Notes under the pieces: generated by a model
What the model saw: the letters and a program-made list of their open reading frames with translations, nothing else
Told to the model about the DNA's origin: nothing
The model's database searches: none
Part shown: piece by piece, positions 1-64,000 of the stretch
Numbering within the stretch: the first letter of the stretch is position 1
Layout of the letters: the number at the start of each line of letters is the position of its first letter
Program-made: the position numbers and the translations under genes
Assembly (NCBI RefSeq): GCF_014333525.1
Contig: NZ_JACSCX010000009.1
Location: 1-64,000 of the forward strand
DNA from: Hymenobacter puniceus
GTDB lineage: Bacteria > Bacteroidota > Bacteroidia > Cytophagales > Hymenobacteraceae
Reading direction: 5' to 3'
Length of the DNA: 64,000 nucleotides

Positions 1-450
1 ACCAGCAGCAAGATTGGCCCGGCCATCATCAACAACTCGGCCACCAAGATTATCCTGCGCCACGTCAACCCCGACTCGCTGGCCCAGCTGCAAGCCCCGC
101 TCGGCCTCACCGGCCACGAGATGGATTTGATTAAGTCGGTGCGCTCCACGGACGCGCTGCGCGAAATCTTCATCAAGCAGGGCGCCAAGGGCAAGATATT
201 CGGGGTGGAAGCCTCGCCCCAGCTCGATGCCATTCTCACCTCCAAGCCCGTGGAGCGCAACTACCTCAACAAGCTGGTGAAGTTCTACCAGCAAACCAAC
301 CGCAAGCCGGTGCTCGACAAGAGCGGCCGGCTGCAGCTGGACGCCGAGGGCAACCCGCAGTACGAGCCCGTCAAGGTGCAGCGCCTGGACTACGCGGTGG
401 ACCAGTTTGTGGAAGATAAACAGGCCCGTACGGGCGTGCTGGCCAAATGA
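1..450 (+). CDS. traG: Conjugation ATPase, TraG/VirB4 family (C-terminal part only)
   Basis: The reading frame is open from base 1, so the gene starts before the window; about 149 C-terminal residues are present. VirB4/TraG ATPases power assembly of the type IV secretion channel at the inner membrane. The visible segment has the usual C-terminal pattern of the family, with INNSATKIIL, a stretch resembling the end of the RecA-like domain, and then a GHEMDLIKSV-type helix. Walker motifs would lie upstream. The stop codon overlaps the start of the next gene (ATGA at 447-450), indicating translational coupling in a tra operon. The family call rests on this C-terminal pattern and on the TraK/M/N genes that follow. 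Confidence 0.75.
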   Translation, partial: TSSKIGPAIINNSATKIILRHVNPDSLAQLQAPLGLTGHEMDLIKSVRSTDALREIFIKQGAKGKIFGVEASPQLDAILTSKPVERNYLNKLVKFYQQTNRKPVLDKSGRLQLDAEGNPQYEPVKVQRLDYAVDQFVEDKQARTGVLAK

Positions 451-1553
451 GCGGCCTCTACCTGATGGTCGCCTACGGGGCCGACCCGACGTTTCTGAGC
501 GCCTGTGACCAGACCCTGCAAATCGTGCTGCGCGCCTGCCGCTTCATCACGCCCACCTTCATGCTCATCGCCCTGCTCTACACGGTCGGGCGGGGCTTCC
601 TCTCGGGCCACGGGCTCTCCATGGACTGGGGTCCCATCCTCAAGGCCGTGTGGATATTTTTCCTGCTCTTTTTCTACCAGGAGCTGATTGACACGCTCAG
701 TTCGGGCGTCGCCAATTTCACCCGGCTCTTTGCTACCCCGGACGGCTCGACGGCTGCCTCGGCGCTGGGCGCCACCATCAGCAGCGCCGACACCCTCTCG
801 CAGAAAACGGTGGTCGAGCAAGGGGTGGACGAAATCAGCAACCTGCTCAAAACCATCACCTCGTTCAGCTTAACCAACATTCTGCTGCAGCTGGTGACCG
901 GAGAGGTGGTGCTGTTGATTCGGCAAATCATGCAGTTCATCCAGCAGTTCATCCTCGGGTTCCTGTTTGTCTGCGGCCCCATTTCCATTTGCCTGTCGGT
1001 CATTCCTTCGTTCGGCCAGCTGGCGATGAAGTGGCTGCAAAACTTCCTGGCCGTGCAGTTCTGGGGGCTGTCGTTTGCCCTGCTGGACCTGCTCTACACC
1101 TACTACACGTCCTCCAATACCACGTTCGGCGGGGTGTTCGCGGGGCCGGCAGCCGTCGAGCAAGACACCAAGCAACTGGTGGTGTCGGTCGCCTTCATCA
1201 TGCTGTACCTCATGGTGCCCTACCTGACCAGCCTCATCATCGGCTCCTCGGCCGCACAAAGCTTCGTGGGCTCGGTGGTGGGCATGGCCGCTTCGGCGGC
1301 CGCGGCGGGCGCCGGCGTCTCGGCCGGCATGAACGGCGGCGGCCACGGCGTATCCGGCGCCATCGGCCGGGCCATGGGCGGCGGCAGCAAAGCGGCGGGC
1401 GGCGGGGGAGGTGATGGGGGTGGCAGCTCTGGCGGCGGAACACCGGCTCCAAGTGGCGGCAGCTCGGCTTCAGCGGGCCTGCCCACCATCACCATGTCGG
1501 ACGCGCTGAACCCTTCCTACCGGCAACGCCCCTCCGGGCTGTGGACGGTTTAA
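447..1553 (+). CDS. traJ: Conjugal transfer membrane protein, TraJ/VirB6-like
   Basis: A 368-residue polytopic membrane protein. Several hydrophobic segments are visible (about residues 35-55, 68-85, 150-185, 205-225 and 255-275), followed by a low-complexity Gly/Ser/Ala-rich tail from about residue 280. This plan, with a TM core and a flexible Gly-rich C-terminus, is typical of VirB6/TrbL/TraJ channel proteins of type IV secretion systems. It sits between the TraG-like ATPase (4-bp overlap) and TraK, the same order as in Bacteroidetes conjugative elements. VirB6-family proteins diverge strongly, so the assignment depends partly on position. Confidence 0.7.
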   Translation: MSGLYLMVAYGADPTFLSACDQTLQIVLRACRFITPTFMLIALLYTVGRGFLSGHGLSMDWGPILKAVWIFFLLFFYQELIDTLSSGVANFTRLFATPDGSTAASALGATISSADTLSQKTVVEQGVDEISNLLKTITSFSLTNILLQLVTGEVVLLIRQIMQFIQQFILGFLFVCGPISICLSVIPSFGQLAMKWLQNFLAVQFWGLSFALLDLLYTYYTSSNTTFGGVFAGPAAVEQDTKQLVVSVAFIMLYLMVPYLTSLIIGSSAAQSFVGSVVGMAASAAAAGAGVSAGMNGGGHGVSGAIGRAMGGGSKAAGGGGGDGGGSSGGGTPAPSGGSSASAGLPTITMSDALNPSYRQRPSGLWTV

Positions 1554-1570
1554 CCAATCCTTCTTTTCCG

Positions 1571-2200
1571 ATGAACCATTCAACCCGTTACCTGGCCCTG
1601 CTCGCCCTGGGCCTGGCCAGCGCCTGCCAATCCCAGGAGGAAAAGGCGGCCGCGCAACTTGTCGACGCGCTGCAAACCAGCGCCAGCAGCCCCGCTGAGC
1701 AAGCCAAAGCGGACGCCTGGAAAGCCGCCACTACCCTGCCTCCGGCCCTGCCGGCGTCGGCAGTGAACGTGGAGCCCGGGGTAGCCCAGATGCTGCCCGA
1801 AGAAGGCTATCTGGAGCTGGTTTCGGTCACCAGCCAGGTCCCGATTGCGGCCATCCTCGCCCTGCCCGCCGGCTTGCGCAGCGCCCAGCGGGGCTACCCC
1901 AAAGTAGGGCCGGGCTACCGCATCCCCTTTGCGGCCGTGCTGCGCTGGAAGCCCATGGGCTTTGGCAAGAGCAAGCCCGGCATCGGCAAGCTGCAACTGC
2001 CTTCTGCCCGGGATTCGCTGCGCGGCTTTTTTATCAGCGACATCGACCGGGGCGGCCAAGTGGTGCCGATGCGGCCCGCGCAGCGCGTCACGGTTCAGGG
2101 GGTGCTCTATGCCTATGCCAGCCCGGATGGCGGTAAAGACGCCGGCCTACTAACCTACCCCTACCGCGGGCTACAAATCTCCCTGCCCCTGGCCAAATAA
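1571..2200 (+). CDS. Putative lipoprotein of the tra operon, function unknown
   Basis: About 209 residues. An in-frame ATG at 1541 exists, but the ATG at 1571 is preferred because it begins directly with a signal peptide (MNHSTRYLALLALGLASAC) ending in a lipobox-like ASAC. The mature protein has no motif I recognise; a helical, charged, Gln/Ala-rich stretch is followed by a more beta-rich half. It lies between the TraJ-like and TraK-like genes and is co-directional, so a structural or entry-exclusion-like role in conjugation is possible, but that is inference from position only. Confidence 0.55.
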   Translation: MNHSTRYLALLALGLASACQSQEEKAAAQLVDALQTSASSPAEQAKADAWKAATTLPPALPASAVNVEPGVAQMLPEEGYLELVSVTSQVPIAAILALPAGLRSAQRGYPKVGPGYRIPFAAVLRWKPMGFGKSKPGIGKLQLPSARDSLRGFFISDIDRGGQVVPMRPAQRVTVQGVLYAYASPDGGKDAGLLTYPYRGLQISLPLAK

Positions 2201-2265
2201 GGGGCCGTGGGGATGAAAATCCCGGCTTCCTACATCCCCTCTTGATGACTTAACCCGCATTTGCA

Positions 2266-3030
2266 ATGGATTCTGCCAAAAACCTAAGTACCTCTTTTTC
2301 CACCATGCGCAACCTCGCCATGGGGAGCGTGCTGGCCCTGCTGCTCGTGGCCCTCGCCGCCGGCTTTCTGGTGTACCGCGCCTACGAGAACAGCGGCCGC
2401 CGCGTGTACGTGGTCGGCCAGACCGGCTCGGTGGCCGCGCTGTCGGCGCCCACCACCGAAACGCACACTGCCTACGAGGCCCGCAACCTGGTGCGCAACT
2501 TCATGCTGACCATGTTCGGGCACGACCAGTACACCTACAAAACCAACCTGGATGCCGCCCTGCCGCTCATCGAAGGCCGCGGGGGCCGGCGCATCTACGA
2601 CGGGTTCACCCGCGGGCAGGTGCTGCAGAACTACGAGCGCTACGCCGCCCGCAACGTGGTGACGGTGGACAGCGTGAGCGTGGACATGAACCACCGGCCC
2701 TGGTCGGGACGGGTGTACATCAAGCAGCGTATTTTCATCGGGGGCGAGCAGAAAGAGCCCCTGCCGCTGGCCGCCAAGTTCAACCTAGCCGAAACCAACC
2801 GCTCGGACGCCAACCCCTACGGCCTGCTGATTACCAACTTCGATTACATCCCCTACAACCCGCAGGTGTCGCGCGAGGAGCTGCAAGCCCTGAAAGAGCA
2901 GGAAGCCGACCGGCAGCGGGCCCTGCAGGAAGCCCAGCGCAGCGCGGGGGCAATGGCTCCCGACGCCGGCCTCGCTCCGGTCTCGCCTGTGGCCCCTGGT
3001 CAGGCCTCCCCGGTATCGCCCGGCAAATAA
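2266..3030 (+). CDS. traK: Conjugative transposon/plasmid protein TraK (VirB8-like)
   Basis: 254 residues with a short cytoplasmic N-terminus, one transmembrane helix (about residues 19-40) and a periplasmic domain. This topology matches VirB8/TraK, the inner-membrane nucleation factor of the transfer channel. The periplasmic part carries the patterns RNLVRNFMLTMFGHD and NPYGLLITNFDYIP, typical of Bacteroidetes TraK. The C-terminus is extended by a charged, then Pro/Ala-rich tail. It is followed after 27 bp by TraN and then TraM, supporting the call. Confidence 0.8.
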   Translation: MDSAKNLSTSFSTMRNLAMGSVLALLLVALAAGFLVYRAYENSGRRVYVVGQTGSVAALSAPTTETHTAYEARNLVRNFMLTMFGHDQYTYKTNLDAALPLIEGRGGRRIYDGFTRGQVLQNYERYAARNVVTVDSVSVDMNHRPWSGRVYIKQRIFIGGEQKEPLPLAAKFNLAETNRSDANPYGLLITNFDYIPYNPQVSREELQALKEQEADRQRALQEAQRSAGAMAPDAGLAPVSPVAPGQASPVSPGK

Positions 3031-3057
3031 GTCTCTCCCTTCCTAAAGCGTATTCCC

Positions 3058-3966
3058 ATGTTGTCTAAACTTCTGCTGGCCCTGGGCCTGCCGGTGCTGC
3101 TGGCTTCGGCCAGCTCAGCCCAAACCACTTCTGCTACGTCGGCCCTGCTGCGGCCGGCCTCCTCTGCGGCACACGGCGCTCCAACCTTGCTGGACGTGGC
3201 TGTGTCGGACAGTTCCACCACCTACCTCGTGTTCAGCGGCCCCGTGTCGCTGGTCGACGTGGGCATGGCAGGTAACTACCTGGTCAAGATTGAAGCCAAC
3301 GCCGTGTTTGTGCGCGCCCGCCGCAAGTCAGCGCCGCCCACCCCCATGCTCATCCGCTTCGGCAGCAAGTACTGGATGGGGCGGCTGGTGTACGTGAACC
3401 GGCCCGTTCTGCAGCTCTACGACTTCCAAAAAGACGGGGCCTTGGGCCTGGGCAGCGGCGCAGGCTCCGTGGCGGGCTCGGCGCCGGAGAATGAGTTGGC
3501 CTTAGACAAGGAGCGGGAAAAGAAAGCCGCGGTGGAAGGCAAGCTCTCCGCGCTGCGCAAGTCCAAGGAGGAGCACCAGGCGGTGGCCGTGGTCGACAAC
3601 GACCTGGTGCTCTCGTTGGCCAACGTGCGCAACGACCGGGACTTTACCTATCTGCGCTTCAAAGTCATCAACCACTCGGCCATCGACTACAACGTCGATT
3701 TCACCGACTTCCAGCTGGTGGAAAACGCCCAGAAGAAGTTTCTGGCCAAGAAAAAGAACGAAGCGCGCCGCCCACTGGCCCCTTCCGGCGGCGGGACCAA
3801 TCAGGTCGTGTCGGGCCGCACCACCGGCTACCTGACCTACGCCATTCCGCTCTACGCGGCGACCGACCGGGGTTACCTGGAAGTGACGCTGCGGGAGCTA
3901 AACGGGGCCCGGGTGCTGGTGCTGCCCGTGCCGTCGCGGGTCATCAATCGGGCTTCCACCATCTAA
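3058..3966 (+). CDS. traN: Conjugal transfer protein TraN (DUF4138, VirB9-like)
   Basis: 302 residues with a clear cleavable signal peptide (cleavage near SSAQ, residue 22). The first half is a beta-rich domain that starts after the signal (TYLVFSGPVSLVDVGMAGNYLVK). A second domain from about residue 175 holds DFTYLRFKVINHSAIDYNVDF, the pattern of the TraN/DUF4138 C-terminal domain. VirB9-type proteins form part of the outer-membrane core complex. A charged Lys/Glu-rich linker (about residues 145-175) separates the halves. Gene order TraN before TraM differs from the TraM-TraN order usual in Bacteroides elements. Confidence 0.75.
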   Translation: MLSKLLLALGLPVLLASASSAQTTSATSALLRPASSAAHGAPTLLDVAVSDSSTTYLVFSGPVSLVDVGMAGNYLVKIEANAVFVRARRKSAPPTPMLIRFGSKYWMGRLVYVNRPVLQLYDFQKDGALGLGSGAGSVAGSAPENELALDKEREKKAAVEGKLSALRKSKEEHQAVAVVDNDLVLSLANVRNDRDFTYLRFKVINHSAIDYNVDFTDFQLVENAQKKFLAKKKNEARRPLAPSGGGTNQVVSGRTTGYLTYAIPLYAATDRGYLEVTLRELNGARVLVLPVPSRVINRASTI

Positions 3967-3979
3967 CCCAGCCCCACTT

Positions 3980-5395
3980 ATGGAACCTGCAAACCCACAT
4001 ACTCAATCTCATTCCATGGCCTCAGCTGAGCACGACGACCAGGAACGCCTGGGAGCGGACCGGCCTACTGTTGACAGGTCGAAAGCAGCTCCGCTGGAGC
4101 TGCTGCGCAACAACTGGATACCCCTGGCCGGCCTGCTGGTTTTGCTGGTCGCCGGGGGCCTGTTCCTCTGGCTGCGCTCGGCCGCGCAGGCCGCCCAGCA
4201 ACAGAAGGAAGTCGTGGCGGCGGCTTCGGAAAACATTGAGCCCGAAATCAAGGCGGCCCCCACCGAGCCGGCCGCCCCTGTTTCCCCCTCGGCGCAAATC
4301 GAGCAGCAGCGGCGGCTGGAGCAGGAGGCCCAGAGCACGCCGGTTCGCCCCAACACCGACGAAGTAGTAGAAGCGTTTGTAGCTGACACTCTGGGCCAGG
4401 CCCTGCGCCGCAAACGGCGGGCCGCGGCGGCTACCCTCACCGCCCGACGCCGGCAGGAGGAGGCCCGCTTAGCCGCGGCCGACGTGGACACGATTGAAAC
4501 GACCCTGCAAGACCCCACGACGGGTTCGTACCACGCGCAAACGCTGGTGGTCCCTCGGCGTCGACCCGGCCAAGCGGTAGGCGCTTCGGCCCGCCGGGCG
4601 AGCTACCGGGCTGGGCGGGGCCTGCGGGCCGGGCTGCTGCCCGCGACCGATATTGACGGCACCCCGTTTGAAACGGACCCGGACGTGCTGGCCATGCTGG
4701 GTTCCTCGCCACCCGAAACCCGCGCCGCCTACGAGCGCATGACCGGCAAACGGTTTCGCGACCCCAAAGCGGCTGCGCAGACTCTGGCCAACCGCGCCAA
4801 CGCTGCCGGCCGGGATGGCTTCAACACCGTCAAGGTGGGCAACTCGGCCCGGATGATGGCCCAGGGCAGCCAGGCCGAGCTCACGCCGGACGTGTTCTTC
4901 AAGTGCGTCATCAACGGAGAGCAGAAGGTGCGCACCGGCTCGGTGGTCCTGCTGCGCCTGCAGGAAGACGCCGTGGTGTCGGGCGTGACCTTCCATAAGA
5001 ATTCTGTTTTTGCCGGCATTGCCAGCGTGGGCACCAACAACGTGATGCTGGAAGTCAACCGCCTCGGTCCCACCCGGGTCGCGGCCAGCATATACGACTA
5101 CAACTACCTACCGGGCATCATGATAGACCCGGTCAAGCGGGTCGCCAAGGATGCCAGCCTCGCCGGCCAGGACCTGCAGCAGCAGTCTATGCAGGAAGTA
5201 AGCACCGCCATCGACCGCTCGGCCTCGGCCGCCAACTCGGTGGTGGGCGTGGGCGGGCGCGTGGCCATGAACGTGCTCAGCCGCCCGAAAACCCGCAACA
5301 AGCTGCGGGAGGTGCTGCTGCCCGACGGCTACCCCATCCTAATTACCACGGCCGCCGCCGGCCAGCTGGGGCCGGCTACGGCGTCGGGACGCTAA
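3980..5395 (+). CDS. traM: Conjugative transposon protein TraM (VirB10-like)
   Basis: 471 residues. A single TM helix at about residues 48-68 is preceded by a cytoplasmic N-terminus and followed by a Pro/Gln-rich periplasmic linker, as in VirB10/TraM proteins that span inner and outer membrane. The C-terminal domain (about residues 300-470) has the family landmarks FFKCVINGEQKVRTGSVVLLR and YDYNYLPGIMIDP. The middle part is unusually Arg-rich (RRKRRAAAATLTARRRQEE). It is the best-conserved tra gene here and fixes the identity of the operon. Confidence 0.85.
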   Translation: MEPANPHTQSHSMASAEHDDQERLGADRPTVDRSKAAPLELLRNNWIPLAGLLVLLVAGGLFLWLRSAAQAAQQQKEVVAAASENIEPEIKAAPTEPAAPVSPSAQIEQQRRLEQEAQSTPVRPNTDEVVEAFVADTLGQALRRKRRAAAATLTARRRQEEARLAAADVDTIETTLQDPTTGSYHAQTLVVPRRRPGQAVGASARRASYRAGRGLRAGLLPATDIDGTPFETDPDVLAMLGSSPPETRAAYERMTGKRFRDPKAAAQTLANRANAAGRDGFNTVKVGNSARMMAQGSQAELTPDVFFKCVINGEQKVRTGSVVLLRLQEDAVVSGVTFHKNSVFAGIASVGTNNVMLEVNRLGPTRVAASIYDYNYLPGIMIDPVKRVAKDASLAGQDLQQQSMQEVSTAIDRSASAANSVVGVGGRVAMNVLSRPKTRNKLREVLLPDGYPILITTAAAGQLGPATASGR

Positions 5396-5422
5396 CCCTT
5401 TCCATTCACTCATTCTACAACC

Positions 5423-6310
5423 ATGAAAAAGACTCTTTTTCCGGCCCTCGTGGCTGTCGCGTTGCTACTTGCCCCGGCTGGCCAAGCCCGGGCGCAGATG
5501 GTCGTTAACGACCCCGTGCACATGGGCGTGCACATTGGGGACTTCGCCAAGCGCCTCGCGCAGTGGACTGAAACAGTCAAAAACTACCAGGTCGTCAAGG
5601 ATGCCCGCCAGATTGCCGGCGTCACCAAGGACATTACCAGTGAGGTCCGCAGCCTGACGCAGGAAGCCCTGGACTTGCAGAAGCAGGTGCAGGCGGACTT
5701 GCGCAAGGTGCAAAGCATCCAGGATTTGCGCCTCTCCAACCCGCAGGAGCTGTTTGCGCGGGCCCTGGCCATGTCGGGCCGGAGCCAAACCAACCAGATG
5801 ATGCCGGTTTATGCCAAAGCCCAGCGCCTGCGGCAGGCCCTGCAGCTGACCAACCCCGCGCAGGACGTGAACACCATGTACGACGTGTTTTCGCGCTTCG
5901 GGGCTAGCTCAACCGACCCCAACGGCAACCTGACCAGCGACCAGTACCAGGCCAAGCGCGAGGAGTCGACGGTTTCCCTGTTTGCAGCCGAGGAGATGAT
6001 GGCCAAGCGCAAGCTGGCCATGGCCGTGAACTACTACAAGATTGCCGACGAGATGACCGCGCAGAGCGTGGAGATGCAGGCCACCCTGAAAAACCCGGGC
6101 CGCTACGCCATGACGGAAGGGGAGCGGATGGCCGCGCTCAACTCTTCGAATGACAACATGATTAAAGCCATGCAGCTGCGCGAGCAGGGGGACCGATTGT
6201 TCATGGAAGCCTCGCAGGCGGGGCCGGCCCACCAGGCTGCCGAAGCCGTGTACGCCTCGACCCTCAGCCGGAATGCGCTCATTAAAATGGACCGTAACCG
6301 GCCGCGCTAG
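5423..6310 (+). CDS. Conjugal transfer protein, VirB5/TrbJ-like
   Basis: 295 residues with an N-terminal signal peptide (cleavage near ARAQ, residue 25). The mature protein is almost entirely alpha-helical with heptad-like stretches, for example at about residues 65-105 and 185-260. This matches periplasmic or pilus-tip VirB5/TrbJ proteins in size, secretion signal and helical make-up. It lies in the tra operon between TraM and a TraO-like gene. The family is poorly conserved, so the label is moderate. Confidence 0.6.
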   Translation: MKKTLFPALVAVALLLAPAGQARAQMVVNDPVHMGVHIGDFAKRLAQWTETVKNYQVVKDARQIAGVTKDITSEVRSLTQEALDLQKQVQADLRKVQSIQDLRLSNPQELFARALAMSGRSQTNQMMPVYAKAQRLRQALQLTNPAQDVNTMYDVFSRFGASSTDPNGNLTSDQYQAKREESTVSLFAAEEMMAKRKLAMAVNYYKIADEMTAQSVEMQATLKNPGRYAMTEGERMAALNSSNDNMIKAMQLREQGDRLFMEASQAGPAHQAAEAVYASTLSRNALIKMDRNRPR

Positions 6311-6314
6311 CCCT

Positions 6315-6854
6315 ATGAAAACGCTTCTTTTGGTGGTGCTTCTACTGGCAGGGGCTGGCATATTGCCGGCCTCCGGTCAGCGCCACGTTAAACACATTGC
6401 AAGCTGGGGTGCCCACGTCGGCCGCTCGGAAACGGGCGACTACTACGAGCTGAGCTACACGCCCATGCTCACCAACCGCCTGGCCCTGCGCCTGAGTGGA
6501 GGCTACGAACACGGCACGCTGCCGGCGCGCGGGGAATACTCGGTTTACCAGGGCCGCGTGCTGCTCTCCCCCCAGCTGTTCCGCCTCGGGGAAGTAGCTT
6601 ACTTCCACCTGCTGCTGGGCGCGGGCGCCGGCTACGAGTGGACCAACCAAAACGGCAGTGGGGAGCTGGCTACCGGGTCGGGTGAGCCCCAGCGCGTCAC
6701 CTACGGCCCGCAAGCCGGCCTCGAAGCCGATGTCTTCCTGGGCAATCGCCTGTCCCTGGTAGCCACCAGCACCAAAGGCTACCTCTTCAATAACCCGCTC
6801 ATTGACCGCTGGCCAGGTATGGCCAGCGGCGGCCTGCGCTATCACTTCCGCTAA
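6315..6854 (+). CDS. Conjugal transfer protein TraO-like (outer-membrane beta-barrel)
   Basis: About 179 residues from the ATG at 6315, five bases after the previous stop. It has a signal peptide (MKTLLLVVLLLAGAGILPASGQ) and then alternating hydrophobic/aromatic strands (YYELSYTPML, RLALRLSGGYEHG, GLEADVFLGNRLSLVATSTKG) that end in the typical C-terminal strand GGLRYHFR. That final aromatic residue pattern indicates an outer-membrane barrel. TraO of Bacteroidetes elements has this size and plan. No residue-level match is claimed. Confidence 0.6.
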   Translation: MKTLLLVVLLLAGAGILPASGQRHVKHIASWGAHVGRSETGDYYELSYTPMLTNRLALRLSGGYEHGTLPARGEYSVYQGRVLLSPQLFRLGEVAYFHLLLGAGAGYEWTNQNGSGELATGSGEPQRVTYGPQAGLEADVFLGNRLSLVATSTKGYLFNNPLIDRWPGMASGGLRYHFR

Positions 6855-6870
6855 CTTTCCTTTCTGACCT

Positions 6871-7257
6871 ATGAAACGACTTGCCTATCTGCTGCTGAGC
6901 TGCGCAGCCCTGAGTGCGGCCTCCGGCTGCTCAAAAGATGACGCTACTCCCTCCGGGCCAAAAGAATACCAGGTAGAGTACAAGGTCACCTCGAACGCCC
7001 CGGTATCGGACTACCTGAGCTACACCAATGAAAGCGGCGGCAACACGACGCTTAACAACACGCCCCTGCCGGCCAGCTACCGGTTTAAGCGCACCATGAA
7101 ACGGGGCGACAACCTGACCATCCTGGCCAGTATCGACGGGGGCACGGCGGCATCCGAAATCACCTGCGCCATTTTGCTGGATGGCAAAGAGGTGAAAAAG
7201 GAAACGGGGCGGGGCGTCGACGCGCAGGCCGTTCCCGTGTATGTCATTGGGCAGTAG
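6871..7257 (+). CDS. Small lipoprotein with an MmpS-like fold
   Basis: 128 residues. The signal peptide ends in SGC (lipobox near residue 20), followed by a 105-residue beta-rich domain. The order of short motifs (YQVEYKVTS, DYLSYTNE, PASYRFKRTMK, ITCAILLDGKEV) resembles the small beta-sandwich of mycobacterial MmpS-type accessory proteins, which also have an I-x-C-x-I..DG step. It is the last gene of the + strand tra operon. Whether it takes part in conjugation or is a passenger is unknown. Confidence 0.55.
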   Translation: MKRLAYLLLSCAALSAASGCSKDDATPSGPKEYQVEYKVTSNAPVSDYLSYTNESGGNTTLNNTPLPASYRFKRTMKRGDNLTILASIDGGTAASEITCAILLDGKEVKKETGRGVDAQAVPVYVIGQ

Positions 7258-7357
7258 GGGAGGTCATTTTCCGCTACTCGCTTCCTTGAAAAATCCCGCT
7301 TCTTTGGCACTATGTGCGCGAGGCAAGGGGCATGCAGCAGCCTCAAAGAATTCCCAT

Positions 7358-7411
7358 TGAGCCCTTCGGCGTCCCAGCGGTATCGATACTGCTAGGATGC
7401 CGAAGGGCTCA
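7358..7411. repeat. 54-bp near-perfect palindrome across the hipA stop codon
   Basis: Two 27-base arms (7358-7384 and 7385-7411) are reverse complements with only three mismatches and no loop between them; the outer 13 bases, beginning TGAGCCCTTCGGC, match perfectly. The hipA stop codon (7392-7394) is inside the palindrome. It separates the convergent tra operon and hipBA, so it may act as a bidirectional terminator, but the absence of a loop and of T-runs makes a recombination or protein-binding site an alternative. Confidence 0.7.
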
Positions 7412-8729
7412 GTTGATTAAGGCCTTTGAAGAGCTGCAGGCGGTGCGTTTTGGCAATATCCTGTTGCTGTTTCTTCGGCACGCCAGCTTCGGCCGCAAAC
7501 CTGGGCCAACCAGCTACTGCGTCGACTACCTGCTGAATTATCTCCCGGGCCTTTTTCACCTGCACGCTCTTGGCCAGGTGCAGAAAATCTTCTTCCGTAA
7601 AATCGTCGACCTTGTCCGCCAGCCTCATCTGGTGCTGGCTGGACCATTGCCCCGTTGGGTTGTAGGAATGCGTCACGTCGTAGGCTGGGGACAAGCTCCA
7701 CTTGCCCGCCGGGTTCATCAGGAAGGAGATGTTCTTGGTGTGGTCGTCCTGGTTGCGCGCCACCACGTTGAACACCAAGCGCCGGTAGAGTTCCTCTATG
7801 GCCGGGTGCGGCAACTGAAGCTTCCGCAAGACCTGAAAAGCCTGCTCGTAAGTGTACTCCCCGGCCCGGTTGTAGTCGAAGTGCGCCAGCCCGCAGAGCG
7901 TTTGCATGTGCAGCCGCTGGTTGCCGCCTGCCCGGTCGAATCGCCGCGTCATGAAGTGCGCCCGGCCATTCTCTTCTTCCAGTCGGCAGTCGGTCATCTC
8001 TATCCCCGCCTGCCGGGCCATCAGGTGGTAGGCGTACTCGATGCGGCCATACCCGGCCGGGTCGCCCAGGCTGGCATTGGTCACCCCATCGAGCTTGAGC
8101 AGCCAGTGTTCAAAGCCTTCGGGGGCATCGACCTGCCCGGAGCGTACTTCCTTGGTGACGGAATTATAGGCAATAACAGCCTTGGCCCGGGCGCCGCCGG
8201 CGGAAGTGCCCACGCTGATGATTTCGGCCAGCCCCTCGGCGGCGTTGGCAGCCAGCGACGTGTGCAGGCCCTCCCGGTTGGTGAGCACCTGCCGGGCAAA
8301 TTTCACCAGCTCGCCCACTTCCAGCGAGGCGCCCTTTTCCAGCGCGGGCTGCGAGGCCGGTTCGTACACCAGCGCGCCCATGCCCCGGTGGCCGAGGTAG
8401 CACAGGTGCTCCACCGGGGTAAAGGAAGCCGCGTCCCGTCCCTTGGAGGCCAGCCAGGCGTCGATAAGCTGGCGCCCGTACCGGTCGGGCAGGCTGTCGG
8501 CCAGCAGCCCGGGCAGCCCCTGGAAAGTGTCGCGGTTGAGGACGGGAAATTGAAAAGGCGGCGGCCGGCGCCCCTTGGGCAGCGGCATGGTAACCGGTGC
8601 CAGCTCCAGGCCGCTCCGGATAAAAGCAGGCTCGTATTCAAACACGCCCAGGCGGCGTTTTTCGTCCCACAGTACGGCCCCAACAGATTGGCCCCAGATA
8701 GATACCGTGGCCGTTATCAGCGCACTCAT
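7392..8729 (-). CDS. hipA: HipA-family serine/threonine kinase toxin
   Basis: 445 residues, the usual HipA length. HipA toxins phosphorylate a translation component (in E. coli glutamyl-tRNA synthetase) and cause growth arrest. The N-terminal subdomain (about residues 1-110) includes LNRDTFQGLPGLLADSLPD. The nucleotide-loop region SVGTSAGGARAKAV is at 172-184, the catalytic segment NQDDHTKN at about 326-333, and the metal-binding SPAYD at 347-351; all key kinase residues appear intact. Its start overlaps the stop of the antitoxin gene by 4 bp (8726-8729). The last codons lie inside a long palindrome. Confidence 0.9.
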   Translation of the reverse strand: MSALITATVSIWGQSVGAVLWDEKRRLGVFEYEPAFIRSGLELAPVTMPLPKGRRPPPFQFPVLNRDTFQGLPGLLADSLPDRYGRQLIDAWLASKGRDAASFTPVEHLCYLGHRGMGALVYEPASQPALEKGASLEVGELVKFARQVLTNREGLHTSLAANAAEGLAEIISVGTSAGGARAKAVIAYNSVTKEVRSGQVDAPEGFEHWLLKLDGVTNASLGDPAGYGRIEYAYHLMARQAGIEMTDCRLEEENGRAHFMTRRFDRAGGNQRLHMQTLCGLAHFDYNRAGEYTYEQAFQVLRKLQLPHPAIEELYRRLVFNVVARNQDDHTKNISFLMNPAGKWSLSPAYDVTHSYNPTGQWSSQHQMRLADKVDDFTEEDFLHLAKSVQVKKAREIIQQVVDAVAGWPRFAAEAGVPKKQQQDIAKTHRLQLFKGLNQLSPSAS

Positions 8730-9052
8730 ACTCCCGTGGTTGAAGAGTTGTCGTCGCGGCGGCTGGCCCGCTGCCGCTGCTGGCGTGCCAGGCGCACGGC
8801 CTGCAAGGGGCTGATGGTGGCCGACTCTTCCAGCACTTCCAGCACATCGAGCCGCCCCAACGCGCGCAGCAGCTGCACCAGTGTCAACGTGGAAGCGGGC
8901 CGGCCGTTTTCGACCTGGCTGATGGTCAGCCGGCTCAGGCCCGTTTGCACCGCCAACTCCTGCTGGGTGATGTCCTGATTCAGCCGAATAAGCTGCAGGT
9001 TGCGGCCGATTTCTTGTACTGCGGCCACGTCTGACAAAGCGTACCAGTCCAT
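8726..9052 (-). CDS. hipB: HipB-like antitoxin, XRE-type HTH
   Basis: About 108 residues from the ATG at 9052. An ATG at 9073 would add seven residues, but the first operator palindrome covers 9052-9075, so the inner start is favoured. The HTH spans roughly residues 14-70, with ITQQELAVQTGLSRLTISQVE as the helix-turn-helix. HipB neutralises HipA and represses the operon by binding palindromes upstream. The C-terminal tail is Arg-rich and then Ser/Thr-rich. Four palindromes with the same layout lie directly upstream, as expected for autoregulation. Confidence 0.88.
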   Translation of the reverse strand: MDWYALSDVAAVQEIGRNLQLIRLNQDITQQELAVQTGLSRLTISQVENGRPASTLTLVQLLRALGRLDVLEVLEESATISPLQAVRLARQQRQRASRRDDNSSTTGV

Positions 9053-9214
9053 AATGATGCGTTTAAGCAGCATTAACTACCATTTCACGCGTTAATGCTA
9101 CGTGAAGATAGCAATAATGGGGCAAAATACAAGCAGGTGAGTACGCTAGTAATGATACGTTCAGCTTGCATTACTGACATTTTTGGCATCTAATGATACG
9201 CGAAGAATGCATTA
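9052..9214. promoter_or_regulatory. Four hipBA operator palindromes
   Basis: Four 24-bp sites start at 9052, 9093, 9150 and 9191. Each reads TAATG-N14-CATTA (the second has CAATA in the right half), and the inner bases are related (ATACG, then AAG or similar). Start-to-start spacing is 41, 57 and 41 bp, i.e. two pairs with identical 41-bp spacing, close to four helical turns. The site nearest the gene touches the hipB start codon. The arrangement resembles the multi-operator control of E. coli hipBA but with a different sequence. From 9215 to 9415 I see nothing further that I can assign. Confidence 0.85.
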
Positions 9215-9415
9215 ATCCAACAACCAGAAAAGGGCGATGGTTGTGCTCCGCCGATAAGACTGGTCGCGGAGCTATCTACTCCCACTGCCACTTCTTTGAG
9301 GAAATTGGCACAAATGATGATTAATAACCGATTAACCGGCATCATACCGGCCGTACTCTCCCCATGGGCTAATGCTCGCCCTGCCGGCTCCTAGAATCCA
9401 CCCCACCTTTACTTC

Positions 9416-9967
9416 ATGAAAATCTCGCACTTTCTGCTGGCAGCTACGTTGCTCGCCGCCCCGCTTTCTCTTTCGGCTCAGCACAGCCACAAGCCCGGCG
9501 CGGCCGCCCACGGCCATAAGGCCGCCGGCGAGACTCACGCCCACAAGTCTCCCCACGGCGGCACCGTGCGCACAGCTGGTAAGTACCACATCGAGCTGGT
9601 GCAGCACGCCAACGAGGTGCACGTGTACCTGCTCGACAGCAAGGAGAATTCACTGGACGTTAACCGCACCACCGGCTCCGTCATGCTGCTCAGCACGACG
9701 GGTAAAACCAGCACGGTAAAGCTCACGCCCGCCGGCGACCATTTAGTGGCCGCCCTGCCCGCCGGCTCGATGCTGCGCACGGCCATCGTGAGCGTGAAAG
9801 CCAACGGCAGCTCGCTCAGCGCCCGGTTTGAAAAGCTAGACGCAGCCGCCAAAGCCGGCAAGATGATAGGCACGGCTTACGAGTGCCCCATGAAGTGCGA
9901 AGGCAGCGCAAGCGACAAGCCCGGCAGCTGCCCCAAGTGCGGCATGGCTCTCGTGAAAAAAGCCTAA
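9416..9967 (+). CDS. Secreted heavy-metal-binding (HMBD) protein, copy 1
   Basis: 183 residues with a signal peptide cleaved after LSLSAQ. The mature N-terminus is His-rich (HSHKPGAAAHGHKAAGETHAHK), suited to Cu or Zn binding. The middle is a beta-rich domain, and the C-terminus holds a heavy-metal-binding domain with two Cys pairs, CPMKCEGSAS and CPKCGM. It is a close paralogue of the product of 27084-27641: order, length and the last 25 or so residues are nearly the same. A periplasmic copper-buffer role is inferred. A good bidirectional terminator follows. Confidence 0.8.
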   Translation: MKISHFLLAATLLAAPLSLSAQHSHKPGAAAHGHKAAGETHAHKSPHGGTVRTAGKYHIELVQHANEVHVYLLDSKENSLDVNRTTGSVMLLSTTGKTSTVKLTPAGDHLVAALPAGSMLRTAIVSVKANGSSLSARFEKLDAAAKAGKMIGTAYECPMKCEGSASDKPGSCPKCGMALVKKA

Positions 9968-10009
9968 AAGCTGCTTAACTGCTGCAAGCCAACGTCCTGC
10001 CGCTTGTTT

Positions 10010-10052
10010 TAGCCAGCGCGGCCCCATAACTCGTTTGGGGCAGCGCTGGCTA
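10010..10052. terminator. Bidirectional terminator hairpin between convergent genes
   Basis: TAGCCAGCGC at 10010-10019 pairs with GCGCTGGCTA at 10043-10052, with an inner GCCCC/GGGGC stem. It sits between the convergent genes ending at 9967 (+) and 10054 (-). Confidence 0.75.
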
Positions 10053-10053
10053 T

Positions 10054-11037
10054 TTACATTCGGTGGCCCGGCATGTCCATGCCGGGCATGGCTTCCATCG
10101 GCTCGCCGGGGCGCATGGACAAATCGCCGTAGCGCGCCGCCAGCCAGTAGCCGACCGCCAGCATCACCAGCGTTATCAAGGTGACCACCGCTTTGCGCAA
10201 GCCCGATACGTGGACTCCACCTTCCATGCTCATAGGCATCGCGGCCATGGCGTGCCCGGCGTGCGCAGTGGCGGGGGACGCAGTGTGTGGCATGCTGGCC
10301 ATGGAGTGACCAGCGTGCGCCGAAGCGCTGACTTCTTCCCGTGCTGCGCCGCCTTTGCCTAATGCGCGCTCGGTGCCCATGCCGTGCTTGAGCTGATTCT
10401 TAACCAGCCAATAATTAACGGGGTAGGAGACCAGCACGCCCACGAGCGTCGCCGCCGACATGGCCGCCCAGAACCAGGGCGAAGTGGCTTCCATGGCTCG
10501 CATGTCGCGGGTCATCAGCACGACCATGGTGGGCAGCATGCCGGCCATCATGGCGTTCATCGACATCCACTCCGGCAGAAAGGATTGGCGCAGGGCCTCC
10601 CAGTAGCTCAGGCCCATCATGTCCTTCATGAACAGGGCCTGGAAGATGAACAGGCCGAAGCCAAAACCGGCGGCGTACTCTATCCAGATGTCCACGCCCA
10701 TGCTCAGCCCAAAGTAGCCGGTAATGGCGGCGGCCACGATGATACCCGTCGCATCACCCGCCGCGCAGTGAATCGTCGAGCCCACGGCCTGCTTCCACAG
10801 CGGCGCTATAAAGGCCTCGTGGGTACCCGGCGAAGGTTCGCGGCAGGAAAACCAGTAGATGAGCAGGCCCACCGGGCCGGTGTAAAGCGTGACCAGCACC
10901 CAGCCCCACTTCATGACCTTCATCTCCGGGGTGCGGGTGAACAAGTCCCAGGCCACGTAGAGCACCGAGAACAGCGTCAGGCCAAACCAGAGCCAGAGCG
11001 CCCAATCCGGGGCCCAGGGGGTAGCATGCATTTCCAT
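10054..11037 (-). CDS. DUF4396 membrane protein with His/Met-rich loop
   Basis: 327 residues with about six to seven TM segments and the DUF4396 landmarks SCREPSPGTHEAFIAPLWKQ and GSTIHCAAGDATGI. Between the TM core (to about residue 215) and a final TM helix lies a His/Met-rich linker (HAGHSMASMPHT.., HAGHAMAAMPMSM), and the C-terminus ends in PGMDMPGHRM. DUF4396 proteins often sit beside copper genes; the added His/Met segments fit Cu(I) handling at the membrane. Transport activity is not shown. It is preceded by the terminator of the DUF305 gene, so it probably has its own promoter. Confidence 0.8.
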   Translation of the reverse strand: MEMHATPWAPDWALWLWFGLTLFSVLYVAWDLFTRTPEMKVMKWGWVLVTLYTGPVGLLIYWFSCREPSPGTHEAFIAPLWKQAVGSTIHCAAGDATGIIVAAAITGYFGLSMGVDIWIEYAAGFGFGLFIFQALFMKDMMGLSYWEALRQSFLPEWMSMNAMMAGMLPTMVVLMTRDMRAMEATSPWFWAAMSAATLVGVLVSYPVNYWLVKNQLKHGMGTERALGKGGAAREEVSASAHAGHSMASMPHTASPATAHAGHAMAAMPMSMEGGVHVSGLRKAVVTLITLVMLAVGYWLAARYGDLSMRPGEPMEAMPGMDMPGHRM

Positions 11038-11055
11038 AGGGGCGGGGGTTGAAGT

Positions 11056-11087
11056 AAAAAAGCAGCGAACCGGAAGGTCCGCTGCTT
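11056..11087 (-). terminator. Rho-independent terminator of the DUF305 gene
   Basis: On the minus strand AAGCAGCG (11087-11080) pairs with CGCTGCTT (11067-11060), followed by a run of T (plus-strand A 11056-11061). Confidence 0.8.
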
Positions 11088-11109
11088 AGGGATACGAGCG
11101 AGGGAAGCG

Positions 11110-11745
11110 CTAGTATTTTTTGTTGGCTAGCAGAAAGTCCTGCAGCATCTTGATTTCCATCTTCTGGTCGGTGATGATTTGCTGGGCCAGCACCCTGGTG
11201 GCGTTGTCGCGGCCGAACTTGAGCAGAGCGTCCGAATTCTCAATGGCAGCTTGGTGGTGGTCAATCATCAGCTGAGCAAAGTCGAAGTCCGGGTCGCCGG
11301 TGAGGGGGCGCAAATCCACAGCCTTCATCATCTGCATCATGTTCATCATCTGCAGGGCGTTGAACTCGGGCACAGCCGGGGCGTGCGCCGGGTGGCCGGC
11401 CAGGAAGGCGTTGAACTGGGCGATTTCGGCCTGCTGCTTGTCGATAATCGACTGAGCCATGGCCTTCATCTCGGCGCTTTTGCCGCTTTTAATCTCCTCC
11501 TGGCTGTTTTTGATGGCTATCTGGTGGTGCATAATCATCATGGTGGAGTAGTCGTTGTCCGGGTCCTGCGTTTTGGGCATGGACTCCATCATGGCCATCC
11601 CCTCGTGCATGTTGCGCATAAACACGCTCTCATCGTGGCCGATAAGCTCCAGGCCGTTATCGTCGTCCTTGTCGCAGCTGGTGAAAGAAAGGGTGGCCCC
11701 GAGCAGGCACAGTGCGAGCAGGGGCATTCGAAATATCTTGTTCAT
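11110..11745 (-). CDS. DUF305 lipoprotein, copy 1
   Basis: 211 residues from the ATG at 11745; an upstream in-frame ATG at 11790 lacks a signal sequence directly behind it. The signal peptide ends in SFTSC (lipobox). DUF305 domains are four-helix, ferritin-like folds often encoded with copper-resistance genes. Two tandem repeats are visible, each with an MxxHHQ/HHQxAI helix followed by MKAMAQ.IIDKQQAEIAQF or VLAQQIITDQKMEIKML. A copy of the AAATTATGCAA motif lies 82 bp upstream in the right orientation, so it is a predicted regulon member. Confidence 0.85.
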   Translation of the reverse strand: MNKIFRMPLLALCLLGATLSFTSCDKDDDNGLELIGHDESVFMRNMHEGMAMMESMPKTQDPDNDYSTMMIMHHQIAIKNSQEEIKSGKSAEMKAMAQSIIDKQQAEIAQFNAFLAGHPAHAPAVPEFNALQMMNMMQMMKAVDLRPLTGDPDFDFAQLMIDHHQAAIENSDALLKFGRDNATRVLAQQIITDQKMEIKMLQDFLLANKKY

Positions 11746-11826
11746 GGGTAGCGGTTGTTGGTGAAAAGCAGCTACCCTTAAAAACGGCAAAGCATAAGCG
11801 TAGATTTACGACAATCCTGCCCCGGC

Positions 11827-11837
11827 TTGCATAATTT
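11827..11837 (-). promoter_or_regulatory. Copper-island motif, site a (DUF305 copy 1)
   Basis: AAATTATGCAA on the minus strand, exact. GTA follows at offset 28-30 (11809-11807), the same offset as in most other copies. The distance to the start codon at 11745 is 82 bp, nearly the same as for DUF305 copy 2 (83 bp). The -7 element is not clear at this promoter. Confidence 0.7.
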
Positions 11838-11868
11838 GGCGGCTCACGCGGGCCAGAACCCACTTAAC

Positions 11869-12609
11869 TCACGCGGCCGTGGCCAGCAGGGCTTGCCACC
11901 GCGGGCCTGTGTTGCGGCGCGTGGCGTATTGCAACAATTGCTCGGTGTGCAGGTGGTAGCGAATGCCTAGCACGGCAACGGCCCGGGCCAGCGCTTCATC
12001 CGAAGGCACCAAGCCGGGCGTTTCGGCGACGTCTACGAGCATTTTTTCCAGGCGCGCCGTCGTCACGCCGCCCACCCGGCGCACGAGTGAGGCCCGTTGC
12101 ACGGGCCGCAGCAGCACAAATTCCCGGCCATCGGAATCTACTGGGCTACTTTCATCGGTTAGCTGAAATTCGGCGGAATCACGGATAAGCCGCGTGGCCC
12201 ACTGCACCTCGGCCCAGTTGACCTCCACTACTAGACGCGCCGGAATCTCAGGCATCGCCGGCCGCAGCCACTGCGTGGACCAGAGACTGCCGAGCGGCAG
12301 GACTAACCGCTCTTGCAGCAGTTGCCACAACGCAACATGTTGCGGCGCCACCTCGGGCTTGAAAGCGGCCGGGGCCTGGGCACCGCCAAACGCCACCAAG
12401 CCGGGTGCTACCGGGTGCAGCAACTGGCTGCGAACCAGCCCCTGACGGATAGTAGGCCACACCTCGGGCGTTAGTGCGGGCAGGGCCCGGTCAAAGAAGG
12501 CCTGCAGCTCGGCTTCCGCAACCTGTGCACGGCCCAGGAAATGGCCCCGCAGCTGCGGCCAGGCCCGAAGCAACTGTTCGTATTGGGGAAGGGATTGTTT
12601 GGTTTGCAT
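11869..12609 (-). CDS. DUF6577-like protein (AbiEi-type winged-helix architecture)
   Basis: 246 residues, soluble. An N-terminal winged-helix-like region (about residues 20-75: LPALTPEVWPTIRQGLVRSQLLHPVAPGLVAF) is followed by a domain with LGSLWSTQWL, PARLVVEVNW and, near the end, LEKMLVDV and QLLQYATRRN. The order of these patterns is that of DUF6577 proteins, which resemble the antitoxin half of AbiE-type systems. No partner nucleotidyltransferase is next to it. It follows the TonB receptor by 22 bp on the same strand, so it may be co-transcribed with that operon or have its own promoter. Confidence 0.55.
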   Translation of the reverse strand: MQTKQSLPQYEQLLRAWPQLRGHFLGRAQVAEAELQAFFDRALPALTPEVWPTIRQGLVRSQLLHPVAPGLVAFGGAQAPAAFKPEVAPQHVALWQLLQERLVLPLGSLWSTQWLRPAMPEIPARLVVEVNWAEVQWATRLIRDSAEFQLTDESSPVDSDGREFVLLRPVQRASLVRRVGGVTTARLEKMLVDVAETPGLVPSDEALARAVAVLGIRYHLHTEQLLQYATRRNTGPRWQALLATAA

Positions 12610-12631
12610 GGCGTTTAAGGCTAAACCGTCA

Positions 12632-15109
12632 CTACCATTTGACCGCCACCGTCAGAAAATAGCTACGGCCATCCGAAGGCAGGATACCTGGGCCAGGGTA
12701 GCCCGTGGCGCGGCGCGTAAAGTAGCGGGTATCGGTCAGGTTATTTACGCTGCCTTCCAGCTTCAGCCAGCGCCGCTCCCACGATACGGAAGCGTCGAGT
12801 AGTTGGTAGGCCGGTACCAAGCCAACGACTGCCAAGCTGGGGTCCGGGCGGGCATCGTTCGGACTATTGGGGGCGTTGGTGGCTTCCGAAAACTGGTCGG
12901 AGAGGTAGGTAAACTGCACCGAAGCCTTCACGGGGCCAAAGCCGCCCTGCATGCCGGCCTTTAAGTTGACGTTGGGAACAAACTCTACTTGCTTGCCCAC
13001 TACCTCCCGGTTCTGACTTTGGGTGTAGCGGCTGCGAATCACTGACACGTTGCCGAAGGTGGACCAGCGCCAGCGGCCGGGCTCGGCGCTCGGACGCAGC
13101 ACCCGCAGCATGTCGGCTTCGGCGTAGGACTCGACCCCTAGAATCAGAGCCCGGCCGATGTTGTCGCGGTAGCGATAGGGGCGGTCAAAACGGTCGGAGG
13201 TGCCCACCTCACCGATGCGGTTGTTATAAAAAAGCGCAAACAAGCTCAAGTCGTAGGTCAGCCACTGGCCTTGTTCGCCGCGCAGTCCCAGGTCGGCGGA
13301 ATAGCCCTGCTCATCCTCCAAGTCCGGGTTGATGACCAGCGCGCTGTTGACAATCTGCATATCGCCAAAGGTGATGGAGCGGTAGTTCTGCGACACGTTG
13401 GCGTAGAACTCACGCTGCTCCACCGGCTTGTAGGAGGCCCCCAGCCCGCCAATGACAAAGGAGCGGGGGCTGATACGCTGCTCGTCGGTGGTTCGAACAT
13501 CCGTGATGTTGCCGGCCAAATCCCGTGACACCGTCTGGTAGGAGCCGTCGGCGCGGGTGCGGATGTACTCCACACGCGCGCCGGGCGTGAGCGAGAAATG
13601 CTCACCGAAGTAGAAGATGTTCTCCGCAAAGACGGCCGCGTTGTAATTCGGGAAGCGGTAATCCGACGAGGCCGATGGAGCGTTGAGGCCCGCCGCCGGC
13701 TCCTCAAATCGGAATTCCGCCCGGCGGCCGGCCGGGCCGGCGCCCTGGATGCTGTGGTTGTAGCCCCGATAAAGGCGCGTGCCCACCAGCAAGACCCCAC
13801 TTTTGGTTTCGCCTAGGTCGTAGCGAGTCAGGTAGCGGGCTTCGGCGCCCACGTTGCGGAAGTCGCCAGTGATGAGCTCGCGCTGCTGGGTGTCGGCGTC
13901 AGGCCGCTCGACGAAGTTGGTGCGAAAGCCCAGGGCATTGCGCGAAGCCAGCAGCCCGAACGTCGTCACATTCAGGTTGGACCGGGGGCTCAGCTTCCAG
14001 TCGGCCGAGAGGTTAAACAGGTTCCAATCCACTTCAAACCAGTTGCGGGCCCGGTTACTCTGCCGGGGGTCGTCGGCAAACTGCCGGTCGCTGAGCCCGC
14101 CCGGCTGCTGGGCCAGGTAGTCCATGTGGGTGACCTGGGCACCGACCTTGAAGTTCTCCGTGAACTGGTAGCGTACATCGGCGTAGGCGGTTTTGCTGTC
14201 GAAATTCGAGTTGGGCCGCCACCCGTCGCCGCGCTTGTACTGGGCAAAGGCATAGTAGCTCAACTTCTTAACCGTGCCGCTGACGCTGTTAAAGGAGTTG
14301 AAAAAGCCGAACGAGCCCGCCGTTTGCCGCGACACCACCGATACGGTCTTGTCGGGCTCGGGTGCGCGCAGCTCGAAGTTGAGCAGGCCGCCGAACTGGG
14401 TGCCGTACTGCAGCGAGGCGGCCCCACGCACGAGCTGGATGCGCTTGACGGCCTCCACGGGCGGGGTGTAGTAGCTTTCGGGGTAGCCCAGCGCGTCGGC
14501 TGAGATGTCGTAGCCGTTCTGCCGCACGTTGAAGTTGCTGGTGCGGTTGGGGTCGAGGCCGCGCCCCCCGATGCTAAGCTGCAGGCCACCCTGGTCGCTT
14601 TCCCAGATGTTGAGCCCCGCCACCCTCGAATACACCTGCCGGGCGTTATTAGTGGCCAGGTTGGCCACCAGGTTGTCGGGCACGATGACCTCGGTTTTCT
14701 TGGCCGCGAAGATGGCTGTGCCCTCCACCTCGCGCAGGCGCTGCTGCCCGAAGCGCGACTGGGGTGCGGCCACCACTACTTCCTGGAGCTGCCGCTCGCG
14801 GCGAATCAGCGTGAATTCCTGTACGCTGCCGTCCGCAGGCACTTCTACCACGGCTTTGAAGGGCTCGTGGCCGATGGAGGAGAATTGCAGCTGCTGCCGG
14901 CCGGGGGCCAGCTTCGCCAGCGTAAACAGGCCGACCGAGTCGGTGCGGGCAATCTGGCGGGAGCCGCGCACGTACACCTCGCAGCCCACCACGGGGCGGT
15001 CCGTGCCCGCTTCACGCACCCGGCCCTGCAGGCTCACCTGCTGGGCAACGGCCGTAAAGCCGGAAAGCACACCTACGGCCACCACGGCGCTATAAACCGG
15101 TAATCTCAT
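12632..15109 (-). CDS. TonB-dependent receptor, FecA-like
   Basis: 825 residues: signal peptide (to about residue 23), a CarboxypepD_reg-like domain (about 27-105), the plug (about 115-235, with SRVAGLNIWESDQGGLQLSIGGRG and VRGAASLQYG), and a 22-strand-type barrel ending in GRSYFLTVAVKW with a terminal aromatic residue. FecA-type receptors import metal chelates across the outer membrane. It is the last of the four genes DUF4856, imelysin, HTTM and receptor, and overlaps the HTTM gene by 20 bp. The substrate is unknown; iron is usual for this family, but the copper context leaves copper open. Confidence 0.88.
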   Translation of the reverse strand: MRLPVYSAVVAVGVLSGFTAVAQQVSLQGRVREAGTDRPVVGCEVYVRGSRQIARTDSVGLFTLAKLAPGRQQLQFSSIGHEPFKAVVEVPADGSVQEFTLIRRERQLQEVVVAAPQSRFGQQRLREVEGTAIFAAKKTEVIVPDNLVANLATNNARQVYSRVAGLNIWESDQGGLQLSIGGRGLDPNRTSNFNVRQNGYDISADALGYPESYYTPPVEAVKRIQLVRGAASLQYGTQFGGLLNFELRAPEPDKTVSVVSRQTAGSFGFFNSFNSVSGTVKKLSYYAFAQYKRGDGWRPNSNFDSKTAYADVRYQFTENFKVGAQVTHMDYLAQQPGGLSDRQFADDPRQSNRARNWFEVDWNLFNLSADWKLSPRSNLNVTTFGLLASRNALGFRTNFVERPDADTQQRELITGDFRNVGAEARYLTRYDLGETKSGVLLVGTRLYRGYNHSIQGAGPAGRRAEFRFEEPAAGLNAPSASSDYRFPNYNAAVFAENIFYFGEHFSLTPGARVEYIRTRADGSYQTVSRDLAGNITDVRTTDEQRISPRSFVIGGLGASYKPVEQREFYANVSQNYRSITFGDMQIVNSALVINPDLEDEQGYSADLGLRGEQGQWLTYDLSLFALFYNNRIGEVGTSDRFDRPYRYRDNIGRALILGVESYAEADMLRVLRPSAEPGRWRWSTFGNVSVIRSRYTQSQNREVVGKQVEFVPNVNLKAGMQGGFGPVKASVQFTYLSDQFSEATNAPNSPNDARPDPSLAVVGLVPAYQLLDASVSWERRWLKLEGSVNNLTDTRYFTRRATGYPGPGILPSDGRSYFLTVAVKW

Positions 15110-16457
15110 CGTCGAAAGGTAAAATCCAGGGCTTGGGCCGCAGGTCGTCTGCGACGCGGGCCAAATCCACGGTGGGGTCGATAAAGCTTTTGCCCAGCCG
15201 CCCGTTCAGGCTCACGTAGGCATCGGCGTATACTTTGGGGTTCTGCACTCCCTGGCCGGCGTAGTAGTCGCGCAGGTAGTGGGCAAACTGCACCAGCATG
15301 TCGGGCTGGGTGCTCATCATCTTTTCCTGCAGCACGCTCAGGTGGGCGCGGTTGTCCACCTGCCGGATGCGGCCCGTCACGCCATCCACGACCTTGAACT
15401 GCACGTAGCCCATTTTCTCCATCAGCATTACCCGCCAGGAAAACCGGTACCCTTCTTCGGTCCAGAACAGCTCGTGGGGGTAGAGCAGGTAGCGAAAGGG
15501 CAAGACCAGTTGCACCACGAAGAACACGCCCAGGGTCAGCAGCAGCAGCTGCCGGCGGGCCGGGCCGTAGCGCAGCGGCGTGGGGGGCAAGGGGGCTGTG
15601 GGGGAGAAGCGCAACAGCCCGCGCATGCGCTGCAGCACCCGCTCGTGCCAGTCGGCCGGAAAGAAAACCAGGGCGGCCACCATCATCACGTAGGGAAACA
15701 TGCCGATGGGAAATAGCACGGCCGTCAGCACGTGAAACACGACCACGGTGGCGTAGGCCCAGGGCCGGGTGCGCCGGTTGAGCAGGAAGAACGGCACCGT
15801 CAAATCGTAGAACGCGCCAAACCAGCTAAAGGCGTAGGCCACCCACACCTGCCCCAGCAGCGGGCCAATCAGGGGCAAGTCGTTTTTGGCCGGCAGCCAG
15901 ATGCGCAGCGGCATGGCTTCCAGGAGCCAGTCGGAGTTGAGCTTGGCCAAACCCGCGTACACGTAGACGATGCCCATGAGCAGGCGCAGCGCGTCCACCG
16001 TCCAGCGCGGCACCTCGCTGCGCCAACGGGCTGGATTCAGGTGGGTGTCGAGGGCGAAGTAGCGCCCGGCCGGCAACAAGGCCAGCAGCAGCGCCGCCAA
16101 ACTCACGAAGTAGTAGTGGTTCAGGTAGGTGCTTTTGTCCATGAGCTCGATGTAGGTGAAGCTCAGAAACACCCCCAGCGCGGCCGTGCGGTACCAGTAG
16201 CCCACGGCCATGAGCAGGGCGCACAGCCCGCAGAAGGCAAACAGCCCGTAGGTGTAGACGCCCAACGGGCGCACCCACTCAAAGCCGTAGTAGGGGAAAA
16301 AGAACTTGGGCTGCAGGTATAGCTCGGCTATCCAGCCCTTGGCCCAAAAACGCACCACGCTGGCCAGTACCAGCAGGCCAAAGGCCATCCGGAACGTAGC
16401 CAGCGGGGCGGCTGGGGTGTAGGCGTGGAGGTAGCGTTGCAGCCGGCTGGTCTGCAT
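15090..16457 (-). CDS. HTTM-domain membrane protein (vitamin K carboxylase-like)
   Basis: 455 residues with at least eight predicted TM helices and an N-terminal HTTM pattern (ATFRMAFGLLVLASVVRFW). HTTM proteins are distant relatives of vitamin K-dependent gamma-carboxylase; bacterial members are mostly uncharacterised. About 130 C-terminal residues form a non-membrane domain. The gene shares one base with the imelysin gene upstream (TAATG at 16457) and overlaps the receptor gene downstream, so it is part of a tightly coupled operon. This DUF4856-imelysin-HTTM-receptor grouping recurs in Bacteroidota and points to a membrane step in metal acquisition. Confidence 0.8.
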   Translation of the reverse strand: MQTSRLQRYLHAYTPAAPLATFRMAFGLLVLASVVRFWAKGWIAELYLQPKFFFPYYGFEWVRPLGVYTYGLFAFCGLCALLMAVGYWYRTAALGVFLSFTYIELMDKSTYLNHYYFVSLAALLLALLPAGRYFALDTHLNPARWRSEVPRWTVDALRLLMGIVYVYAGLAKLNSDWLLEAMPLRIWLPAKNDLPLIGPLLGQVWVAYAFSWFGAFYDLTVPFFLLNRRTRPWAYATVVVFHVLTAVLFPIGMFPYVMMVAALVFFPADWHERVLQRMRGLLRFSPTAPLPPTPLRYGPARRQLLLLTLGVFFVVQLVLPFRYLLYPHELFWTEEGYRFSWRVMLMEKMGYVQFKVVDGVTGRIRQVDNRAHLSVLQEKMMSTQPDMLVQFAHYLRDYYAGQGVQNPKVYADAYVSLNGRLGKSFIDPTVDLARVADDLRPKPWILPFDDEITGL

Positions 16458-17566
16458 TAGTCGCCGTCGTTGTCCACGTAGGTTACCGTGACGCTCAGGG
16501 CCGAGGTCATGTCCACCTTGAGCAGGCGCACCGCTTTTTGCATCTCGTTGTAAGAGGCCACGGCGTCGGCGTTGCGGGCCGTGATGGTGGCGTGCAAGTC
16601 AGGGCCCAGCGCGGCCAACTGCTGCGCCGAGATGCCGAACTGGGTGTTGATGATGCTGGTCAAACTCTGGCCCGTGCGGCTGTCCTTGGCGCCAACCGCA
16701 TCCAAATAGCTTTTCAGCGAGGGCTGGCCTGTACGGCCGTTAAAGAACTGCTGCACCGCGGCGTGGGCCGTGGTGGCTAGCTGCAGGGGCAGGGCGCCGC
16801 GCTGGTAGTAGGCTTCGATTTTGGCGGGCAGCGGCGCCCCGGTCATGGCGCCGGCCGGAATACCTATTTTGCCCGCGCGCAGGTAGCGCTCAAAGTACAG
16901 GGAGTAGGCGTTGATGACCCGCGACAGGGACGAGCTGGCGTCAGTGCCGGTGTTGTTGATGAAGGTATCCCGGTAGGAGCCGTTCCACTGCGCGTACACC
17001 GTGCCGAAGGTTTGCTCCATCTTGGCCACCACGTCAGTCAGGTAGCGGCGGTGGCTGGCCGAGGAAGCGTACTGCTGCGCGATGGCCGCGTCGCCGGTGG
17101 CCACGCCGTTGAGCAGGTAATCCAGCGTGGGGAAGCCCTGCTGGGGAATGGCCGTCGACAACTCAAAGTCGTAGGTGCCCGTGCTGATGTTGCGGTTGAT
17201 ACCCGTCACGTCGGCCGGGTAGATGTTGAAGTGGTTGCGCAGGCTGACCTGCTCGGCGGGACCAAACTCGTAGAGTTCCACCTTCTGCCACTCCACGTAC
17301 GCCGCCTGCCAGGCCTGGCGCACGTCGACCAGCGTTGCCGTGGTAGGCGCCGCCGTGAAGGCGGAGGTCTTGGCCTTCAGCGCCACCAGCTTCTCGTTGA
17401 AGCGCTGGTAGCCGGGCTTCACCAGGCTGTCAGCCCAGTGCGTGAGCAGGGCCTTGCGGTCCGGGCCCGTGCTGGGCTCGGGCGTAGCGCCGGGGTCTTT
17501 CTGGCAGCTAATGATACCAACGGCCAGCAACAGCAGCGTGAGGGCAAACAGCAGGGACTTTTTCAT
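16457..17566 (-). CDS. Imelysin-family lipoprotein
   Basis: 369 residues. The signal peptide ends in GIISC (lipobox). The imelysin fold is indicated by VRQAWQAAYVEWQKVELYEFGP (about residues 84-105) and by GFPTLDYLLNG (about 144-154). Imelysins (peptidase M75-like) are periplasmic or surface proteins of iron-regulated operons. The family motif GxHxxE is replaced here by GFPTLDYLL, so His and Glu are missing and metal binding may differ. It lies upstream of the HTTM gene and downstream of the DUF4856 gene; a hairpin separates it from the latter. Confidence 0.82.
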   Translation of the reverse strand: MKKSLLFALTLLLLAVGIISCQKDPGATPEPSTGPDRKALLTHWADSLVKPGYQRFNEKLVALKAKTSAFTAAPTTATLVDVRQAWQAAYVEWQKVELYEFGPAEQVSLRNHFNIYPADVTGINRNISTGTYDFELSTAIPQQGFPTLDYLLNGVATGDAAIAQQYASSASHRRYLTDVVAKMEQTFGTVYAQWNGSYRDTFINNTGTDASSSLSRVINAYSLYFERYLRAGKIGIPAGAMTGAPLPAKIEAYYQRGALPLQLATTAHAAVQQFFNGRTGQPSLKSYLDAVGAKDSRTGQSLTSIINTQFGISAQQLAALGPDLHATITARNADAVASYNEMQKAVRLLKVDMTSALSVTVTYVDNDGD

Positions 17567-17587
17567 GGAAAGCTGATTTCGTAGCGA

Positions 17588-17630
17588 AGGCCAACCCGCC
17601 TGGCAGCAGCGCTGACAAACGGGTTGGCCT
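17588..17630 (-). terminator. Intergenic hairpin between DUF4856 and imelysin genes
   Basis: AGGCCAACCCG at 17588-17598 pairs with CGGGTTGGCCT at 17620-17630. No T-run follows on the minus strand, so it may attenuate or protect the message and shift stoichiometry rather than end transcription. Confidence 0.5.
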
Positions 17631-17659
17631 AACGGTTTCGCCGGGTAGGCGGTTCCGGA

Positions 17660-18811
17660 TTACTGCAGGTTAAACTTGGTCTTGATGGCGTTAATGGCCA
17701 CGTCGGCCTGGGCATTGGTCAGGCTCCAGGCCCCGTTGGTGCCGGCGGTCAGGGGATTGAGAACCCCATCGGAGAAGGCCGCGTCGGCGCCGTACTTGGT
17801 GCAGAAGCGCAGCGAGTAGATGAAGCCGAGGCCTTCGCCCAAAGCGTGGGCCTTCACGGCCGGGTCGGAGGCGGCCTTCCAGTTGCTCAGGTACGACACG
17901 GCCGAGAGGGCAATGGTCTTTTCCAGCTCGGTGCGGATGATGGCGGCCTGGGCCTGCACGCCGGCGGCGTCGTTGTTAACGATGGCGGCGCGGCCTTTCA
18001 GGAAAGCCATGTACACGCCGGGCGACGCCGGGCCGTTCTTCTCATTCAGGTAGCCGGCCAGGAACCGCTCGCGGGGCGTCAGGTTGATGTCGGTGGTCAT
18101 GATGGCGTTGCTGGTCAGGTAGCCGTAAGCCAGGTCCCAGTTGTGCTCCAGCTCCGAGTAAGCCTTGCCGTCCACCACTTTGCTGTTGTTGGCTTTCAGG
18201 GCGTTGTCGGTCAGCATTACGTTGCCAATCTGGTCGAGCAGCAGCGCGCCGAGCAGGGCCTTCTGAATCACTTGATTCACTTCGACACCTTTCTCGTCGA
18301 CCAGGTAGCGGCCAATGCGACCGGCAACGCCGGGGGCAGCAACTTGGTTGACCGACTGGCTGGCGGTGGCCAGCTTGGTAATCTGCTGGTCCATGTAGGT
18401 ACGAACAGCTTCGGCCTGCGTGCCGCTCATTGACGCAGCCGTGGTGGCGCGCAGCGACAAGCCCGAAGCGTTCAGGCCGGCCCCGGTGAAGTAGCTGCCC
18501 GTGTTGGCGTACATACCCCGCAATTTGGCTACATCCAGCGTCTGCGGTGCAGCCGGCGGCGCAACGGCTACCAGGGACATGTAGGTGTTAAACTCGGTGA
18601 ACATGTCCAGCCGCTGGTTCGAAGTCACCAAGTCAACGGTGCTCTGGCCGCTGGCATCTTTAAACGACTCGGTGTAGCGCGAAGTAGCCGTCAGCGTGCT
18701 GGCATCCATCTTGGTGCGCAGGGCTGGGGCTGTTTCGTTGTCGTTCTTGTCACAGGAAGAGAAACCAAAGGCAAGGGCAACCAGCGCGAGCGAAGCGTAT
18801 TTAAAGGACAT
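17660..18811 (-). CDS. DUF4856 lipoprotein
   Basis: About 383 residues from the ATG at 18811. An upstream ATG at 18841 lies within the predicted -7 promoter element, so it is rejected. The signal peptide ends in GFSSC. The DUF4856 domain fills the rest, with ALLGALLLDQIGNVML, SELEHNWDLAYGYL and KAHALGEGLGFIYSLRF. The family, like imelysin, is all-helical and occurs in iron/heme-uptake loci of Bacteroidota. It is first in an operon with imelysin, HTTM and the TonB receptor. Confidence 0.85.
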   Translation of the reverse strand: MSFKYASLALVALAFGFSSCDKNDNETAPALRTKMDASTLTATSRYTESFKDASGQSTVDLVTSNQRLDMFTEFNTYMSLVAVAPPAAPQTLDVAKLRGMYANTGSYFTGAGLNASGLSLRATTAASMSGTQAEAVRTYMDQQITKLATASQSVNQVAAPGVAGRIGRYLVDEKGVEVNQVIQKALLGALLLDQIGNVMLTDNALKANNSKVVDGKAYSELEHNWDLAYGYLTSNAIMTTDINLTPRERFLAGYLNEKNGPASPGVYMAFLKGRAAIVNNDAAGVQAQAAIIRTELEKTIALSAVSYLSNWKAASDPAVKAHALGEGLGFIYSLRFCTKYGADAAFSDGVLNPLTAGTNGAWSLTNAQADVAINAIKTKFNLQ

Positions 18812-18838
18812 GAAACGGGGGTTAGAGTGATGACAGGG

Positions 18839-18846
18839 CAAAGGTA
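18839..18846 (-). promoter_or_regulatory. -7 element of the DUF4856 operon
   Basis: Minus strand TACCTTTG is a perfect match to the Bacteroidota TAnnTTTG. It places transcription start about 20 bp before the ATG at 18811 and fixes that start codon. The upstream stretch 18847-19120 is AT-rich with no gene I can support. Confidence 0.65.
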
Positions 18847-19075
18847 ATTTCTTATTTGGAATGATTACAGATAGTGGCAGAGTTTTTTACTTAGACAGAT
18901 TTTAAACAACCACCCTTCGTCATCAACGGCAACTGCTTCACACCATGTTTTAGTAGCTTTTATGCTGACCATCCCCCCAGCTCCCGTTCCCTATCATAAT
19001 GCTTTCATGAGGCTCAAACGCCATTTTTCAATGCTTTAAGCACTGCTAATCCCAGATTGAGTTCTTTGTTTGACA

Positions 19076-19136
19076 CAAAGGGACAGAGGTAATTCGCCTA
19101 ATTTGGAAGGTGAGTTAACCTTCGCTTGCATAATTT
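19076..19136 (-). promoter_or_regulatory. Copper-island motif, site b, with a -7-like element
   Basis: Exact AAATTATGCAA on the minus strand (19136-19126). TCCCTTTG begins at offset 53, where other copies have their -7, but GTA at offset 28 is missing. It points towards the DUF4856 operon 315 bp away, which has its own nearer promoter. It may be a second, metal-responsive promoter or a relic. Confidence 0.5.
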
Positions 19137-19173
19137 CAAGCAGCAAGGTTTTACTACGCTCAACTGCCTCACC

Positions 19174-19959
19174 TTACTCGACTACCTCACGGCCCAGTAT
19201 CTTTTTCACCCAGTTGCGCAAGGCGTAAATCCGGGAGCTGAGGTAGCACTCGTTGCAGTGGCTGAAGTTCCACAGGCAGTCCACCGTATCGGTGAACAGG
19301 TGGAAAAGCAAGCCCACGGCGACCGGTTGCAAGGCCGGCAGCAGCAGGAGCAGCGCATACACCGGGAAGGCGTAAAACGAGTGCAGCGGATGATACCCCA
19401 CGCTGCAGCGCAGCGGGTCGAAGATGGGCTTGGCCAGCAGGTGGTCCAGGTCCATGAGCATCGTGGCCAACATCATCAGGTAGGCGGCCTGCCACATCGC
19501 GGGGAAAAACACCAGCGCCAGCACCGCCGGAAAAAGAAAGTGCAGGCTGTAATGCACCAGTGTCTGGGCGCTGAACAGTTTGGTCGGGAATTGCCGGCGC
19601 AGCCCGCGTGGTGGCGTTGGCTGGGTAGCGCGGCGCACAGTGTCCCCGGGCGCTGCTTTGGCACTCTCCCGGCCCGGCTCGGCAGCCGGCGCCCTTTCGA
19701 CTCGAGGCACAGGGACTTGCGAACTTATGACTGGAGGCTGCACAGCTACCTCTGTCCGCCGCGGCGGGGTGACGGGGCGCGCAGGGGCCGTGAGGACCGT
19801 GGCCGAGTCAACGCGCGGTGCCGGTCGCGGGTGGCGGTACCCGGCGGAAGCAGGGAACGCCGGGACAACAGCGGTCCGGCAACCGGCAAGCCCCAGGCCA
19901 ACAGCCACGGATACGACAAGGCGGAAAACAGGCAGTGGGGGCATCGTGAACCTTTTCAT
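19174..19959 (-). CDS. Lipoprotein-type N-terminus fused to a DUF6122 membrane domain
   Basis: 261 residues. The first 26 residues look like a signal peptide ending in GLAGC. A Pro/Ala/Arg-rich linker (to about residue 125) leads to a DUF6122 domain with four hydrophobic segments and the motif DLDHLLAKPIFDPLRCSVGYHPLHS. A stand-alone DUF6122 protein is encoded at 34666-34977. The family has conserved Asp/His residues but no known function; both copies here sit in the copper island. If the lipobox were processed the C-terminal TM helices would be unusual for a lipoprotein, so the N-terminus could instead be a signal anchor. Confidence 0.65.
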   Translation of the reverse strand: MKRFTMPPLPVFRLVVSVAVGLGLAGCRTAVVPAFPASAGYRHPRPAPRVDSATVLTAPARPVTPPRRTEVAVQPPVISSQVPVPRVERAPAAEPGRESAKAAPGDTVRRATQPTPPRGLRRQFPTKLFSAQTLVHYSLHFLFPAVLALVFFPAMWQAAYLMMLATMLMDLDHLLAKPIFDPLRCSVGYHPLHSFYAFPVYALLLLLPALQPVAVGLLFHLFTDTVDCLWNFSHCNECYLSSRIYALRNWVKKILGREVVE

Positions 19960-20007
19960 GAAACGAGCCGGTGAGTGCCCCTGGGCTGCCCACCACTCAT
20001 TAAAAGC

Positions 20008-20037
20008 AAAAAAGGCAGCCCGGGAAGAGCTGCCTTT
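20008..20037 (-). terminator. Rho-independent terminator of DUF305 copy 2
   Basis: AAAGGCAG at 20011-20018 pairs with CTGCCTTT at 20030-20037. On the minus strand the stem ends in a run of six T. Confidence 0.8.
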
Positions 20038-20059
20038 GGGGAGAGGGCAAAGCCTATTG

Positions 20060-20674
20060 TTACCGGTTGCGCGTCAGCCAGTTTTGCAGCGTGGCAATCT
20101 CCTGGCGCTGGTCGGTGATGATGGCCTGCGCTAGCTGGCGCATTGTGGCGTTGCGGCCGTGCTGGAGCAGCGCCTCCGAGTTGTCGATGGCCGCCTGGTG
20201 GTGGTCTATCATCATTGCTGCGTAGTCCACGTCGGTGCGCATGGTCATGGTGCGGGCGTTGCTCGCGGCCATCATGCGGTCCATGTTGGTTTTCTGGATT
20301 TGGTTGAACTGCGGCACCAGCGGCTGCATGGGCTGGTGCCCACCCAGGAACGTGTTGAATTGCGTGATTTCGGCGCGTTGCTTGGTAATGACGTCCTGGG
20401 CGATGGTTTTCATCTCCTGGTTGCTGCCCGCGCGAAGCTCTTCCTCACTCATCCTGATGGCCGCGTCGTGGTGCAGCACCATCTGGGCGGCAAAGTCGTG
20501 GTCGGGGTCCTGGGTCTTGGCCTGCGCGTCCATCTGCGTCATCATGTCCATCATGATTTTCATCAGCGGAGTGTCGTGCTTCATGTCGTCCATGTCGTGG
20601 TCCATTTTGCAGGCCGAAAACAGGGAAACAAGCACAAGCAGGGACAAAATAGGCAAACGGAATAAGCGGTTCAT
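20060..20674 (-). CDS. DUF305 lipoprotein, copy 2
   Basis: 204 residues from the ATG at 20674 (an ATG two codons earlier is also possible). Signal peptide with lipobox LFSAC. The mature N-terminus is rich in Met, Asp and His (MDHDMDDMKHD), then two DUF305 repeats follow with HHDAAIRMSEEEL and DHHQAAIDNSEALL. It shares layout and spacing of the regulatory motif with copy 1 (11110-11745). Role inferred: periplasmic copper binding or ferritin-like metal handling. Confidence 0.85.
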   Translation of the reverse strand: MNRLFRLPILSLLVLVSLFSACKMDHDMDDMKHDTPLMKIMMDMMTQMDAQAKTQDPDHDFAAQMVLHHDAAIRMSEEELRAGSNQEMKTIAQDVITKQRAEITQFNTFLGGHQPMQPLVPQFNQIQKTNMDRMMAASNARTMTMRTDVDYAAMMIDHHQAAIDNSEALLQHGRNATMRQLAQAIITDQRQEIATLQNWLTRNR

Positions 20675-20756
20675 GCGCACGGTCGGTGGGGTCTGATGGT
20701 GAGCATTATAAACGCCCCGCCTACACGCCCGGTTTTTACACCGTTGGCCTTTTTCC

Positions 20757-20767
20757 TTGCATAATTT
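20757..20767 (-). promoter_or_regulatory. Copper-island motif, site c (DUF305 copy 2)
   Basis: Exact AAATTATGCAA on the minus strand. TGTA follows at offset 27-30, as in the copies at 24238, 35595, 36109 and 36897. A TATAATG sequence at about offset 57 could be the -7. Start codon 83 bp downstream. Confidence 0.7.
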
Positions 20768-20773
20768 CGGAGG

Positions 20774-21406
20774 CTACAGCAGCGAGTCCAGGCTGCGTCG
20801 GGCGTGGCTGGCAGGCCCAAGCCGCTGAAATTCCGAGGGCGTCAGGCCCGTGACCTGCCCGAACTGCCGCGAGAGGTGGGCCGGGGAGCTATAGCCCAGC
20901 TGCCCGGCCACCTGGGCAATGCTCAACTCGCCGTAGCCGATGAGCTCCTTGGCCCGCTCCACCTTCTGGCGGATGATGAACTTCTCGATGGTCAGGCCTT
21001 CCTCCGACGAAAACAGGTGCGACAGGTAGTGATAGTCGCGCCCCAAATGCTGGACCAGGTAATCCGAGTAGGTCAGCAGGCGCGGGCCGGGCTCGGGATA
21101 ATGAATGAGCGTCACCAGCAGGGTCTTAATCTGCTCCACGAGCTGGGCCCGGAGGTCTTCGAGCAGGGCAAAGCCCGCCGCCTGCAGGCTAGTTCGCACG
21201 GGCTCCAGGTCCGGCTCCTGGCCGTCGGCGGTGCTCACGTCGGCTTCGCCCAGCACCACGCGGTGCACCTTCAGGCCCAGGGCGGTTAGGTCTTCCGTCA
21301 CCACCCGGATGCACTGGGGGCACACCATGTTTTTAATCAGCAGCCGGTGGGTGCCGGGGGCAGGCAGGGTGAAGCCGGAGCGGAGTTGGGAGTTCATGAG
21401 CGGCAT
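20774..21406 (-). CDS. HMA-AraC fusion transcription regulator, copy 1
   Basis: 210 residues. The N-terminal 80 or so residues form a ferredoxin-like HMA domain with the metal site MVCPQC (CxxC) in the usual position after a first beta strand. The C-terminal half (about 105-200) is an AraC-type double HTH, with LSIAQVAGQLGYSSPAHLSRQFGQVTGLTPSEF as its second HTH. Such a fusion could sense Cu(I) directly and activate promoters. It is the last gene of the copA-cupredoxin operon; its start directly follows the cupredoxin stop. A second copy is at 34990-35619. Confidence 0.8.
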   Translation of the reverse strand: MPLMNSQLRSGFTLPAPGTHRLLIKNMVCPQCIRVVTEDLTALGLKVHRVVLGEADVSTADGQEPDLEPVRTSLQAAGFALLEDLRAQLVEQIKTLLVTLIHYPEPGPRLLTYSDYLVQHLGRDYHYLSHLFSSEEGLTIEKFIIRQKVERAKELIGYGELSIAQVAGQLGYSSPAHLSRQFGQVTGLTPSEFQRLGPASHARRSLDSLL

Positions 21407-21784
21407 CTATTTTACGACTAAGCTACCGCGCAGCATGCCCATGCCGCAGGTGAACGTAAAGGTACCGGCCTGCTGGGGCAGCAGCTCCACCAGCGTGGTC
21501 TTGAAAGCCGGCAGGTCGCGGCGGATGCTGAAGTCAGGCATCAGCAATTCCTCCGAGCAAGAGTTTTCCTCGTCCCGGTAGAAGCTCAGCTGCACGGGCT
21601 TGCCCCGTTCCACCTCAATCACGTCGGGCGAGTAGCCCCCCTTGACGGTGATGTCCACTTCCTGTACGCCGCTTGACGTGGAAACGGCCGCAGCCGTCTG
21701 GCGGGCGGAAAAGAAGAAGTACCAGATGACGAAGGCCGACAAGGCCAGCCCCGTCAAGGTCACGATGATTTCAGAGCTGTCCAT
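21407..21784 (-). CDS. Membrane-anchored cupredoxin-like protein
   Basis: 125 residues. One N-terminal TM helix (about residues 7-26) anchors a cupredoxin-type beta-sandwich on the periplasmic side (VDITVKGGYSPDVIEVERGKPVQLSF.. ). The copper loop CGMGM near the C-terminus and the earlier SCSEE give Cys/Met ligands, as in the cupredoxin_1 proteins found with CopA ATPases. It lies 3 bp from copA and abuts the regulator gene. It probably hands copper to or from the ATPase. Confidence 0.8.
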   Translation of the reverse strand: MDSSEIIVTLTGLALSAFVIWYFFFSARQTAAAVSTSSGVQEVDITVKGGYSPDVIEVERGKPVQLSFYRDEENSCSEELLMPDFSIRRDLPAFKTTLVELLPQQAGTFTFTCGMGMLRGSLVVK

Positions 21785-21787
21785 AAC

Positions 21788-24061
21788 TTAGTTTTTAGCG
21801 GGGGAGAAGCTGCGCAGGCGCAGCGAGTTGGTAAGCACCGACACCGAGCTCAGGGCCATGGCCCCGGCCGCGAGCATGGGCGACAGCAGTAGCCCGAAGA
21901 AGGGGTACAGAAGTCCGGCCGCGATGGGGATGCCCAGCGTGTTGTAGATGAAGGCAAAAAACAGGTTCTGCTTGATGGTGCGAATGGTTTGGCGCGAGAG
22001 CTCAATGGCCGTGACCACGCCTTGCAAATCCGAGCGCATGAGCGTGATGCCGGCCGCTTCCATAGCCACGTCGGTGCCGCCGCCCATGGCCAGGCCAATG
22101 TCGGCCTGGGCCAGGGCCGGCGCGTCGTTGATGCCGTCGCCCACCATGGCCACGATGCGGCCCTCGGCCTGCAGCTCTTTCACCTTACCCGCTTTGCCGC
22201 TGGGCAGCACCTCGGCGAAGTAGCGCTTGATGCCCACTTGCCCGGCCACCTGCGCCGCCGTCTGGGGGTTGTCACCGGTCATCATCACGACCTCCAGGCC
22301 CATGGCCTGCAGCCGTTTAATGGCCGCGGCGGAGGTGTCGCGCACGGTATCAGCTACGCCGATGAGGCCCACGGCCTGCTTATTGACAGCGACGTACAGC
22401 ACGGTCTTGGCCTGGCCTAGCAGCTCGTCGGCCTGCCGGCGCACGGCGGCAGAAAGGGTGATGCCGGCCTCATCGAGCAGGCGGAAGTTGCCGATGAGCA
22501 CTGCCTGCCCATTCACGGACGCCTGCGCCCCCTTGCCTTCGATGGCCTGAAAACCGGTGGCGGAAATCGCCATGGCCTGCTGGGCATCGGCGTAGCGCAC
22601 CACGGCTTCGGCCAGTGGGTGCTCGCTCTGCCGTTCCACGGCCGCCACAACCTGCAGCAGCTGGCCCGCATCCTGTCCCTCGGCGGGCACGAAGTCCGTC
22701 ACGGCTGGCTCACCGCGGGTGATGGTGCCGGTTTTGTCGAGCAGCACGGTGTTTACCTGGTGGGCCTTTTCCAGCGCCTCGGCGTTGCGGATGAGCACGC
22801 CGTGCTCGGCGCCCTTGCCGGTGCTGACCATGATGGCCGTGGGCGTGGCCAGCCCCAGCGCGCAGGGACAGGCAATGATGAGCACGGCCACGAAGTTGAC
22901 CAGGGCCAGCGGCAGGCGGGCCTCCACGGGCGCCAAATCAAACCACAACACGAACGTCAGGATGGCAATGACCACCACCGTGGGCACGAAGATGGCGCTG
23001 ACCTTGTCGGCCAGCCGCTGAATCGGAGCCCGGCTGCCTTGGGCGTCCTCCACCAGCTTCACAATCTGCGCGAGCATGGTGTCGGCCCCCACTTTTGTCA
23101 CCCGGAAGCGAAAAGAACCGGTTTTATTCAAAGTAGCGCCAAACACCGGGTCGCCGGTTTTCTTCTCCACCGGCAGGCTCTCGCCCGTGAGCATGGCCTC
23201 GTCCACGGCCGACTGGCCTTCCTCGATGATTCCATCAGTAGCCACCTTCTCACCGGGACGCACTATGATGAGGTCATTGAGCTGCACCTGCTCGATGGGT
23301 ACGTCCACTTCCTGGCCGTCGGGGCGCACCACCCGGGCCGTCTTCGCCTGCAAACCCATCAAGGCCTTGATGGCGGCGGAGGTCTGGGTTTTGGCGCGTA
23401 GCTCCAGCACCTTGCCCAGCAAAATCAGGGCAATGATGGTGGCCGTGGTGTCGTAATACACTTCGGGCATGATGCCCCGGCGCATAAACCAGCCCGGCAC
23501 CACCGTAGCCGCGAGGCTGTAGAGAAACGCCGCGCCGGTGCCCACGGCAATGAGCGTGTCCATGTTGGCGGCCCGGTGCTTAAAGCCGTTCCAGGCCGAG
23601 GTGAAAAATTCGCGCCCGCTGTAAAACAGCACCGGCAGCGTCAGCACCAGCAGCCCATAATTCAACCACTGCATGTTGACGCGGGCCATCATGGCGGGCC
23701 AGAGCATGAGCATGCTCAAGGGCATGATGACGATGGCCAGCACCGTGGCTACCCAGAAACGACGCTTGAGCTTGACATAGGCTAGAGCCTTTTGTTGGTC
23801 GATTTCCGCTTGCCGGTCCGCGGCTGACGTATCGGGGGCCCGCTCGGTGACGCCGTAGCCGGCCTTGACCACGGCCTCTTTTAAAGTTGCTGGAGAGGCC
23901 TGCGTCGGCAGGTAGTCGATGGTGGCTTTTTCGGTGGCGAAGTTCACCATGGCCCGCTGCACGCCGGGCGTGCGGGAAAGGGACTTCTCGACGAAGGACG
24001 CGCAAGAGGCGCAGGTCATGCCTTCGATGTCCAGGGTTTCGGTTTTGGTAGTTGGTTCCAT
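21788..24061 (-). CDS. copA: Copper-translocating P1B-type ATPase
   Basis: 757 residues, the standard length. One N-terminal HMA domain with MTCASC (about residues 15-20), eight TM helices, the transmembrane CPCALG motif, the phosphorylation site DKTGT, and the MxGDGxND hinge ([15 protein letters not shown]) are all intact. The CPC motif with the HMA CxxC indicates Cu(I)/Ag(I) export from cytoplasm to periplasm, using ATP. It heads an operon with cupredoxin and HMA-AraC regulator. Two tandem copies of the island motif precede it. Confidence 0.95.
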
Positions 24062-24181
24062 AGAAATAAGCAGCTGTGGTGCTGCAGTGGGCCGGGCAAC
24101 GCGCTGTTGTCCGGGTTAGAAAGCACAGTACAAAGGAACGGCGCTCCCGCGGCGGGGTTGGTACGGAATCTCACTTGAAAC

Positions 24182-24248
24182 TTGCATAATTTGCACGTGG
24201 CGGGCCGGTAATGGATTTACATAATCCGGCCGCAGGCTTGCATAATTT
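24182..24248 (-). promoter_or_regulatory. Copper-island motif, tandem sites d and e (copA)
   Basis: Two exact AAATTATGCAA copies on the minus strand, at 24192-24182 and 24248-24238, 56 bp apart. Both are followed by GTA at offset 28-30. After site d a TTCCTTTG -7-like element begins at offset 54. The nearer site is 121 bp from the copA start. Only copA has two sites, which may give stronger or cooperative control. The intergenic region 24062-24440 is shared with the divergent gene at 24441. Confidence 0.75.
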
Positions 24249-24384
24249 TGCGCTGGCCGAATGGGACCGTTTCGGCTAATCGCCACTTAAAACACCCTGG
24301 TGGCCCTTTGCGGCCCTTTTTTTCAGGTTAAGCGGCCACCCGCCGGGACGGCCCGGAAACTCTTTATTTAGAAATGGGGTAAAT

Positions 24385-24421
24385 AGGCGGTACCGCCTTT
24401 TCGTGGAGAAGTCTACTTTTG
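24385..24421 (+). promoter_or_regulatory. Promoter with 14-bp palindromic operator
   Basis: AGGCGGTACCGCCT (24385-24398) is a perfect palindrome located where the -33 element would be. TACTTTTG (24414-24421) is a perfect -7 element. The start codon is 20 bp further. The position suggests a repressor site distinct from the AAATTATGCAA system. Confidence 0.6.
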
Positions 24422-24440
24422 CGGTTGCTTAGCGCCTCTC

Positions 24441-24923
24441 ATGTTCCGTAGCCTGTTCCCTTTCCGCCGTTTGCTGGCGACGAGCTTCCTGCTCGTCTTC
24501 GTCAACGTGTTCGTGGGCCAGTGCTACTGCGCAACCCTGAACCCGGTGCAAGCGGCCCCGCTGGCTAAGGTCACCCCGCCGCAGAAGCCTTCGCATCCCG
24601 GCTGCCACGGTCACGGCAAAGGCCCGGCCCAGCAGCAGCCCACAAAGGCCAAGCATGACCATGCCAAGCACAACTCCAAGCCTGCGGGCCAGGATGACTG
24701 CTGCAAGGACAACTCGGCCGCTATTCTTAAGTCGCTCGCCACGCCTAGCGAAAAGCAGCTGCTGGCGTCCGCGCCGGCCCTGCTGCCGGCCAGCAGTGAC
24801 TTCTTTTTCCGGCCCGCGGCCGGCGAGTGGGACCGCACGCACTCGGTCGTTCTGGTGCTCCGCGAGCACCTGCCCCCCAAAATACCCGACATCCGAATCT
24901 TTATTCAGTCCCTGACGGTCTGA
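24441..24923 (+). CDS. Secreted Cys/His-rich protein of unknown function
   Basis: 160 residues. An N-terminal hydrophobic segment (LLATSFLLVFVNVFVGQC) is a signal peptide or anchor; CYC follows. Further on are HPGCHGHGKG, KHDHAKH and DDCCKDN, a likely metal-binding middle, and a Pro motif LPPK near the C-terminus. The pattern of His, CC and PP recalls small Bacteroidota proteins found near copper genes, but I do not recognise the family with certainty. It has a clear own promoter and is divergent from copA. Confidence 0.65.
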   Translation: MFRSLFPFRRLLATSFLLVFVNVFVGQCYCATLNPVQAAPLAKVTPPQKPSHPGCHGHGKGPAQQQPTKAKHDHAKHNSKPAGQDDCCKDNSAAILKSLATPSEKQLLASAPALLPASSDFFFRPAAGEWDRTHSVVLVLREHLPPKIPDIRIFIQSLTV

Positions 24924-25055
24924 TTGATTTGACGTGCCCAAGGCTCGCCCTGGCATAGCGCTGCTATGTCCGGGGCGGGCCTTTGCGTTGTCGTGTCCGC
25001 CCGGCGCCCGGTTGCGCCCCCCTCCCTCATCTTCCTGGTTTTACCCCGCCCAACA

Positions 25056-25187
25056 ATGAAGAGTTGTTGCGAAGAAGCCGGCGCCCCCGCTCGCAAAGGA
25101 CCGGTTCGCCGCCTGCTTTCCTACCTGCTCTACGCCGTGGTCGCCGCCGTGCTGGGCTTCGTGCTCTGGCAGCAGTGGCAGGCCTAA
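25056..25187 (+). CDS. Small CC-containing single-pass membrane protein
   Basis: 43 residues: MKSCCEEAG at the N-terminus, a basic patch, and one TM helix (about residues 20-38). The start was chosen because it begins exactly at the CC motif and leaves a 43-residue protein with a complete helix. The N-terminal CC could bind Cu(I) on the cytoplasmic face. It lies between two copper-island genes on the same strand. A real but uncharacterised small gene is likely. Confidence 0.55.
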   Translation: MKSCCEEAGAPARKGPVRRLLSYLLYAVVAAVLGFVLWQQWQA

Positions 25188-25255
25188 CGCCGCGCCGAGA
25201 GCCCCCGGGCCAGCTGATTCCAGCGCCCTTACCTGTTCAACCCTATTCCCTTTTT

Positions 25256-26203
25256 ATGTACCGCATACCGCTTTCCCTGCTGGCCTTGGCCAGCATCCTT
25301 ACCGTCACCAGCTGCTCGTCCGAATCGGAGTCCAGCAAAACCACCGACACCGTCACCACGCCCACCAACGGCCCGGCCGAAGGCACCGCCGAGCACGGCG
25401 GCGGGCACACCTACGCCTGCCCCATGCACCCCGAGGTGACCAGCACCAAGGAGGGCGAAAAGTGCCCCAAGTGCGGCATGAACCTGGAGCACAACGACAA
25501 GGTGGCCAACGGCAAAACCTACGAGATGAAGCTCGTGCCCACGCCCACGCAGGTGACGGCCGGGCAGCCCACCACCCTGGCCTTCACCCCCGTGGAAACG
25601 GGCAAGGGCTCAGCCCCTGTGCCGCTGGACGTGGTGCACGAGAAGAAGATTCACCTCATCATCGTCAGCAAAGACCTCGGCCAGTTCTACCACGAGCACC
25701 CCGAATACACCGCCGACGGCGACTACAAGGTGCAGTACACCTTCCCCAAGGGCGGCGAGTACGTGCTGTTTCAGGACTATACGCCCACCGGCGCGGGCCA
25801 CCAGCTGGGGCGCCAGCCCCTCACGGTAAAGGGCGCGGCCTATGCCCCGGTCAGGTTTAAAAATGACGACATGCAGTGGGAAAAGGACGGCTACAAGGCC
25901 ACGCTTGCCTTTGATAAGGATTTGAAGGTGGGCCAGCTGCTGGGCATGAAAATCAACATCAGCAAGGATGGCCAGCCGGTAACCGACCTGGCTAACTACC
26001 TCGGCGCGCTGGGCCACGTGGTGGTCATCAGCGAAGACACCGAGCAGTACCTGCACGTGCACCCCAACGACCAGGCCGACAAGGGCCCCAACATCGGCTT
26101 CAACACCAATTTCGAAAAGCCCGGCCTCTACCGCGTCTTCCTGCAGTTCAACCACGCGGGCAAGATTCACACCGGCGACTTCACCGTCAACGTGAAGGCC
26201 TAG
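25256..26203 (+). CDS. Lipoprotein with heavy-metal-binding domain (HMBD)
   Basis: 315 residues from the ATG at 25256, where a lipoprotein signal starts (MYRIPLSLLALASILTVTSC). After a Ser/Thr-rich spacer comes an HMBD: YACPMHPEVTSTKEGEKCPKCGMN, with CxxH...CxxCxM ligands. The remainder (about residues 90-315) has two beta-sandwich-like halves with His-rich turns (YHEHPEY; LHVHPND). It resembles periplasmic copper-binding proteins and may pass metal to the downstream efflux system. It lies 64 bp upstream of a DUF305 gene. Confidence 0.8.
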   Translation: MYRIPLSLLALASILTVTSCSSESESSKTTDTVTTPTNGPAEGTAEHGGGHTYACPMHPEVTSTKEGEKCPKCGMNLEHNDKVANGKTYEMKLVPTPTQVTAGQPTTLAFTPVETGKGSAPVPLDVVHEKKIHLIIVSKDLGQFYHEHPEYTADGDYKVQYTFPKGGEYVLFQDYTPTGAGHQLGRQPLTVKGAAYAPVRFKNDDMQWEKDGYKATLAFDKDLKVGQLLGMKINISKDGQPVTDLANYLGALGHVVVISEDTEQYLHVHPNDQADKGPNIGFNTNFEKPGLYRVFLQFNHAGKIHTGDFTVNVKA

Positions 26204-26266
26204 CGTGCGGGCTTGGCCCCATCCCTGCTTTCCCACTTCATTTTTCCACTTACCCCAACCAAACCC

Positions 26267-26995
26267 ATGAAAAAGTCCGCTTTTTTCCTCGCCGCCCTCT
26301 GCTCGGGCTCCCTGCTGGTGGCCAGCTGCAGCAACGACAAAGCTGCCGATTCAACGGCCACGACCACCGAAACGACCACCACCGAAGGCGTCGCCTCCGG
26401 TGATATGGCCGGTATGGACCACTCGGCCGGGGCCGCGGGCAGCGCCGCCGCGGGCGGAGACTCCCCCCTGATGGCCTCGATGAATGAGATGATGCAGAAG
26501 ATGGAGGCCAGCAAGCCCAAGGGCAATACTGACCACGACTTTGCACACCACATGCTAGAGCACCACAAGGGCGCCGTGGCCATGGCCGACATTGAGCTGC
26601 GCGACGGCAAGGACGCCACCATGCGCCAGATGGCCGAGAAAATCAAAGCTGACCAGCTCAAGGAAATCACCGAGCTCGAAGCCGTGGCCACCCGCCTCGA
26701 CAGCGCCCCCACCAACTACAAGCCCAACGACCCCGCCGACCCCTTCACCAGCAAGATGAAGGCCTCGATGGACGGCATGATGCAGAACATGCCCAAGCCC
26801 GTGGCTAACCCGGACATGAACTTCAACATGCTCATGACGGTGCACCACCAAAGCGCCGTGGACATGGCCAAAGCCGAGCTGGCGCACGGCAAGGACACCA
26901 AGCTCAAGGAGATGGCCCAGATGATGATTACCGCCCAGGAGAAGGAAATCGCTGATTTCAAGGCCTGGCACGACCAGAACACCGACAAGATGTAA
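26267..26995 (+). CDS. DUF305 lipoprotein, copy 3
   Basis: 242 residues from the ATG at 26267. The signal peptide ends in LVASC. A Thr-rich and Gly/Ala-rich spacer is followed by two DUF305 repeats (HHMLEHHKGAVAMADIEL; VHHQSAVDMAKAEL). It is the longest of three DUF305 proteins in the window. It has no AAATTATGCAA site in front and is probably co-transcribed with the HMBD lipoprotein gene. Confidence 0.85.
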   Translation: MKKSAFFLAALCSGSLLVASCSNDKAADSTATTTETTTTEGVASGDMAGMDHSAGAAGSAAAGGDSPLMASMNEMMQKMEASKPKGNTDHDFAHHMLEHHKGAVAMADIELRDGKDATMRQMAEKIKADQLKEITELEAVATRLDSAPTNYKPNDPADPFTSKMKASMDGMMQNMPKPVANPDMNFNMLMTVHHQSAVDMAKAELAHGKDTKLKEMAQMMITAQEKEIADFKAWHDQNTDKM

Positions 26996-27083
26996 TTCCC
27001 GGCAGCCGGTGGCGCCGCCGCGTGGCGGGTGCCACCGGCTGCCATCCTCACCCATCCCCACCATAACAGCTATCCCGTTTCCC

Positions 27084-27641
27084 ATGAAGATTGTAAAGAT
27101 TTCGTTCGTTGCTGCCGCGCTTTTCGCCCTCGCTCCCCTGGCCTCGCAGGCCCAGCACGCCCACGGCGCGGGTGCCGCAGACAAGCACATCGCCCCCGGC
27201 GAAACCCACGCCCACGCCTCGCCGCACGGCGGCATGGTGCGCTCGGCCAAGCCCTACCACATGGAGCTCGTGCAGCAGCCCACTGAGCTGCGCATCTACC
27301 TGCTGGGCGACAAGATGGCGGCCGTGCCGAACAAGACCCTGACGGGCTCGGTGATGGTACAGACCACCGACAACAAGACGACGACCGTGCCACTGACGGC
27401 CGGCGGCACCGACTACGTGGTGGCCAAGCTGCCCGCCGGTGCCAAAGCCCGCACCGCCATCGTGAGCCTGAAAAACGGCGAGCAGGCGCTGAACGTGCGC
27501 TTCGACAAGCTGGACACGGCGGTCAAAGCCGGCAAGTCGGTGTCGGCTGCCTACACCTGCCCCATGAACTGCGAAGGCTCGGCCAGCGACAAGCCGGGCA
27601 GCTGCCCGAAGTGCGGCATGGCCCTGGTCAAAAAGGCATAG
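27084..27641 (+). CDS. Secreted heavy-metal-binding (HMBD) protein, copy 2
   Basis: 185 residues from the ATG at 27084 (signal peptide MKIVKISFVAAALFALAPLASQAQ). A His-rich N-terminus (HAHGAGAADKH; ETHAHASPHGG), a beta-rich middle and the same C-terminal HMBD as copy 1 (CPMNCEGSAS, CPKCGMALVKKA). The two genes are clearly duplicates about 17.7 kb apart. A strong hairpin follows. Confidence 0.8.
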   Translation: MKIVKISFVAAALFALAPLASQAQHAHGAGAADKHIAPGETHAHASPHGGMVRSAKPYHMELVQQPTELRIYLLGDKMAAVPNKTLTGSVMVQTTDNKTTTVPLTAGGTDYVVAKLPAGAKARTAIVSLKNGEQALNVRFDKLDTAVKAGKSVSAAYTCPMNCEGSASDKPGSCPKCGMALVKKA

Positions 27642-27686
27642 ACGGAGCCTGTTTTTCGGACGCAGTGCGTCCGGGCCCTTCTCCGT
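27642..27686 (+). terminator. Two-layer hairpin terminator
   Basis: An inner CGGACGCA/TGCGTCCG stem and an outer ACGGAG/CTCCGT pair directly follow the HMBD gene. The loop side contains the T-run; efficiency is uncertain. Confidence 0.5.
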
Positions 27687-27745
27687 CTTGGGTCGTCTGC
27701 TGCTGCAACGGCGGGCGGCCCTCTGACTGGCATTAACCTGATTAT

Positions 27746-28993
27746 ATGAAGTATCTGAAAATGACAAATGGCGGGCGTTGGCTGCTGGTGCTGGCCCTGG
27801 TGCTGCTCGGGCTGAGCCCGGACGAGGTGCGCGCGCAAACGGTCGTGAGCCTGGACAGCGCCGAAGCCCAGACCCTGCGCCGGCACCCGCGGCTGCGGCA
27901 GTCGGACCGGGAAATCGAGGAGCAGCGTGCCCTCAAGCGGGGCTCGTTTGCGCCCGCCAACCCGGACTTTTTGTTCTCGGCCCCCACGGGCGAGATGTGG
28001 GCCCCGGGCGTGGTCCAGACTATCGACCTGCCCAACGTTTACCGGCAGCAGTCTAAGGTGGCGCAGGCCGGCATTACCCTGGCCGAGCGCAACCGCGACG
28101 TGAGCCGGGCCAGCGTGCTGCGCGACACCCGCCTGGCGTACTTAAGCCTCCAGTTCGCGGAGGCGCAGGTGCGGCAGCTCACCTACCAGGATAGCTTGTT
28201 CCGGGTATTGAGCCTGGCTACCGAGCGCCTGTTCAAGGCCGGTGAAGTCACCTCGCTGCAGCGCATCAGCACCGACGCCGAAGCCCGGCAGGTGACCGTG
28301 CAGCTGCAGCAAGCCACCGCCGACCGGCAGGCCGCCCAGCGCCGCCTGGGCTTATTGCTGGGGCGGCCCAACGAAGCGCTGGCCACCAGCACTGACCTGG
28401 GCCGCACCGGCGCGGAGCTGGCCCAAACGGGCACCGCGCTACTCGCGGGTCTGCCTGCCGAAGACAGCAGCGCCTTGGTGCGCAGTCCTACGCTAGCGGC
28501 CGCGGCCCAGAACGTAGCCTTGAGCCAGTCGGGCATCAGCTTGGTACGTGCCCGGCGCACCCCGGCGTTAACGGTGGGCTATCAGAACCAGGCCTTTGAG
28601 AACTCCGCCATCAAGTACCGCTTCCAGTTTGGCGTGTCCGTGCCCATCTGGTTCTGGACCTACCGCTCCCAGCTGCAGGCGGCTACCGCCCGCTCTCAGG
28701 CGGCCAGCTACCAGCTGCAGGCCCAGCGCCTGGAGCTCAGCAGCCAGTACCAGCAGGCCCTGGCCGATACGCGCAAATTCTCCGCTTCGCTGGGCTACTA
28801 CGAGCAAACCGGCCTGCCGCAGTCGCGGGCCATCATCAGCCAGTCCCAGCGCCTGTTCCGGGCCGGGGAAGTGAGCTACCTGCAGCTCATTTTGAGCTTG
28901 AACCAGGCTTTTGCCATCCAGAACACCTACCTGACCACCATCCGCGACTACCGCCAGGCTTTGGTCGAGCTTAACTACCTGCGGGGCGAATAA
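27746..28993 (+). CDS. TolC/CusC-family outer-membrane efflux protein
   Basis: 415 residues. After a signal peptide (cleavage near VRAQ), two long helical hairpin repeats are visible (about residues 30-215 and 240-415), the outer-membrane efflux protein pattern. An ATG at 27761 is an alternative start. It is the first gene of an efflux cluster with two adaptor-type proteins and an RND pump, and so should form the outer-membrane duct of a metal efflux system. Confidence 0.85.
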   Translation: MKYLKMTNGGRWLLVLALVLLGLSPDEVRAQTVVSLDSAEAQTLRRHPRLRQSDREIEEQRALKRGSFAPANPDFLFSAPTGEMWAPGVVQTIDLPNVYRQQSKVAQAGITLAERNRDVSRASVLRDTRLAYLSLQFAEAQVRQLTYQDSLFRVLSLATERLFKAGEVTSLQRISTDAEARQVTVQLQQATADRQAAQRRLGLLLGRPNEALATSTDLGRTGAELAQTGTALLAGLPAEDSSALVRSPTLAAAAQNVALSQSGISLVRARRTPALTVGYQNQAFENSAIKYRFQFGVSVPIWFWTYRSQLQAATARSQAASYQLQAQRLELSSQYQQALADTRKFSASLGYYEQTGLPQSRAIISQSQRLFRAGEVSYLQLILSLNQAFAIQNTYLTTIRDYRQALVELNYLRGE

Positions 28994-29005
28994 CCGTCAA
29001 CCATC

Positions 29006-29635
29006 ATGAAACAACTCCTGATTTTGCTGCTGGGCCTGCTGCTGTGCGGCACAGCCTACGCCCACGGGGGCGAGGACCACGGCGACGGACCCAAAGCGGG
29101 CACGGCCGCGGGCGCGACGTCGTTTTCGGTGGCCGCGCTCTCCGAGCAGTTCGAGGCGCTGCTGCGCTACGAGCCCCTGGAAGGGGGTAAGCCCGCCGAT
29201 TTGCGCCTGTTCCTGTCCGACTACGCCACCAACGCCCCCATCAAAGGCGCCAAGCTCACGCTTACCACCCCGGAAGATGCCAACCTGAAGTGGGCGGTGA
29301 CCGAGCAGGAGCCGGGCGTGTACCTCGTGGAAGGCCAGTTTCCGGCCAACAAGGCCTACAGCTTCGCCCTCAACGTCGTGGCCGGCGAGACGGCCGACCT
29401 GCTGCTGCTCGAAGGCATCAAGGTCGGCGAGAAGCTGCCCGTGGCGGCCGCCGCCCCCGTCGCGGCCACGTCGCTTTTCTCGTCCTGGAAAACCATCCTG
29501 GCGTTGGTCGGCGCCTTTGTGCTGGGCATCGGCCTCACGGCCCTGCTCATGCGGCGCCGGCGCCAGCCCCCGGAGCCCGCGCTGCAAACCTCGGAGCAGG
29601 CGTTGACGGCCAGCCGCCGCACCCCCTTTCCTTAA
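29006..29635 (+). CDS. Periplasmic membrane-anchored protein of the metal efflux cluster
   Basis: 209 residues. The signal peptide is followed at once by HGGEDHGDG, a likely metal-binding motif. A beta-rich domain (about residues 35-145) precedes one TM helix (about 165-185) and a short Arg-rich cytoplasmic tail. The same HGGEDHG opens the mature adaptor encoded next. I do not recognise the domain beyond a general resemblance to accessory proteins of Bacteroidota CusA/CzcA operons. Confidence 0.65.
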   Translation: MKQLLILLLGLLLCGTAYAHGGEDHGDGPKAGTAAGATSFSVAALSEQFEALLRYEPLEGGKPADLRLFLSDYATNAPIKGAKLTLTTPEDANLKWAVTEQEPGVYLVEGQFPANKAYSFALNVVAGETADLLLLEGIKVGEKLPVAAAAPVAATSLFSSWKTILALVGAFVLGIGLTALLMRRRRQPPEPALQTSEQALTASRRTPFP

Positions 29636-29647
29636 TGCTACCCCGAT

Positions 29648-30793
29648 ATGAAAACCAAGCATAAATTCCTGGCGGCCACGGCCGCCGCGGGACTGGTACT
29701 GACGGTACTGCTCCCTCCCCCCGGCCTGGTACAGGCGCACGGGGGCGAAGACCACGGCGGCACGGCCAAGGCCAGCACCGGCGTAGCGTCCACCGACGAG
29801 GTGCTGCTGCCCAAGGAAAGCCAGTTCCTGTTCGAGGTCCGCACCAGCCTAGCTGCCTTCTCGACTACTTACAGCCGGGCTACGCTCTACGGCACGGTAT
29901 CGGCCGCGGCTGGTGGCGAAGGCCGCGTGGTGGTGCCCCAGACGGGGCGCATCGTGAGTCTCGCTGCTCAGGTTGGTAAGACGGTGCGCGCCGGGCAGAC
30001 GCTGGCCGTTATCGAGCAAACCCTGGACGCCACCCAGCAAATCGGGCTCAGCACCGAGCGGGCCAACGCTCAGGCCGAGCTGAGAGCGGCCCAGCAGGAC
30101 TACGCCCGCCTGCAAAGCATCGCCGACATCGCCGCCCGCAAAGACGTGGTGGCCGCCGAGCTGCGCCTGCGCCAGGCCCGCCAGAACGCCAGCATCCAGA
30201 ACGGCCAGGCCGGCCAGCGCCGCGTGTCCATCACCTCGCCGGTGAGTGGTACCGTGGACGTGTTTAACCTGGCCGTGGGCCAGCAAGTCAACCAGGGCGA
30301 CGAGTTGTTCCGCGTCATCAACCCCGGCAAGCTGCGGGTGGAAGCTCAGGTGTTTGCCCAGGATTTGGCTAAGGTCACGCCCGGCGCCCGGTTTCGGGTC
30401 GAAGGCCTGCAGGGCCAGTCCGGTGTACCCGCCAGTCTCGTGGTATTCTCGAACGTGGTGAATCCGGTGAACCAGGCCCGACAGCTGGTGCTGGAGCTCG
30501 ATGCCGCCGAAGGCAGCGCCTACCGCGCCGGTCAGGCCGTGAACGTGCAGGTGGTGGGCCAGACCGGCGGCGGTACCCCGCAGCTGGTGGTGCCCACTTC
30601 GGCCATTACCGATTTGAATGGCAAGCCCGTGGTGTTCGTGCACACCGAGCCCGAGCGCTTCAAGATTCGCTTCGTGCAGCCCGGGGCCGTCAACGGCCAG
30701 CAAACGGTGCTGGTGCAGGGCCAAGTCAACGAAAACGACCGGGTGGTGACCACCGGCACCTACCAGCTCAAATCCATTTACCTCAATCAATAG
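29648..30793 (+). CDS. RND efflux periplasmic adaptor (CusB/CzcB-like)
   Basis: 381 residues. N-terminal signal, then HGGEDHGG. The lipoyl/barrel-sandwich halves flank a helical hairpin (about residues 130-185: QAELRAAQQDYARLQS..), followed by beta-barrel and membrane-proximal domains (LRVEAQVFAQDLAKV; VPTSAITDLNGKPVVFV). Adaptors link the inner-membrane RND pump to TolC. Together with the genes before and after it, it makes a complete tripartite system. Confidence 0.88.
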   Translation: MKTKHKFLAATAAAGLVLTVLLPPPGLVQAHGGEDHGGTAKASTGVASTDEVLLPKESQFLFEVRTSLAAFSTTYSRATLYGTVSAAAGGEGRVVVPQTGRIVSLAAQVGKTVRAGQTLAVIEQTLDATQQIGLSTERANAQAELRAAQQDYARLQSIADIAARKDVVAAELRLRQARQNASIQNGQAGQRRVSITSPVSGTVDVFNLAVGQQVNQGDELFRVINPGKLRVEAQVFAQDLAKVTPGARFRVEGLQGQSGVPASLVVFSNVVNPVNQARQLVLELDAAEGSAYRAGQAVNVQVVGQTGGGTPQLVVPTSAITDLNGKPVVFVHTEPERFKIRFVQPGAVNGQQTVLVQGQVNENDRVVTTGTYQLKSIYLNQ

Positions 30794-30827
30794 GTACCGC
30801 TCCGCGGTGACTGCTTCCTCCTTCCCC

Positions 30828-31337
30828 ATGAAAAACCTCTTTGCTCCCGTGGTGCTGACCGCCACGCTTTCACTTGCCACTGCCAGCGTGCAAGCTCAGA
30901 CGGCCCCGGCCGCCAGCTCCGCCGACGAGGCCGCCGTGAAAGCGGTGCTGACCAAGTACCAGCAGGCCGTGCAAAAGCTCGATACCACGGGCACCGCCCG
31001 CCTGTTCACGGCCAACTCCCAGGTGTTCGAGTCGGGTGGGGTGGAAGGCACCTACCGGCACTACGCCGAGCACCACCTGGCCCCGGAGCTGAGCGAGTTC
31101 AGTGCTTTCACCTTCAGCGATTACAAAGCCGCTGTGCAGGTAGACGGTCCCTACGCCTTCGCGACGGAAACCTACACCTACACCATCAACCTCAAGAAAG
31201 ACCCCAAGGAGAAAGAGGCCAAGGCGCCCATCGTGCGCCGCGGGGTGGCCACGTCCGTGCTGCGCAAAAACGCCGCCGGTCAGTGGCAAATCATGAGCAC
31301 TCATACCTCGGCCCGCACTCCCCGCGTCAAAAAATAA
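30828..31337 (+). CDS. Secreted SnoaL/NTF2-like (DUF4440) protein
   Basis: 169 residues from the ATG at 30828, chosen because it begins the signal peptide (cleavage near VQAQ). The mature part has the cone-fold pattern AAVKAVLTKYQQAVQKLDTTGTARLFTANSQVFESGG and ends with WQIMSTHTSARTPR, typical of DUF4440/NTF2-like proteins. Catalytic function is unknown. It sits between adaptor and pump genes, on the same strand. Confidence 0.75.
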   Translation: MKNLFAPVVLTATLSLATASVQAQTAPAASSADEAAVKAVLTKYQQAVQKLDTTGTARLFTANSQVFESGGVEGTYRHYAEHHLAPELSEFSAFTFSDYKAAVQVDGPYAFATETYTYTINLKKDPKEKEAKAPIVRRGVATSVLRKNAAGQWQIMSTHTSARTPRVKK

Positions 31338-31440
31338 GCTGTTCGGCAGGCTTGGGCGACTGCCCGGTTCGCTGCCTATTCCGGGAGGAGAGGGGCCCCA
31401 CCCGGCCGCTCTCGCTTCTTCCTCTTTGCGCTAACCACCG

Positions 31441-34400
31441 ATGCTAGACAAGATAATTCGCTTTGCCCTGCAGAACCGCCTGCTCATGCTGGCTTTTGCC
31501 GTGGGACTGCTCATTGCGGGTAGCTACACCGCAAATCAACTACCCGTGGACGTACTGCCCGACCTGGACCGGCCCCGCGTAACGGTGTTTCTGGAAGCGC
31601 CCGGCATGGCCCCCGAAGAAGTGGAAGCCCTGGTGACACTGCCCGTGGAAACCGCCCTGAACGGCGCCACCGGCGTGTCGGCGGTGCGCTCCAACTCAGC
31701 CATTGGCCTCGGGATGGTGTTCGTCGAGTTCGACTACGGCACCGACATCTTCACCGCCCGCCAGATAGTTAGCGAGAAGCTGCAAACCACAGGCGAGCAA
31801 CTGCCCCAGGGCGTTACGCCGGTGCTGGGCCCCATTTCCTCGGTCATGGGGCAAATAATGCTGGTCGGGCTGTCGGGTGGGAAGGAGACGAACGCGGCCG
31901 ACCTGCGCACGCTGGCCAACTACACCGTACGCCAGCGCCTGCTCAGCATCCCCGGCGTGGCCCAGGTCATTCCCATCGGCGGCGACAACCTGCAGTACCA
32001 AGTGCTGCTGGATATGCCCCGCCTGAACGCCACCGGCTTGACCGTGAACCAGGTGGAAGAAGCCCTGCGCCAGTCCAACCTGAACACCACTGGCAACTTC
32101 TTCGACCGCAACGGCTCGGAAGTGCTGATTCGCAACCTAGGCCGGCTGCGCTCGGTGGCCGACATTGAAAATATCATCGTCGGCTACCGCGAGCAGTCCC
32201 CTATCCGGGTAGCAGACATTGCTAAGGTGGAATTCGGGGCCCGCTTCAAGCGCGGCGACGGCAGCGTGAACGGCAAGCCGGCCGTGATTCTGAGTATCGA
32301 AAAGCAGCCGGGCGCGGCCACCGTGGGTTTGACCGAAGCGGTAGAAAAAGCCCTGGTCGAGCTGAAGCCCTCGCTGCCCAAGGACGTGCAGGTCAATACC
32401 CGCTTGTTCAAGCAGTCCGAGTTTATCGAGTCCTCGATTACCAACGTGGAGGAAGCCCTGCGCGACGGCGCCATTCTGGTCGTCATCGTGCTGTTTGCCT
32501 TTCTGCTGAACGTGCGCACTACGTTCATCTCGCTGGTGGCCATTCCGCTGTCCTTGCTGGTCACGGCGCTGGTGTTTCGCTTTGCCGGCATTAGCATCAA
32601 CACCATGACGCTCGGCGGCCTGGCCATTGCCATCGGCGAGCTGGTGGACGACGCCATTGTGGACGTGGAAAATGTGTACCGCCGCCTGCGCGAAAATAAG
32701 CAGAGGGCGAACCCACAGCCGGTTCTGAAAGTCATTTACTCGGCCAGCTCCGAGGTGCGCAACTCCATTGTGTACGCCACCATCATCGTGGTGCTGGTGT
32801 TCCTGCCGCTGTTTGCGCTGGAAGGCATGGAGGGCCGCATTTTCGCGCCGCTGGGCATTGCCTACATCACCAGCATTGTGGCCTCGCTGTTCGTGTCGCT
32901 CACCGTCACGCCGGTGCTGTGCTACTACCTGCTGCCCAAGATGAAGCAGATGGACCACCCCGAAACCGACGGCGGGCTGGTGCGCTGGCTCAAGAAAAAA
33001 GACACCCGCCTGCTCGGCTGGGGCCTGCAGCACCCCAAAGCCATCCTTGGGGTGACCGGGGCGCTGTTCGTGGCGGCCATGACACTAATTCCCTTCTTCG
33101 GCACCGAGTTTCTGCCGCCCTTCAACGAAGGCTCGCTCACGGTCAACTTCTCGGCCCCGGCCGGTACCTCGCTCATCGAGTCCAACCGCCTGGGCAGCCT
33201 GGGCGAGCAGCAGATGCTCAAGATTCCGGAAGTGGCCTTCACCGCCCGCCGCACCGGCCGCGCCGAGCTCGACGAGCACGCCGAGTCGGTGAACAACTCG
33301 GAAATTGAGGTGGCTTTCAAGACCGAAGCCGAGCTGGAAAAAGAGGGCAGAACCATGCGCAGCCGCGACGAAATCCTGGCCGACATGCGCGACAAGCTCA
33401 GCTTGATTACGGGCGTGAACGTCAACATCGGCCAGCCCATTTCCCACCGCCTCGACCACCTGCTCTCGGGCGTGCGGGCCCAGGTGGCCATCAAGGTGTT
33501 CGGCAACGACTTGCTGGAGCTGCGCCGCTATGCCAACGAGGTGCGCACTGCCGCCAGCACGGTGCCCGGCGTGGTGGACCTGCAGGTGGAAAAGCAGGTG
33601 CAGATTCCCCAGCTGCTCATCCGGCCCAAGGACGACGCCCTGCGCGCCTACGGCATGGCGCGCGGCGAAGTGGTACGCGACCTGGAAACCCTGTTTCAGG
33701 GGGCGGTAGTGTCGCAGATGCTCGACGGGCAGAAGCGCTTCGACCTGGTGGTGAAGCTGCCCGAAGCCCAGCGCAACGACATTGCCGCCATCGGCCAGAC
33801 GCGCATCGAAACGCCCAGCGGCGCCATGATTCCCGTGAGCCAGGTGGCCGACATCGTCTACGAACCGGGCCCGAACACCGTCAACCACGAAAACACCCAA
33901 CGCCGGATTACCATCTCGCTCAATGTGGCCGAGCGCGACCTGGGCTCCACGGTCAAGGAAATTCAGGCTAAGGTGAATTCGCAGGTGAAGCTGCCGCCGG
34001 GCTACTACCTCACCTACGGCGGGCAGTTCGAAAGCCAGCAGTCGGCCTCGCAGAAGATTCTCTGGCTGAGCTTGTTTTCGCTGGCCGGCATTTTCCTGGT
34101 GCTGTTCTCGCACTTCAAGTCCAGCTACATGGTGGGACAGATTATGCTCAACATTCCGCTGGCCCTCATCGGCTCGGTGGTGGCGGTGCTGCTCACCGGC
34201 GGCACGTTCAGCATTGCCTCACTGGTGGGTTTCATCACGCTCACTGGTATTGCCTCGCGCAACGGCATCATGATGATTTCGCACTACATCCACCTCGTGG
34301 AGCACGAAGGGGAGAAGTTCGGCATCCCGATGATTATCCGCGGCTCCTTGGAGCGGCTGGTGCCCGTGCTGATGACGGCCCTGGTAGCGGCCCTGGCCCT

Positions 34401-34662
34401 GGTGCCGCTCACGCTGGCCAAGGACGCGCCGGGCAAGGAAATCCTCTACCCGGTAGCCACCGTCATCCTCGGTGGCCTGCTCAGCTCCACCTTCCTCGAC
34501 ATCATTGTGACGCCGGTAGTGTTCTGGCTGGTAGGGGAGAAGGCCCTGGCGCAATACTTCGCCTCCCACCAGGAAACGGGTTTGGATGACCACCCGCAGG
34601 AGCTTGACGCGCAGCCGCTCACCCCACCCTCGGATTTGAATCCGGTGCTGCCCATCCGCTAG
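31441..34662 (+). CDS. Heavy-metal RND efflux pump (CusA/CzcA family)
   Basis: 1073 residues, full length. Twelve TM helices and two large periplasmic loops are visible; the N-terminus has the usual LPVDVLPDLDRPRVTV. The TM4 segment LAIAIGELVDDAIVDVENVYRR carries the charged residues of the proton relay. HME-type RND pumps expel Cu(I)/Ag(I) or divalent Zn/Co/Cd by proton antiport; the context favours copper, but the ion cannot be read from the sequence with confidence. The next gene starts 3 bp after its stop. Confidence 0.9.
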   Translation: MLDKIIRFALQNRLLMLAFAVGLLIAGSYTANQLPVDVLPDLDRPRVTVFLEAPGMAPEEVEALVTLPVETALNGATGVSAVRSNSAIGLGMVFVEFDYGTDIFTARQIVSEKLQTTGEQLPQGVTPVLGPISSVMGQIMLVGLSGGKETNAADLRTLANYTVRQRLLSIPGVAQVIPIGGDNLQYQVLLDMPRLNATGLTVNQVEEALRQSNLNTTGNFFDRNGSEVLIRNLGRLRSVADIENIIVGYREQSPIRVADIAKVEFGARFKRGDGSVNGKPAVILSIEKQPGAATVGLTEAVEKALVELKPSLPKDVQVNTRLFKQSEFIESSITNVEEALRDGAILVVIVLFAFLLNVRTTFISLVAIPLSLLVTALVFRFAGISINTMTLGGLAIAIGELVDDAIVDVENVYRRLRENKQRANPQPVLKVIYSASSEVRNSIVYATIIVVLVFLPLFALEGMEGRIFAPLGIAYITSIVASLFVSLTVTPVLCYYLLPKMKQMDHPETDGGLVRWLKKKDTRLLGWGLQHPKAILGVTGALFVAAMTLIPFFGTEFLPPFNEGSLTVNFSAPAGTSLIESNRLGSLGEQQMLKIPEVAFTARRTGRAELDEHAESVNNSEIEVAFKTEAELEKEGRTMRSRDEILADMRDKLSLITGVNVNIGQPISHRLDHLLSGVRAQVAIKVFGNDLLELRRYANEVRTAASTVPGVVDLQVEKQVQIPQLLIRPKDDALRAYGMARGEVVRDLETLFQGAVVSQMLDGQKRFDLVVKLPEAQRNDIAAIGQTRIETPSGAMIPVSQVADIVYEPGPNTVNHENTQRRITISLNVAERDLGSTVKEIQAKVNSQVKLPPGYYLTYGGQFESQQSASQKILWLSLFSLAGIFLVLFSHFKSSYMVGQIMLNIPLALIGSVVAVLLTGGTFSIASLVGFITLTGIASRNGIMMISHYIHLVEHEGEKFGIPMIIRGSLERLVPVLMTALVAALALVPLTLAKDAPGKEILYPVATVILGGLLSSTFLDIIVTPVVFWLVGEKALAQYFASHQETGLDDHPQELDAQPLTPPSDLNPVLPIR

Positions 34663-34665
34663 GCG

Positions 34666-34977
34666 ATGCTGCACGCTTTTCTGCACATCACGGTGCCGGG
34701 GCTGTATGCCCTGGCCTTTCACCGCCCCCACTGGCGGCGGATTTGGGCGGTGCTGGCCGCTGCCCTGCTGCTGGACCTGGACCACTTATGGGCCACGCCC
34801 TTCTATGACCCGAACCGCTGCAGCATCAACTTCCACACCTTTCACACCTACTGGGCCATCGGCGGCTACGCGCTGCTCTTGCTGCCCGCCCGCACGCGCA
34901 TCTGGGCCGTGGGCTTTCTGCTGCACATGGTGCTGGACTACACCGAATGCTGGCAGCGCGGCATTTACCTGCCTTAA
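34666..34977 (+). CDS. DUF6122 membrane protein
   Basis: 103 residues with about three TM helices and the family motif LLLDLDHLWATPFYDPNRCSINFHTFH, then LLHMVLDYTECW. The function of DUF6122 is unknown; the conserved Asp/His residues suggest a membrane metal site or hydrolase. It follows the RND pump by 3 bp and is followed by the second HMA-AraC gene, so it is in a copper operon, as is the longer copy at 19174-19959. Confidence 0.75.
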   Translation: MLHAFLHITVPGLYALAFHRPHWRRIWAVLAAALLLDLDHLWATPFYDPNRCSINFHTFHTYWAIGGYALLLLPARTRIWAVGFLLHMVLDYTECWQRGIYLP

Positions 34978-34989
34978 TCTTTCTTGCTA

Positions 34990-35619
34990 ATGCCCAATAG
35001 CCCCGATTCTGCTTTGCCCACCACCGTGCTTTACATCAAGCACATGGTGTGCGCGCGCGGTATTCGGGTAGTGCGGCAGGAGCTGGAGGGAATCGGATTG
35101 CAGGTACTCGACGTGCGCCTGGGCGCGGCCACGGTAGCGGGCACGGCCGAAGAGCTCGACTGGCCCCGCCTGCGGGCCACGCTGGAAGCGGCCCGGTTTG
35201 CGCTGCTTGAAACCTTCCACCAGACCTTGGTGGAACGCGTGACCGTGGCCGTGAACCGCCTGCTGCGCGAGCCCGGCGAAAGCCTGCGGCACCGGGCCTT
35301 TGGGGCGGCCGTGGCCCGGGAGCTGGGCCTGACCTACGGGCAGCTCAGCGCCGCCTTTGCCCGCCTAGTGGGCGACAAGACGCTGGCGGCCTACATTCTT
35401 AGTCAACGCCTGGCCTATGCCCAGGAGCTGCTGCTTTCCTCTTCTCTGAGCGTGGGCCTCATTGCCCGGCGCCTGGGCTATGCCAGCCTGGCACATTTCT
35501 CCGGCCAGTTCCGGCGTTTGGCCCGCTGCTCGCCTTCCGCGTATCGCCGCCTGCTGCGGGCCGAAATGATTCCAGTAGTCAGCGAGGCGGCCCCAAATCA
35601 TGCAAGGGAAGGAGAGTAA
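34990..35619 (+). CDS. HMA-AraC fusion regulator, copy 2 (degenerate metal site)
   Basis: 209 residues from the ATG at 34990. It has the same plan as copy 1 (20774-21406): an HMA-like N-terminus and an AraC HTH (LSVGLIARRLGYASLAHFSGQFRRLARCSPSAYRRL). In the metal site the sequence is MVCARG instead of MVCPQC, so the second Cys is gone. It may sense another ligand, be constitutive, or form mixed dimers with copy 1. The island motif for the next gene lies inside its last codons (35595-35605). Confidence 0.78.
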   Translation: MPNSPDSALPTTVLYIKHMVCARGIRVVRQELEGIGLQVLDVRLGAATVAGTAEELDWPRLRATLEAARFALLETFHQTLVERVTVAVNRLLREPGESLRHRAFGAAVARELGLTYGQLSAAFARLVGDKTLAAYILSQRLAYAQELLLSSSLSVGLIARRLGYASLAHFSGQFRRLARCSPSAYRRLLRAEMIPVVSEAAPNHAREGE

Positions 35620-35657
35620 TATGTAAAACCGTAGGCCACAGAGCAGGTATACTTAGG
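35595..35657 (+). promoter_or_regulatory. Copper-island promoter f (DUF326 storage protein)
   Basis: AAATCATGCAA at 35595-35605 (one mismatch), TGTA at offset 27-30 (35622-35625), and TATACTTA at 35648, offset 53. The start codon of the downstream gene is at 35706. The motif overlaps the 3' end of the upstream regulator gene. Confidence 0.65.
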
Positions 35658-35705
35658 CAGCGACCCGGTTGGGTTGCCTCGTTCGTTCACCTACACCCCT
35701 TTCCC

Positions 35706-36041
35706 ATGCATACCCAAAACCAAAGCCTGCTCGACGCCCTCAATGCCTGTATCGCCGCCTGTGAGCATTGCGCCACGGCCTGCCTGCAGGAAGACAACGT
35801 GAAGATGATGGCCCGCTGCGTGCTGTTGGACCGCGACTGCGCCGACATCTGCGCCCTCACGGCCCGCTTCACTGCCCGCGGCTCGGAGCACGCCGCCCAT
35901 CTGCTGCGCGAGTGCGCTGAAATCTGCAAAGCCTGCGCCGACGAGTGCGAGAAGCACGGTGCTCACTCCGAGCACTGCCGCGAGTGCGCTGAGGCGTGCC
36001 GCCGCTGCGAGCAGGCCTGCCGTCAGGGCATTGCCGCTTAA
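35706..36041 (+). CDS. Four-helix-bundle copper-storage protein (DUF326/Csp-like)
   Basis: 111 residues with 16 or so Cys, mostly in CxxxC and CxxC spacings along helices (ACIAACEHCATACL; ECAEICKACADECEKH; HCRECAEACRRCEQAC). This is the DUF326 pattern; Csp proteins of this family store many Cu(I) ions inside a four-helix bundle. No signal peptide is present, which points to a cytoplasmic Csp3-like protein. It has an island promoter and its own terminator. Confidence 0.88.
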   Translation: MHTQNQSLLDALNACIAACEHCATACLQEDNVKMMARCVLLDRDCADICALTARFTARGSEHAAHLLRECAEICKACADECEKHGAHSEHCRECAEACRRCEQACRQGIAA

Positions 36042-36060
36042 TTATTCCGGAAACCATGTG

Positions 36061-36092
36061 AAGCCAGCCCGTCACGTACGGGCTGGCTTTTT
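36061..36092 (+). terminator. Rho-independent terminator of the storage-protein gene
   Basis: AAGCCAGCCCG (36061-36071) pairs with CGGGCTGGCTT, followed by a T-run to 36092. Confidence 0.85.
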
Positions 36093-36108
36093 CGTGGGCA
36101 ACGGCGGG

Positions 36109-36169
36109 AAATTATGCTGTTTCGCGGCCTAATTCTGTACGCCTGTCCTGAGCGACGCCCCTACTTTTA
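36109..36169 (+). promoter_or_regulatory. Copper-island promoter g (CopD-like gene)
   Basis: AAATTATGCTG at 36109-36119 (last two bases differ), TGTA at offset 27 (36136-36139), TACTTTTA at offset 53 (36162-36169). The block CCTAATTCTGTAC is shared with promoter h. Confidence 0.7.
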
Positions 36170-36201
36170 CGGGGTCGTTTACCCCCTCAACCGCCCTGCT
36201 G

Positions 36202-36846
36202 ATGACGATGGCTCCCGCCCTGCGCAAATTCATGCTCACCGCCCACATCACCTTTTCGGTGGGCTGGCTGGGTGCGGTGGCCGTGTTTCTGGCCCTGGCC
36301 ATCACCGGCCTGACCAGTTCCGACGCGCTGCTGGTGCGCACGGCTTACCTGGCCATGGGGCTGAGCGGCTGGTTTGTCATCGTGCCCTCCAGCCTGGGCT
36401 CATTGGCCACCGGCGTGGTGCAGGCATTGGGCACACCCTGGGGCTTGTTCAAGCACTACTGGGTCTTGGTCAAGCTGGTGCTCACGGTGGGCGCCACGCT
36501 GCTGTTGCTGCTGCACATGCAGCCCGTTACCTACCTGGCCGAGGTAGCCGCGAAAACCAACCTCTCGGCAAACGACCTGCGGAGGCTGCGCCTGCAGCTA
36601 CTGGCCGATGCAGCTGCCGCGCTGGTGGTCCTGCTGGCGGCTACGGCCATTTCAGTGTACAAGCCCTGGGGGCGCATTGGCAAGTGGCGGCAGCAACAGC
36701 AGGCTCACGCCCAGGCTGTGGCCGCGGGCCACGCAACTGCGCTGCCGATGCCTTGGGGCCGCTATTTGCTCGTCGCCGGGCTGGTACTGTTGCTGCTCTT
36801 TGTCGTAGGCAAACACCTGTTAAACGGGGGCATGGGTCACCATTAA
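36202..36846 (+). CDS. CopD/DUF2269-like integral membrane protein
   Basis: 214 residues with five hydrophobic segments (about 10-30, 45-70, 85-105, 130-150, 185-205) and His residues in TM1 (AHITFSVGWLG) and near HYWVLVK. The C-terminus ends in MGHH. This matches the general plan of CopD- or DUF2269-type membrane proteins. Its island promoter supports a role in copper movement or resistance. Start 36202 is ATG; an ATG at 36208 is also in frame. Confidence 0.65.
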   Translation: MTMAPALRKFMLTAHITFSVGWLGAVAVFLALAITGLTSSDALLVRTAYLAMGLSGWFVIVPSSLGSLATGVVQALGTPWGLFKHYWVLVKLVLTVGATLLLLLHMQPVTYLAEVAAKTNLSANDLRRLRLQLLADAAAALVVLLAATAISVYKPWGRIGKWRQQQQAHAQAVAAGHATALPMPWGRYLLVAGLVLLLLFVVGKHLLNGGMGHH

Positions 36847-36896
36847 AGCGCGGCCTGCGCCGTTGCAACGAGGGCTGTCGGTGGAATAGCAGCTAC

Positions 36897-36957
36897 AAAT
36901 CATGCAAGCCTGAAGCCTAATTCTGTACCCCTTCCCGGGCACGTGCCGCTACTTTTG
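36897..36957 (+). promoter_or_regulatory. Copper-island promoter h (copper chaperone gene)
   Basis: AAATCATGCAA at 36897-36907, TGTA at offset 27 (36924-36927), and a perfect TACTTTTG -7 element at offset 53 (36950-36957). The best-defined promoter of the set; start codon at 37008. Confidence 0.75.
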
Positions 36958-37007
36958 GGTGTTTTAATCCCGAACCCGCCCACCTAGGGCGCCACGCATT
37001 TACTCCC

Positions 37008-37214
37008 ATGAAAACGCTCCATTTCAACACCAACATTAACTGCGGCGGCTGCATCAAAGCCGTAACGCCCACCCTCAATGGCGAGAAGGGCATCACTTCC
37101 TGGCAGGTCGACACGGCCAACCCCAACAAAGTGCTGACCGTGACCGGCGACGTGACCGAAGAGCAGGTGTTAGCCCTGGTGGAGGATGCCGGCTTCAAGG
37201 CTACCAAGGCCTAA
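37008..37214 (+). CDS. Copper chaperone (HMA domain, CopZ-like)
   Basis: 68 residues, a stand-alone HMA domain: MKTLHFNTNINCGGC holds the CxxC site (NCGGC) after strand 1, and the ferredoxin-like order continues (WQVDTANPNKVLTVTG; EEQVLALVEDAGF). Such proteins carry Cu(I) to CopA and to Csp or regulators in the cytoplasm. No signal peptide. Confidence 0.85.
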   Translation: MKTLHFNTNINCGGCIKAVTPTLNGEKGITSWQVDTANPNKVLTVTGDVTEEQVLALVEDAGFKATKA

Positions 37215-37308
37215 CTTCTCTTTTGAGTGCTACCCACGACGTACGGACCGTGGCTTCTTGAACGACCCCGCGGCCGTACCGGCGGGCCCATCTTAACCAG
37301 TAGAACCG

Positions 37309-37506
37309 ATGAAACGCAAGATGATGATGTTCGGCGCCGCGGCGCTGCTCTCCGGCGGCGCCCTGTTTGGCTTCACCAGCCCCACAGCCACCGCGGCTGA
37401 CTGCCCACTGAAGGGAACCCCCGATTGCCCGCTGGTGCAAAACTGTGCCCAGGCCGGCACTCCGGCCTGCACGGCGGGAGCTCCTAGCTGCTGCGCCGCT
37501 AAGTAA
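37309..37506 (+). CDS. Small secreted Cys-rich protein
   Basis: 65 residues. A signal peptide (cleavage near TATA-AD, residue 29) is followed by a 36-residue mature peptide with seven Cys: DCPLKG, DCPLVQNC, ACTAG, SCCAAK. Likely a periplasmic metal-binding peptide. It follows the chaperone gene by 94 bp and ends before a strong terminator, so the two may form one message. Confidence 0.7.
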   Translation: MKRKMMMFGAAALLSGGALFGFTSPTATAADCPLKGTPDCPLVQNCAQAGTPACTAGAPSCCAAK

Positions 37507-37527
37507 GCTACCCGATGCTGCTATAAA

Positions 37528-37555
37528 ACGCCTGGCCCTGTGGCCGGGCGTTTTT
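37528..37555 (+). terminator. Rho-independent terminator
   Basis: ACGCCTGGCC pairs with GGCCGGGCGT (37528-37551), followed by five T. It closes the chaperone/Cys-rich peptide unit. The rest of 37556-37824 holds only regulatory site i. Confidence 0.85.
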
Positions 37556-37621
37556 GTTTAGGCACCCCTTGAGCGGCCTGCAGCCAGGACTGAGGCACCT
37601 ACTCAGCTACCGTGGTGCTTG

Positions 37622-37632
37622 AAATTATGCAA
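37622..37632 (+). promoter_or_regulatory. Copper-island motif, site i (DUF2231-multicopper oxidase operon)
   Basis: Exact AAATTATGCAA. GTA is at offset 27 rather than 28, and the -7 is unclear. The start codon at 37825 is 203 bp away, further than in other cases. Confidence 0.6.
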
Positions 37633-37824
37633 CTGGGTGGCCCTTTGCGTATAAACATTGTCGCGGTTTGACTCCGTATGGTACCCAACAGGGAAAGCAT
37701 TGACCACTTGGCTAGGACCAGTGGTTGGCGCGGCCTCTCCATTACCCATTAGGATTTGCCCTGGCGCTGCTGCTTGCGGTGAGCCGGGGTTTTTCCGTGT
37801 ACCGGCCTTATTCAATTCGGCTCT

Positions 37825-39027
37825 ATGTTTTCAGATTTTCCCAATCTGCACCCCCTGGTGGTGCACCTACCCATCGTCCTTATTATGCTGGCCGCGGCAT
37901 TGCAGGCCCTGCTGGTATTCAAGGACTGGCCCCAGGTGCGCTGGATTGCGCTGGCCGTAATGGCCGGGGGCTTCGCCGGGGCGGTGGCGGCCAGCACGGT
38001 GTTTCATGCCATGCCCCTGGGCTTGTCACCCCGGGCAGCGGCGGTATTCGCATCCCACGAAAAGTTTGCCAGCTACACCACCTGGCTCTCGGGCATCACG
38101 CTGCTGCTGGCCGGCATCGGATTTTACTTTAAGGTGCAGCGCCGGGCCTACGAGGTGCTGGTGCTGGTGGCGGCGGTGGCGGCGGCCGGCGCGCTTTCCG
38201 TGGCCGGGCACCGGGGCGCGCAGCTGGTGTACGTGGAGGGCGTGGGGCCTAAGGGCAACCTGCTCGACAAAAGCCACGGCCACGGCGGGGAAGAAGAGAT
38301 GCCCGGCATGGACATGCCTACTTCCGATGCGGATGCTCATAATGAGGAGCCCAGCACGACCGACGGTACTCACCAACCATCGGCCACGATGCCGGACAAC
38401 GCCCAAGCCGGAATGGAGGGCATGAACATGGACCCCAAGCCCGCCCAGCCAGGCCAGCGCAGCCGACCTATTGGTCAGATGGAAGGCATGAATATGCCCA
38501 ACCAGCCGCGGGGCGGCCAATCGCAGCCGGCCCGTAGGGCCGCCCGGCCGGAAACCATGGCGGATATGCCGGGGATGGACATGCCCGGCATGGGCACGCC
38601 GCGCTCCTCTGCTCAAACGCCCGGCCGCAAAGCGCAGCCCGCGCCAATGGACATGGGCAACATGCCGAGCATGGACATGGGGCCCACCCGCCCGAAAAAC
38701 ACGTCCCGGAATCAGCCTGCCACGGGCAATATGGGCCCGATGAAGGGCATGGAAAACATGCCTGGAATGCAGCCCGCCGGCGGTCAAAAGCCCGGCGCAA
38801 CTCGCCAACAACCGAACGACATTTCGGGAATGCCAGGCATGAAAAAGGGCGAGTCCATGCCCGGAATGGGCGATATGAAGGGGATGGACATGAAAAGCAA
38901 GGATGGGAAAGGCATGGACATGAAAGGCGCCGGAACCATGCCCGGCATGGCCATGCCCAGCCCGATGGACAAGTACCGCTTCGAGGACAACAACCCGGCG
39001 CGCACCCAACCCAAAAGCAATAACTAA
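37825..39027 (+). CDS. DUF2231 membrane protein with Met-rich copper-binding tail
   Basis: 400 residues. The first 140 are a DUF2231 domain with four TM helices, starting HPLVVHLPIVLI. The remaining 260 are hydrophilic and hold many repeats of the MPGMDM type (GMDMP, GMKKGESMPGMGDMKGMDMK), as in copper-binding regions of CopB/PcoB and CueO. The tail should bind Cu(I) in the periplasm. Its stop is 6 bp before the ATG of the multicopper oxidase gene. Confidence 0.8.
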   Translation: MFSDFPNLHPLVVHLPIVLIMLAAALQALLVFKDWPQVRWIALAVMAGGFAGAVAASTVFHAMPLGLSPRAAAVFASHEKFASYTTWLSGITLLLAGIGFYFKVQRRAYEVLVLVAAVAAAGALSVAGHRGAQLVYVEGVGPKGNLLDKSHGHGGEEEMPGMDMPTSDADAHNEEPSTTDGTHQPSATMPDNAQAGMEGMNMDPKPAQPGQRSRPIGQMEGMNMPNQPRGGQSQPARRAARPETMADMPGMDMPGMGTPRSSAQTPGRKAQPAPMDMGNMPSMDMGPTRPKNTSRNQPATGNMGPMKGMENMPGMQPAGGQKPGATRQQPNDISGMPGMKKGESMPGMGDMKGMDMKSKDGKGMDMKGAGTMPGMAMPSPMDKYRFEDNNPARTQPKSNN

Positions 39028-39033
39028 GTGACG

Positions 39034-41469
39034 ATGCGAGTACTCTTTCTACTGGCTGCGCTGCTGGCCAACCTGCCCGCCTGGGCGCAGAGCATGCCGG
39101 GCATGCGCATGGGCAAGGGCACCGAGCCCCACCTGACCCAGTCCGCGCCCCCGGCCGCCGAGCTGCAAGGCAAAGTCGTGACGCCCCGCACGAGCTACGT
39201 AGGCAAGCGGGTAGAATACGACTTATACGTCGACGAGCGCCTGGTCAACTTCACCGGCCGTACCCGTCGCGCCATCGGCATTAACGGCCAGATTCCGGCC
39301 CCCACGCTCACCTTCAACGAGGGCGACACGGCCGTAATTCGGGTGCACAACCAGATGCACATGGAAACTTCCATCCACTGGCACGGCATCCTGCTGCCCA
39401 ACGAATACGACGGCGTACCCTACCTCAACACGGCCCCGGTCGAGCCCGGCGGCACCCACACGTTTACGTTTCCCCTGATTCAGAGCGGCACCTACTGGTA
39501 CCACTCCCACACCATGCTGCAGGAACAGGACGGGGTGTACGGCTCCATCGTCATTCACCCCAAGCGCATACCCTACGAGATGAAGGAGTACGTGCTGGTG
39601 CTCTCCGACTGGACCGACCACAAATCCAAGGAAGTGCTGCGCTACCTTAAGCGCACCGGCGAGTGGTTTGCGGTGCAGAAGGGGGCCACCCAGAGCTACG
39701 GCGAGGCCCTGGCCGCCGGCTACTTCAAAGACAAGCTCAAGCAGGAGTGGGGCCGCATGCCGGCCATGGACCTGACCGACATCTACTACAACAAATTCCT
39801 CACTAACGGGCAGGAAAAGGGCTACTTCAAGGATGCCAAGCCCGGGGAAGTGGTGCGCCTGCGCGTCATCAACGGCAGCGCCTCGTCGTACTTTTTCCTG
39901 CAGTACGCCGGCGGCCCCATGCAGGTCATCGCCGCCGACGGCATCAACGTGGAGCCCTTCCCGGTTACCAAGCTCGAAATAGCCACGGCCGAAACCTACG
40001 ACCTGCTGGTGACCGTGCCCGCCATGGGCGCGGCCGAATTCCGGGCCACGGCCAACGACATTACGGGCTACACCTCCACCTACATCGGGGCGGGCGAGCC
40101 GATGAAAGCGCCCGACCTGCCCCGCATCAACTACTTCCAGATGATGCGCGAGATGAACAGCATGGAGGGCATGAGCGGCATGGACATGGGCGGCGCCGGC
40201 ATGACCAAAGAGCAGAGCAGTGGGGAGATGAAAGGCATGAATATGAAAGGGATGGACATGTCGGGCAGCCACGGGCAGAAGCCGGCCAGCCCGGCGGCAG
40301 GCTCGGCGATGCCGGGCATGGACATGCAGCACGGGGCCGCGCCCGCCGCCACGGCGCCTTCGCCGCAGAACCGCCCCCAGAACGCCCAGGAGAAAGCCGG
40401 CAAGAGCATGGGCAGCATGCAGGACATGGGCAGCATGGCGGGCATGGACATGGGGGGCATGAGCGGGATGGCTGGCATGGGCGGCAGCGCGGGCGATTTC
40501 AACTACAACCAGCTGCGGGCCCTTAATCCCACCACCCTCGACTCGACCAAGCAGTGGCGGGAAATCAACCTGACCCTGACCGGCAACATGCTGCGCTACG
40601 TGTGGTCATTCGACAACAAGACCCTGTCCGAGGCCGACAAGATTCCCATCCGCAAGGGAGAGAACGTGCGCATGACCTTCACCAACACCACCATGATGCG
40701 CCACCCCTTGCACCTGCACGGGCACTTTTTCCGGCTCGTCAACGCCCAGGGTGCCTACTCGCCCATGAAGCACACCTTCGACATTCAGTCCATGGGCAAG
40801 GTCACCATCGAATTCGACGCCAACGAGGAGCAGGACTGGTTTTTCCACTGCCACATCCTCTACCACATGATGGCCGGCATGGCCCGCATCGTGAGCTACG
40901 AGGGTACCCCGCAGAACCAGTACGCCCGCACCGACTACAAGGAGCTAAAGAAGGAAGATAACCGGCCCTACCTCTGGGCCGACCTGATGGCGCACTCGCA
41001 GGGCGCTTTTCTGGAAAGCACGCTCTCCAACAACCGCAACGCGCTCGAATTCGAGGGCCGGGTAAACTACCAGGGCAACTTCGAAACCGAAACCCACCTG
41101 CTGCGCTACCTCGACAACCGGCAGTTTCTCGCTGCCTTCGTCGGCTTTGATTACCGCAACAACCGCACGCTGCTGGCGGAAGGGGAGCGGAACACCAAAA
41201 ACAACCGGCGGGTGTTCGACGTGGGCCTGTACTACCTGCTGCCGCTGCTCGTGCGCTCGGAGCTGCGCCTGGACAGCAACGGCAAGGTGCGCCTGCAGCT
41301 GGAGCGCACGGACCTGCCCCTGAGCAACAACTTCTTCGCCGACCTGCTGGTGAACACCGACCGGGAATACAACGTGGCCTTCCGCTACATGGTCAGCAAG
41401 TACGTGTCGCTGAGCACCAACTACGACAGCGACTACAAGTGGGGCGCTGGCCTGACCCTGCACTATTAA
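39034..41469 (+). CDS. Multicopper oxidase with Met-rich insert and C-terminal barrel-like domain
   Basis: 811 residues from the ATG at 39034 (GTG at 39028 also possible). Signal peptide, then three cupredoxin domains. Copper motifs are complete: HWHG (about residue 113), YWYHSH (about 156), HPLHLHGHFF (about 557) and the T1 site HCHILYHMMAGM (about 604). It should oxidise Cu(I) to Cu(II) in the periplasm. A Met-rich stretch (about 368-490) separates domains 2 and 3. About 190 residues after the oxidase resemble the CopB-type outer-membrane domain and end in an aromatic strand (GAGLTLHY). Confidence 0.88.
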   Translation: MRVLFLLAALLANLPAWAQSMPGMRMGKGTEPHLTQSAPPAAELQGKVVTPRTSYVGKRVEYDLYVDERLVNFTGRTRRAIGINGQIPAPTLTFNEGDTAVIRVHNQMHMETSIHWHGILLPNEYDGVPYLNTAPVEPGGTHTFTFPLIQSGTYWYHSHTMLQEQDGVYGSIVIHPKRIPYEMKEYVLVLSDWTDHKSKEVLRYLKRTGEWFAVQKGATQSYGEALAAGYFKDKLKQEWGRMPAMDLTDIYYNKFLTNGQEKGYFKDAKPGEVVRLRVINGSASSYFFLQYAGGPMQVIAADGINVEPFPVTKLEIATAETYDLLVTVPAMGAAEFRATANDITGYTSTYIGAGEPMKAPDLPRINYFQMMREMNSMEGMSGMDMGGAGMTKEQSSGEMKGMNMKGMDMSGSHGQKPASPAAGSAMPGMDMQHGAAPAATAPSPQNRPQNAQEKAGKSMGSMQDMGSMAGMDMGGMSGMAGMGGSAGDFNYNQLRALNPTTLDSTKQWREINLTLTGNMLRYVWSFDNKTLSEADKIPIRKGENVRMTFTNTTMMRHPLHLHGHFFRLVNAQGAYSPMKHTFDIQSMGKVTIEFDANEEQDWFFHCHILYHMMAGMARIVSYEGTPQNQYARTDYKELKKEDNRPYLWADLMAHSQGAFLESTLSNNRNALEFEGRVNYQGNFETETHLLRYLDNRQFLAAFVGFDYRNNRTLLAEGERNTKNNRRVFDVGLYYLLPLLVRSELRLDSNGKVRLQLERTDLPLSNNFFADLLVNTDREYNVAFRYMVSKYVSLSTNYDSDYKWGAGLTLHY

Positions 41470-41484
41470 CGGGCAGCCGGCTCC

Positions 41485-42411
41485 CTACTTGCAGGTTTGC
41501 ACCAGCGCCGTCACGCTCAACGTCGCCGTGGCGTCCGTGGTGTAGTTATCGTTGTTCACGCACACGTAGAGCCGGCGGATGCCGGGCGGCAGGCTGATGG
41601 GCAGGGTTTCCTGGGGGGTGTTGGACGCCACGCGCAGGCAGTTCTTCACGTCCTTGATGTAACCTTTCGTGTCCAGAAACTGCTGCGCCGACGCTTCGTC
41701 GGGCGTGATGTACCAGTGGCACTTGGTGCTCACGGTGGGCGGCGCATTGTTGCCCTGCTTCGTGAGGGCCGTAGCCGCCGTAGTCAGTAAGGCGGGCGCG
41801 GACATGCCGCCCGTCCCGACGACGCCCGCCAGGGCCAGGGCCGTGGACCACGACACCGGGGGCTGGCCTTCGTCGCGCACATCCAGCTTGTAGACGATGC
41901 CCACCGTGCCTTCGGGAATATCCACGGTGAAGACCTTGCGGCTGATGTGCATGCAGTTGCTGCAGTGAATGGAGGCGGTACTCAGCGGCAACGCCTCCTG
42001 CATGACCGACTTGCACTTGATTTCCCGTCCATCGTCGCGCCAGCTGCGAAAGTCGGATTGCTGCACGCCGTTGACGTACGTGCCCTTAAAGCTAACCTGG
42101 CCGTTTTCGTGCCAGCCGCAACACAGTCCGGTGGGCTTGTCGGGGGATTCGCTGGCCATCTTGCCTTCCCACTGCTTTTTCCAGGACGGATAAAAGTAGT
42201 CCCGCACCGTGCCAATGGTTTTGCCAGCGTCGTCGTGCCGGGCAATGCGGGCGTAGCTGACTTCTTCCAACGTTTCGGTGCGTTCCCAGTCCCGGTCGAA
42301 GTAGACTGTATCGGCGGGCGGCAGCGAAACCGCGGCGGGCTTGGGTCGCTGGGCGAGCGTGGGAATGCTGACAATCAGAAGTAGAAATTGAAGAATGTAA
42401 AGTTTTGCCAT
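41485..42411 (-). CDS. Secreted protein with MORN-like repeat, function unknown
   Basis: 308 residues with a signal peptide (cleavage near TLAQ). A MORN/YwqK-type repeat (CGWHENGQVSFKGTYVNGVQQSDFRSWRDDGRE) is at about residues 98-130. A CSNCMH cluster and a beta-rich C-terminal domain follow. Convergent with the oxidase gene and therefore probably not part of its operon. A TACTTTTA -7-like element lies on the minus strand at 42449-42456. No function is proposed. Confidence 0.6.
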   Translation of the reverse strand: MAKLYILQFLLLIVSIPTLAQRPKPAAVSLPPADTVYFDRDWERTETLEEVSYARIARHDDAGKTIGTVRDYFYPSWKKQWEGKMASESPDKPTGLCCGWHENGQVSFKGTYVNGVQQSDFRSWRDDGREIKCKSVMQEALPLSTASIHCSNCMHISRKVFTVDIPEGTVGIVYKLDVRDEGQPPVSWSTALALAGVVGTGGMSAPALLTTAATALTKQGNNAPPTVSTKCHWYITPDEASAQQFLDTKGYIKDVKNCLRVASNTPQETLPISLPPGIRRLYVCVNNDNYTTDATATLSVTALVQTCK

Positions 42412-42565
42412 AGAGACTTTGCTAGTAGAATAAGCGGAAGGGCGGTCGGTAAAAGTACTAACTAGATGCTTTTACACTAATTAATGCCGCCCAATAAAAT
42501 GGTCAGTAGCTGGCCACGTATTTTGGTAGGCTAATTCCACCCCCTATTACCCTTTACTTGCGCTC

Positions 42566-43246
42566 ATGCTACACGCTACTACCCCTCCAGACAAGAATGA
42601 TGCTTTCGTTACCAAGCTACTTGATAAGTTGAAGGCTGAGTTCGAACCCGAGTTGGTACCTATACGGCCGGAGCCTTATGCCAAATCGCTAAACTGCTTT
42701 GCCAATGTTATGGAAAAGGTGAAGTGGGATGGCGGGCGAATTCACTACGGATGGGCTATCCACAAAACAACTATCCTGTGCGAAGCGGAAAGGCATGCGG
42801 TCTGGGAAGATGAGCAGGAAGAGCTCACGGACATCACCCCAACTGAAGTGCAGGCCGAACACACGCTTTTCGTTTCAGACCACGAAGGGTTCGAGTATAC
42901 CGGCCAAGACACGGACAATGTGCGAATCAACATCACCGGCAACCCAGTGGTAGACGATTTCATTCGAGTTAACGAAACGCTTTCCAGGATTCACGCCTAC
43001 GGTACGCGAGCAGATGACATGTACATGCAACTTCCTGACGCTGCCATGGAGCTTCACCAATACTACGACGCGTTGAAAAATGTCTTGCAGGGATTCATTT
43101 ACATGGGCGGTACGCCCAAGAAGCATTGTCTGTGCAAAGGACCTGACCGCTACAGAAACTGTCACGGCAAAAGTATTGGCCCACGCATCAAAGCAGACCT
43201 GCGACAGCTCAAGACTATTCTAGGTGAACCAGGCCGCTCGGCATAG
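42566..43246 (+). CDS. Unknown protein with SEC-C-like zinc motif
   Basis: 226 residues, soluble. The C-terminus has CLCKGPDRYRNCHGK, close to the SEC-C pattern CxC...NCHG that binds zinc in SecA-like and other bacterial proteins. The rest is mixed alpha/beta with no recognised domain. Base composition is lower in GC than in the copper island, as expected for an incoming gene. It lies just before the loxP-like repeat. Confidence 0.6.
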   Translation: MLHATTPPDKNDAFVTKLLDKLKAEFEPELVPIRPEPYAKSLNCFANVMEKVKWDGGRIHYGWAIHKTTILCEAERHAVWEDEQEELTDITPTEVQAEHTLFVSDHEGFEYTGQDTDNVRINITGNPVVDDFIRVNETLSRIHAYGTRADDMYMQLPDAAMELHQYYDALKNVLQGFIYMGGTPKKHCLCKGPDRYRNCHGKSIGPRIKADLRQLKTILGEPGRSA

Positions 43247-43252
43247 GCCATC

Positions 43253-43289
43253 AATAAGGTATGATAAGTCTTAGTTATCATACCTTATT
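43253..43289. promoter_or_regulatory. loxP-like inverted repeat upstream of the recombinase
   Basis: Two perfect 15-bp arms, AATAAGGTATGATAA (43253-43267) and its complement (43275-43289), flank a 7-bp spacer (GTCTTAG). It has no T-run and sits immediately before a perfect TACTTTTG -7 element (43293-43300) of the recombinase gene. Layout and size match Cre-type target sites, so it may be the recombination site, an operator, or both. Confidence 0.6.
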
Positions 43290-43346
43290 CATTACTTTTG
43301 GGAACCGACCACTTATCGCGTTTTCACTCCTTATATATAGGCTGCC

Positions 43347-44306
43347 GTGAGCTCCGTTCCCGTCGTTCCCTCATCGCCCAGCTCCATGGGCCTGGCGCAC
43401 CTGACCCAGCACACGACTCGGTACGTCGAAGCCGGCTTGCAAGGCGCGCCCAATACGGCCCGGGCGTACGCCGGCGACTGGCGCCGCTTCACCGAGTGGT
43501 GCACCGAACACGGACAGGTCGCGCTGCCGGCGTCGGTGGATACGCTTGCCGGCTATGTGACGCACCTGGCCGAAGCCGGCAAAAAAGTGTCGACTATTCA
43601 GCGCAGCTGCGCGGCTATTAGCAAAGCCCACGCCCTGCGTGACCTAGCCTCACCCACGGAGGACAAGAAATTCAAGGTGCTGATGGACGGCATCAGCCGA
43701 TTGAAGGGCGTTCGGCAAAAGCAGGCGCCAGCGTTTTCGCTGGCCAGCTTCAAGCGCATCCTCAAGCACCTCGATGCCAGCACGCCGGCCGGCTTGCGTG
43801 ATAAGGTCATCCTGCTCTTAGGCTTTACCGGCGCCTTCCGGCGGTCGGAGCTGTCGGCGCTAGACCTGGACGACTTGACGTTTTCCGAGGACGGGCTCAC
43901 CATCAACCTCAAACGCAGCAAGACCAACCAGCTGGGGGAAGCGGAAGAAAAGGCCATTTTCTACTCGCCGGACCCCACCCTGTGCCCCATTCGCACGCTG
44001 CAGGCTTGGCTACGGTTGCTAGAACGCACGTCGGGACCGATTCTGGTCTCATTCCGCAAGGGCAGCCGGCTCACAGACCGGCGGCTGACCGATGTGCACC
44101 TCAACAAAATTGTGCAGCGGCACCTGGGCCCGAAGTTTACAGCTCACTCGCTACGGGCTTCCTTCGTGACGGTGGCCAAGCTCAACGGCGCCGACGATAG
44201 CGAGGTGATGAACCAGACAAAGCACAAGACGAGTGAAATGATTCGCCGTTATACACGCCTCGATAATGTGCGCCAACACAATGCCGCTCAAAAGTTAGGT
44301 CTGTAA
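43347..44306 (+). CDS. Cre-like tyrosine recombinase
   Basis: 319 residues from the GTG at 43347 (an ATG at 43386 is an alternative). The core-binding domain (about 20-115) is followed by the catalytic domain, with RxxEL (Arg165), Lys192 region, HSLR (His267/Arg270), His293 and the nucleophile Tyr302 (RRYTR). All required residues are present. The N-terminal and catalytic patterns look more like Cre and plasmid resolution recombinases than XerCD. A 37-bp inverted repeat lies right upstream. Probable role: resolving multimers of the replicon, or integration. Confidence 0.85.
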   Translation: MSSVPVVPSSPSSMGLAHLTQHTTRYVEAGLQGAPNTARAYAGDWRRFTEWCTEHGQVALPASVDTLAGYVTHLAEAGKKVSTIQRSCAAISKAHALRDLASPTEDKKFKVLMDGISRLKGVRQKQAPAFSLASFKRILKHLDASTPAGLRDKVILLLGFTGAFRRSELSALDLDDLTFSEDGLTINLKRSKTNQLGEAEEKAIFYSPDPTLCPIRTLQAWLRLLERTSGPILVSFRKGSRLTDRRLTDVHLNKIVQRHLGPKFTAHSLRASFVTVAKLNGADDSEVMNQTKHKTSEMIRRYTRLDNVRQHNAAQKLGL

Positions 44307-44408
44307 TTCTCAAATTAACACTAGCTAATAGTTCAGACACTAGTACATCCCCACCGGTGGAAGGAAGTATTGTATAGCCCAGACGTGGTAGTTGCTACTT
44401 GAAAATTG

Positions 44409-45149
44409 CTACATCGACTCGAGGGCCCGAGCATATTTCTCGATATCAATTGCAGGAACGGTGCCTAGTTTTTGAAGCCTGGACAAGAGCTTTAGGAAGA
44501 AATAAATTAACGCTTCTTCAGGAGTGCTGATTTCCCTAATGTTGTCCGCATCCGCATTATAATGGATGTTAAAGCCTCCTTTATCCAGCACACACCCGAT
44601 ATCAATGTGACTACGGGAGTCAAGACTATCAATTACATTAATGAACGGTTCACCAAATGCCTCACTCCATGTTGAATCCAAGCTTAGCATGCCGCCGATG
44701 ATATTGAAATGCTCGCGCGGCTCTTGGATACAACCATCAGCGTGATATACGGGGGCATTAGTACGGGTGAGCAATCGTACTGATTTTATCTTCTCACCCG
44801 CATATTCCAGCGTCTTCTTATCGAAGTTTTGTTTGACTTCAAACACAGCATACACGCTTTCCGCTGGAATGTGGTCCATGCCATTCACGGTCCACACGAA
44901 AGGGGAGTACTGCCGGTCATGAATCACTAAATCTATCTGGTGACTCATGAAGCCATTATGGTCTACCACGAATGCCTTACTGACACAGTACCGTTTCGGC
45001 AGGTACTCCTGGAGCCAGGAGCGCCAACTCTCTTCAGTTACGTCGCCCATTGAGGGTGCATGGGCAACGAGTTGGCGGTTGGTGGTTAGTTTGAGAGACA
45101 TCTGCTTCTGCAGACTATTGAAGGCAGCTTTTAAGTCGAAATGGTTCAT
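44409..45149 (-). CDS. DUF6602 protein, PD-(D/E)XK nuclease-like, candidate CBASS effector
   Basis: 246 residues. IDLVIHD (about residues 72-78) followed by VYAVFEVKQ (about 97-105) gives the D...ExK spacing of PD-(D/E)XK nucleases, which is the DUF6602 pattern. It is the last gene of a four-gene minus-strand unit with a CD-NTase; its ATG overlaps the stop of the E2-E1-JAB gene (45146-45149). A nuclease triggered by the cyclic nucleotide is an inference from position; no ligand-binding domain such as SAVED is visible. Confidence 0.65.
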   Translation of the reverse strand: MNHFDLKAAFNSLQKQMSLKLTTNRQLVAHAPSMGDVTEESWRSWLQEYLPKRYCVSKAFVVDHNGFMSHQIDLVIHDRQYSPFVWTVNGMDHIPAESVYAVFEVKQNFDKKTLEYAGEKIKSVRLLTRTNAPVYHADGCIQEPREHFNIIGGMLSLDSTWSEAFGEPFINVIDSLDSRSHIDIGCVLDKGGFNIHYNADADNIREISTPEEALIYFFLKLLSRLQKLGTVPAIDIEKYARALESM

Positions 45150-47284
45150 GCTGGGGACTGACTATAATTGTGGAGCTTGCCTTTGTGTTGGACGAAAAAA
45201 TGGGGCACCACCTGATGCTGTTTGGTTTGGGCGATGAGTAGCAGTGGGGTACTGGCTCGCACCTGAGGGTGGGCCGCCAGTCGGGCAATGGTGGCTTTAT
45301 CCGTTGAGCTAGGCTGGGAAGGACCATCCGGGTGCGAGTGCCAATCGCCGAGGTATTGCAGTTGCTCGGGTAGTGCTTGCAACTGCCGGTTAATGCAGGC
45401 CGGGTCAGGAGCGAATGAGGCAGGGGAATTCTTGAATTTGGTCGGAATAATAATTCGGCTGACGATGGCGCAACCACCGTCTTCCGAATAATTTCCTACC
45501 AGCACCCCTCCAAACTCTTTCGGATGATGCAGCAGGGTTAGTTGTTTAATTTGCTCTAGGCACTCGCCGGTGATAACCAGCCGCAGACCTAGCTGATTTT
45601 GAGTGTAATGCTGGTCGGCGCTAACCTGGATGCCACGACCCGGCACATGGTGCAAGCTGAAGGTGCGGAATGATTTTCTTTGACGGGCCATTTCGGCTAA
45701 TTCACTAACAGCAAGTCCAACCATTGCTTCGATATTGGCGCCGGCCGCCCGGAACGTAGGATGCCAACACCCTGCCCCTTCGCGAAACTCAGGATAGGCG
45801 GGTCGGCCCACATGAGCCAATAACTGCTCGCGCCGCTCCTGCAGAGAGCATTCGTCACCCCCAGCTACTGCAATCAATTCTTCGGCTCCTTCCGTGACGG
45901 AGATATGAACGACCCGGGTAGCTGGCACGGCGTGATGGAGCGTGGTGAGCACCTCATTGTTGGCGGAGCAGTCGAATATCAGGTCGTATTTATCCAGCCA
46001 TGCGGTGGTTTTCGCCCAGTTGTGGGCCCCGGGCGCGGTGTTCGGTATGCTGTCGTGTATTTGGACTGAGACGTAGGGAGAAAGAGCTTGCAGGTGCTGC
46101 TGCAGGGCCAAGCTTTTGGCCGCGCCGGCATCCCGGAACCGGTAGCGGCTTCGGCAAATGTTACCTGGCGCAACCAAGTCTGATTCAGCAAAATCTAGTT
46201 TTCGCTGGCCACCCCTCACCAAGGTTTCTGCTATGCAGCTGCCTATTGCGCCAACACCAATAATTAGAACTCGACTACCAACAAGCGCTTCCGTCAGTTG
46301 CCCACGCCCAAAGAAGCGAGAGTAGGCGGCATTGCTAGCTTCACCCCAGACCAGTCTTTGCTTGCTCAAAGCCTCAAAACGGCTTCGAACGGCGAAGGTC
46401 GATGAGTCCCGCCGAAGCAGACTGAGGGGGAGAAACAAAGTGTCCCACGTTATTTCCTGCCCACCGCTGCCCGGTATTGGGTAGCCGACAGCGAGCATGA
46501 ATCGGTTGCCCAAGGTAATTGGCGACTGACGACGAAACCCGTGGTCCAATCCTAGCTGACGCAACTGCGTGTAGAAGTCTTCCGGTAGCAACGGCAATAG
46601 GTCCTTCCAGTGTTCGACACGCAGCTTGTGCCGCAGGACGGGCTCCTGGCTCAGCAATGTCCACATGCCAGCGTAACGGGCCTGCTGAGCGTTGGCAGCC
46701 CACCGAGCTGCAACATTGCCTAAGCCGGAACCAAGAAAAGCAGGCGCTTGTGTGGGCAGGTCAACGGCGGTATTGGCGGGGCGAAGCAGTGAATAAGCAA
46801 ACGTGCCGCTTTGCTGGGTGGCGAAACGGTCCGCAGTATTGTCCGTGGGTTCCTCGTCGAACAGGAGATGGCCGCATTTGGCTCCGCGAATGGGAATATA
46901 CTCGTAGTGCTCGTCAATTTCCTCCTGCACGTAATACCGCGTCAGCCAGCCGTGCAGCTGCTGTATTTCCTGCGCCAGGCGAGTAGGCAGATGGTTGATG
47001 GTGGGAGTGGTCAGACAGAGAAAACCGCCGTGCAGCGGGAGCTTGGCAACGCCTTGGTGCGCGTAGCCCACTATTTCTTTGGGCCAAAACAATACTTCTC
47101 CCTGCGGGTAGGCTTCGGGCACGTGCACGGTGAAATGCACGGGGCCTTTGGCCGTTTCTACCCTGATGCCACCGACGTGCCGGGCTGGAGCCGCTTCGAA
47201 TACGAAGGGCTCCAGCAAGGTTACGTTGGGTTCAGCTGCGAAGAACGTGTTGAAGAACCGTGTATCCGCAACGTTATCAACCAT
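45146..47284 (-). CDS. E2-E1-JAB fusion protein of a CBASS-like operon (Cap2-Cap3 fusion)
   Basis: 712 residues with three modules. Residues 20-140: an E2-like domain with candidate catalytic Cys90 (GFLCL). Residues 320-560: a ThiF/E1 domain with VLIIGVGAIGS (Gly343 region) and a likely E1 Cys at 506 (GAGCWHP). Residues 570-712: a JAB/JAMM domain with Glu590 and HSHPDGPSQPSSTD (His649, His651, Ser659, Asp662), the complete zinc protease motif. In type II CBASS, Cap2 (E2-E1) conjugates the CD-NTase and Cap3 (JAB) removes it; here both activities are in one chain. It overlaps the CD-NTase gene by 8 bp. Confidence 0.85.
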   Translation of the reverse strand: MVDNVADTRFFNTFFAAEPNVTLLEPFVFEAAPARHVGGIRVETAKGPVHFTVHVPEAYPQGEVLFWPKEIVGYAHQGVAKLPLHGGFLCLTTPTINHLPTRLAQEIQQLHGWLTRYYVQEEIDEHYEYIPIRGAKCGHLLFDEEPTDNTADRFATQQSGTFAYSLLRPANTAVDLPTQAPAFLGSGLGNVAARWAANAQQARYAGMWTLLSQEPVLRHKLRVEHWKDLLPLLPEDFYTQLRQLGLDHGFRRQSPITLGNRFMLAVGYPIPGSGGQEITWDTLFLPLSLLRRDSSTFAVRSRFEALSKQRLVWGEASNAAYSRFFGRGQLTEALVGSRVLIIGVGAIGSCIAETLVRGGQRKLDFAESDLVAPGNICRSRYRFRDAGAAKSLALQQHLQALSPYVSVQIHDSIPNTAPGAHNWAKTTAWLDKYDLIFDCSANNEVLTTLHHAVPATRVVHISVTEGAEELIAVAGGDECSLQERREQLLAHVGRPAYPEFREGAGCWHPTFRAAGANIEAMVGLAVSELAEMARQRKSFRTFSLHHVPGRGIQVSADQHYTQNQLGLRLVITGECLEQIKQLTLLHHPKEFGGVLVGNYSEDGGCAIVSRIIIPTKFKNSPASFAPDPACINRQLQALPEQLQYLGDWHSHPDGPSQPSSTDKATIARLAAHPQVRASTPLLLIAQTKQHQVVPHFFVQHKGKLHNYSQSPA

Positions 47285-48293
47285 AGGTAGTAGCGGGATA
47301 GGTGGTCTGCTTCACGGCCGCGTTTTGCTCGTAGCGGCTGGATGCCTTTGCGGGTTCCTTGTCCTTGGGCTTATCCTCGCAGGGGAACTTGGGATTGACC
47401 GGGAAATAGAATTTGAGCTTATTACTGTCGGCCTCAATCTGTTTCAGTGCCCGCTTCATTTCCTTGGCCAGCTTCTTTTTCTGACGGTCGGTGAGGCTGT
47501 TGGTGACGTTGTTGCCGGAGTTGCCGGGGTCAAGCAGGTTGATGGTTTCGATGTTGTCCCTGATGAACTCCATCGTAAGCTTCAGCCGGTCCCACCGGCC
47601 GCTGGGCACGTTGGCTTCCCCCTTATCGTCGAACGACTTGATGGTAAGCAATTCCAACAGAAACGACTTTAGCTTGGTGAAGTGCTCGAATTTCCAAGCC
47701 TTCAATAGCTTGACCGTTTCGCGCTCTTTCTTCCGGCCCTTGATGTGGTCGATTTGCTTGGCGATGTTGGTTTTCATGCGGCCCGACGAGTCCTCGTCGT
47801 TGAGGCATAAGTTCAGGTCGAAGCAGCTCGTGTCATCGTCGCTGATGCGCCGGCCAGGCGTGATGTCGAAGTTGAGTACCTCGTCGTCGACCAAGAAGAA
47901 CAAGCCGACCGAGACCTTTTGGGCCCGCACTTCGGTAAGGTCGCCTACTTCGTCGCTGAACTCGTCGCTTTCGAGGTATTCCAACACGTCGTCGTACATC
48001 ACCCGCAGGGTGGTGAAGGCGCTGCGCTTAAAGTTCACGCACAAGTCCATGTCAAACTTGATGTTGATGGCCGTGTGCTTGGCGTAGGAGCCCGAATGCT
48101 GAATGCAGCGGATGTTGCTACCGAATTTGTTTTCCAGCGCGGCCTGCACCTTGTCGCGCTTTTTGCGGTAGCGGTCAGCCAGGCTTTCGTTATCCTCAAC
48201 CAGGTCTTCTTCCAGGTTGATGCCGTAGGAGCGGTGCACGCAACCTAGGTAATCGTTCTTGTTTAAGTCCGCCATAACGGTTTTAATGGGCAT
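47277..48293 (-). CDS. CD-NTase (cyclic oligonucleotide synthase)
   Basis: 338 residues from the ATG at 48293; an ATG at 48275 is also plausible, while the open frame further upstream lacks conservation signs. The nucleotidyltransferase motifs are GSYAKHT (Gly68-Ser69), DMD (Asp81/Asp83) and a third Asp in NFDITPG (Asp143), all intact. CD-NTases make cyclic di- or trinucleotides on phage infection. The C-terminal tail (about 300-338) is flexible and ends in TTYG; a C-terminal Gly-type tail is the substrate of Cap2 in type II systems, which fits. Confidence 0.85.
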   Translation of the reverse strand: MPIKTVMADLNKNDYLGCVHRSYGINLEEDLVEDNESLADRYRKKRDKVQAALENKFGSNIRCIQHSGSYAKHTAINIKFDMDLCVNFKRSAFTTLRVMYDDVLEYLESDEFSDEVGDLTEVRAQKVSVGLFFLVDDEVLNFDITPGRRISDDDTSCFDLNLCLNDEDSSGRMKTNIAKQIDHIKGRKKERETVKLLKAWKFEHFTKLKSFLLELLTIKSFDDKGEANVPSGRWDRLKLTMEFIRDNIETINLLDPGNSGNNVTNSLTDRQKKKLAKEMKRALKQIEADSNKLKFYFPVNPKFPCEDKPKDKEPAKASSRYEQNAAVKQTTYPATTYG

Positions 48294-48390
48294 GTAAGGG
48301 GTGGCCTCCTTCCGCAACAGGGCTGCAGAGGGTGGTAGCAGTAGCCCGGCGCCACTACGGTAGTAACGCCGGGCAGTGCAAAAAATGGGG

Positions 48391-48612
48391 TTAGCCTTTG
48401 CTGGATTCCGGGTCGCTGCCGTAGCTGTTCTTTTCCCGGATTTGACCATTGCGGCCGTGAATCAGCATTTCGCTGCCGCGGCTAGTGGCCATTTGCCGGG
48501 CCACCTGAATGGCCTGGACTTGGGTGGAAACAATGGTGGCAGCGCGGGATGCGCCAGCGGTTTTGACGGCCCAGCCAGTGGAGCGGGGCACGACATGCAA
48601 GTTCTTGGCCAT
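48391..48612 (-). CDS. DUF2188 small protein
   Basis: 73 residues. MAKNLHVVP, GWAVKTAGASRA, IQVARQMA and MLIHGRNGQIREKNSYGSDP follow the DUF2188 pattern in order. The start at 48612 gives the complete domain. It is 97 bp upstream of the CD-NTase gene on the same strand and may be the first gene of the CBASS-like operon or an independent gene. The function of DUF2188 is unknown. Confidence 0.75.
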   Translation of the reverse strand: MAKNLHVVPRSTGWAVKTAGASRAATIVSTQVQAIQVARQMATSRGSEMLIHGRNGQIREKNSYGSDPESSKG

Positions 48613-48822
48613 GGATAAGGGCTTCAAGAATGGGGCCCACACAGGTAAACTCAGTGGTGGGCGATGCACCGGGCCAGACACAAGGGCGCACTATTGCAGG
48701 GCAACAAACATCTGTTACCTTCGTGGCCTCGTATAATCTCACGGTAGGGGTGCGCGGCCGGGGAACCAATCCCGGCACCAGTAGTTCGGGCGCCAACCTT
48801 CTTTTACTGCATTTCTACCATG

Positions 48823-48850
48823 CCGGCTGCCACTGACCTGTGGCAGCCGG
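48823..48850 (+). terminator. Strong hairpin followed by T-rich tract
   Basis: CCGGCTGCCAC (48823-48833) pairs with GTGGCAGCCGG (48840-48850), then ATTGTTTT. It points to + strand transcription, yet no + strand gene precedes it; 48613-48822 has no gene I can support. Confidence 0.6.
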
Positions 48851-48909
48851 ATTGTTTTATAAGGGGTTTGGTCAGCAAGGAATTGTTTAAGCGTGTAATG
48901 AAAAAACGC

Positions 48910-49962
48910 CTACGCTAAACGCAAGGCGTTTAGGTCGTAGGCGTAGGTTTGGTAGCTGATGATGTTTTTCTGGGCCTCATTATCCTGCCAGGCTTTCTCT
49001 TCATGGCTGAGGTCCTCAATTTCGCGGCGGGACTTGCGTCCCAGACGTTGCAGCACGACGGCCAGCACGTGACGTTCAGACTCGCTGAACACATCCATGT
49101 TGGGTTTACGAGCTGCTTTATAAGCCAGTACCGGCGCGCCGTTGTCGGACTGCACCAAGCTGGGGTGGAAGCCCGCGGTAAGTTGACCCCGCTGCACCAT
49201 TTCCTGCAAACGCTGCCCGTATTCCTGCGGAACGGGGCCGTGCTGCACGGCGCGGTAACGCTGGCCGGTGATGGCCCGGGCGGTGAGGCGGTAGTGGTAG
49301 AAGTCGGAATAGAAGAGCAGCTTGAGCAGCCGCACTTTGAAGAGGTTGTCGAGGTAGTTGAAGAAGAACAGCACCAACTCGGCGAACTTCTCCGCGTCGG
49401 GCGTAACGTAGCCGGTGTACTGGTCGGGTTCTTCGACGGTGATGGGTGGCGTGCTACGAATCATGAAGCCACCAACCCGGTGCGATACTCCTTCCTGGTC
49501 GATTAGCTCCAGCAGGCGGTTCACCAGCTTCAGGTATTCGTTGGGGCGTAACTCGCCGCGCTTTTCTTCCACCATTCCCCGGAACGTGCTCGGGTTGCTG
49601 GCCAGGCGCAACAGGTTGGCCGTGGAGGCACTGGGTACTTCGCCGTCTTCGTAGTGGCGGTACTGATTAGCGCCCAAACCCAGGAATAAAGACATACGGG
49701 CGGCGGTCAGGTCGTACCGCTCGCGCATAGCGCGGATTTGCTCAGGAAATAGGATGGCATGCTTCTCCCGGTACTGGTTGTAGACCTGGGCGGTGTTGAG
49801 ATTAGCCAACTCGGGAGTAACAAAACGCTCGCCGGTATCCTCGCACTCGTAAAAGTGGTACGTATAGTCGTAGCTCTCCTTGCGAAAAACCTGGGCATCG
49901 GATTCCCAGCGCAGGATGGCGTAGCCGTCGGAGAGGGGGCTTTCGATTCTAGGCTGAATCAT
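48910..49962 (-). CDS. Panacea/SocA-type antitoxin with N-terminal HTH
   Basis: 350 residues. A short N-terminal region (YECEDTGERF) precedes an XRE/MqsA-like HTH (about 68-125: MRERYDLTAARMSLFLGLGANQYRHYEDGE). The C-terminal half (about 175-340) is the Panacea (DUF4065/SocA) domain, with KLLFYSDFYHYRLTARAITGQRYRAVQHGPVPQEYG. Panacea domains neutralise a wide range of toxins. Its start overlaps the toxin gene by 14 bp. Confidence 0.82.
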   Translation of the reverse strand: MIQPRIESPLSDGYAILRWESDAQVFRKESYDYTYHFYECEDTGERFVTPELANLNTAQVYNQYREKHAILFPEQIRAMRERYDLTAARMSLFLGLGANQYRHYEDGEVPSASTANLLRLASNPSTFRGMVEEKRGELRPNEYLKLVNRLLELIDQEGVSHRVGGFMIRSTPPITVEEPDQYTGYVTPDAEKFAELVLFFFNYLDNLFKVRLLKLLFYSDFYHYRLTARAITGQRYRAVQHGPVPQEYGQRLQEMVQRGQLTAGFHPSLVQSDNGAPVLAYKAARKPNMDVFSESERHVLAVVLQRLGRKSRREIEDLSHEEKAWQDNEAQKNIISYQTYAYDLNALRLA

Positions 49963-50353
49963 CGGTTGGGGGCAAAGGGTGAGGCTTGCGCTTCAGAGGA
50001 TAAATGATGGAATGCTCGGCCAGATGAAAGGAAATACAGATAACCGAGCGGCTGGGGCGTCCTAAATGTACTTTGATGTAGATTTCGTAGCCGCGAAGCT
50101 CGCGGCCGAACACCCAAACGGGCGGGTTTCCAGCCTGCTGATTAGGCGTGGGACCCTGGAAATAATCGGTGGATTCCAACTCAAGCAGGCAGCTGCGAAC
50201 ATTGTCGCCGTTGATACCGAGCTTGAGTAAGGTTTTTGAGCTGTTTTTGTCACGGTCGACGATTATGAAACCGAAGAACTTGAGCTTGTCCTTGAACTCG
50301 CGGAGGTATTCGGCGACCTCACGAAGCGGGGGAACTGCGCTGGGTATATTCAA
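49949..50353 (-). CDS. MqsR-like toxin paired with the Panacea antitoxin
   Basis: 134 residues. The core TLLKLGINGDNVRSCLLEL, DYFQGPTPN, VWVFGRELRGYEIYIKV and CISFHLAEHSIIYPL follows the order of the MqsR-type ribonuclease fold. MqsR toxins cleave mRNA. The gene is upstream of and overlaps the antitoxin gene. The pair with an MqsR-like toxin and an HTH-Panacea antitoxin rather than MqsA is of interest. Confidence 0.72.
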   Translation of the reverse strand: MNIPSAVPPLREVAEYLREFKDKLKFFGFIIVDRDKNSSKTLLKLGINGDNVRSCLLELESTDYFQGPTPNQQAGNPPVWVFGRELRGYEIYIKVHLGRPSRSVICISFHLAEHSIIYPLKRKPHPLPPTDDSA

Positions 50354-50370
50354 AACTACGAAGTATTACG

Positions 50371-50391
50371 CAAAGTTCAACTTATTAGTTG
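50371..50391 (-). promoter_or_regulatory. Candidate operator and -7 element of the toxin-antitoxin pair
   Basis: CAACTTATTAGTTG (50378-50391) is a perfect palindrome. The minus strand GAACTTTG (50378-50371) next to it is a near match to the -7 element. The spacing to the toxin start (50353) fits autoregulation by the HTH of the antitoxin. Confidence 0.45.
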
Positions 50392-50462
50392 ATGTTTTGC
50401 AATTGTAGGGATACGCACGGATAAACCACATCAGCTACGTGGGCGTTAGGAAGGGCCCGGCA

Positions 50463-53400
50463 TCAGGCAGCGTAGGCGTCTTCTTCGATAAGGTGACGAA
50501 CCAGGCCAAGAGTGACCAGGGTATCGAGTAGCGGCTGGACGCGAGCTGGGCCTGCTCCGCGAAAGCGCTTGGCCACCTGGGCGGCTGTGAGGGGCATTTC
50601 GGCTAGCTGGATAGCCGTGCGAAGGGCTTGCATCTGCTGGGCGAGGTCCTGGGGCCAGGCGTTGGAGGCCTCTCCTACCCCGTTCACAGGTAGCGCTGCG
50701 GCGTCCGATAACTTGGTGGCTTTGTTGCCTTTGGCCGCCGCAGTGGGCGCAGGCAGGATAAGGCCGGCCTGCACGGTTTCGGGGGCCTGATAAGCGGGGC
50801 GGAGGTAACGGACGTGACCCCCTTGCTCCTCGCGGGCGCGCTGGTGGTTGAGGTGCACCAGTCGCTGGAGCAGTTCGGGAGCAGACAAGTCAGTAGGCCA
50901 GCCGTAGGCTTCGGCCACGGCGGTATCGAGCTGCTGGTGGAGACTGAGCACCACGGCGGCCAGGCCGTGCTGGTGTACGGTTTCTTCCTTGGCCGTAAGG
51001 GGCTGGCCGGCGCGCAGCTTCTCGACCACGTTGTAGAGGTCGGTGAGGGCCAGCGTGGGATGCAAGGCCTGCTGGCGCTTGCGGTGCGCATCCAGCGCCT
51101 CGGCCAGTGCCCGGATGCGCTCTTGCTGTTCTACTGTGGCTTTGGGGAAGGGAAACGGTTGAAAGCAGCGGGAGCTCGTGTATACGGAGTCGTTGCCGAC
51201 ACCAAGCCAGCTACCACTAGCCATTGCCCATTCAACGTGAATTCGGCTTGACAAGACCCCTAAATTGTACGCATCATCAAAAGCAATATTGACAAGCTTG
51301 TGGTCTGGGGCTATATCGACATCCAGAAATTGAAATATGCGGTGTTTGGCCGTTTCTGGTGTGGCAATGTAGCGAGTCAGACCTTGTGTGGCCGCACGTA
51401 AGCCTTTGCGGGTTTCGCCGAACTGCCACCAGATTTCCTTGAGCTTTTTGCGGTTGTTTTGGTCGCGGTCGGGCTTAACGTGGGTATAGACGTGCTGGTA
51501 CACGGCCGGATAGTCGCGGATGACATCGGCTTCGTTCAGGCCAAACAAGTCAATAAGGTACACGCCACGCGGCCGGGCGGTCAGGTCTTTGCCGTTGCGG
51601 TAGGGCCGGATGCGGGTTGCAAGGCCAGCCACCGTGCCCAGGCCCAAAGTGTGGGCCTGCGCCTCAGTCACGATAAAGCCCGCACCGGCCAGCATCATGC
51701 CGTTGCTGGAAACGCCTTCATTCGCCTTCAGCGCTTTGACCCCAGCCACGTCGGCCCCCACCGTAAAGTCGGCGTTGATAATGCCCTCGCTTTCCACCAG
51801 CTCCACGGTGTGGGCATCGTCTTCGTCGGTGACCGACTCGCGCACCAGGGTGGCCAGCTTGCCCACCTGGGTGCCGGCCCGGCCTACGCTCATGGCGATG
51901 CGCACGGCCGCGCCGTTGGCACTATCCACCCACGGGTGGTCGGCAATGGCGAACGTCAGCGATAGCGGCGGAGCCGCATCGAGGTGGCGCTGGATGAGGC
52001 GGCGGTTAAAGGTTTGGGTAATGGAGTTGGTGGTGATGAAGCCGAAGGACTCGGCCTGACCCTGCCGCACTGTCTCAGCGGCCCGCTCCCACCAGTACAT
52101 CACCAAGTCGGCGGACTCGTCCACTTTGCCCTTGTACACTTTGCGCAGCGTATCCACGTAGGCGTCGCCCAGCGCGCGGCGCATGGCTTTATCGCCGACA
52201 AACGGAGGGTTGCCGATGATGAAATCAGCCTGGGGCCATGCGGCAGGCCCGGCCTGGGTAAAGTCGGGTTCGTAGCTCAGTACGGCATCCTGCTGGCGGA
52301 TATTCTGGTAGCTATCGAGTAGGGGCTCGGCCAGCTGGGTGAGGCCGTGGGTGCGCAGGTGCCACTGCAGGTAGCCGATGCGCAGCACCACGTCGGCAAT
52401 GGCGGCGGCCCGCGGGTTCAGCTCCAAGCCCAGCAGCTGGCGGGGGGAGACGGTGGTGGCCCCACCCAAATCGAGCAGGCCCGACTGGCCGAAGCGGTTG
52501 ATGGCCGTAATTACCTCCCCTTCCAGCCGCTTGAGGTGTTCCAGCGTGACGTAGAGAAAGTTGCCGGAGCCGCAGGCTGGGTCGAGAATCTTGACCGTGG
52601 TGAGGCGGGTGAGGAAGCGCAGCAAGTCTTGGCGGGCGGCTCGCTCCCCAGCCGGGCCGGCAGTTTCGTCGAGGCGGCGGGCGCTGGCGGCCTGAGCGGC
52701 GGCCCACTCGCGGCGCAGGGGCTCCAGCACGGTGGGCAGCACCAGGCGCTCCACGTAGCGGCGCGGGGTGTAGTGCGCCCCGAGGCTGTGCCGCTCTTTG
52801 GGGTCGAGGGCGCGTTCGAGCAGGGTGCCGAAGATGGCGGGTTCCACTTCAGTCCAGTCGGCGGCAGCGGCACGCAGAAGCAGGTGAATCTGGGGCTCGG
52901 TGAGGGGCAGCGTGGTGGCCTCGTGAAAGAGTTGGCCGTTAAAGCGGCGCAGGCGGGCCCGCAGGTCGCCGGAGAAGCCACCGGTGTCCATCGTATGCCA
53001 GAGGCTTTGCAAGGCGTCGGGCAGCAGCTGGCGCAATTCCGGAGTGCTGGCATACTGCTGCAGCAAGCCGGTGAAGCTGGCGCGGGGAATCAGTTCTACG
53101 TCCTCAGCAAACATAGTAAACAGGCAGCGCATCAGGAACTGGGCCACGGCCTCGGAGGCATGGCCAGCGGCTTCGAGCTGCTTGCTCAACTCGGCCAAGT
53201 GAGCAGCGAGCTGACGGGTGACCTGGGCCGCGCGGCGGCTGGGGTCGAGCTGCTGCGGGTCGGTGAAGAGCAGAGCCAGGCGCTGGCGCACTACTTCGTC
53301 TTCGAGGGCGGTGAGCGGGATGCGGAAGGCCTCGGTGCCGCCGCCGGCGGGTAGCGTGGGCTTGTAGCCGGGAATGCCGGTGAGCAGGTCCAAGAACTGC

Positions 53401-53915
53401 GTGAAGCCTTCGGCGGTACCGGCGAAATTGGCGTAAAGGTCGAAGCAGTGGCCCACGTCGGCCACGATGACGAAGGGCGGGCGCGGCTCCTGTGCGGGCA
53501 GGGCCTGCACATAGCGCAGGGCCTGGTTGCGGGCCTCGGTCATCATCAGGTCCCACTTGCGGGTGCCGCGGACGGCGTGCCCCCGGCGGCGACGCTCCTG
53601 GGGTGCCTGGCCAAGTGCGGCCGCGTCGGCGGCATCGGCCCGTTGCTGGTCGTCGGGTGAGTTGGTGCCCTGCTTGGTTTCGAGCACGAAGCAGCCGCGC
53701 TTGTAAAGGTCGAGACGGCCGGTGCTTTTTTTGGCCCCATCCTGAAACGTGACAGCCCGCTCGTACACATAGGCATCCTGGGAAGCTAGCTCGCCGGAGG
53801 GCTGTGGTGGCTCGACGCCAAGCAGGGCGCAAAGCTCGTGCAGGAAGGCTTGGTAATTCGCGCGCTCGGCGCCGCCGCTGCGCAGCCAGCGGGCAGCAAA
53901 ATCAGAATAGGTCAC
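50463..53915 (-). CDS. Single-chain type IIG/IIL restriction-modification enzyme
   Basis: 1150 residues, starting with GTG. The N-terminal part has [17 protein letters not shown], a D...ExK nuclease motif as in MmeI-type enzymes. The methyltransferase follows, with [17 protein letters not shown] (motif I) and GNPPF (motif IV), giving an N6-adenine enzyme. The C-terminal 450 residues form the target recognition and helical spacer part. Cleavage and methylation in one chain make it a self-contained defence gene, co-directional with the toxin-antitoxin pair. No frameshift is visible. Confidence 0.85.
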
Positions 53916-54320
53916 GGGTAGAAGGCTACTTTGCCTCGTCGCCTTCTCCGGGCGGAAGGAGAAGGCAATGGAGAGCGAAAGATTGGGATGGCGGTCAGGC
54001 AGCTAAAGTACAAGACTGCGGCGCAGGCAGCAACTAATCGTTTTGATGTATTCATGCCGTGAACACCTTCATTTAATTCTAGCTTATGAAAAGTGGTTCT
54101 ATGTGGGTTAAACGGCGTCTGGGCAAACTGTGTATGAGCACGCCAGGTGGTTAGGTTGGGCCCAGGCCCGGTCCCAATAGACTGCTACTGCTTTTCCGAG
54201 TTCAGTGGGTTAGCAGCGAAAGGATAACTATTGTAAGCTGCCGACTCTGCTCGACCGTCCGGTGCGGATTTGCTTGTCTAGGTTTACGAAGCACAAGAAT
54301 CAGCTGTTCTGCCCCAAAAA
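53916..54320. other. Intergenic region upstream of the RM gene and left of the transposon
   Basis: No gene is supported in these 405 bases. GCCTTCTCC at 53941-53949 forms an inverted repeat with GGAGAAGGC ending near 53966, about 30 bp upstream of the RM start, and could be an operator. The right edge (54316-54320, AAAAA) is one copy of the transposon target duplication. Confidence 0.5.
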
Positions 54321-54360
54321 GGGGTTCTTCTTCCAACGGGGCGGATTTACACGTTAAGGA
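54321..54360 (+). repeat. Tn3 left inverted repeat
   Basis: 40 bp starting GGGGTTCTTCTTCC. It matches the right end with one mismatch (position 34, T here and C on the right). Confidence 0.92.
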
Positions 54361-54405
54361 GAAAACTTCAACATCAAGATATGAAATGAAGGTGCCTCTT
54401 TTTAA

Positions 54406-54443
54406 ACACAACTGCCACGCTGGTTTCAGCGTGGCAGTTGTGT
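54406..54443 (-). terminator. Terminator of the cargo peptidase gene
   Basis: A 17-bp perfect stem (54406-54422 with 54427-54443) and a GTTT loop directly follow the stop of the peptidase gene on the minus strand. A mixed T/A tract follows. Confidence 0.85.
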
Positions 54444-54462
54444 AAAGACCGTTTAGCACAAT

Positions 54463-57400
54463 CTATTCCACTTGGAGGCGAATGAATTCCTGACCAGTCG
54501 GACTCTCGACCGTAATCAAGTAGAGGCCAGGTAGTAGTCCCCGTAGCGGCAAGGAGACCGTGTGACGGCCTGCCTCCAGCCGTGTTTTAGGCAGGGCTTC
54601 TGCGCGTTGATTTCCTGACAAGTCCAGAATACGAACCCGTACAAGCCCTGCAGACGGTTGGGCAAAGTGTAGCGTCGCTGTGTTGCTAGCTGGATTGGGC
54701 GTGACGTGCAACGACGCCAAGTGAGATATTCCTTTCTTCGTGAGGCCTAGAGACATCGCGCTACGCGATTGGCCCATGGTGTCGGCCACCGACCCACGCG
54801 AGAAATCTCCACTTTTGGTCGTCATGTTTGCGCCGGTTATCCGGAAGTTGCCTTGCACGGCACAGGGCAAGCTGCACTTGCTTAACCACGACGGATCATC
54901 CGCGCCCTCCACGTTGCTGGTACCAAGTACGCCGGGGACCAAGGGCATGCCATGGCCAGTAGCCCCACCGGCCCCATCGCCTACTTGCTGGCCCGTTGCG
55001 TCCTGAAAGTCATAATAGACAACCAAGCCAAATTGGGGGGCCGCCAGCTTCGAGGTAAAGTTTTGCCGGATCTGGTCATCCGTACGGCTGGAATTCCACA
55101 CCCGCACCTCACCGAGCATACCGGTGTAATATTCGCTGAATCCACTGCCGTATGGGTCACTGGCGCCCAGGCTCAAGGCCCCGCCCGCATTGGGGCTGCG
55201 CGACGTACTCGGCGAGTAGGCTACTGCTTGTCCATCAATAAAGAAGCGCAGGCGGTTGGTTCCGTCCCGGCTTACGCCTACGTGGTGGCAGGCCCCATCG
55301 GTAGGAATGCGCATGGAAGCTTGCCCATATCCAAAGTTGACACCCTCCAATTGCAGCAATAAGTAGCCGTCAATCAGCGTGAGTAAGGCCCCCTCCAAAC
55401 CATAGGTTTTGGCTGGGTTGGAGCGTCGGTTGGACAAAATGGTCTGGCCCCCGCCCATTTGTGGATTAACCGGCCGGATATACGCCTCGATGGCAAATTG
55501 CTGACCGAGACCGTTCACGTAGGAACCCGTATTGGGAATGGTCACGACATCATTGCCATCAAATGACAAAGCTTCGTTGCCGCCACCAATGTTTACAACC
55601 CCACTGTTTTGAATGTTAACGATGCCGCAAGCAGCTACTTTGTTTGTACAAGTAAGGCCAGTAGGTAGCCCCACTCCGGCCATCACGCCCATCCGAGCAC
55701 CATTATCCACGTAAAGCGTGCTGCTGCCAGTTAGCGTTACGTTGCCTCCTTCTTCCACGCAGATATGCCCACCCCATCGAATAAAAAGGTCGCCATCCAC
55801 CAGTAACGTGCCGCCGTTGCGTACTAGCAACGTGCCGTTTTCCCAAATATTTAGCGTTGAACCGGCGTGTACACGTACAGTTGCGCCAGCCTCCACAGTC
55901 AGATATGTGCCTTGAAACAGGTTTACACCAGCTGTCTGGTAAGGAGATGTTGAGCCAATCTCCATTTGGCTTCCTTGTCCAACCGTCACCCTTGCGAGGT
56001 CACGCAGATCGATATTCAAATGGTCATTACGTTTCGTGTAGCGCACCAATGAAGGCATGGTGCCATTATACCACCTCGGGCGAGGGCTACCGTGTAGTAA
56101 TAGCGCGGCTCCGTTGGTTACCATTACGGGATCGCTAAGGGTAACGCCATTTGCATTAATCGTTTCAACGCCAATAAGGCGACCTGAAGTATCATACTCC
56201 TCTCTCACGTAGGTGGTCACGTTGTAGGACGAGCCGCTCCCGTTCAATTGGCCGGTATCCGTGCCATCGTACGTGTGTGTGTGATTGCCCGCTAACGTGC
56301 CCGGAAAATTGCCGGTGAAATAAGGCGTTTGTACTGTTGCCAAGGGCGCAATTTCATCCGTATTTAAAATGCGGAAGGATGCACTATTTATGGGGGCAGT
56401 TGAAAGATTGAAATTATAATACCAAAGGTTGCGGATATTCTGATTTTCTGCAAAACTGGTGTTGTTATCTCCCAAGAGTGCATTGTAATACTCTGTCACG
56501 GAGTAGCGAATGCGGTTGATAAATGGTCTCAGCAAACGCGCAAACGACATTTCATACTGCTCCACATAGCCTGTCATGGGGTCAGCGGGGTCTTGGTATA
56601 CACCTGGTCCACCAGGGTTATTATATAAAGCAAAATTATTTGGCCCGTCCCACAGATCTAGTAATGTATTGCCAAACGACTGTTCGCTAACAAAAGGGTG
56701 AGTTAAATTTCGGAAAGTAGAGCTTCCAAAATTTATTTGCTCATGATAGTTTCCTGCCAAATAGCCGCTACCGGCTTCTTGGTCTAAGGCTCTAAACGTC
56801 ATTTCATCCATGATGTATGCGAACCCATTTGCAAATCCCTCTTTAAGTGTGCGTAAATGGTGATTGTTGTTGTACTGTCCAGAGTGTTCTGAGTCTCCTT
56901 GAGCAGATGGAAGGGAATTCTGCAATTCATGTTGAACGAAGTGCCCAAATTCATGCATAACTACAAATTCAGATGCCCTTGAAATTGCACCTAGTTCAAT
57001 ATTTCGATTTTCATCTCTATAAACGCCTCTTTCGCCATCAACTAGCACGATCTTCAAGTCATGCGACAAACTTTTCCCAGTGTTCGTTAGAGCTGCTTGC
57101 GTGTAATCCCACGAGATTTTTGCCCACGTATATACTTTTCCAGCTTGGGGCTCACTTAACTCCACATCGTGTCCAACTGCAGCAGGTTGACCGAAGGTAA
57201 TTTGAGTGATGATAGACTGGTCCGAATTGTAATTGATCGTTCTCAAGGGAGTGACAGTTGTTACAAATCGGTCAAATGCCCATGATTCTTTCACCCGAAC
57301 ATTCTCGCCCCCGTCCGTCATCATAATCTTTAAATAGACCCGAATATCTTTGGAGTTTGAAGAGCATTTTTCAAACTGGACAGAGCTGCTGTTGCCACTG

Positions 57401-58284
57401 GAGATATAGCCTTGCTCGTCGGTATAATAAGTTCGGATATGCTGGTCTGGTGCTGCGCTATGGTACTGCCAAACCTCTACGCGGGCGCGACGGATAGGTA
57501 AGCGTACATTCAAGGGTTTATTATCTGGGAGATGCCATGTAAATAAGCGCTCATCTACCAGTCGCCCTTTGTAACGGCGATACCCTATTCCACAATCATC
57601 GCGGTATTGCGGACCAGCCAAGGTGTCGGTGTTGTATCCTGTGAAGGATGTATTCCGCATAGGAATGGCATAAGCTAGTCCCTCTACATATTCCATATCG
57701 AATACTTCTCCGGCACTTGCCTGATAGCCCTGCGGGATATCCGAAACGGGAATGTCTTGCTGAGCTACAGACTGACGATTTTCAAAAGTCCGGCCATCGT
57801 CTGTGAGCCACATTCGTCGCAACTTTTTGTAATCAAGTTGGTCCCACACCTCCACGGTATTATACGGAGTGAAGTACACATAACAGGCTCGGTTATATTG
57901 TTGCACTTTGCCGGCTTCGTCGGTGTGCTCCATCATCACCTTGACCTCCACCGGATAGAACGGCAAACGGCGCCGGTCATAGGTTAAGTACAAATTGTTT
58001 GTTTGCGTTGCGCCGGCGGTCAGTGCGGTTGAACGGTTGGCCTCGGACGCATCAAAGGCAAAAAAGCTTTTGTTGTCGGTTATAGAACGCCAATCATTAC
58101 TGGTGATGGTCTGGTTCGCTGTGATAGAAAGCGCAACGGTAAGCTGTCCATCTACTATAGGTGCCTCAAACGACTGAAAACTAAGTCTGTAAGGAGCCGG
58201 GCCAAAGTCAGTCGTGTCGTTTTGACCAAATGCTGAGGCATAGGAAAGCCAGGCTACCAAAAGTAGCAGTAGAATTTTTTTCAT
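54463..58284 (-). CDS. Secreted zinc metallopeptidase with LamG domain and T9SS sorting signal
   Basis: 1273 residues. Signal peptide (cleavage near AFGQ). A zincin motif HEFGH (about residues 442-446, in VVMHEFGHFVQHEL) marks the catalytic domain, with a downstream EGFANGFAY glutamate region. A beta-helix-like region with short hydrophobic repeats (about 780-900) is followed by a LamG/concanavalin-type domain (about 905-1090) and a type A T9SS sorting domain (about 1190-1273, TPNPASNTATLHF...PGLYLITVES). It should be exported through T9SS and act on an extracellular protein or bind glycans. It is cargo of the Tn3 element, co-transcribed with the lipoprotein gene 12 bp upstream. Confidence 0.85.
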   Translation of the reverse strand: MKKILLLLLVAWLSYASAFGQNDTTDFGPAPYRLSFQSFEAPIVDGQLTVALSITANQTITSNDWRSITDNKSFFAFDASEANRSTALTAGATQTNNLYLTYDRRRLPFYPVEVKVMMEHTDEAGKVQQYNRACYVYFTPYNTVEVWDQLDYKKLRRMWLTDDGRTFENRQSVAQQDIPVSDIPQGYQASAGEVFDMEYVEGLAYAIPMRNTSFTGYNTDTLAGPQYRDDCGIGYRRYKGRLVDERLFTWHLPDNKPLNVRLPIRRARVEVWQYHSAAPDQHIRTYYTDEQGYISSGNSSSVQFEKCSSNSKDIRVYLKIMMTDGGENVRVKESWAFDRFVTTVTPLRTINYNSDQSIITQITFGQPAAVGHDVELSEPQAGKVYTWAKISWDYTQAALTNTGKSLSHDLKIVLVDGERGVYRDENRNIELGAISRASEFVVMHEFGHFVQHELQNSLPSAQGDSEHSGQYNNNHHLRTLKEGFANGFAYIMDEMTFRALDQEAGSGYLAGNYHEQINFGSSTFRNLTHPFVSEQSFGNTLLDLWDGPNNFALYNNPGGPGVYQDPADPMTGYVEQYEMSFARLLRPFINRIRYSVTEYYNALLGDNNTSFAENQNIRNLWYYNFNLSTAPINSASFRILNTDEIAPLATVQTPYFTGNFPGTLAGNHTHTYDGTDTGQLNGSGSSYNVTTYVREEYDTSGRLIGVETINANGVTLSDPVMVTNGAALLLHGSPRPRWYNGTMPSLVRYTKRNDHLNIDLRDLARVTVGQGSQMEIGSTSPYQTAGVNLFQGTYLTVEAGATVRVHAGSTLNIWENGTLLVRNGGTLLVDGDLFIRWGGHICVEEGGNVTLTGSSTLYVDNGARMGVMAGVGLPTGLTCTNKVAACGIVNIQNSGVVNIGGGNEALSFDGNDVVTIPNTGSYVNGLGQQFAIEAYIRPVNPQMGGGQTILSNRRSNPAKTYGLEGALLTLIDGYLLLQLEGVNFGYGQASMRIPTDGACHHVGVSRDGTNRLRFFIDGQAVAYSPSTSRSPNAGGALSLGASDPYGSGFSEYYTGMLGEVRVWNSSRTDDQIRQNFTSKLAAPQFGLVVYYDFQDATGQQVGDGAGGATGHGMPLVPGVLGTSNVEGADDPSWLSKCSLPCAVQGNFRITGANMTTKSGDFSRGSVADTMGQSRSAMSLGLTKKGISHLASLHVTPNPASNTATLHFAQPSAGLVRVRILDLSGNQRAEALPKTRLEAGRHTVSLPLRGLLPGLYLITVESPTGQEFIRLQVE

Positions 58285-58296
58285 AAAGAGAAGGGA

Positions 58297-58974
58297 TTAA
58301 GGGGTGATTTTATAGGCGATGAGTTCCCACGTGCCCAGTTGTGTATATACTAAACGAGTATAGCCTATGCCACGCGAAAGCTGATAGCGGCGCAGGAAGT
58401 TTGCCGTTGTGGAATCGCGAAATGATATAGCAAAGTGTAAGCTATGCCGGAATTGACCAGCGGGCACTGTAACAGCCATTGTGTCGAGTAGCATGGGACC
58501 AGCAGCAGTCAGTCTTGTTCCAGGAGATGGAAGCGGAAAAGACAAAATCAGACCGGGTGAATACATATTTCCCGCTTCAGTAGCTTGTTGAGCCCCCCAT
58601 TCGTCACCAGTATACAAGCTACTAATATGCTCGAATCCCGTAAAATTCTGTAATGAACTAAGTCCCCGAAAAAATGATCGATTCGAATGGCTGAAGTTAC
58701 ATTCGTAGATTTCCACGCAAGTCGGTAGTCCAAACGTGTTTTCGCCTGGTTTAAACAGCCGCTTCTTTACTGAAAAAGCCCGAACAGTGTCTAAGATAGC
58801 CGGTACACTGCCTCGTTGTTTATATACCCAATAACTTCCCTCTGGGAAATACCAATAGTTTAGGAAGGCTTGAGGAGCTTGCCCTACCTGCGGGCATTCT
58901 TGTATCACTTCTTCCTTTCGACAAGAGGCTAGACATACTGATAGCATGAAAATGCTAGGTATAATCTTTTTCAT
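58297..58974 (-). CDS. Lipoprotein encoded with the secreted peptidase
   Basis: 225 residues from the ATG at 58974, where a lipoprotein signal begins (MKKIIPSIFMLSVCLASC). An upstream ATG at 59025 gives no signal directly behind it. The mature part is beta-rich with Trp/Tyr (YWYFPEGSYWVYKQRG), a pattern common in Bacteroidota surface lipoproteins. It starts the cargo operon (12 bp to the peptidase gene). It might protect the host from the peptidase or hold it at the surface; this is inference. Confidence 0.7.
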   Translation of the reverse strand: MKKIIPSIFMLSVCLASCRKEEVIQECPQVGQAPQAFLNYWYFPEGSYWVYKQRGSVPAILDTVRAFSVKKRLFKPGENTFGLPTCVEIYECNFSHSNRSFFRGLSSLQNFTGFEHISSLYTGDEWGAQQATEAGNMYSPGLILSFPLPSPGTRLTAAGPMLLDTMAVTVPAGQFRHSLHFAISFRDSTTANFLRRYQLSRGIGYTRLVYTQLGTWELIAYKITP

Positions 58975-59194
58975 ATGTGATATTGTAGATGAAAGTAAAC
59001 AAGTGGAAGAACAGGACGCATCCATGTGCTTGGATAAGAATAAAACTCGATAGATAACAAACTTGAAAACAAGTGTAAGAAGGATTGAGGAAGATTCCTA
59101 ACTGGCAAACTATTTGGTAATCAAGCGCTAGGTTACGCGGTTCTGATGACATACCGGCCATTGACAATACAAGGCCACTTAGGGCAAGGCGTTG

Positions 59195-59485
59195 CTACAG
59201 CAGCAAGCGTATCAAAGCAGTGAGCACTTGTTGATGTGTGGCGGCTGACACGGGCAACGCCGTTAACCGGGCTAGCAAAGTCGCAGGAGAGGGCACCGGT
59301 TGCCCATCGGCTGAACGGGTCGGCCAGGCATGCGCCGCCCAGGTTTCGAGTACATAGCGAAACTGTTCTGTCAGGCGGTCCAGACGGGCTTGTCGATAGG
59401 GCGTCTGTGGCGGCAGGCTGAGCACTTGCCAATAAATAGACCGCAGCATGACGGTGGAGGAAGGATAGCTAATCTGTTCGGGCAT
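59195..59485 (-). CDS. Small protein of unknown function in the transposon
   Basis: About 96 residues from the ATG at 59485. Predicted helical (SIYWQVLSLPPQTPYRQARLDRLTEQFRYVLETW; ATHQQVLTALIRLLL). It lies 84 bp downstream of the resolvase gene on the same strand. I do not recognise it; the amphipathic helices and position make a real gene plausible. Confidence 0.45.
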   Translation of the reverse strand: MPEQISYPSSTVMLRSIYWQVLSLPPQTPYRQARLDRLTEQFRYVLETWAAHAWPTRSADGQPVPSPATLLARLTALPVSAATHQQVLTALIRLLL

Positions 59486-59569
59486 TTCGGTGAGAGGGCG
59501 ATGTTGGTACCCGAGGCGACACGAACTGTCGGTTGTCAATCAGGCATCTGGATACAGGGTCGGTTTGGG

Positions 59570-60196
59570 CTATTTTTCCCCAGGGAATGTGCGTGAGCGC
59601 TGGACGTATTTATATACGGTACCATACGCAATAGCTGTTTGCTTGCTAATCTGGTTCATCGACACACCTGCCGCATGCAGCTGGGCGATTTTCTGTTGCT
59701 GATCTAGCGGCAACGTCGGCCGGGAAATGGCCTTGCCTTGTGCTTTGGCCCGCGCCATGCCGGCGCGCACGCGCTGGCTGATAAGCGCACTTTCAAATTG
59801 AGCCAGCGAGGCCATGACGTGGAAAATCAATTCACCCGTTGGCGTGGTGGTATCGATGTTTTCCTGGTAGGAGATGAAGTCCACCCCCAGGCTTTGGAAC
59901 TCCTTAAGCGCGTTAACCAGCGCTTGGGTGGAGCGGGCAAAGCGGTCGTAGCGCCAGACCAACACGATGTCGATTTGGCGCTTCTTGGCAGCGGCCATCA
60001 TCGTTTTATACTCGCGCCGCTCCTCACTCGTGCCGGAAGCCTGGTCCACGTACTCGGACGCTACAGCGAAGCCCCGGTGCTGGGCATACTCGCGCAGGGG
60101 CCGCAGCTGCGTCTCCGGGTCCTGGCCTTTGTCCAGGGTGGAGACGCGGGCGTAGAGGGCTACGCGCTTGGGTTGGGCAGTGGGGGAAAGAGGCAT
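59570..60196 (-). CDS. tnpR: Serine resolvase of the Tn3 transposon
   Basis: 208 residues. The catalytic serine is Ser19 in YARVST; LVWRYDRFARSTQALVNAL and the C-terminal HTH (about 165-200: AQLHAAGVSMNQISKQTAIAYGTVYKYV) complete the resolvase/invertase plan. It resolves cointegrates at the res site and is encoded divergently from tnpA, as in the Tn3 subgroup. Confidence 0.92.
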   Translation of the reverse strand: MPLSPTAQPKRVALYARVSTLDKGQDPETQLRPLREYAQHRGFAVASEYVDQASGTSEERREYKTMMAAAKKRQIDIVLVWRYDRFARSTQALVNALKEFQSLGVDFISYQENIDTTTPTGELIFHVMASLAQFESALISQRVRAGMARAKAQGKAISRPTLPLDQQQKIAQLHAAGVSMNQISKQTAIAYGTVYKYVQRSRTFPGEK

Positions 60197-60200
60197 TGGT

Positions 60201-60302
60201 GGCTATCGAAAAGGAACTCCTTTGTAAAGCTACTTTTTTGGGTGTAAAATCGGCCCGGACACCCCCAAAAAAGGGGGTGCGTTTCGACACCCTTTTCGAT
60301 AG
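60201..60302. promoter_or_regulatory. res-like region between tnpR and tnpA
   Basis: CTATCGAAAAGG (60203-60214) is repeated inverted as CCTTTTCGATAG (60291-60302). Between them lies a hairpin CACCCCC-AAAAAA-GGGGGTG (60260-60279) and further GACACC copies. The position between divergent tnpR and tnpA is that of res. Confidence 0.65.
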
Positions 60303-60312
60303 GCCGCCGCCC

Positions 60313-63282
60313 ATGCCGCTCGACTTCCTCTCTGCCCCGGAACGGCTGCGCTACCAGACCGTGCCCGCCACCTTGCTCGAAGCCGATCTGCGGCAGCAGT
60401 TCCACCTGACGGAGGCGGACCGGCAGTTCCTCGCCTCCTTTCGCGGGGCGGCCAACCGGTTGGGCGTCGCCCTGCAGCTGGGGCTGTTGCGGCTGATGGG
60501 CTTTCTGCCGGACACCTGGTGGGAGCATCTGCCGCCCGACGTGCTGCCGTTCGTCGCTACCCAGCTGCAGGAGGAGTCGCCGGGGCTCAGCGCGTACGGC
60601 ACCCGCCAGCAAACCCGCAGCGAGCATTTTCTGGCCGTGCTCAAGCACCTGGGCTTTCGCAAGTGGGAGCCGCTGGACATGGCCTGGCTGGAGCCCTGGC
60701 TGGTGGAGCGGGCCCTGGAGCACGACGACGAGCGGGTGCTGCTGGCCATGACCTGCCTGCGGCTGCAGCAGGAGAAAATCGTGCGCCCCGCCATCGGCAC
60801 GCTGGAGCGGCTGGTGGGCAGCATGAGCGAGCTGGCCTACCAGGAAACGTATCGGCGTTTGGTGCCGCTGTTGAGTGAAGACGTGTGCTGGCAACTGGAC
60901 CAATTGCTGTTGCCGGATGAGGCCCTGCGCATCACCCGCCACCGCTGGCTGGTGCAGATGGCTACGGTCGGCAATCCGGCCGCCATCACCACGGCCCTCG
61001 ATAAGCTCCGCTACCTGGGCGAGTTGGGCGTGCCGGCCTGGGAAGTACATAGTCTGCACCCGAACCGGCAGAAGCGCCTGGCCCTGCTGGCCCGCAACCG
61101 CTCCAACCGCCACCTCGAACGCCTGCCCGCCCCCAAGCGCTACCCGCTGCTGGTGGCGTTCCTGCGCGAGAGCTACCTGACGCTCACCGACGAGGTGCTG
61201 AGCATGTTCGATGCCTACTGGGAACACAGCCTGGCCAAGGCCCGCCGCGCCCACGATCAGTACCAGCAGCAGATTGCTGCCGCCAAAGACACGGCCCTGC
61301 GTACGCTGGCTCAGGCCGTGGAAATCGTACTCGACGAGGAGCAAACTCCGGCCGGGCAGGTGCGCCCGAGTGTGTTCGCCCGCATTCCCCGCGAGCAGCT
61401 GGTTCTGGCCTGGGAAGCGGTGCAAACGATGCTCTACCCGACTCGTCATTCCCACCTTACGTTCCTGGCCAGGCGCTACAGCCTCTTCAAACAATTCACA
61501 CCCCGGCTGCTGGCGCAGATCAGCTTCCAGCACGGCTTTACCGGCGACGACTTCCCGGCCGCGCTGGAATTGGTCGCCGACCTGCAGGCGGGCCGCCGCC
61601 GGAAGCTGCCAGCCGCTCTGCCCACGGGCTTTTTGAAACCGACCTGGCGCAAGCTGGTCGTCGCGGAAGACAGCCCGGAACCGGACGTGCGCCACGCCTA
61701 CGAGCTGTGCGTGCTCTCCACGCTGCGTGATCGGCTGCGCTCGGGTGACGTGTACGTAGCCCCCTCGCATCAGTACGCCGACTTGAGCAGCTACCTGATT
61801 AGCCCGGCCGAGTGGGAGCGGGTGAAAGGCGAGTTATGCGCCCAACTGAACCTGCCCGCCGTCACCACGGACCGGCTCACCCAACGTTTGCAGGAGCTAC
61901 AGGAGCTGCTGGCCCCGATGCAACAGCTGCTGGAAGCCGGGGGCGACGTGCGGCTGGAGGACGGGGAACTGGTCGTGGGCCGGGTCAGCGCGGAGGAAGT
62001 GCCGGCCGCAGCCCAGGCCCTGCAGCAGGAAATCAGCCGCCGCTTGCCGGTGGTAGATTTGACTGACATTCTGGTCGAGGTCAACACCTGGCTGGGCTTC
62101 ACCGACCACCTGCCGGGTCTGGAACACGCCCCGCGCGGTGAGGGGCACGATACACGCCTGCTGGCCGGAGTGCTCGCGCTGGGTTGCAACATTCCGCTCA
62201 CCGACATGGCCCGCAGCACAGGCCTGCCCTACCAGTCGCTCTGGTGGACGGCCTCCAATTACCTGCGCGACGACACGCTCAAAGCGGCCAATACGCTCCT
62301 GGTCAATGAGCACCACCGGCAGTGGCTGGCTTCGTACTGGGGCAGCGGCACATTTTCCTCCTCGGACGGGCAGCGTTTCGCCGTTAGCGGTAAGGTGCGT
62401 AATGCCCGGTCCCTGCCTACCTACTTCGGCACCGGCCGGGGCGTGACCATGCAGACGCACTCCTCGGATCAATACTCGCAGTACGGCAGCAAGGTCGTGC
62501 CGGCCACCTTGCGCGACGCCACCATCGTGCTCGATGAGATTGTCGATAACCAGACCGAGTTGGCCATCGTCGAGCACACGACCGACACGGCGGGCTACTC
62601 GGACATCATCTTCGCGCTGTTTGATTTGCTGGGCCTGTTTTTCTGCCCCCGCATGCGGGACCTCGCCGACCAGAAGCTCTACAAAATCCGGGGCGCGGAT
62701 TGGACGTATCCCGACCTCAAGTTTACGGGTACCCTCAACCCGGACTACATCCGCCGGCATTGGGACGAGCTGCTGCGGCTGGCCGGCTCCATCAAGTCCG
62801 GCCGGGTAACGGCCTCGCTCTTCATCAGCAAGCTACAGGCCTATCCCCGGCAAAACCACCTGACCTACGTGCTGCAGGCCTACGGCCAGCTCATCAAGAC
62901 CAACTTCATCCTGCGCTACCTGCAGAGCCAGCCGCTGCGGCGGCGCATTCACGCCCAACTCAATAAAGGAGAAGAACTGCACGCCCTACGGGCCTGGCTG
63001 TGGTTTGGCAGTGAGGGCGTGATCCGGCGCAAGCAACAGGAAGAGCAGGCCGAAGCCGCTCGCTGCCTGACGCTGCTCACCAACTGCGTGCTGCTCTGGA
63101 ATACGGTCTATATGCAAGAGGTCCTGCAGCAGCTGCAAGCCGAAGGCTATCCGGTGGACGAGGCCCATTTTGAGTATCTCTCGCCCAGCCGCTACGAGCA
63201 CATCAACCGGCTGGGCAAGTATTCCTTCGAGAATCCGGCGCAGGCGGACCCGCAGCACCGTCGACCCTTACGCCAGCCGTAA
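60313..63282 (+). CDS. tnpA: Tn3-family transposase
   Basis: 989 residues from the ATG at 60313 (the open frame begins at 60196, in the res region, and is rejected). The N-terminal DUF4158-type DNA-binding region starts PLDFLSAPERLRYQ. The C-terminal DDE domain has GCNIPLTDMARSTG, DGQRFAVSG and the region DQYSQYGSKVVPATLRDATIVLDEI, ending with GLFFCPRMRDL and WLWFGSEGVIRR..LTLLTNCVLLWNT, standard for Tn3 TnpA. Length is typical and no frameshift is seen. The right inverted repeat follows 23 bp later. Confidence 0.93.
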   Translation: MPLDFLSAPERLRYQTVPATLLEADLRQQFHLTEADRQFLASFRGAANRLGVALQLGLLRLMGFLPDTWWEHLPPDVLPFVATQLQEESPGLSAYGTRQQTRSEHFLAVLKHLGFRKWEPLDMAWLEPWLVERALEHDDERVLLAMTCLRLQQEKIVRPAIGTLERLVGSMSELAYQETYRRLVPLLSEDVCWQLDQLLLPDEALRITRHRWLVQMATVGNPAAITTALDKLRYLGELGVPAWEVHSLHPNRQKRLALLARNRSNRHLERLPAPKRYPLLVAFLRESYLTLTDEVLSMFDAYWEHSLAKARRAHDQYQQQIAAAKDTALRTLAQAVEIVLDEEQTPAGQVRPSVFARIPREQLVLAWEAVQTMLYPTRHSHLTFLARRYSLFKQFTPRLLAQISFQHGFTGDDFPAALELVADLQAGRRRKLPAALPTGFLKPTWRKLVVAEDSPEPDVRHAYELCVLSTLRDRLRSGDVYVAPSHQYADLSSYLISPAEWERVKGELCAQLNLPAVTTDRLTQRLQELQELLAPMQQLLEAGGDVRLEDGELVVGRVSAEEVPAAAQALQQEISRRLPVVDLTDILVEVNTWLGFTDHLPGLEHAPRGEGHDTRLLAGVLALGCNIPLTDMARSTGLPYQSLWWTASNYLRDDTLKAANTLLVNEHHRQWLASYWGSGTFSSSDGQRFAVSGKVRNARSLPTYFGTGRGVTMQTHSSDQYSQYGSKVVPATLRDATIVLDEIVDNQTELAIVEHTTDTAGYSDIIFALFDLLGLFFCPRMRDLADQKLYKIRGADWTYPDLKFTGTLNPDYIRRHWDELLRLAGSIKSGRVTASLFISKLQAYPRQNHLTYVLQAYGQLIKTNFILRYLQSQPLRRRIHAQLNKGEELHALRAWLWFGSEGVIRRKQQEEQAEAARCLTLLTNCVLLWNTVYMQEVLQQLQAEGYPVDEAHFEYLSPSRYEHINRLGKYSFENPAQADPQHRRPLRQP

Positions 63283-63305
63283 GCGCCCTTCAGGGGCGGT
63301 AAAAT

Positions 63306-63345
63306 TCCTTAGCGTGTAAATCCGCCCCGTTGGAAGAAGAACCCC
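63306..63345 (-). repeat. Tn3 right inverted repeat
   Basis: 40 bp, complementary to the left repeat with one mismatch; AAAAA follows at 63346-63350. Confidence 0.92.
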
Positions 63346-64000
63346 AAAAACAACTCATCAAACAGCTGACGCAGCTCGCAGAGACTTCTTTTAACACAGT
63401 TAGTAAACTTGGTTGCACAGAGCGAAAGGATAGAAAGGGTAAGCCGAAGTTGAACCTAGGAGTTTCCATCTGACGGAGAAGAGTGAGTAAAACCAACATA
63501 GGAGGCTGCAAACGCATACCATTTCTACCCTTTACTGGCAGGCTGTTGGGTCAGTAGTAAGTACAGGCGGGACTGCTTAGTAATCTGTTCCAGAAGTACC
63601 ATGCTGCATTGCGGCTTATAAAACCTATTAGTTCACGTACTGGGTAAGCCGAACTGTAATCCGATGGGTCGGCTAAAGAATAGGTTTTATAAGTGCAGGG
63701 GGTGCCATAGATGCTACTACCTTGCCTAGCGATGCCCACGGGGTCATGCCAAGAGTCGCTGAAGAAGCTGTTGTGAGCTTCCTACGAGACTTATAAAATC
63801 TATTAATGAGCCCTGATTGAGCTTTCCGCATGGTTTATAGGTTACCTTTGAGGTATACAGGAATGTTCTAAATAGTAGAAAAAGGTAAAAAATTCTTTAA
63901 AAAGTGCAATCCCATTTTGTGCTTGTTTAGACTCCCTTTTTTGTTGTTTTCGTTCGGGTATCGCCCTAAACCACCACTTTATAAGCTTTTGTACTCTAGC
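63346..64000. other. AT-rich gene-free region with 15-bp repeats
   Basis: No gene is supported. CTTATAAAACCTATT occurs at 63615-63629, inverted at 63679-63693, and with one change at 63790-63804; related fragments (GGTTTATAGG near 63832, CTTTATAAGC near 63976) follow. The stretch 63860-64000 is rich in A/T runs. Repeats beside AT-rich DNA suggest a replication or partition site, but the neighbouring gene is outside the window. Confidence 0.45.

Follow-up and report, generated by a model that had tools for sequence, protein, structure and literature searches.

The Cre/loxP system of phage P1, together with its relatives Dre/rox, Vika/vox, Nigri/nox and Panto/pox, combines a single-protein recombinase with an inverted-repeat site that contains an asymmetric spacer and lies close to the recombinase gene. 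The action of P1 Cre at loxP resolves plasmid multimers (PMC8138268), and mid-size, low-copy plasmids of the Enterobacteriaceae have been reported to encode a recombinase of their own (PMC11724359). The lox architecture is 13-8-13, and the target is known for few Cre-like enzymes, identification of the site being the hard step (PMC4957104); the SeLOX setting used in that study was fixed on an 8-bp spacer, so that searches of this kind would miss sites of 14-7-14 form. Dimer resolution is also the function of XerCD at dif, cer and pdif, where the dif-type site has asymmetric arms, bound by two proteins, on either side of a 6-bp central region. The inner arm bases of dif are TTATG/CATAA.

The window considered here (the whole stretch of DNA that was analysed, 64 kb in length) starts at the first base of C16, a Hymenobacter contig of 105,830 bp, and its segment 43253-44306 very probably represents a plasmid-encoded Cre/loxP-like system consisting of a recombinase and its own site. 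Judged from sequence comparisons, the reading of this segment as a candidate Cre/loxP-like pair, put forward in an initial annotation, is largely supported, and it can be proposed with high confidence that the pair works like Cre/loxP. In common with that system, it displays a single-protein recombinase for which Cre is the best profile and fold match, an inverted-repeat site with an asymmetric spacer near the gene, and one site on a low-copy plasmid replicon; it differs in having symmetric arms of 14 bp, whose inner GATAA is invariant, around a spacer of 7 bp, in its occurrence on Cytophagales plasmids, and in the overlap of the site with the recombinase’s own promoter. Its inner TTATC/GATAA resembles that of dif, and a role in dimer resolution would be shared with XerCD; the differences are a single, plasmid-encoded recombinase, symmetric arms, a spacer of 7 bp, and scores far below the curated XerC and XerD cut-offs (54.2 and 53.1 bits versus 335 and 330).

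The recombinase and its adjoining inverted repeat

The features of the locus, all on the forward strand, are as follows.

43253-43267, forward: left arm of the predicted recombination site, AATAAGGTATGATAA
43254-43267, forward: conserved core of the left arm, ATAAGGTATGATAA
43268-43274, forward: asymmetric 7-bp spacer GTCTTAG, the presumed overlap region; 7 bp in the 14-7-14 frame of 101 of 119 relatives
43275-43289, forward: right arm of the predicted recombination site, TTATCATACCTTATT
43275-43288, forward: conserved core of the right arm, TTATCATACCTTAT
43293-43300, forward: Bacteroidota -7 promoter box TACTTTTG (TAnnTTTG), conserved 3-4 bp, sometimes 7 or 11 bp, past the site
43325-43341, forward: conserved leader CACTCCTTATATATAGG directly ahead of the start codon, kept in most close relatives
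43347-44306, forward: Cre-like tyrosine recombinase, 319 amino acids, GTG start

The repeat at 43253-43289 is a perfect 15-7-15 inverted repeat in which both 15-bp arms are fully complementary (complementarity is still 94% when the arms are lengthened to 18 nt each), and the recombinase starts, with a GTG at 43347, 57 bp past its end. This geometry, and the presence of the promoter box at 43293, are as the initial annotation had described them, and the entire region is identical in a closely related record from Hymenobacter translucens (L005). A search for a second copy of the site, suggested by the same annotation, found none with up to three mismatches in the 64-kb window (0.00 expected by shuffling) and none in the whole genome assembly; the site is also the only one of the 14-7-14 type on the full 105,830-bp contig.

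The recombinase contains the Pfam Phage_integrase domain and a SAM-like N-terminal domain, and its claimed likeness to Cre is borne out by comparisons of both profile and fold. A profile of 40 relatives identified Cre as the best solved protein (E 1.5e-23), with XerD far weaker (1.3e-8), and a fold search with an AlphaFold model (mean pLDDT 82, pTM 0.60) returned Cre as its top match (E 6.7e-11). The corresponding TM-score, about 0.48, is low, which may be attributed to uncertain domain arrangement in the model; identity to Cre in the fold alignment is about 16-19%. The two proteins align over their full length, and the recombinase displays both a Cre-like two-domain fold and the RKHRH/W-Y catalytic set: R165, K192, H267, R270, H293 and Y302 correspond to R173, K201, H289, R292, W315 and Y324 of Cre. 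All of these except H293 are invariant among the 40 relatives, and H293 is kept in most of them and replaced by Q in some distant members.

Conservation of the site beside related recombinases

Conservation of the site was assessed in a defined set of 119 related recombinases from Hymenobacter genomes and plasmids (two of them from Runella), by scoring the form N9-GATAA-N7-TTATC-N9 within 650 bp upstream of the recombinase. A full site was present in 101 of the 119. Dinucleotide shuffles of the upstream regions, used as the control because sequence reversal is invalid for plain inverted repeats, gave 0-1 (about 0.4) per 119, and the recombinase genes themselves contained a site in 0 of 119; a chance origin of the repeat is thereby excluded. 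Similarly, at 56 loci taken from genome contigs, almost all recombinases were accompanied by an inverted repeat, mostly 90-150 bp before the match. Sites also adjoin relatives in Spirosoma, Runella, Tunicatimonas and Alicyclobacillus, the last of which belongs to a different phylum and retains the site at 39% protein identity. A full nearby site is absent in the remaining 18 relatives, some of which are downstream genes in operons. In L079, L190, L196 and L207, only a right half-site precedes the recombinase, which would fit a loss of the left arm.

The site is therefore of the Cre/lox type in being an inverted repeat with an asymmetric spacer near the gene, and this part of the original proposal stands; the lox-type arm and spacer lengths do not, in that the conserved core is 14-7-14 rather than 13-8-13 and spacers of even length are uncommon (2-5 of 119 loci). 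Within that core the inner GATAA/TTATC is almost invariant, and the outer nine bases of the arms define many types (GGTAT, GGTCC, GGACT, ACCCTC, AGTACC and others), with left and right arms changing slowly, symmetrically and together. Among recombinase pairs at a protein distance below 0.06, the arms differ at 1.2 of 28 bases and the spacers at 2.0 of 7, and among the approximately 100 recombinases with a predicted site the left arms comprise 45 different sequences and the spacers 65. Constrained arms around a free spacer are the expectation for a recombinase site, since the arms are recognised by the protein and the spacer need only match its own copy. Protein and arm distances are correlated (Mantel r 0.67), a value that is partly expected from joint inheritance of site and gene and is not proof of matched specificity; specificity residues sought by mutual information gave signals that tracked phylogeny and were unusable. 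In nine cases (L012, L029, L072, L168, L209, L221, L223, L249 and L266) the spacer seems to be reverse-complemented relative to the gene, a change that parallel-aligned recombination alone should not produce.

Homology breakpoints, plasmid distribution and alternative readings

The Bacteroidota -7 box follows the site, mostly by 3-4 bp, and is perfect in 39 of 97 loci where 2.2 would be expected. Since this arrangement places the upstream promoter region inside the site, bound recombinase should block transcription, and autoregulation of the kind first suggested for this locus fits the pattern: the recombinase probably represses its own gene by binding the site. The position of the site directly upstream of the conserved box also favours the alternative that the repeat is an operator only, bound by the recombinase or by another regulator, with recombination taking place elsewhere; in a dyad operator, too, the arms would be symmetric and constrained and the centre free. 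That alternative is unlikely in view of three observations: (i) in 59 of 72 alignments of related plasmids, the start of homology falls no more than 20 bp from the site’s left edge, including a pair (L009/L010) in which 6,050 bp of 99.9% identity begin exactly at the site’s first base and the DNA immediately to the left is unrelated; (ii) orphan sites occur without a family recombinase nearby (L062, L096, L118, L130 and L131, and also on contig C15 of the same genome as the window); and (iii) the site is found as far as 0.4-1 kb upstream of the recombinase, with at least one small gene between, in Runella, Tunicatimonas and Alicyclobacillus.

Additional breakpoints were observed at the site. 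In G026, two copies share the same spacer and right arm and carry different left arms, which places the junction at the border of arm and spacer. The left flank of the window matches L154 with 92% identity over 2.3 kb, and in L154 the matching flank runs through a window-type site with an identical spacer and then into another site with another recombinase. In L114, L128 and L132 there are tandem sites that differ in type; as a general feature, tandem sites were considered and set aside, being present in 1 of 100 loci at a strict threshold and hence exceptional. Orphan and tandem sites fit past exchanges, and recall the described pdif modules (PMC5790767). The breakpoints show rearrangement at the site, and it is from such genome footprints that recombination there, with the family recombinase as the presumed enzyme, is deduced.

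Several arrangements were observed alongside these comparisons. On C15 (L067), at about 11635-11730, two orphan 14-7-14 sites of different type lie side by side and adjoin a nucleotidyltransferase-like gene, with that contig’s own recombinase and site 10 kb away. Both L072 and L017 contain, besides the intact recombinase, a second one that is divergent and partial; the two face each other and share the single site between them. The duplicated promoter region of L017 forms a 56-bp inverted arm on each side. A short palindrome around GATAAGGGGCCCTTATC is repeated in NZ_CP095065.1 and NZ_CP095066.1 (L100, L103, L113), in 9 and 3 copies, and where looked at these copies are not beside a family recombinase.

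The left homology boundaries at the site might also reflect an integrase that moves a cassette or element, the site being its attachment site and the pair spreading by integration and excision; one copy on an 875-kb contig, and another in the largest contig of a different genome, would accord with such a history. This reading is quite unlikely, because most plasmids carry one site and so lack a flanking pair of attachment sites, identity can extend for at least 5 kb past the gene without a second boundary (L009/L010; a search for a second site at the far end of the additional 4 kb of L010 gave none), no arm-binding domain was recognised in the recombinase, and the family, ubiquitous on Hymenobacter plasmids, is almost absent from viral contigs (one relative, at 32%).

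The distribution of the family points instead to a plasmid function for the recombinase and its site. It is present in 101 of 120 Hymenobacter genomes; none of the 9 single-contig genomes has it, as against 24 of the 26 that comprise 2-7 contigs (Fisher P 8e-7). Genes for a Rep3 initiator, ParA, TraM and a conjugation coupling protein identify the contig that contains the window as a whole plasmid or the greater part of one. The sole GATAA-N7-TTATC is the one beside the recombinase in 11 of 20 plasmid records; the general arrangement is a circular plasmid that has one site and encodes its own recombinase, and the exceptions include plasmids with a second recombinase-site pair or an orphan site. 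Because one site per low-copy plasmid with its own recombinase is the arrangement of multimer resolution, that role is proposed, and the site and recombinase most likely serve to resolve plasmid multimers, as do Cre and loxP, with occasional plasmid rearrangement at the site. The plasmids that carry the family (65-330 kb) are in or near the size class of the Enterobacteriaceae plasmids noted above (PMC11724359), and differ from them in phylum, in recombinase family, and in that several exceed 250 kb. Selected orthogonality or incompatibility of co-resident plasmids was considered and rejected, similar arms being observed within strains 5 times against 5.35 expected (permutation, P 0.55). Two contigs of G092 carry near-complete head-to-tail duplications around the recombinase, either a real plasmid dimer or an assembly artefact, with two copies 100.5 kb apart in the 200.7-kb contig C4 and 111.6 kb apart in C7; an interpretation of C4 as an unresolved dimer was set aside as evidence, an assembly duplication being possible.

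The initial annotation had itself named a terminator of the upstream gene (42566-43246) as the outcome that would speak against a recombination site. The repeat begins 7 nt past that gene’s stop codon, folds well (-22.2 kcal/mol, z -4.6) and was flagged by a terminator scan; a terminator or other RNA hairpin is nevertheless rejected as very improbable. Across relatives the repeat stays with the recombinase that follows it, even where the gene before it is a different one or is oriented away. One relative that shares the upstream gene possesses a GC-rich terminator distinct from its own site, which comes after that terminator. G-T and A-C arm mismatches are equally common (37 versus 31), revealing no bias toward RNA pairing, and the stem lacks a directly following T run. 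A hairpin telomere resolvase, converting the palindrome into linear plasmid ends, recommends itself in that tyrosine-recombinase relatives act on inverted repeats and two records are labelled linear, and is extremely improbable given the asymmetric 7-bp spacer, the internal position of the sites away from replicon ends, the listing of most plasmids as circular (the ends of C15 overlap by 77 bp), and the Cre-like fold and size of the protein.

Proposed mechanism, significance and neighbouring genes

By analogy with Cre, the recombinase would bind the two 14-15-bp arms as a dimer, and the bound site would come together with a second copy, strand exchange taking place across the 7-bp spacer. Plasmid dimerisation would supply that second copy, such that the reaction resolves multimers to monomers, and binding would at the same time cover the upstream part of the recombinase’s promoter and lead to self-repression. 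The breakpoints further suggest that occasional exchange with sites on other plasmids, or with stray sites, may join new DNA at this position and leave orphan or tandem sites behind.

The pair is best placed in a large family of natural Cre-like plasmid recombination systems, a new branch that has 14-7-14 sites and has apparently not been described before. No paper on Hymenobacter plasmid recombinases was found, and the novelty is limited by the literature searched. A broader and distinctly more tentative proposal, possible rather than probable, is that these systems form a diversified Cre/lox-like family with dozens of arms and a 7-bp overlap, which both resolves multimers and shuffles plasmid modules, with tandem and orphan sites as the record; if true, the family would provide a natural data set for reading the code between recombinase residues and site sequence. 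The approximately 100 pairs of recombinase and predicted site, from plasmids of a poorly studied group, are candidate orthogonal tools for genome engineering, and they make two questions testable: how the DNA specificity of tyrosine recombinases shifts in nature, and whether plasmids become mosaic through exchange at their resolution sites.

Further genes downstream of the recombinase in the window are as follows.

44409-48449, reverse: CBASS operon, directly downstream of the recombinase
44409-45149, reverse: CBASS NucC-like effector
45146-47284, reverse: CBASS E1-E2/JAB protein
47277-48449, reverse: CBASS oligonucleotide cyclase
50463-53915, reverse: Type IIG restriction-methylation protein
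59570-63282: Tn3-family transposase with serine resolvase

The CBASS operon and the Type IIG protein together constitute a defence cluster that adjoins the recombination site.
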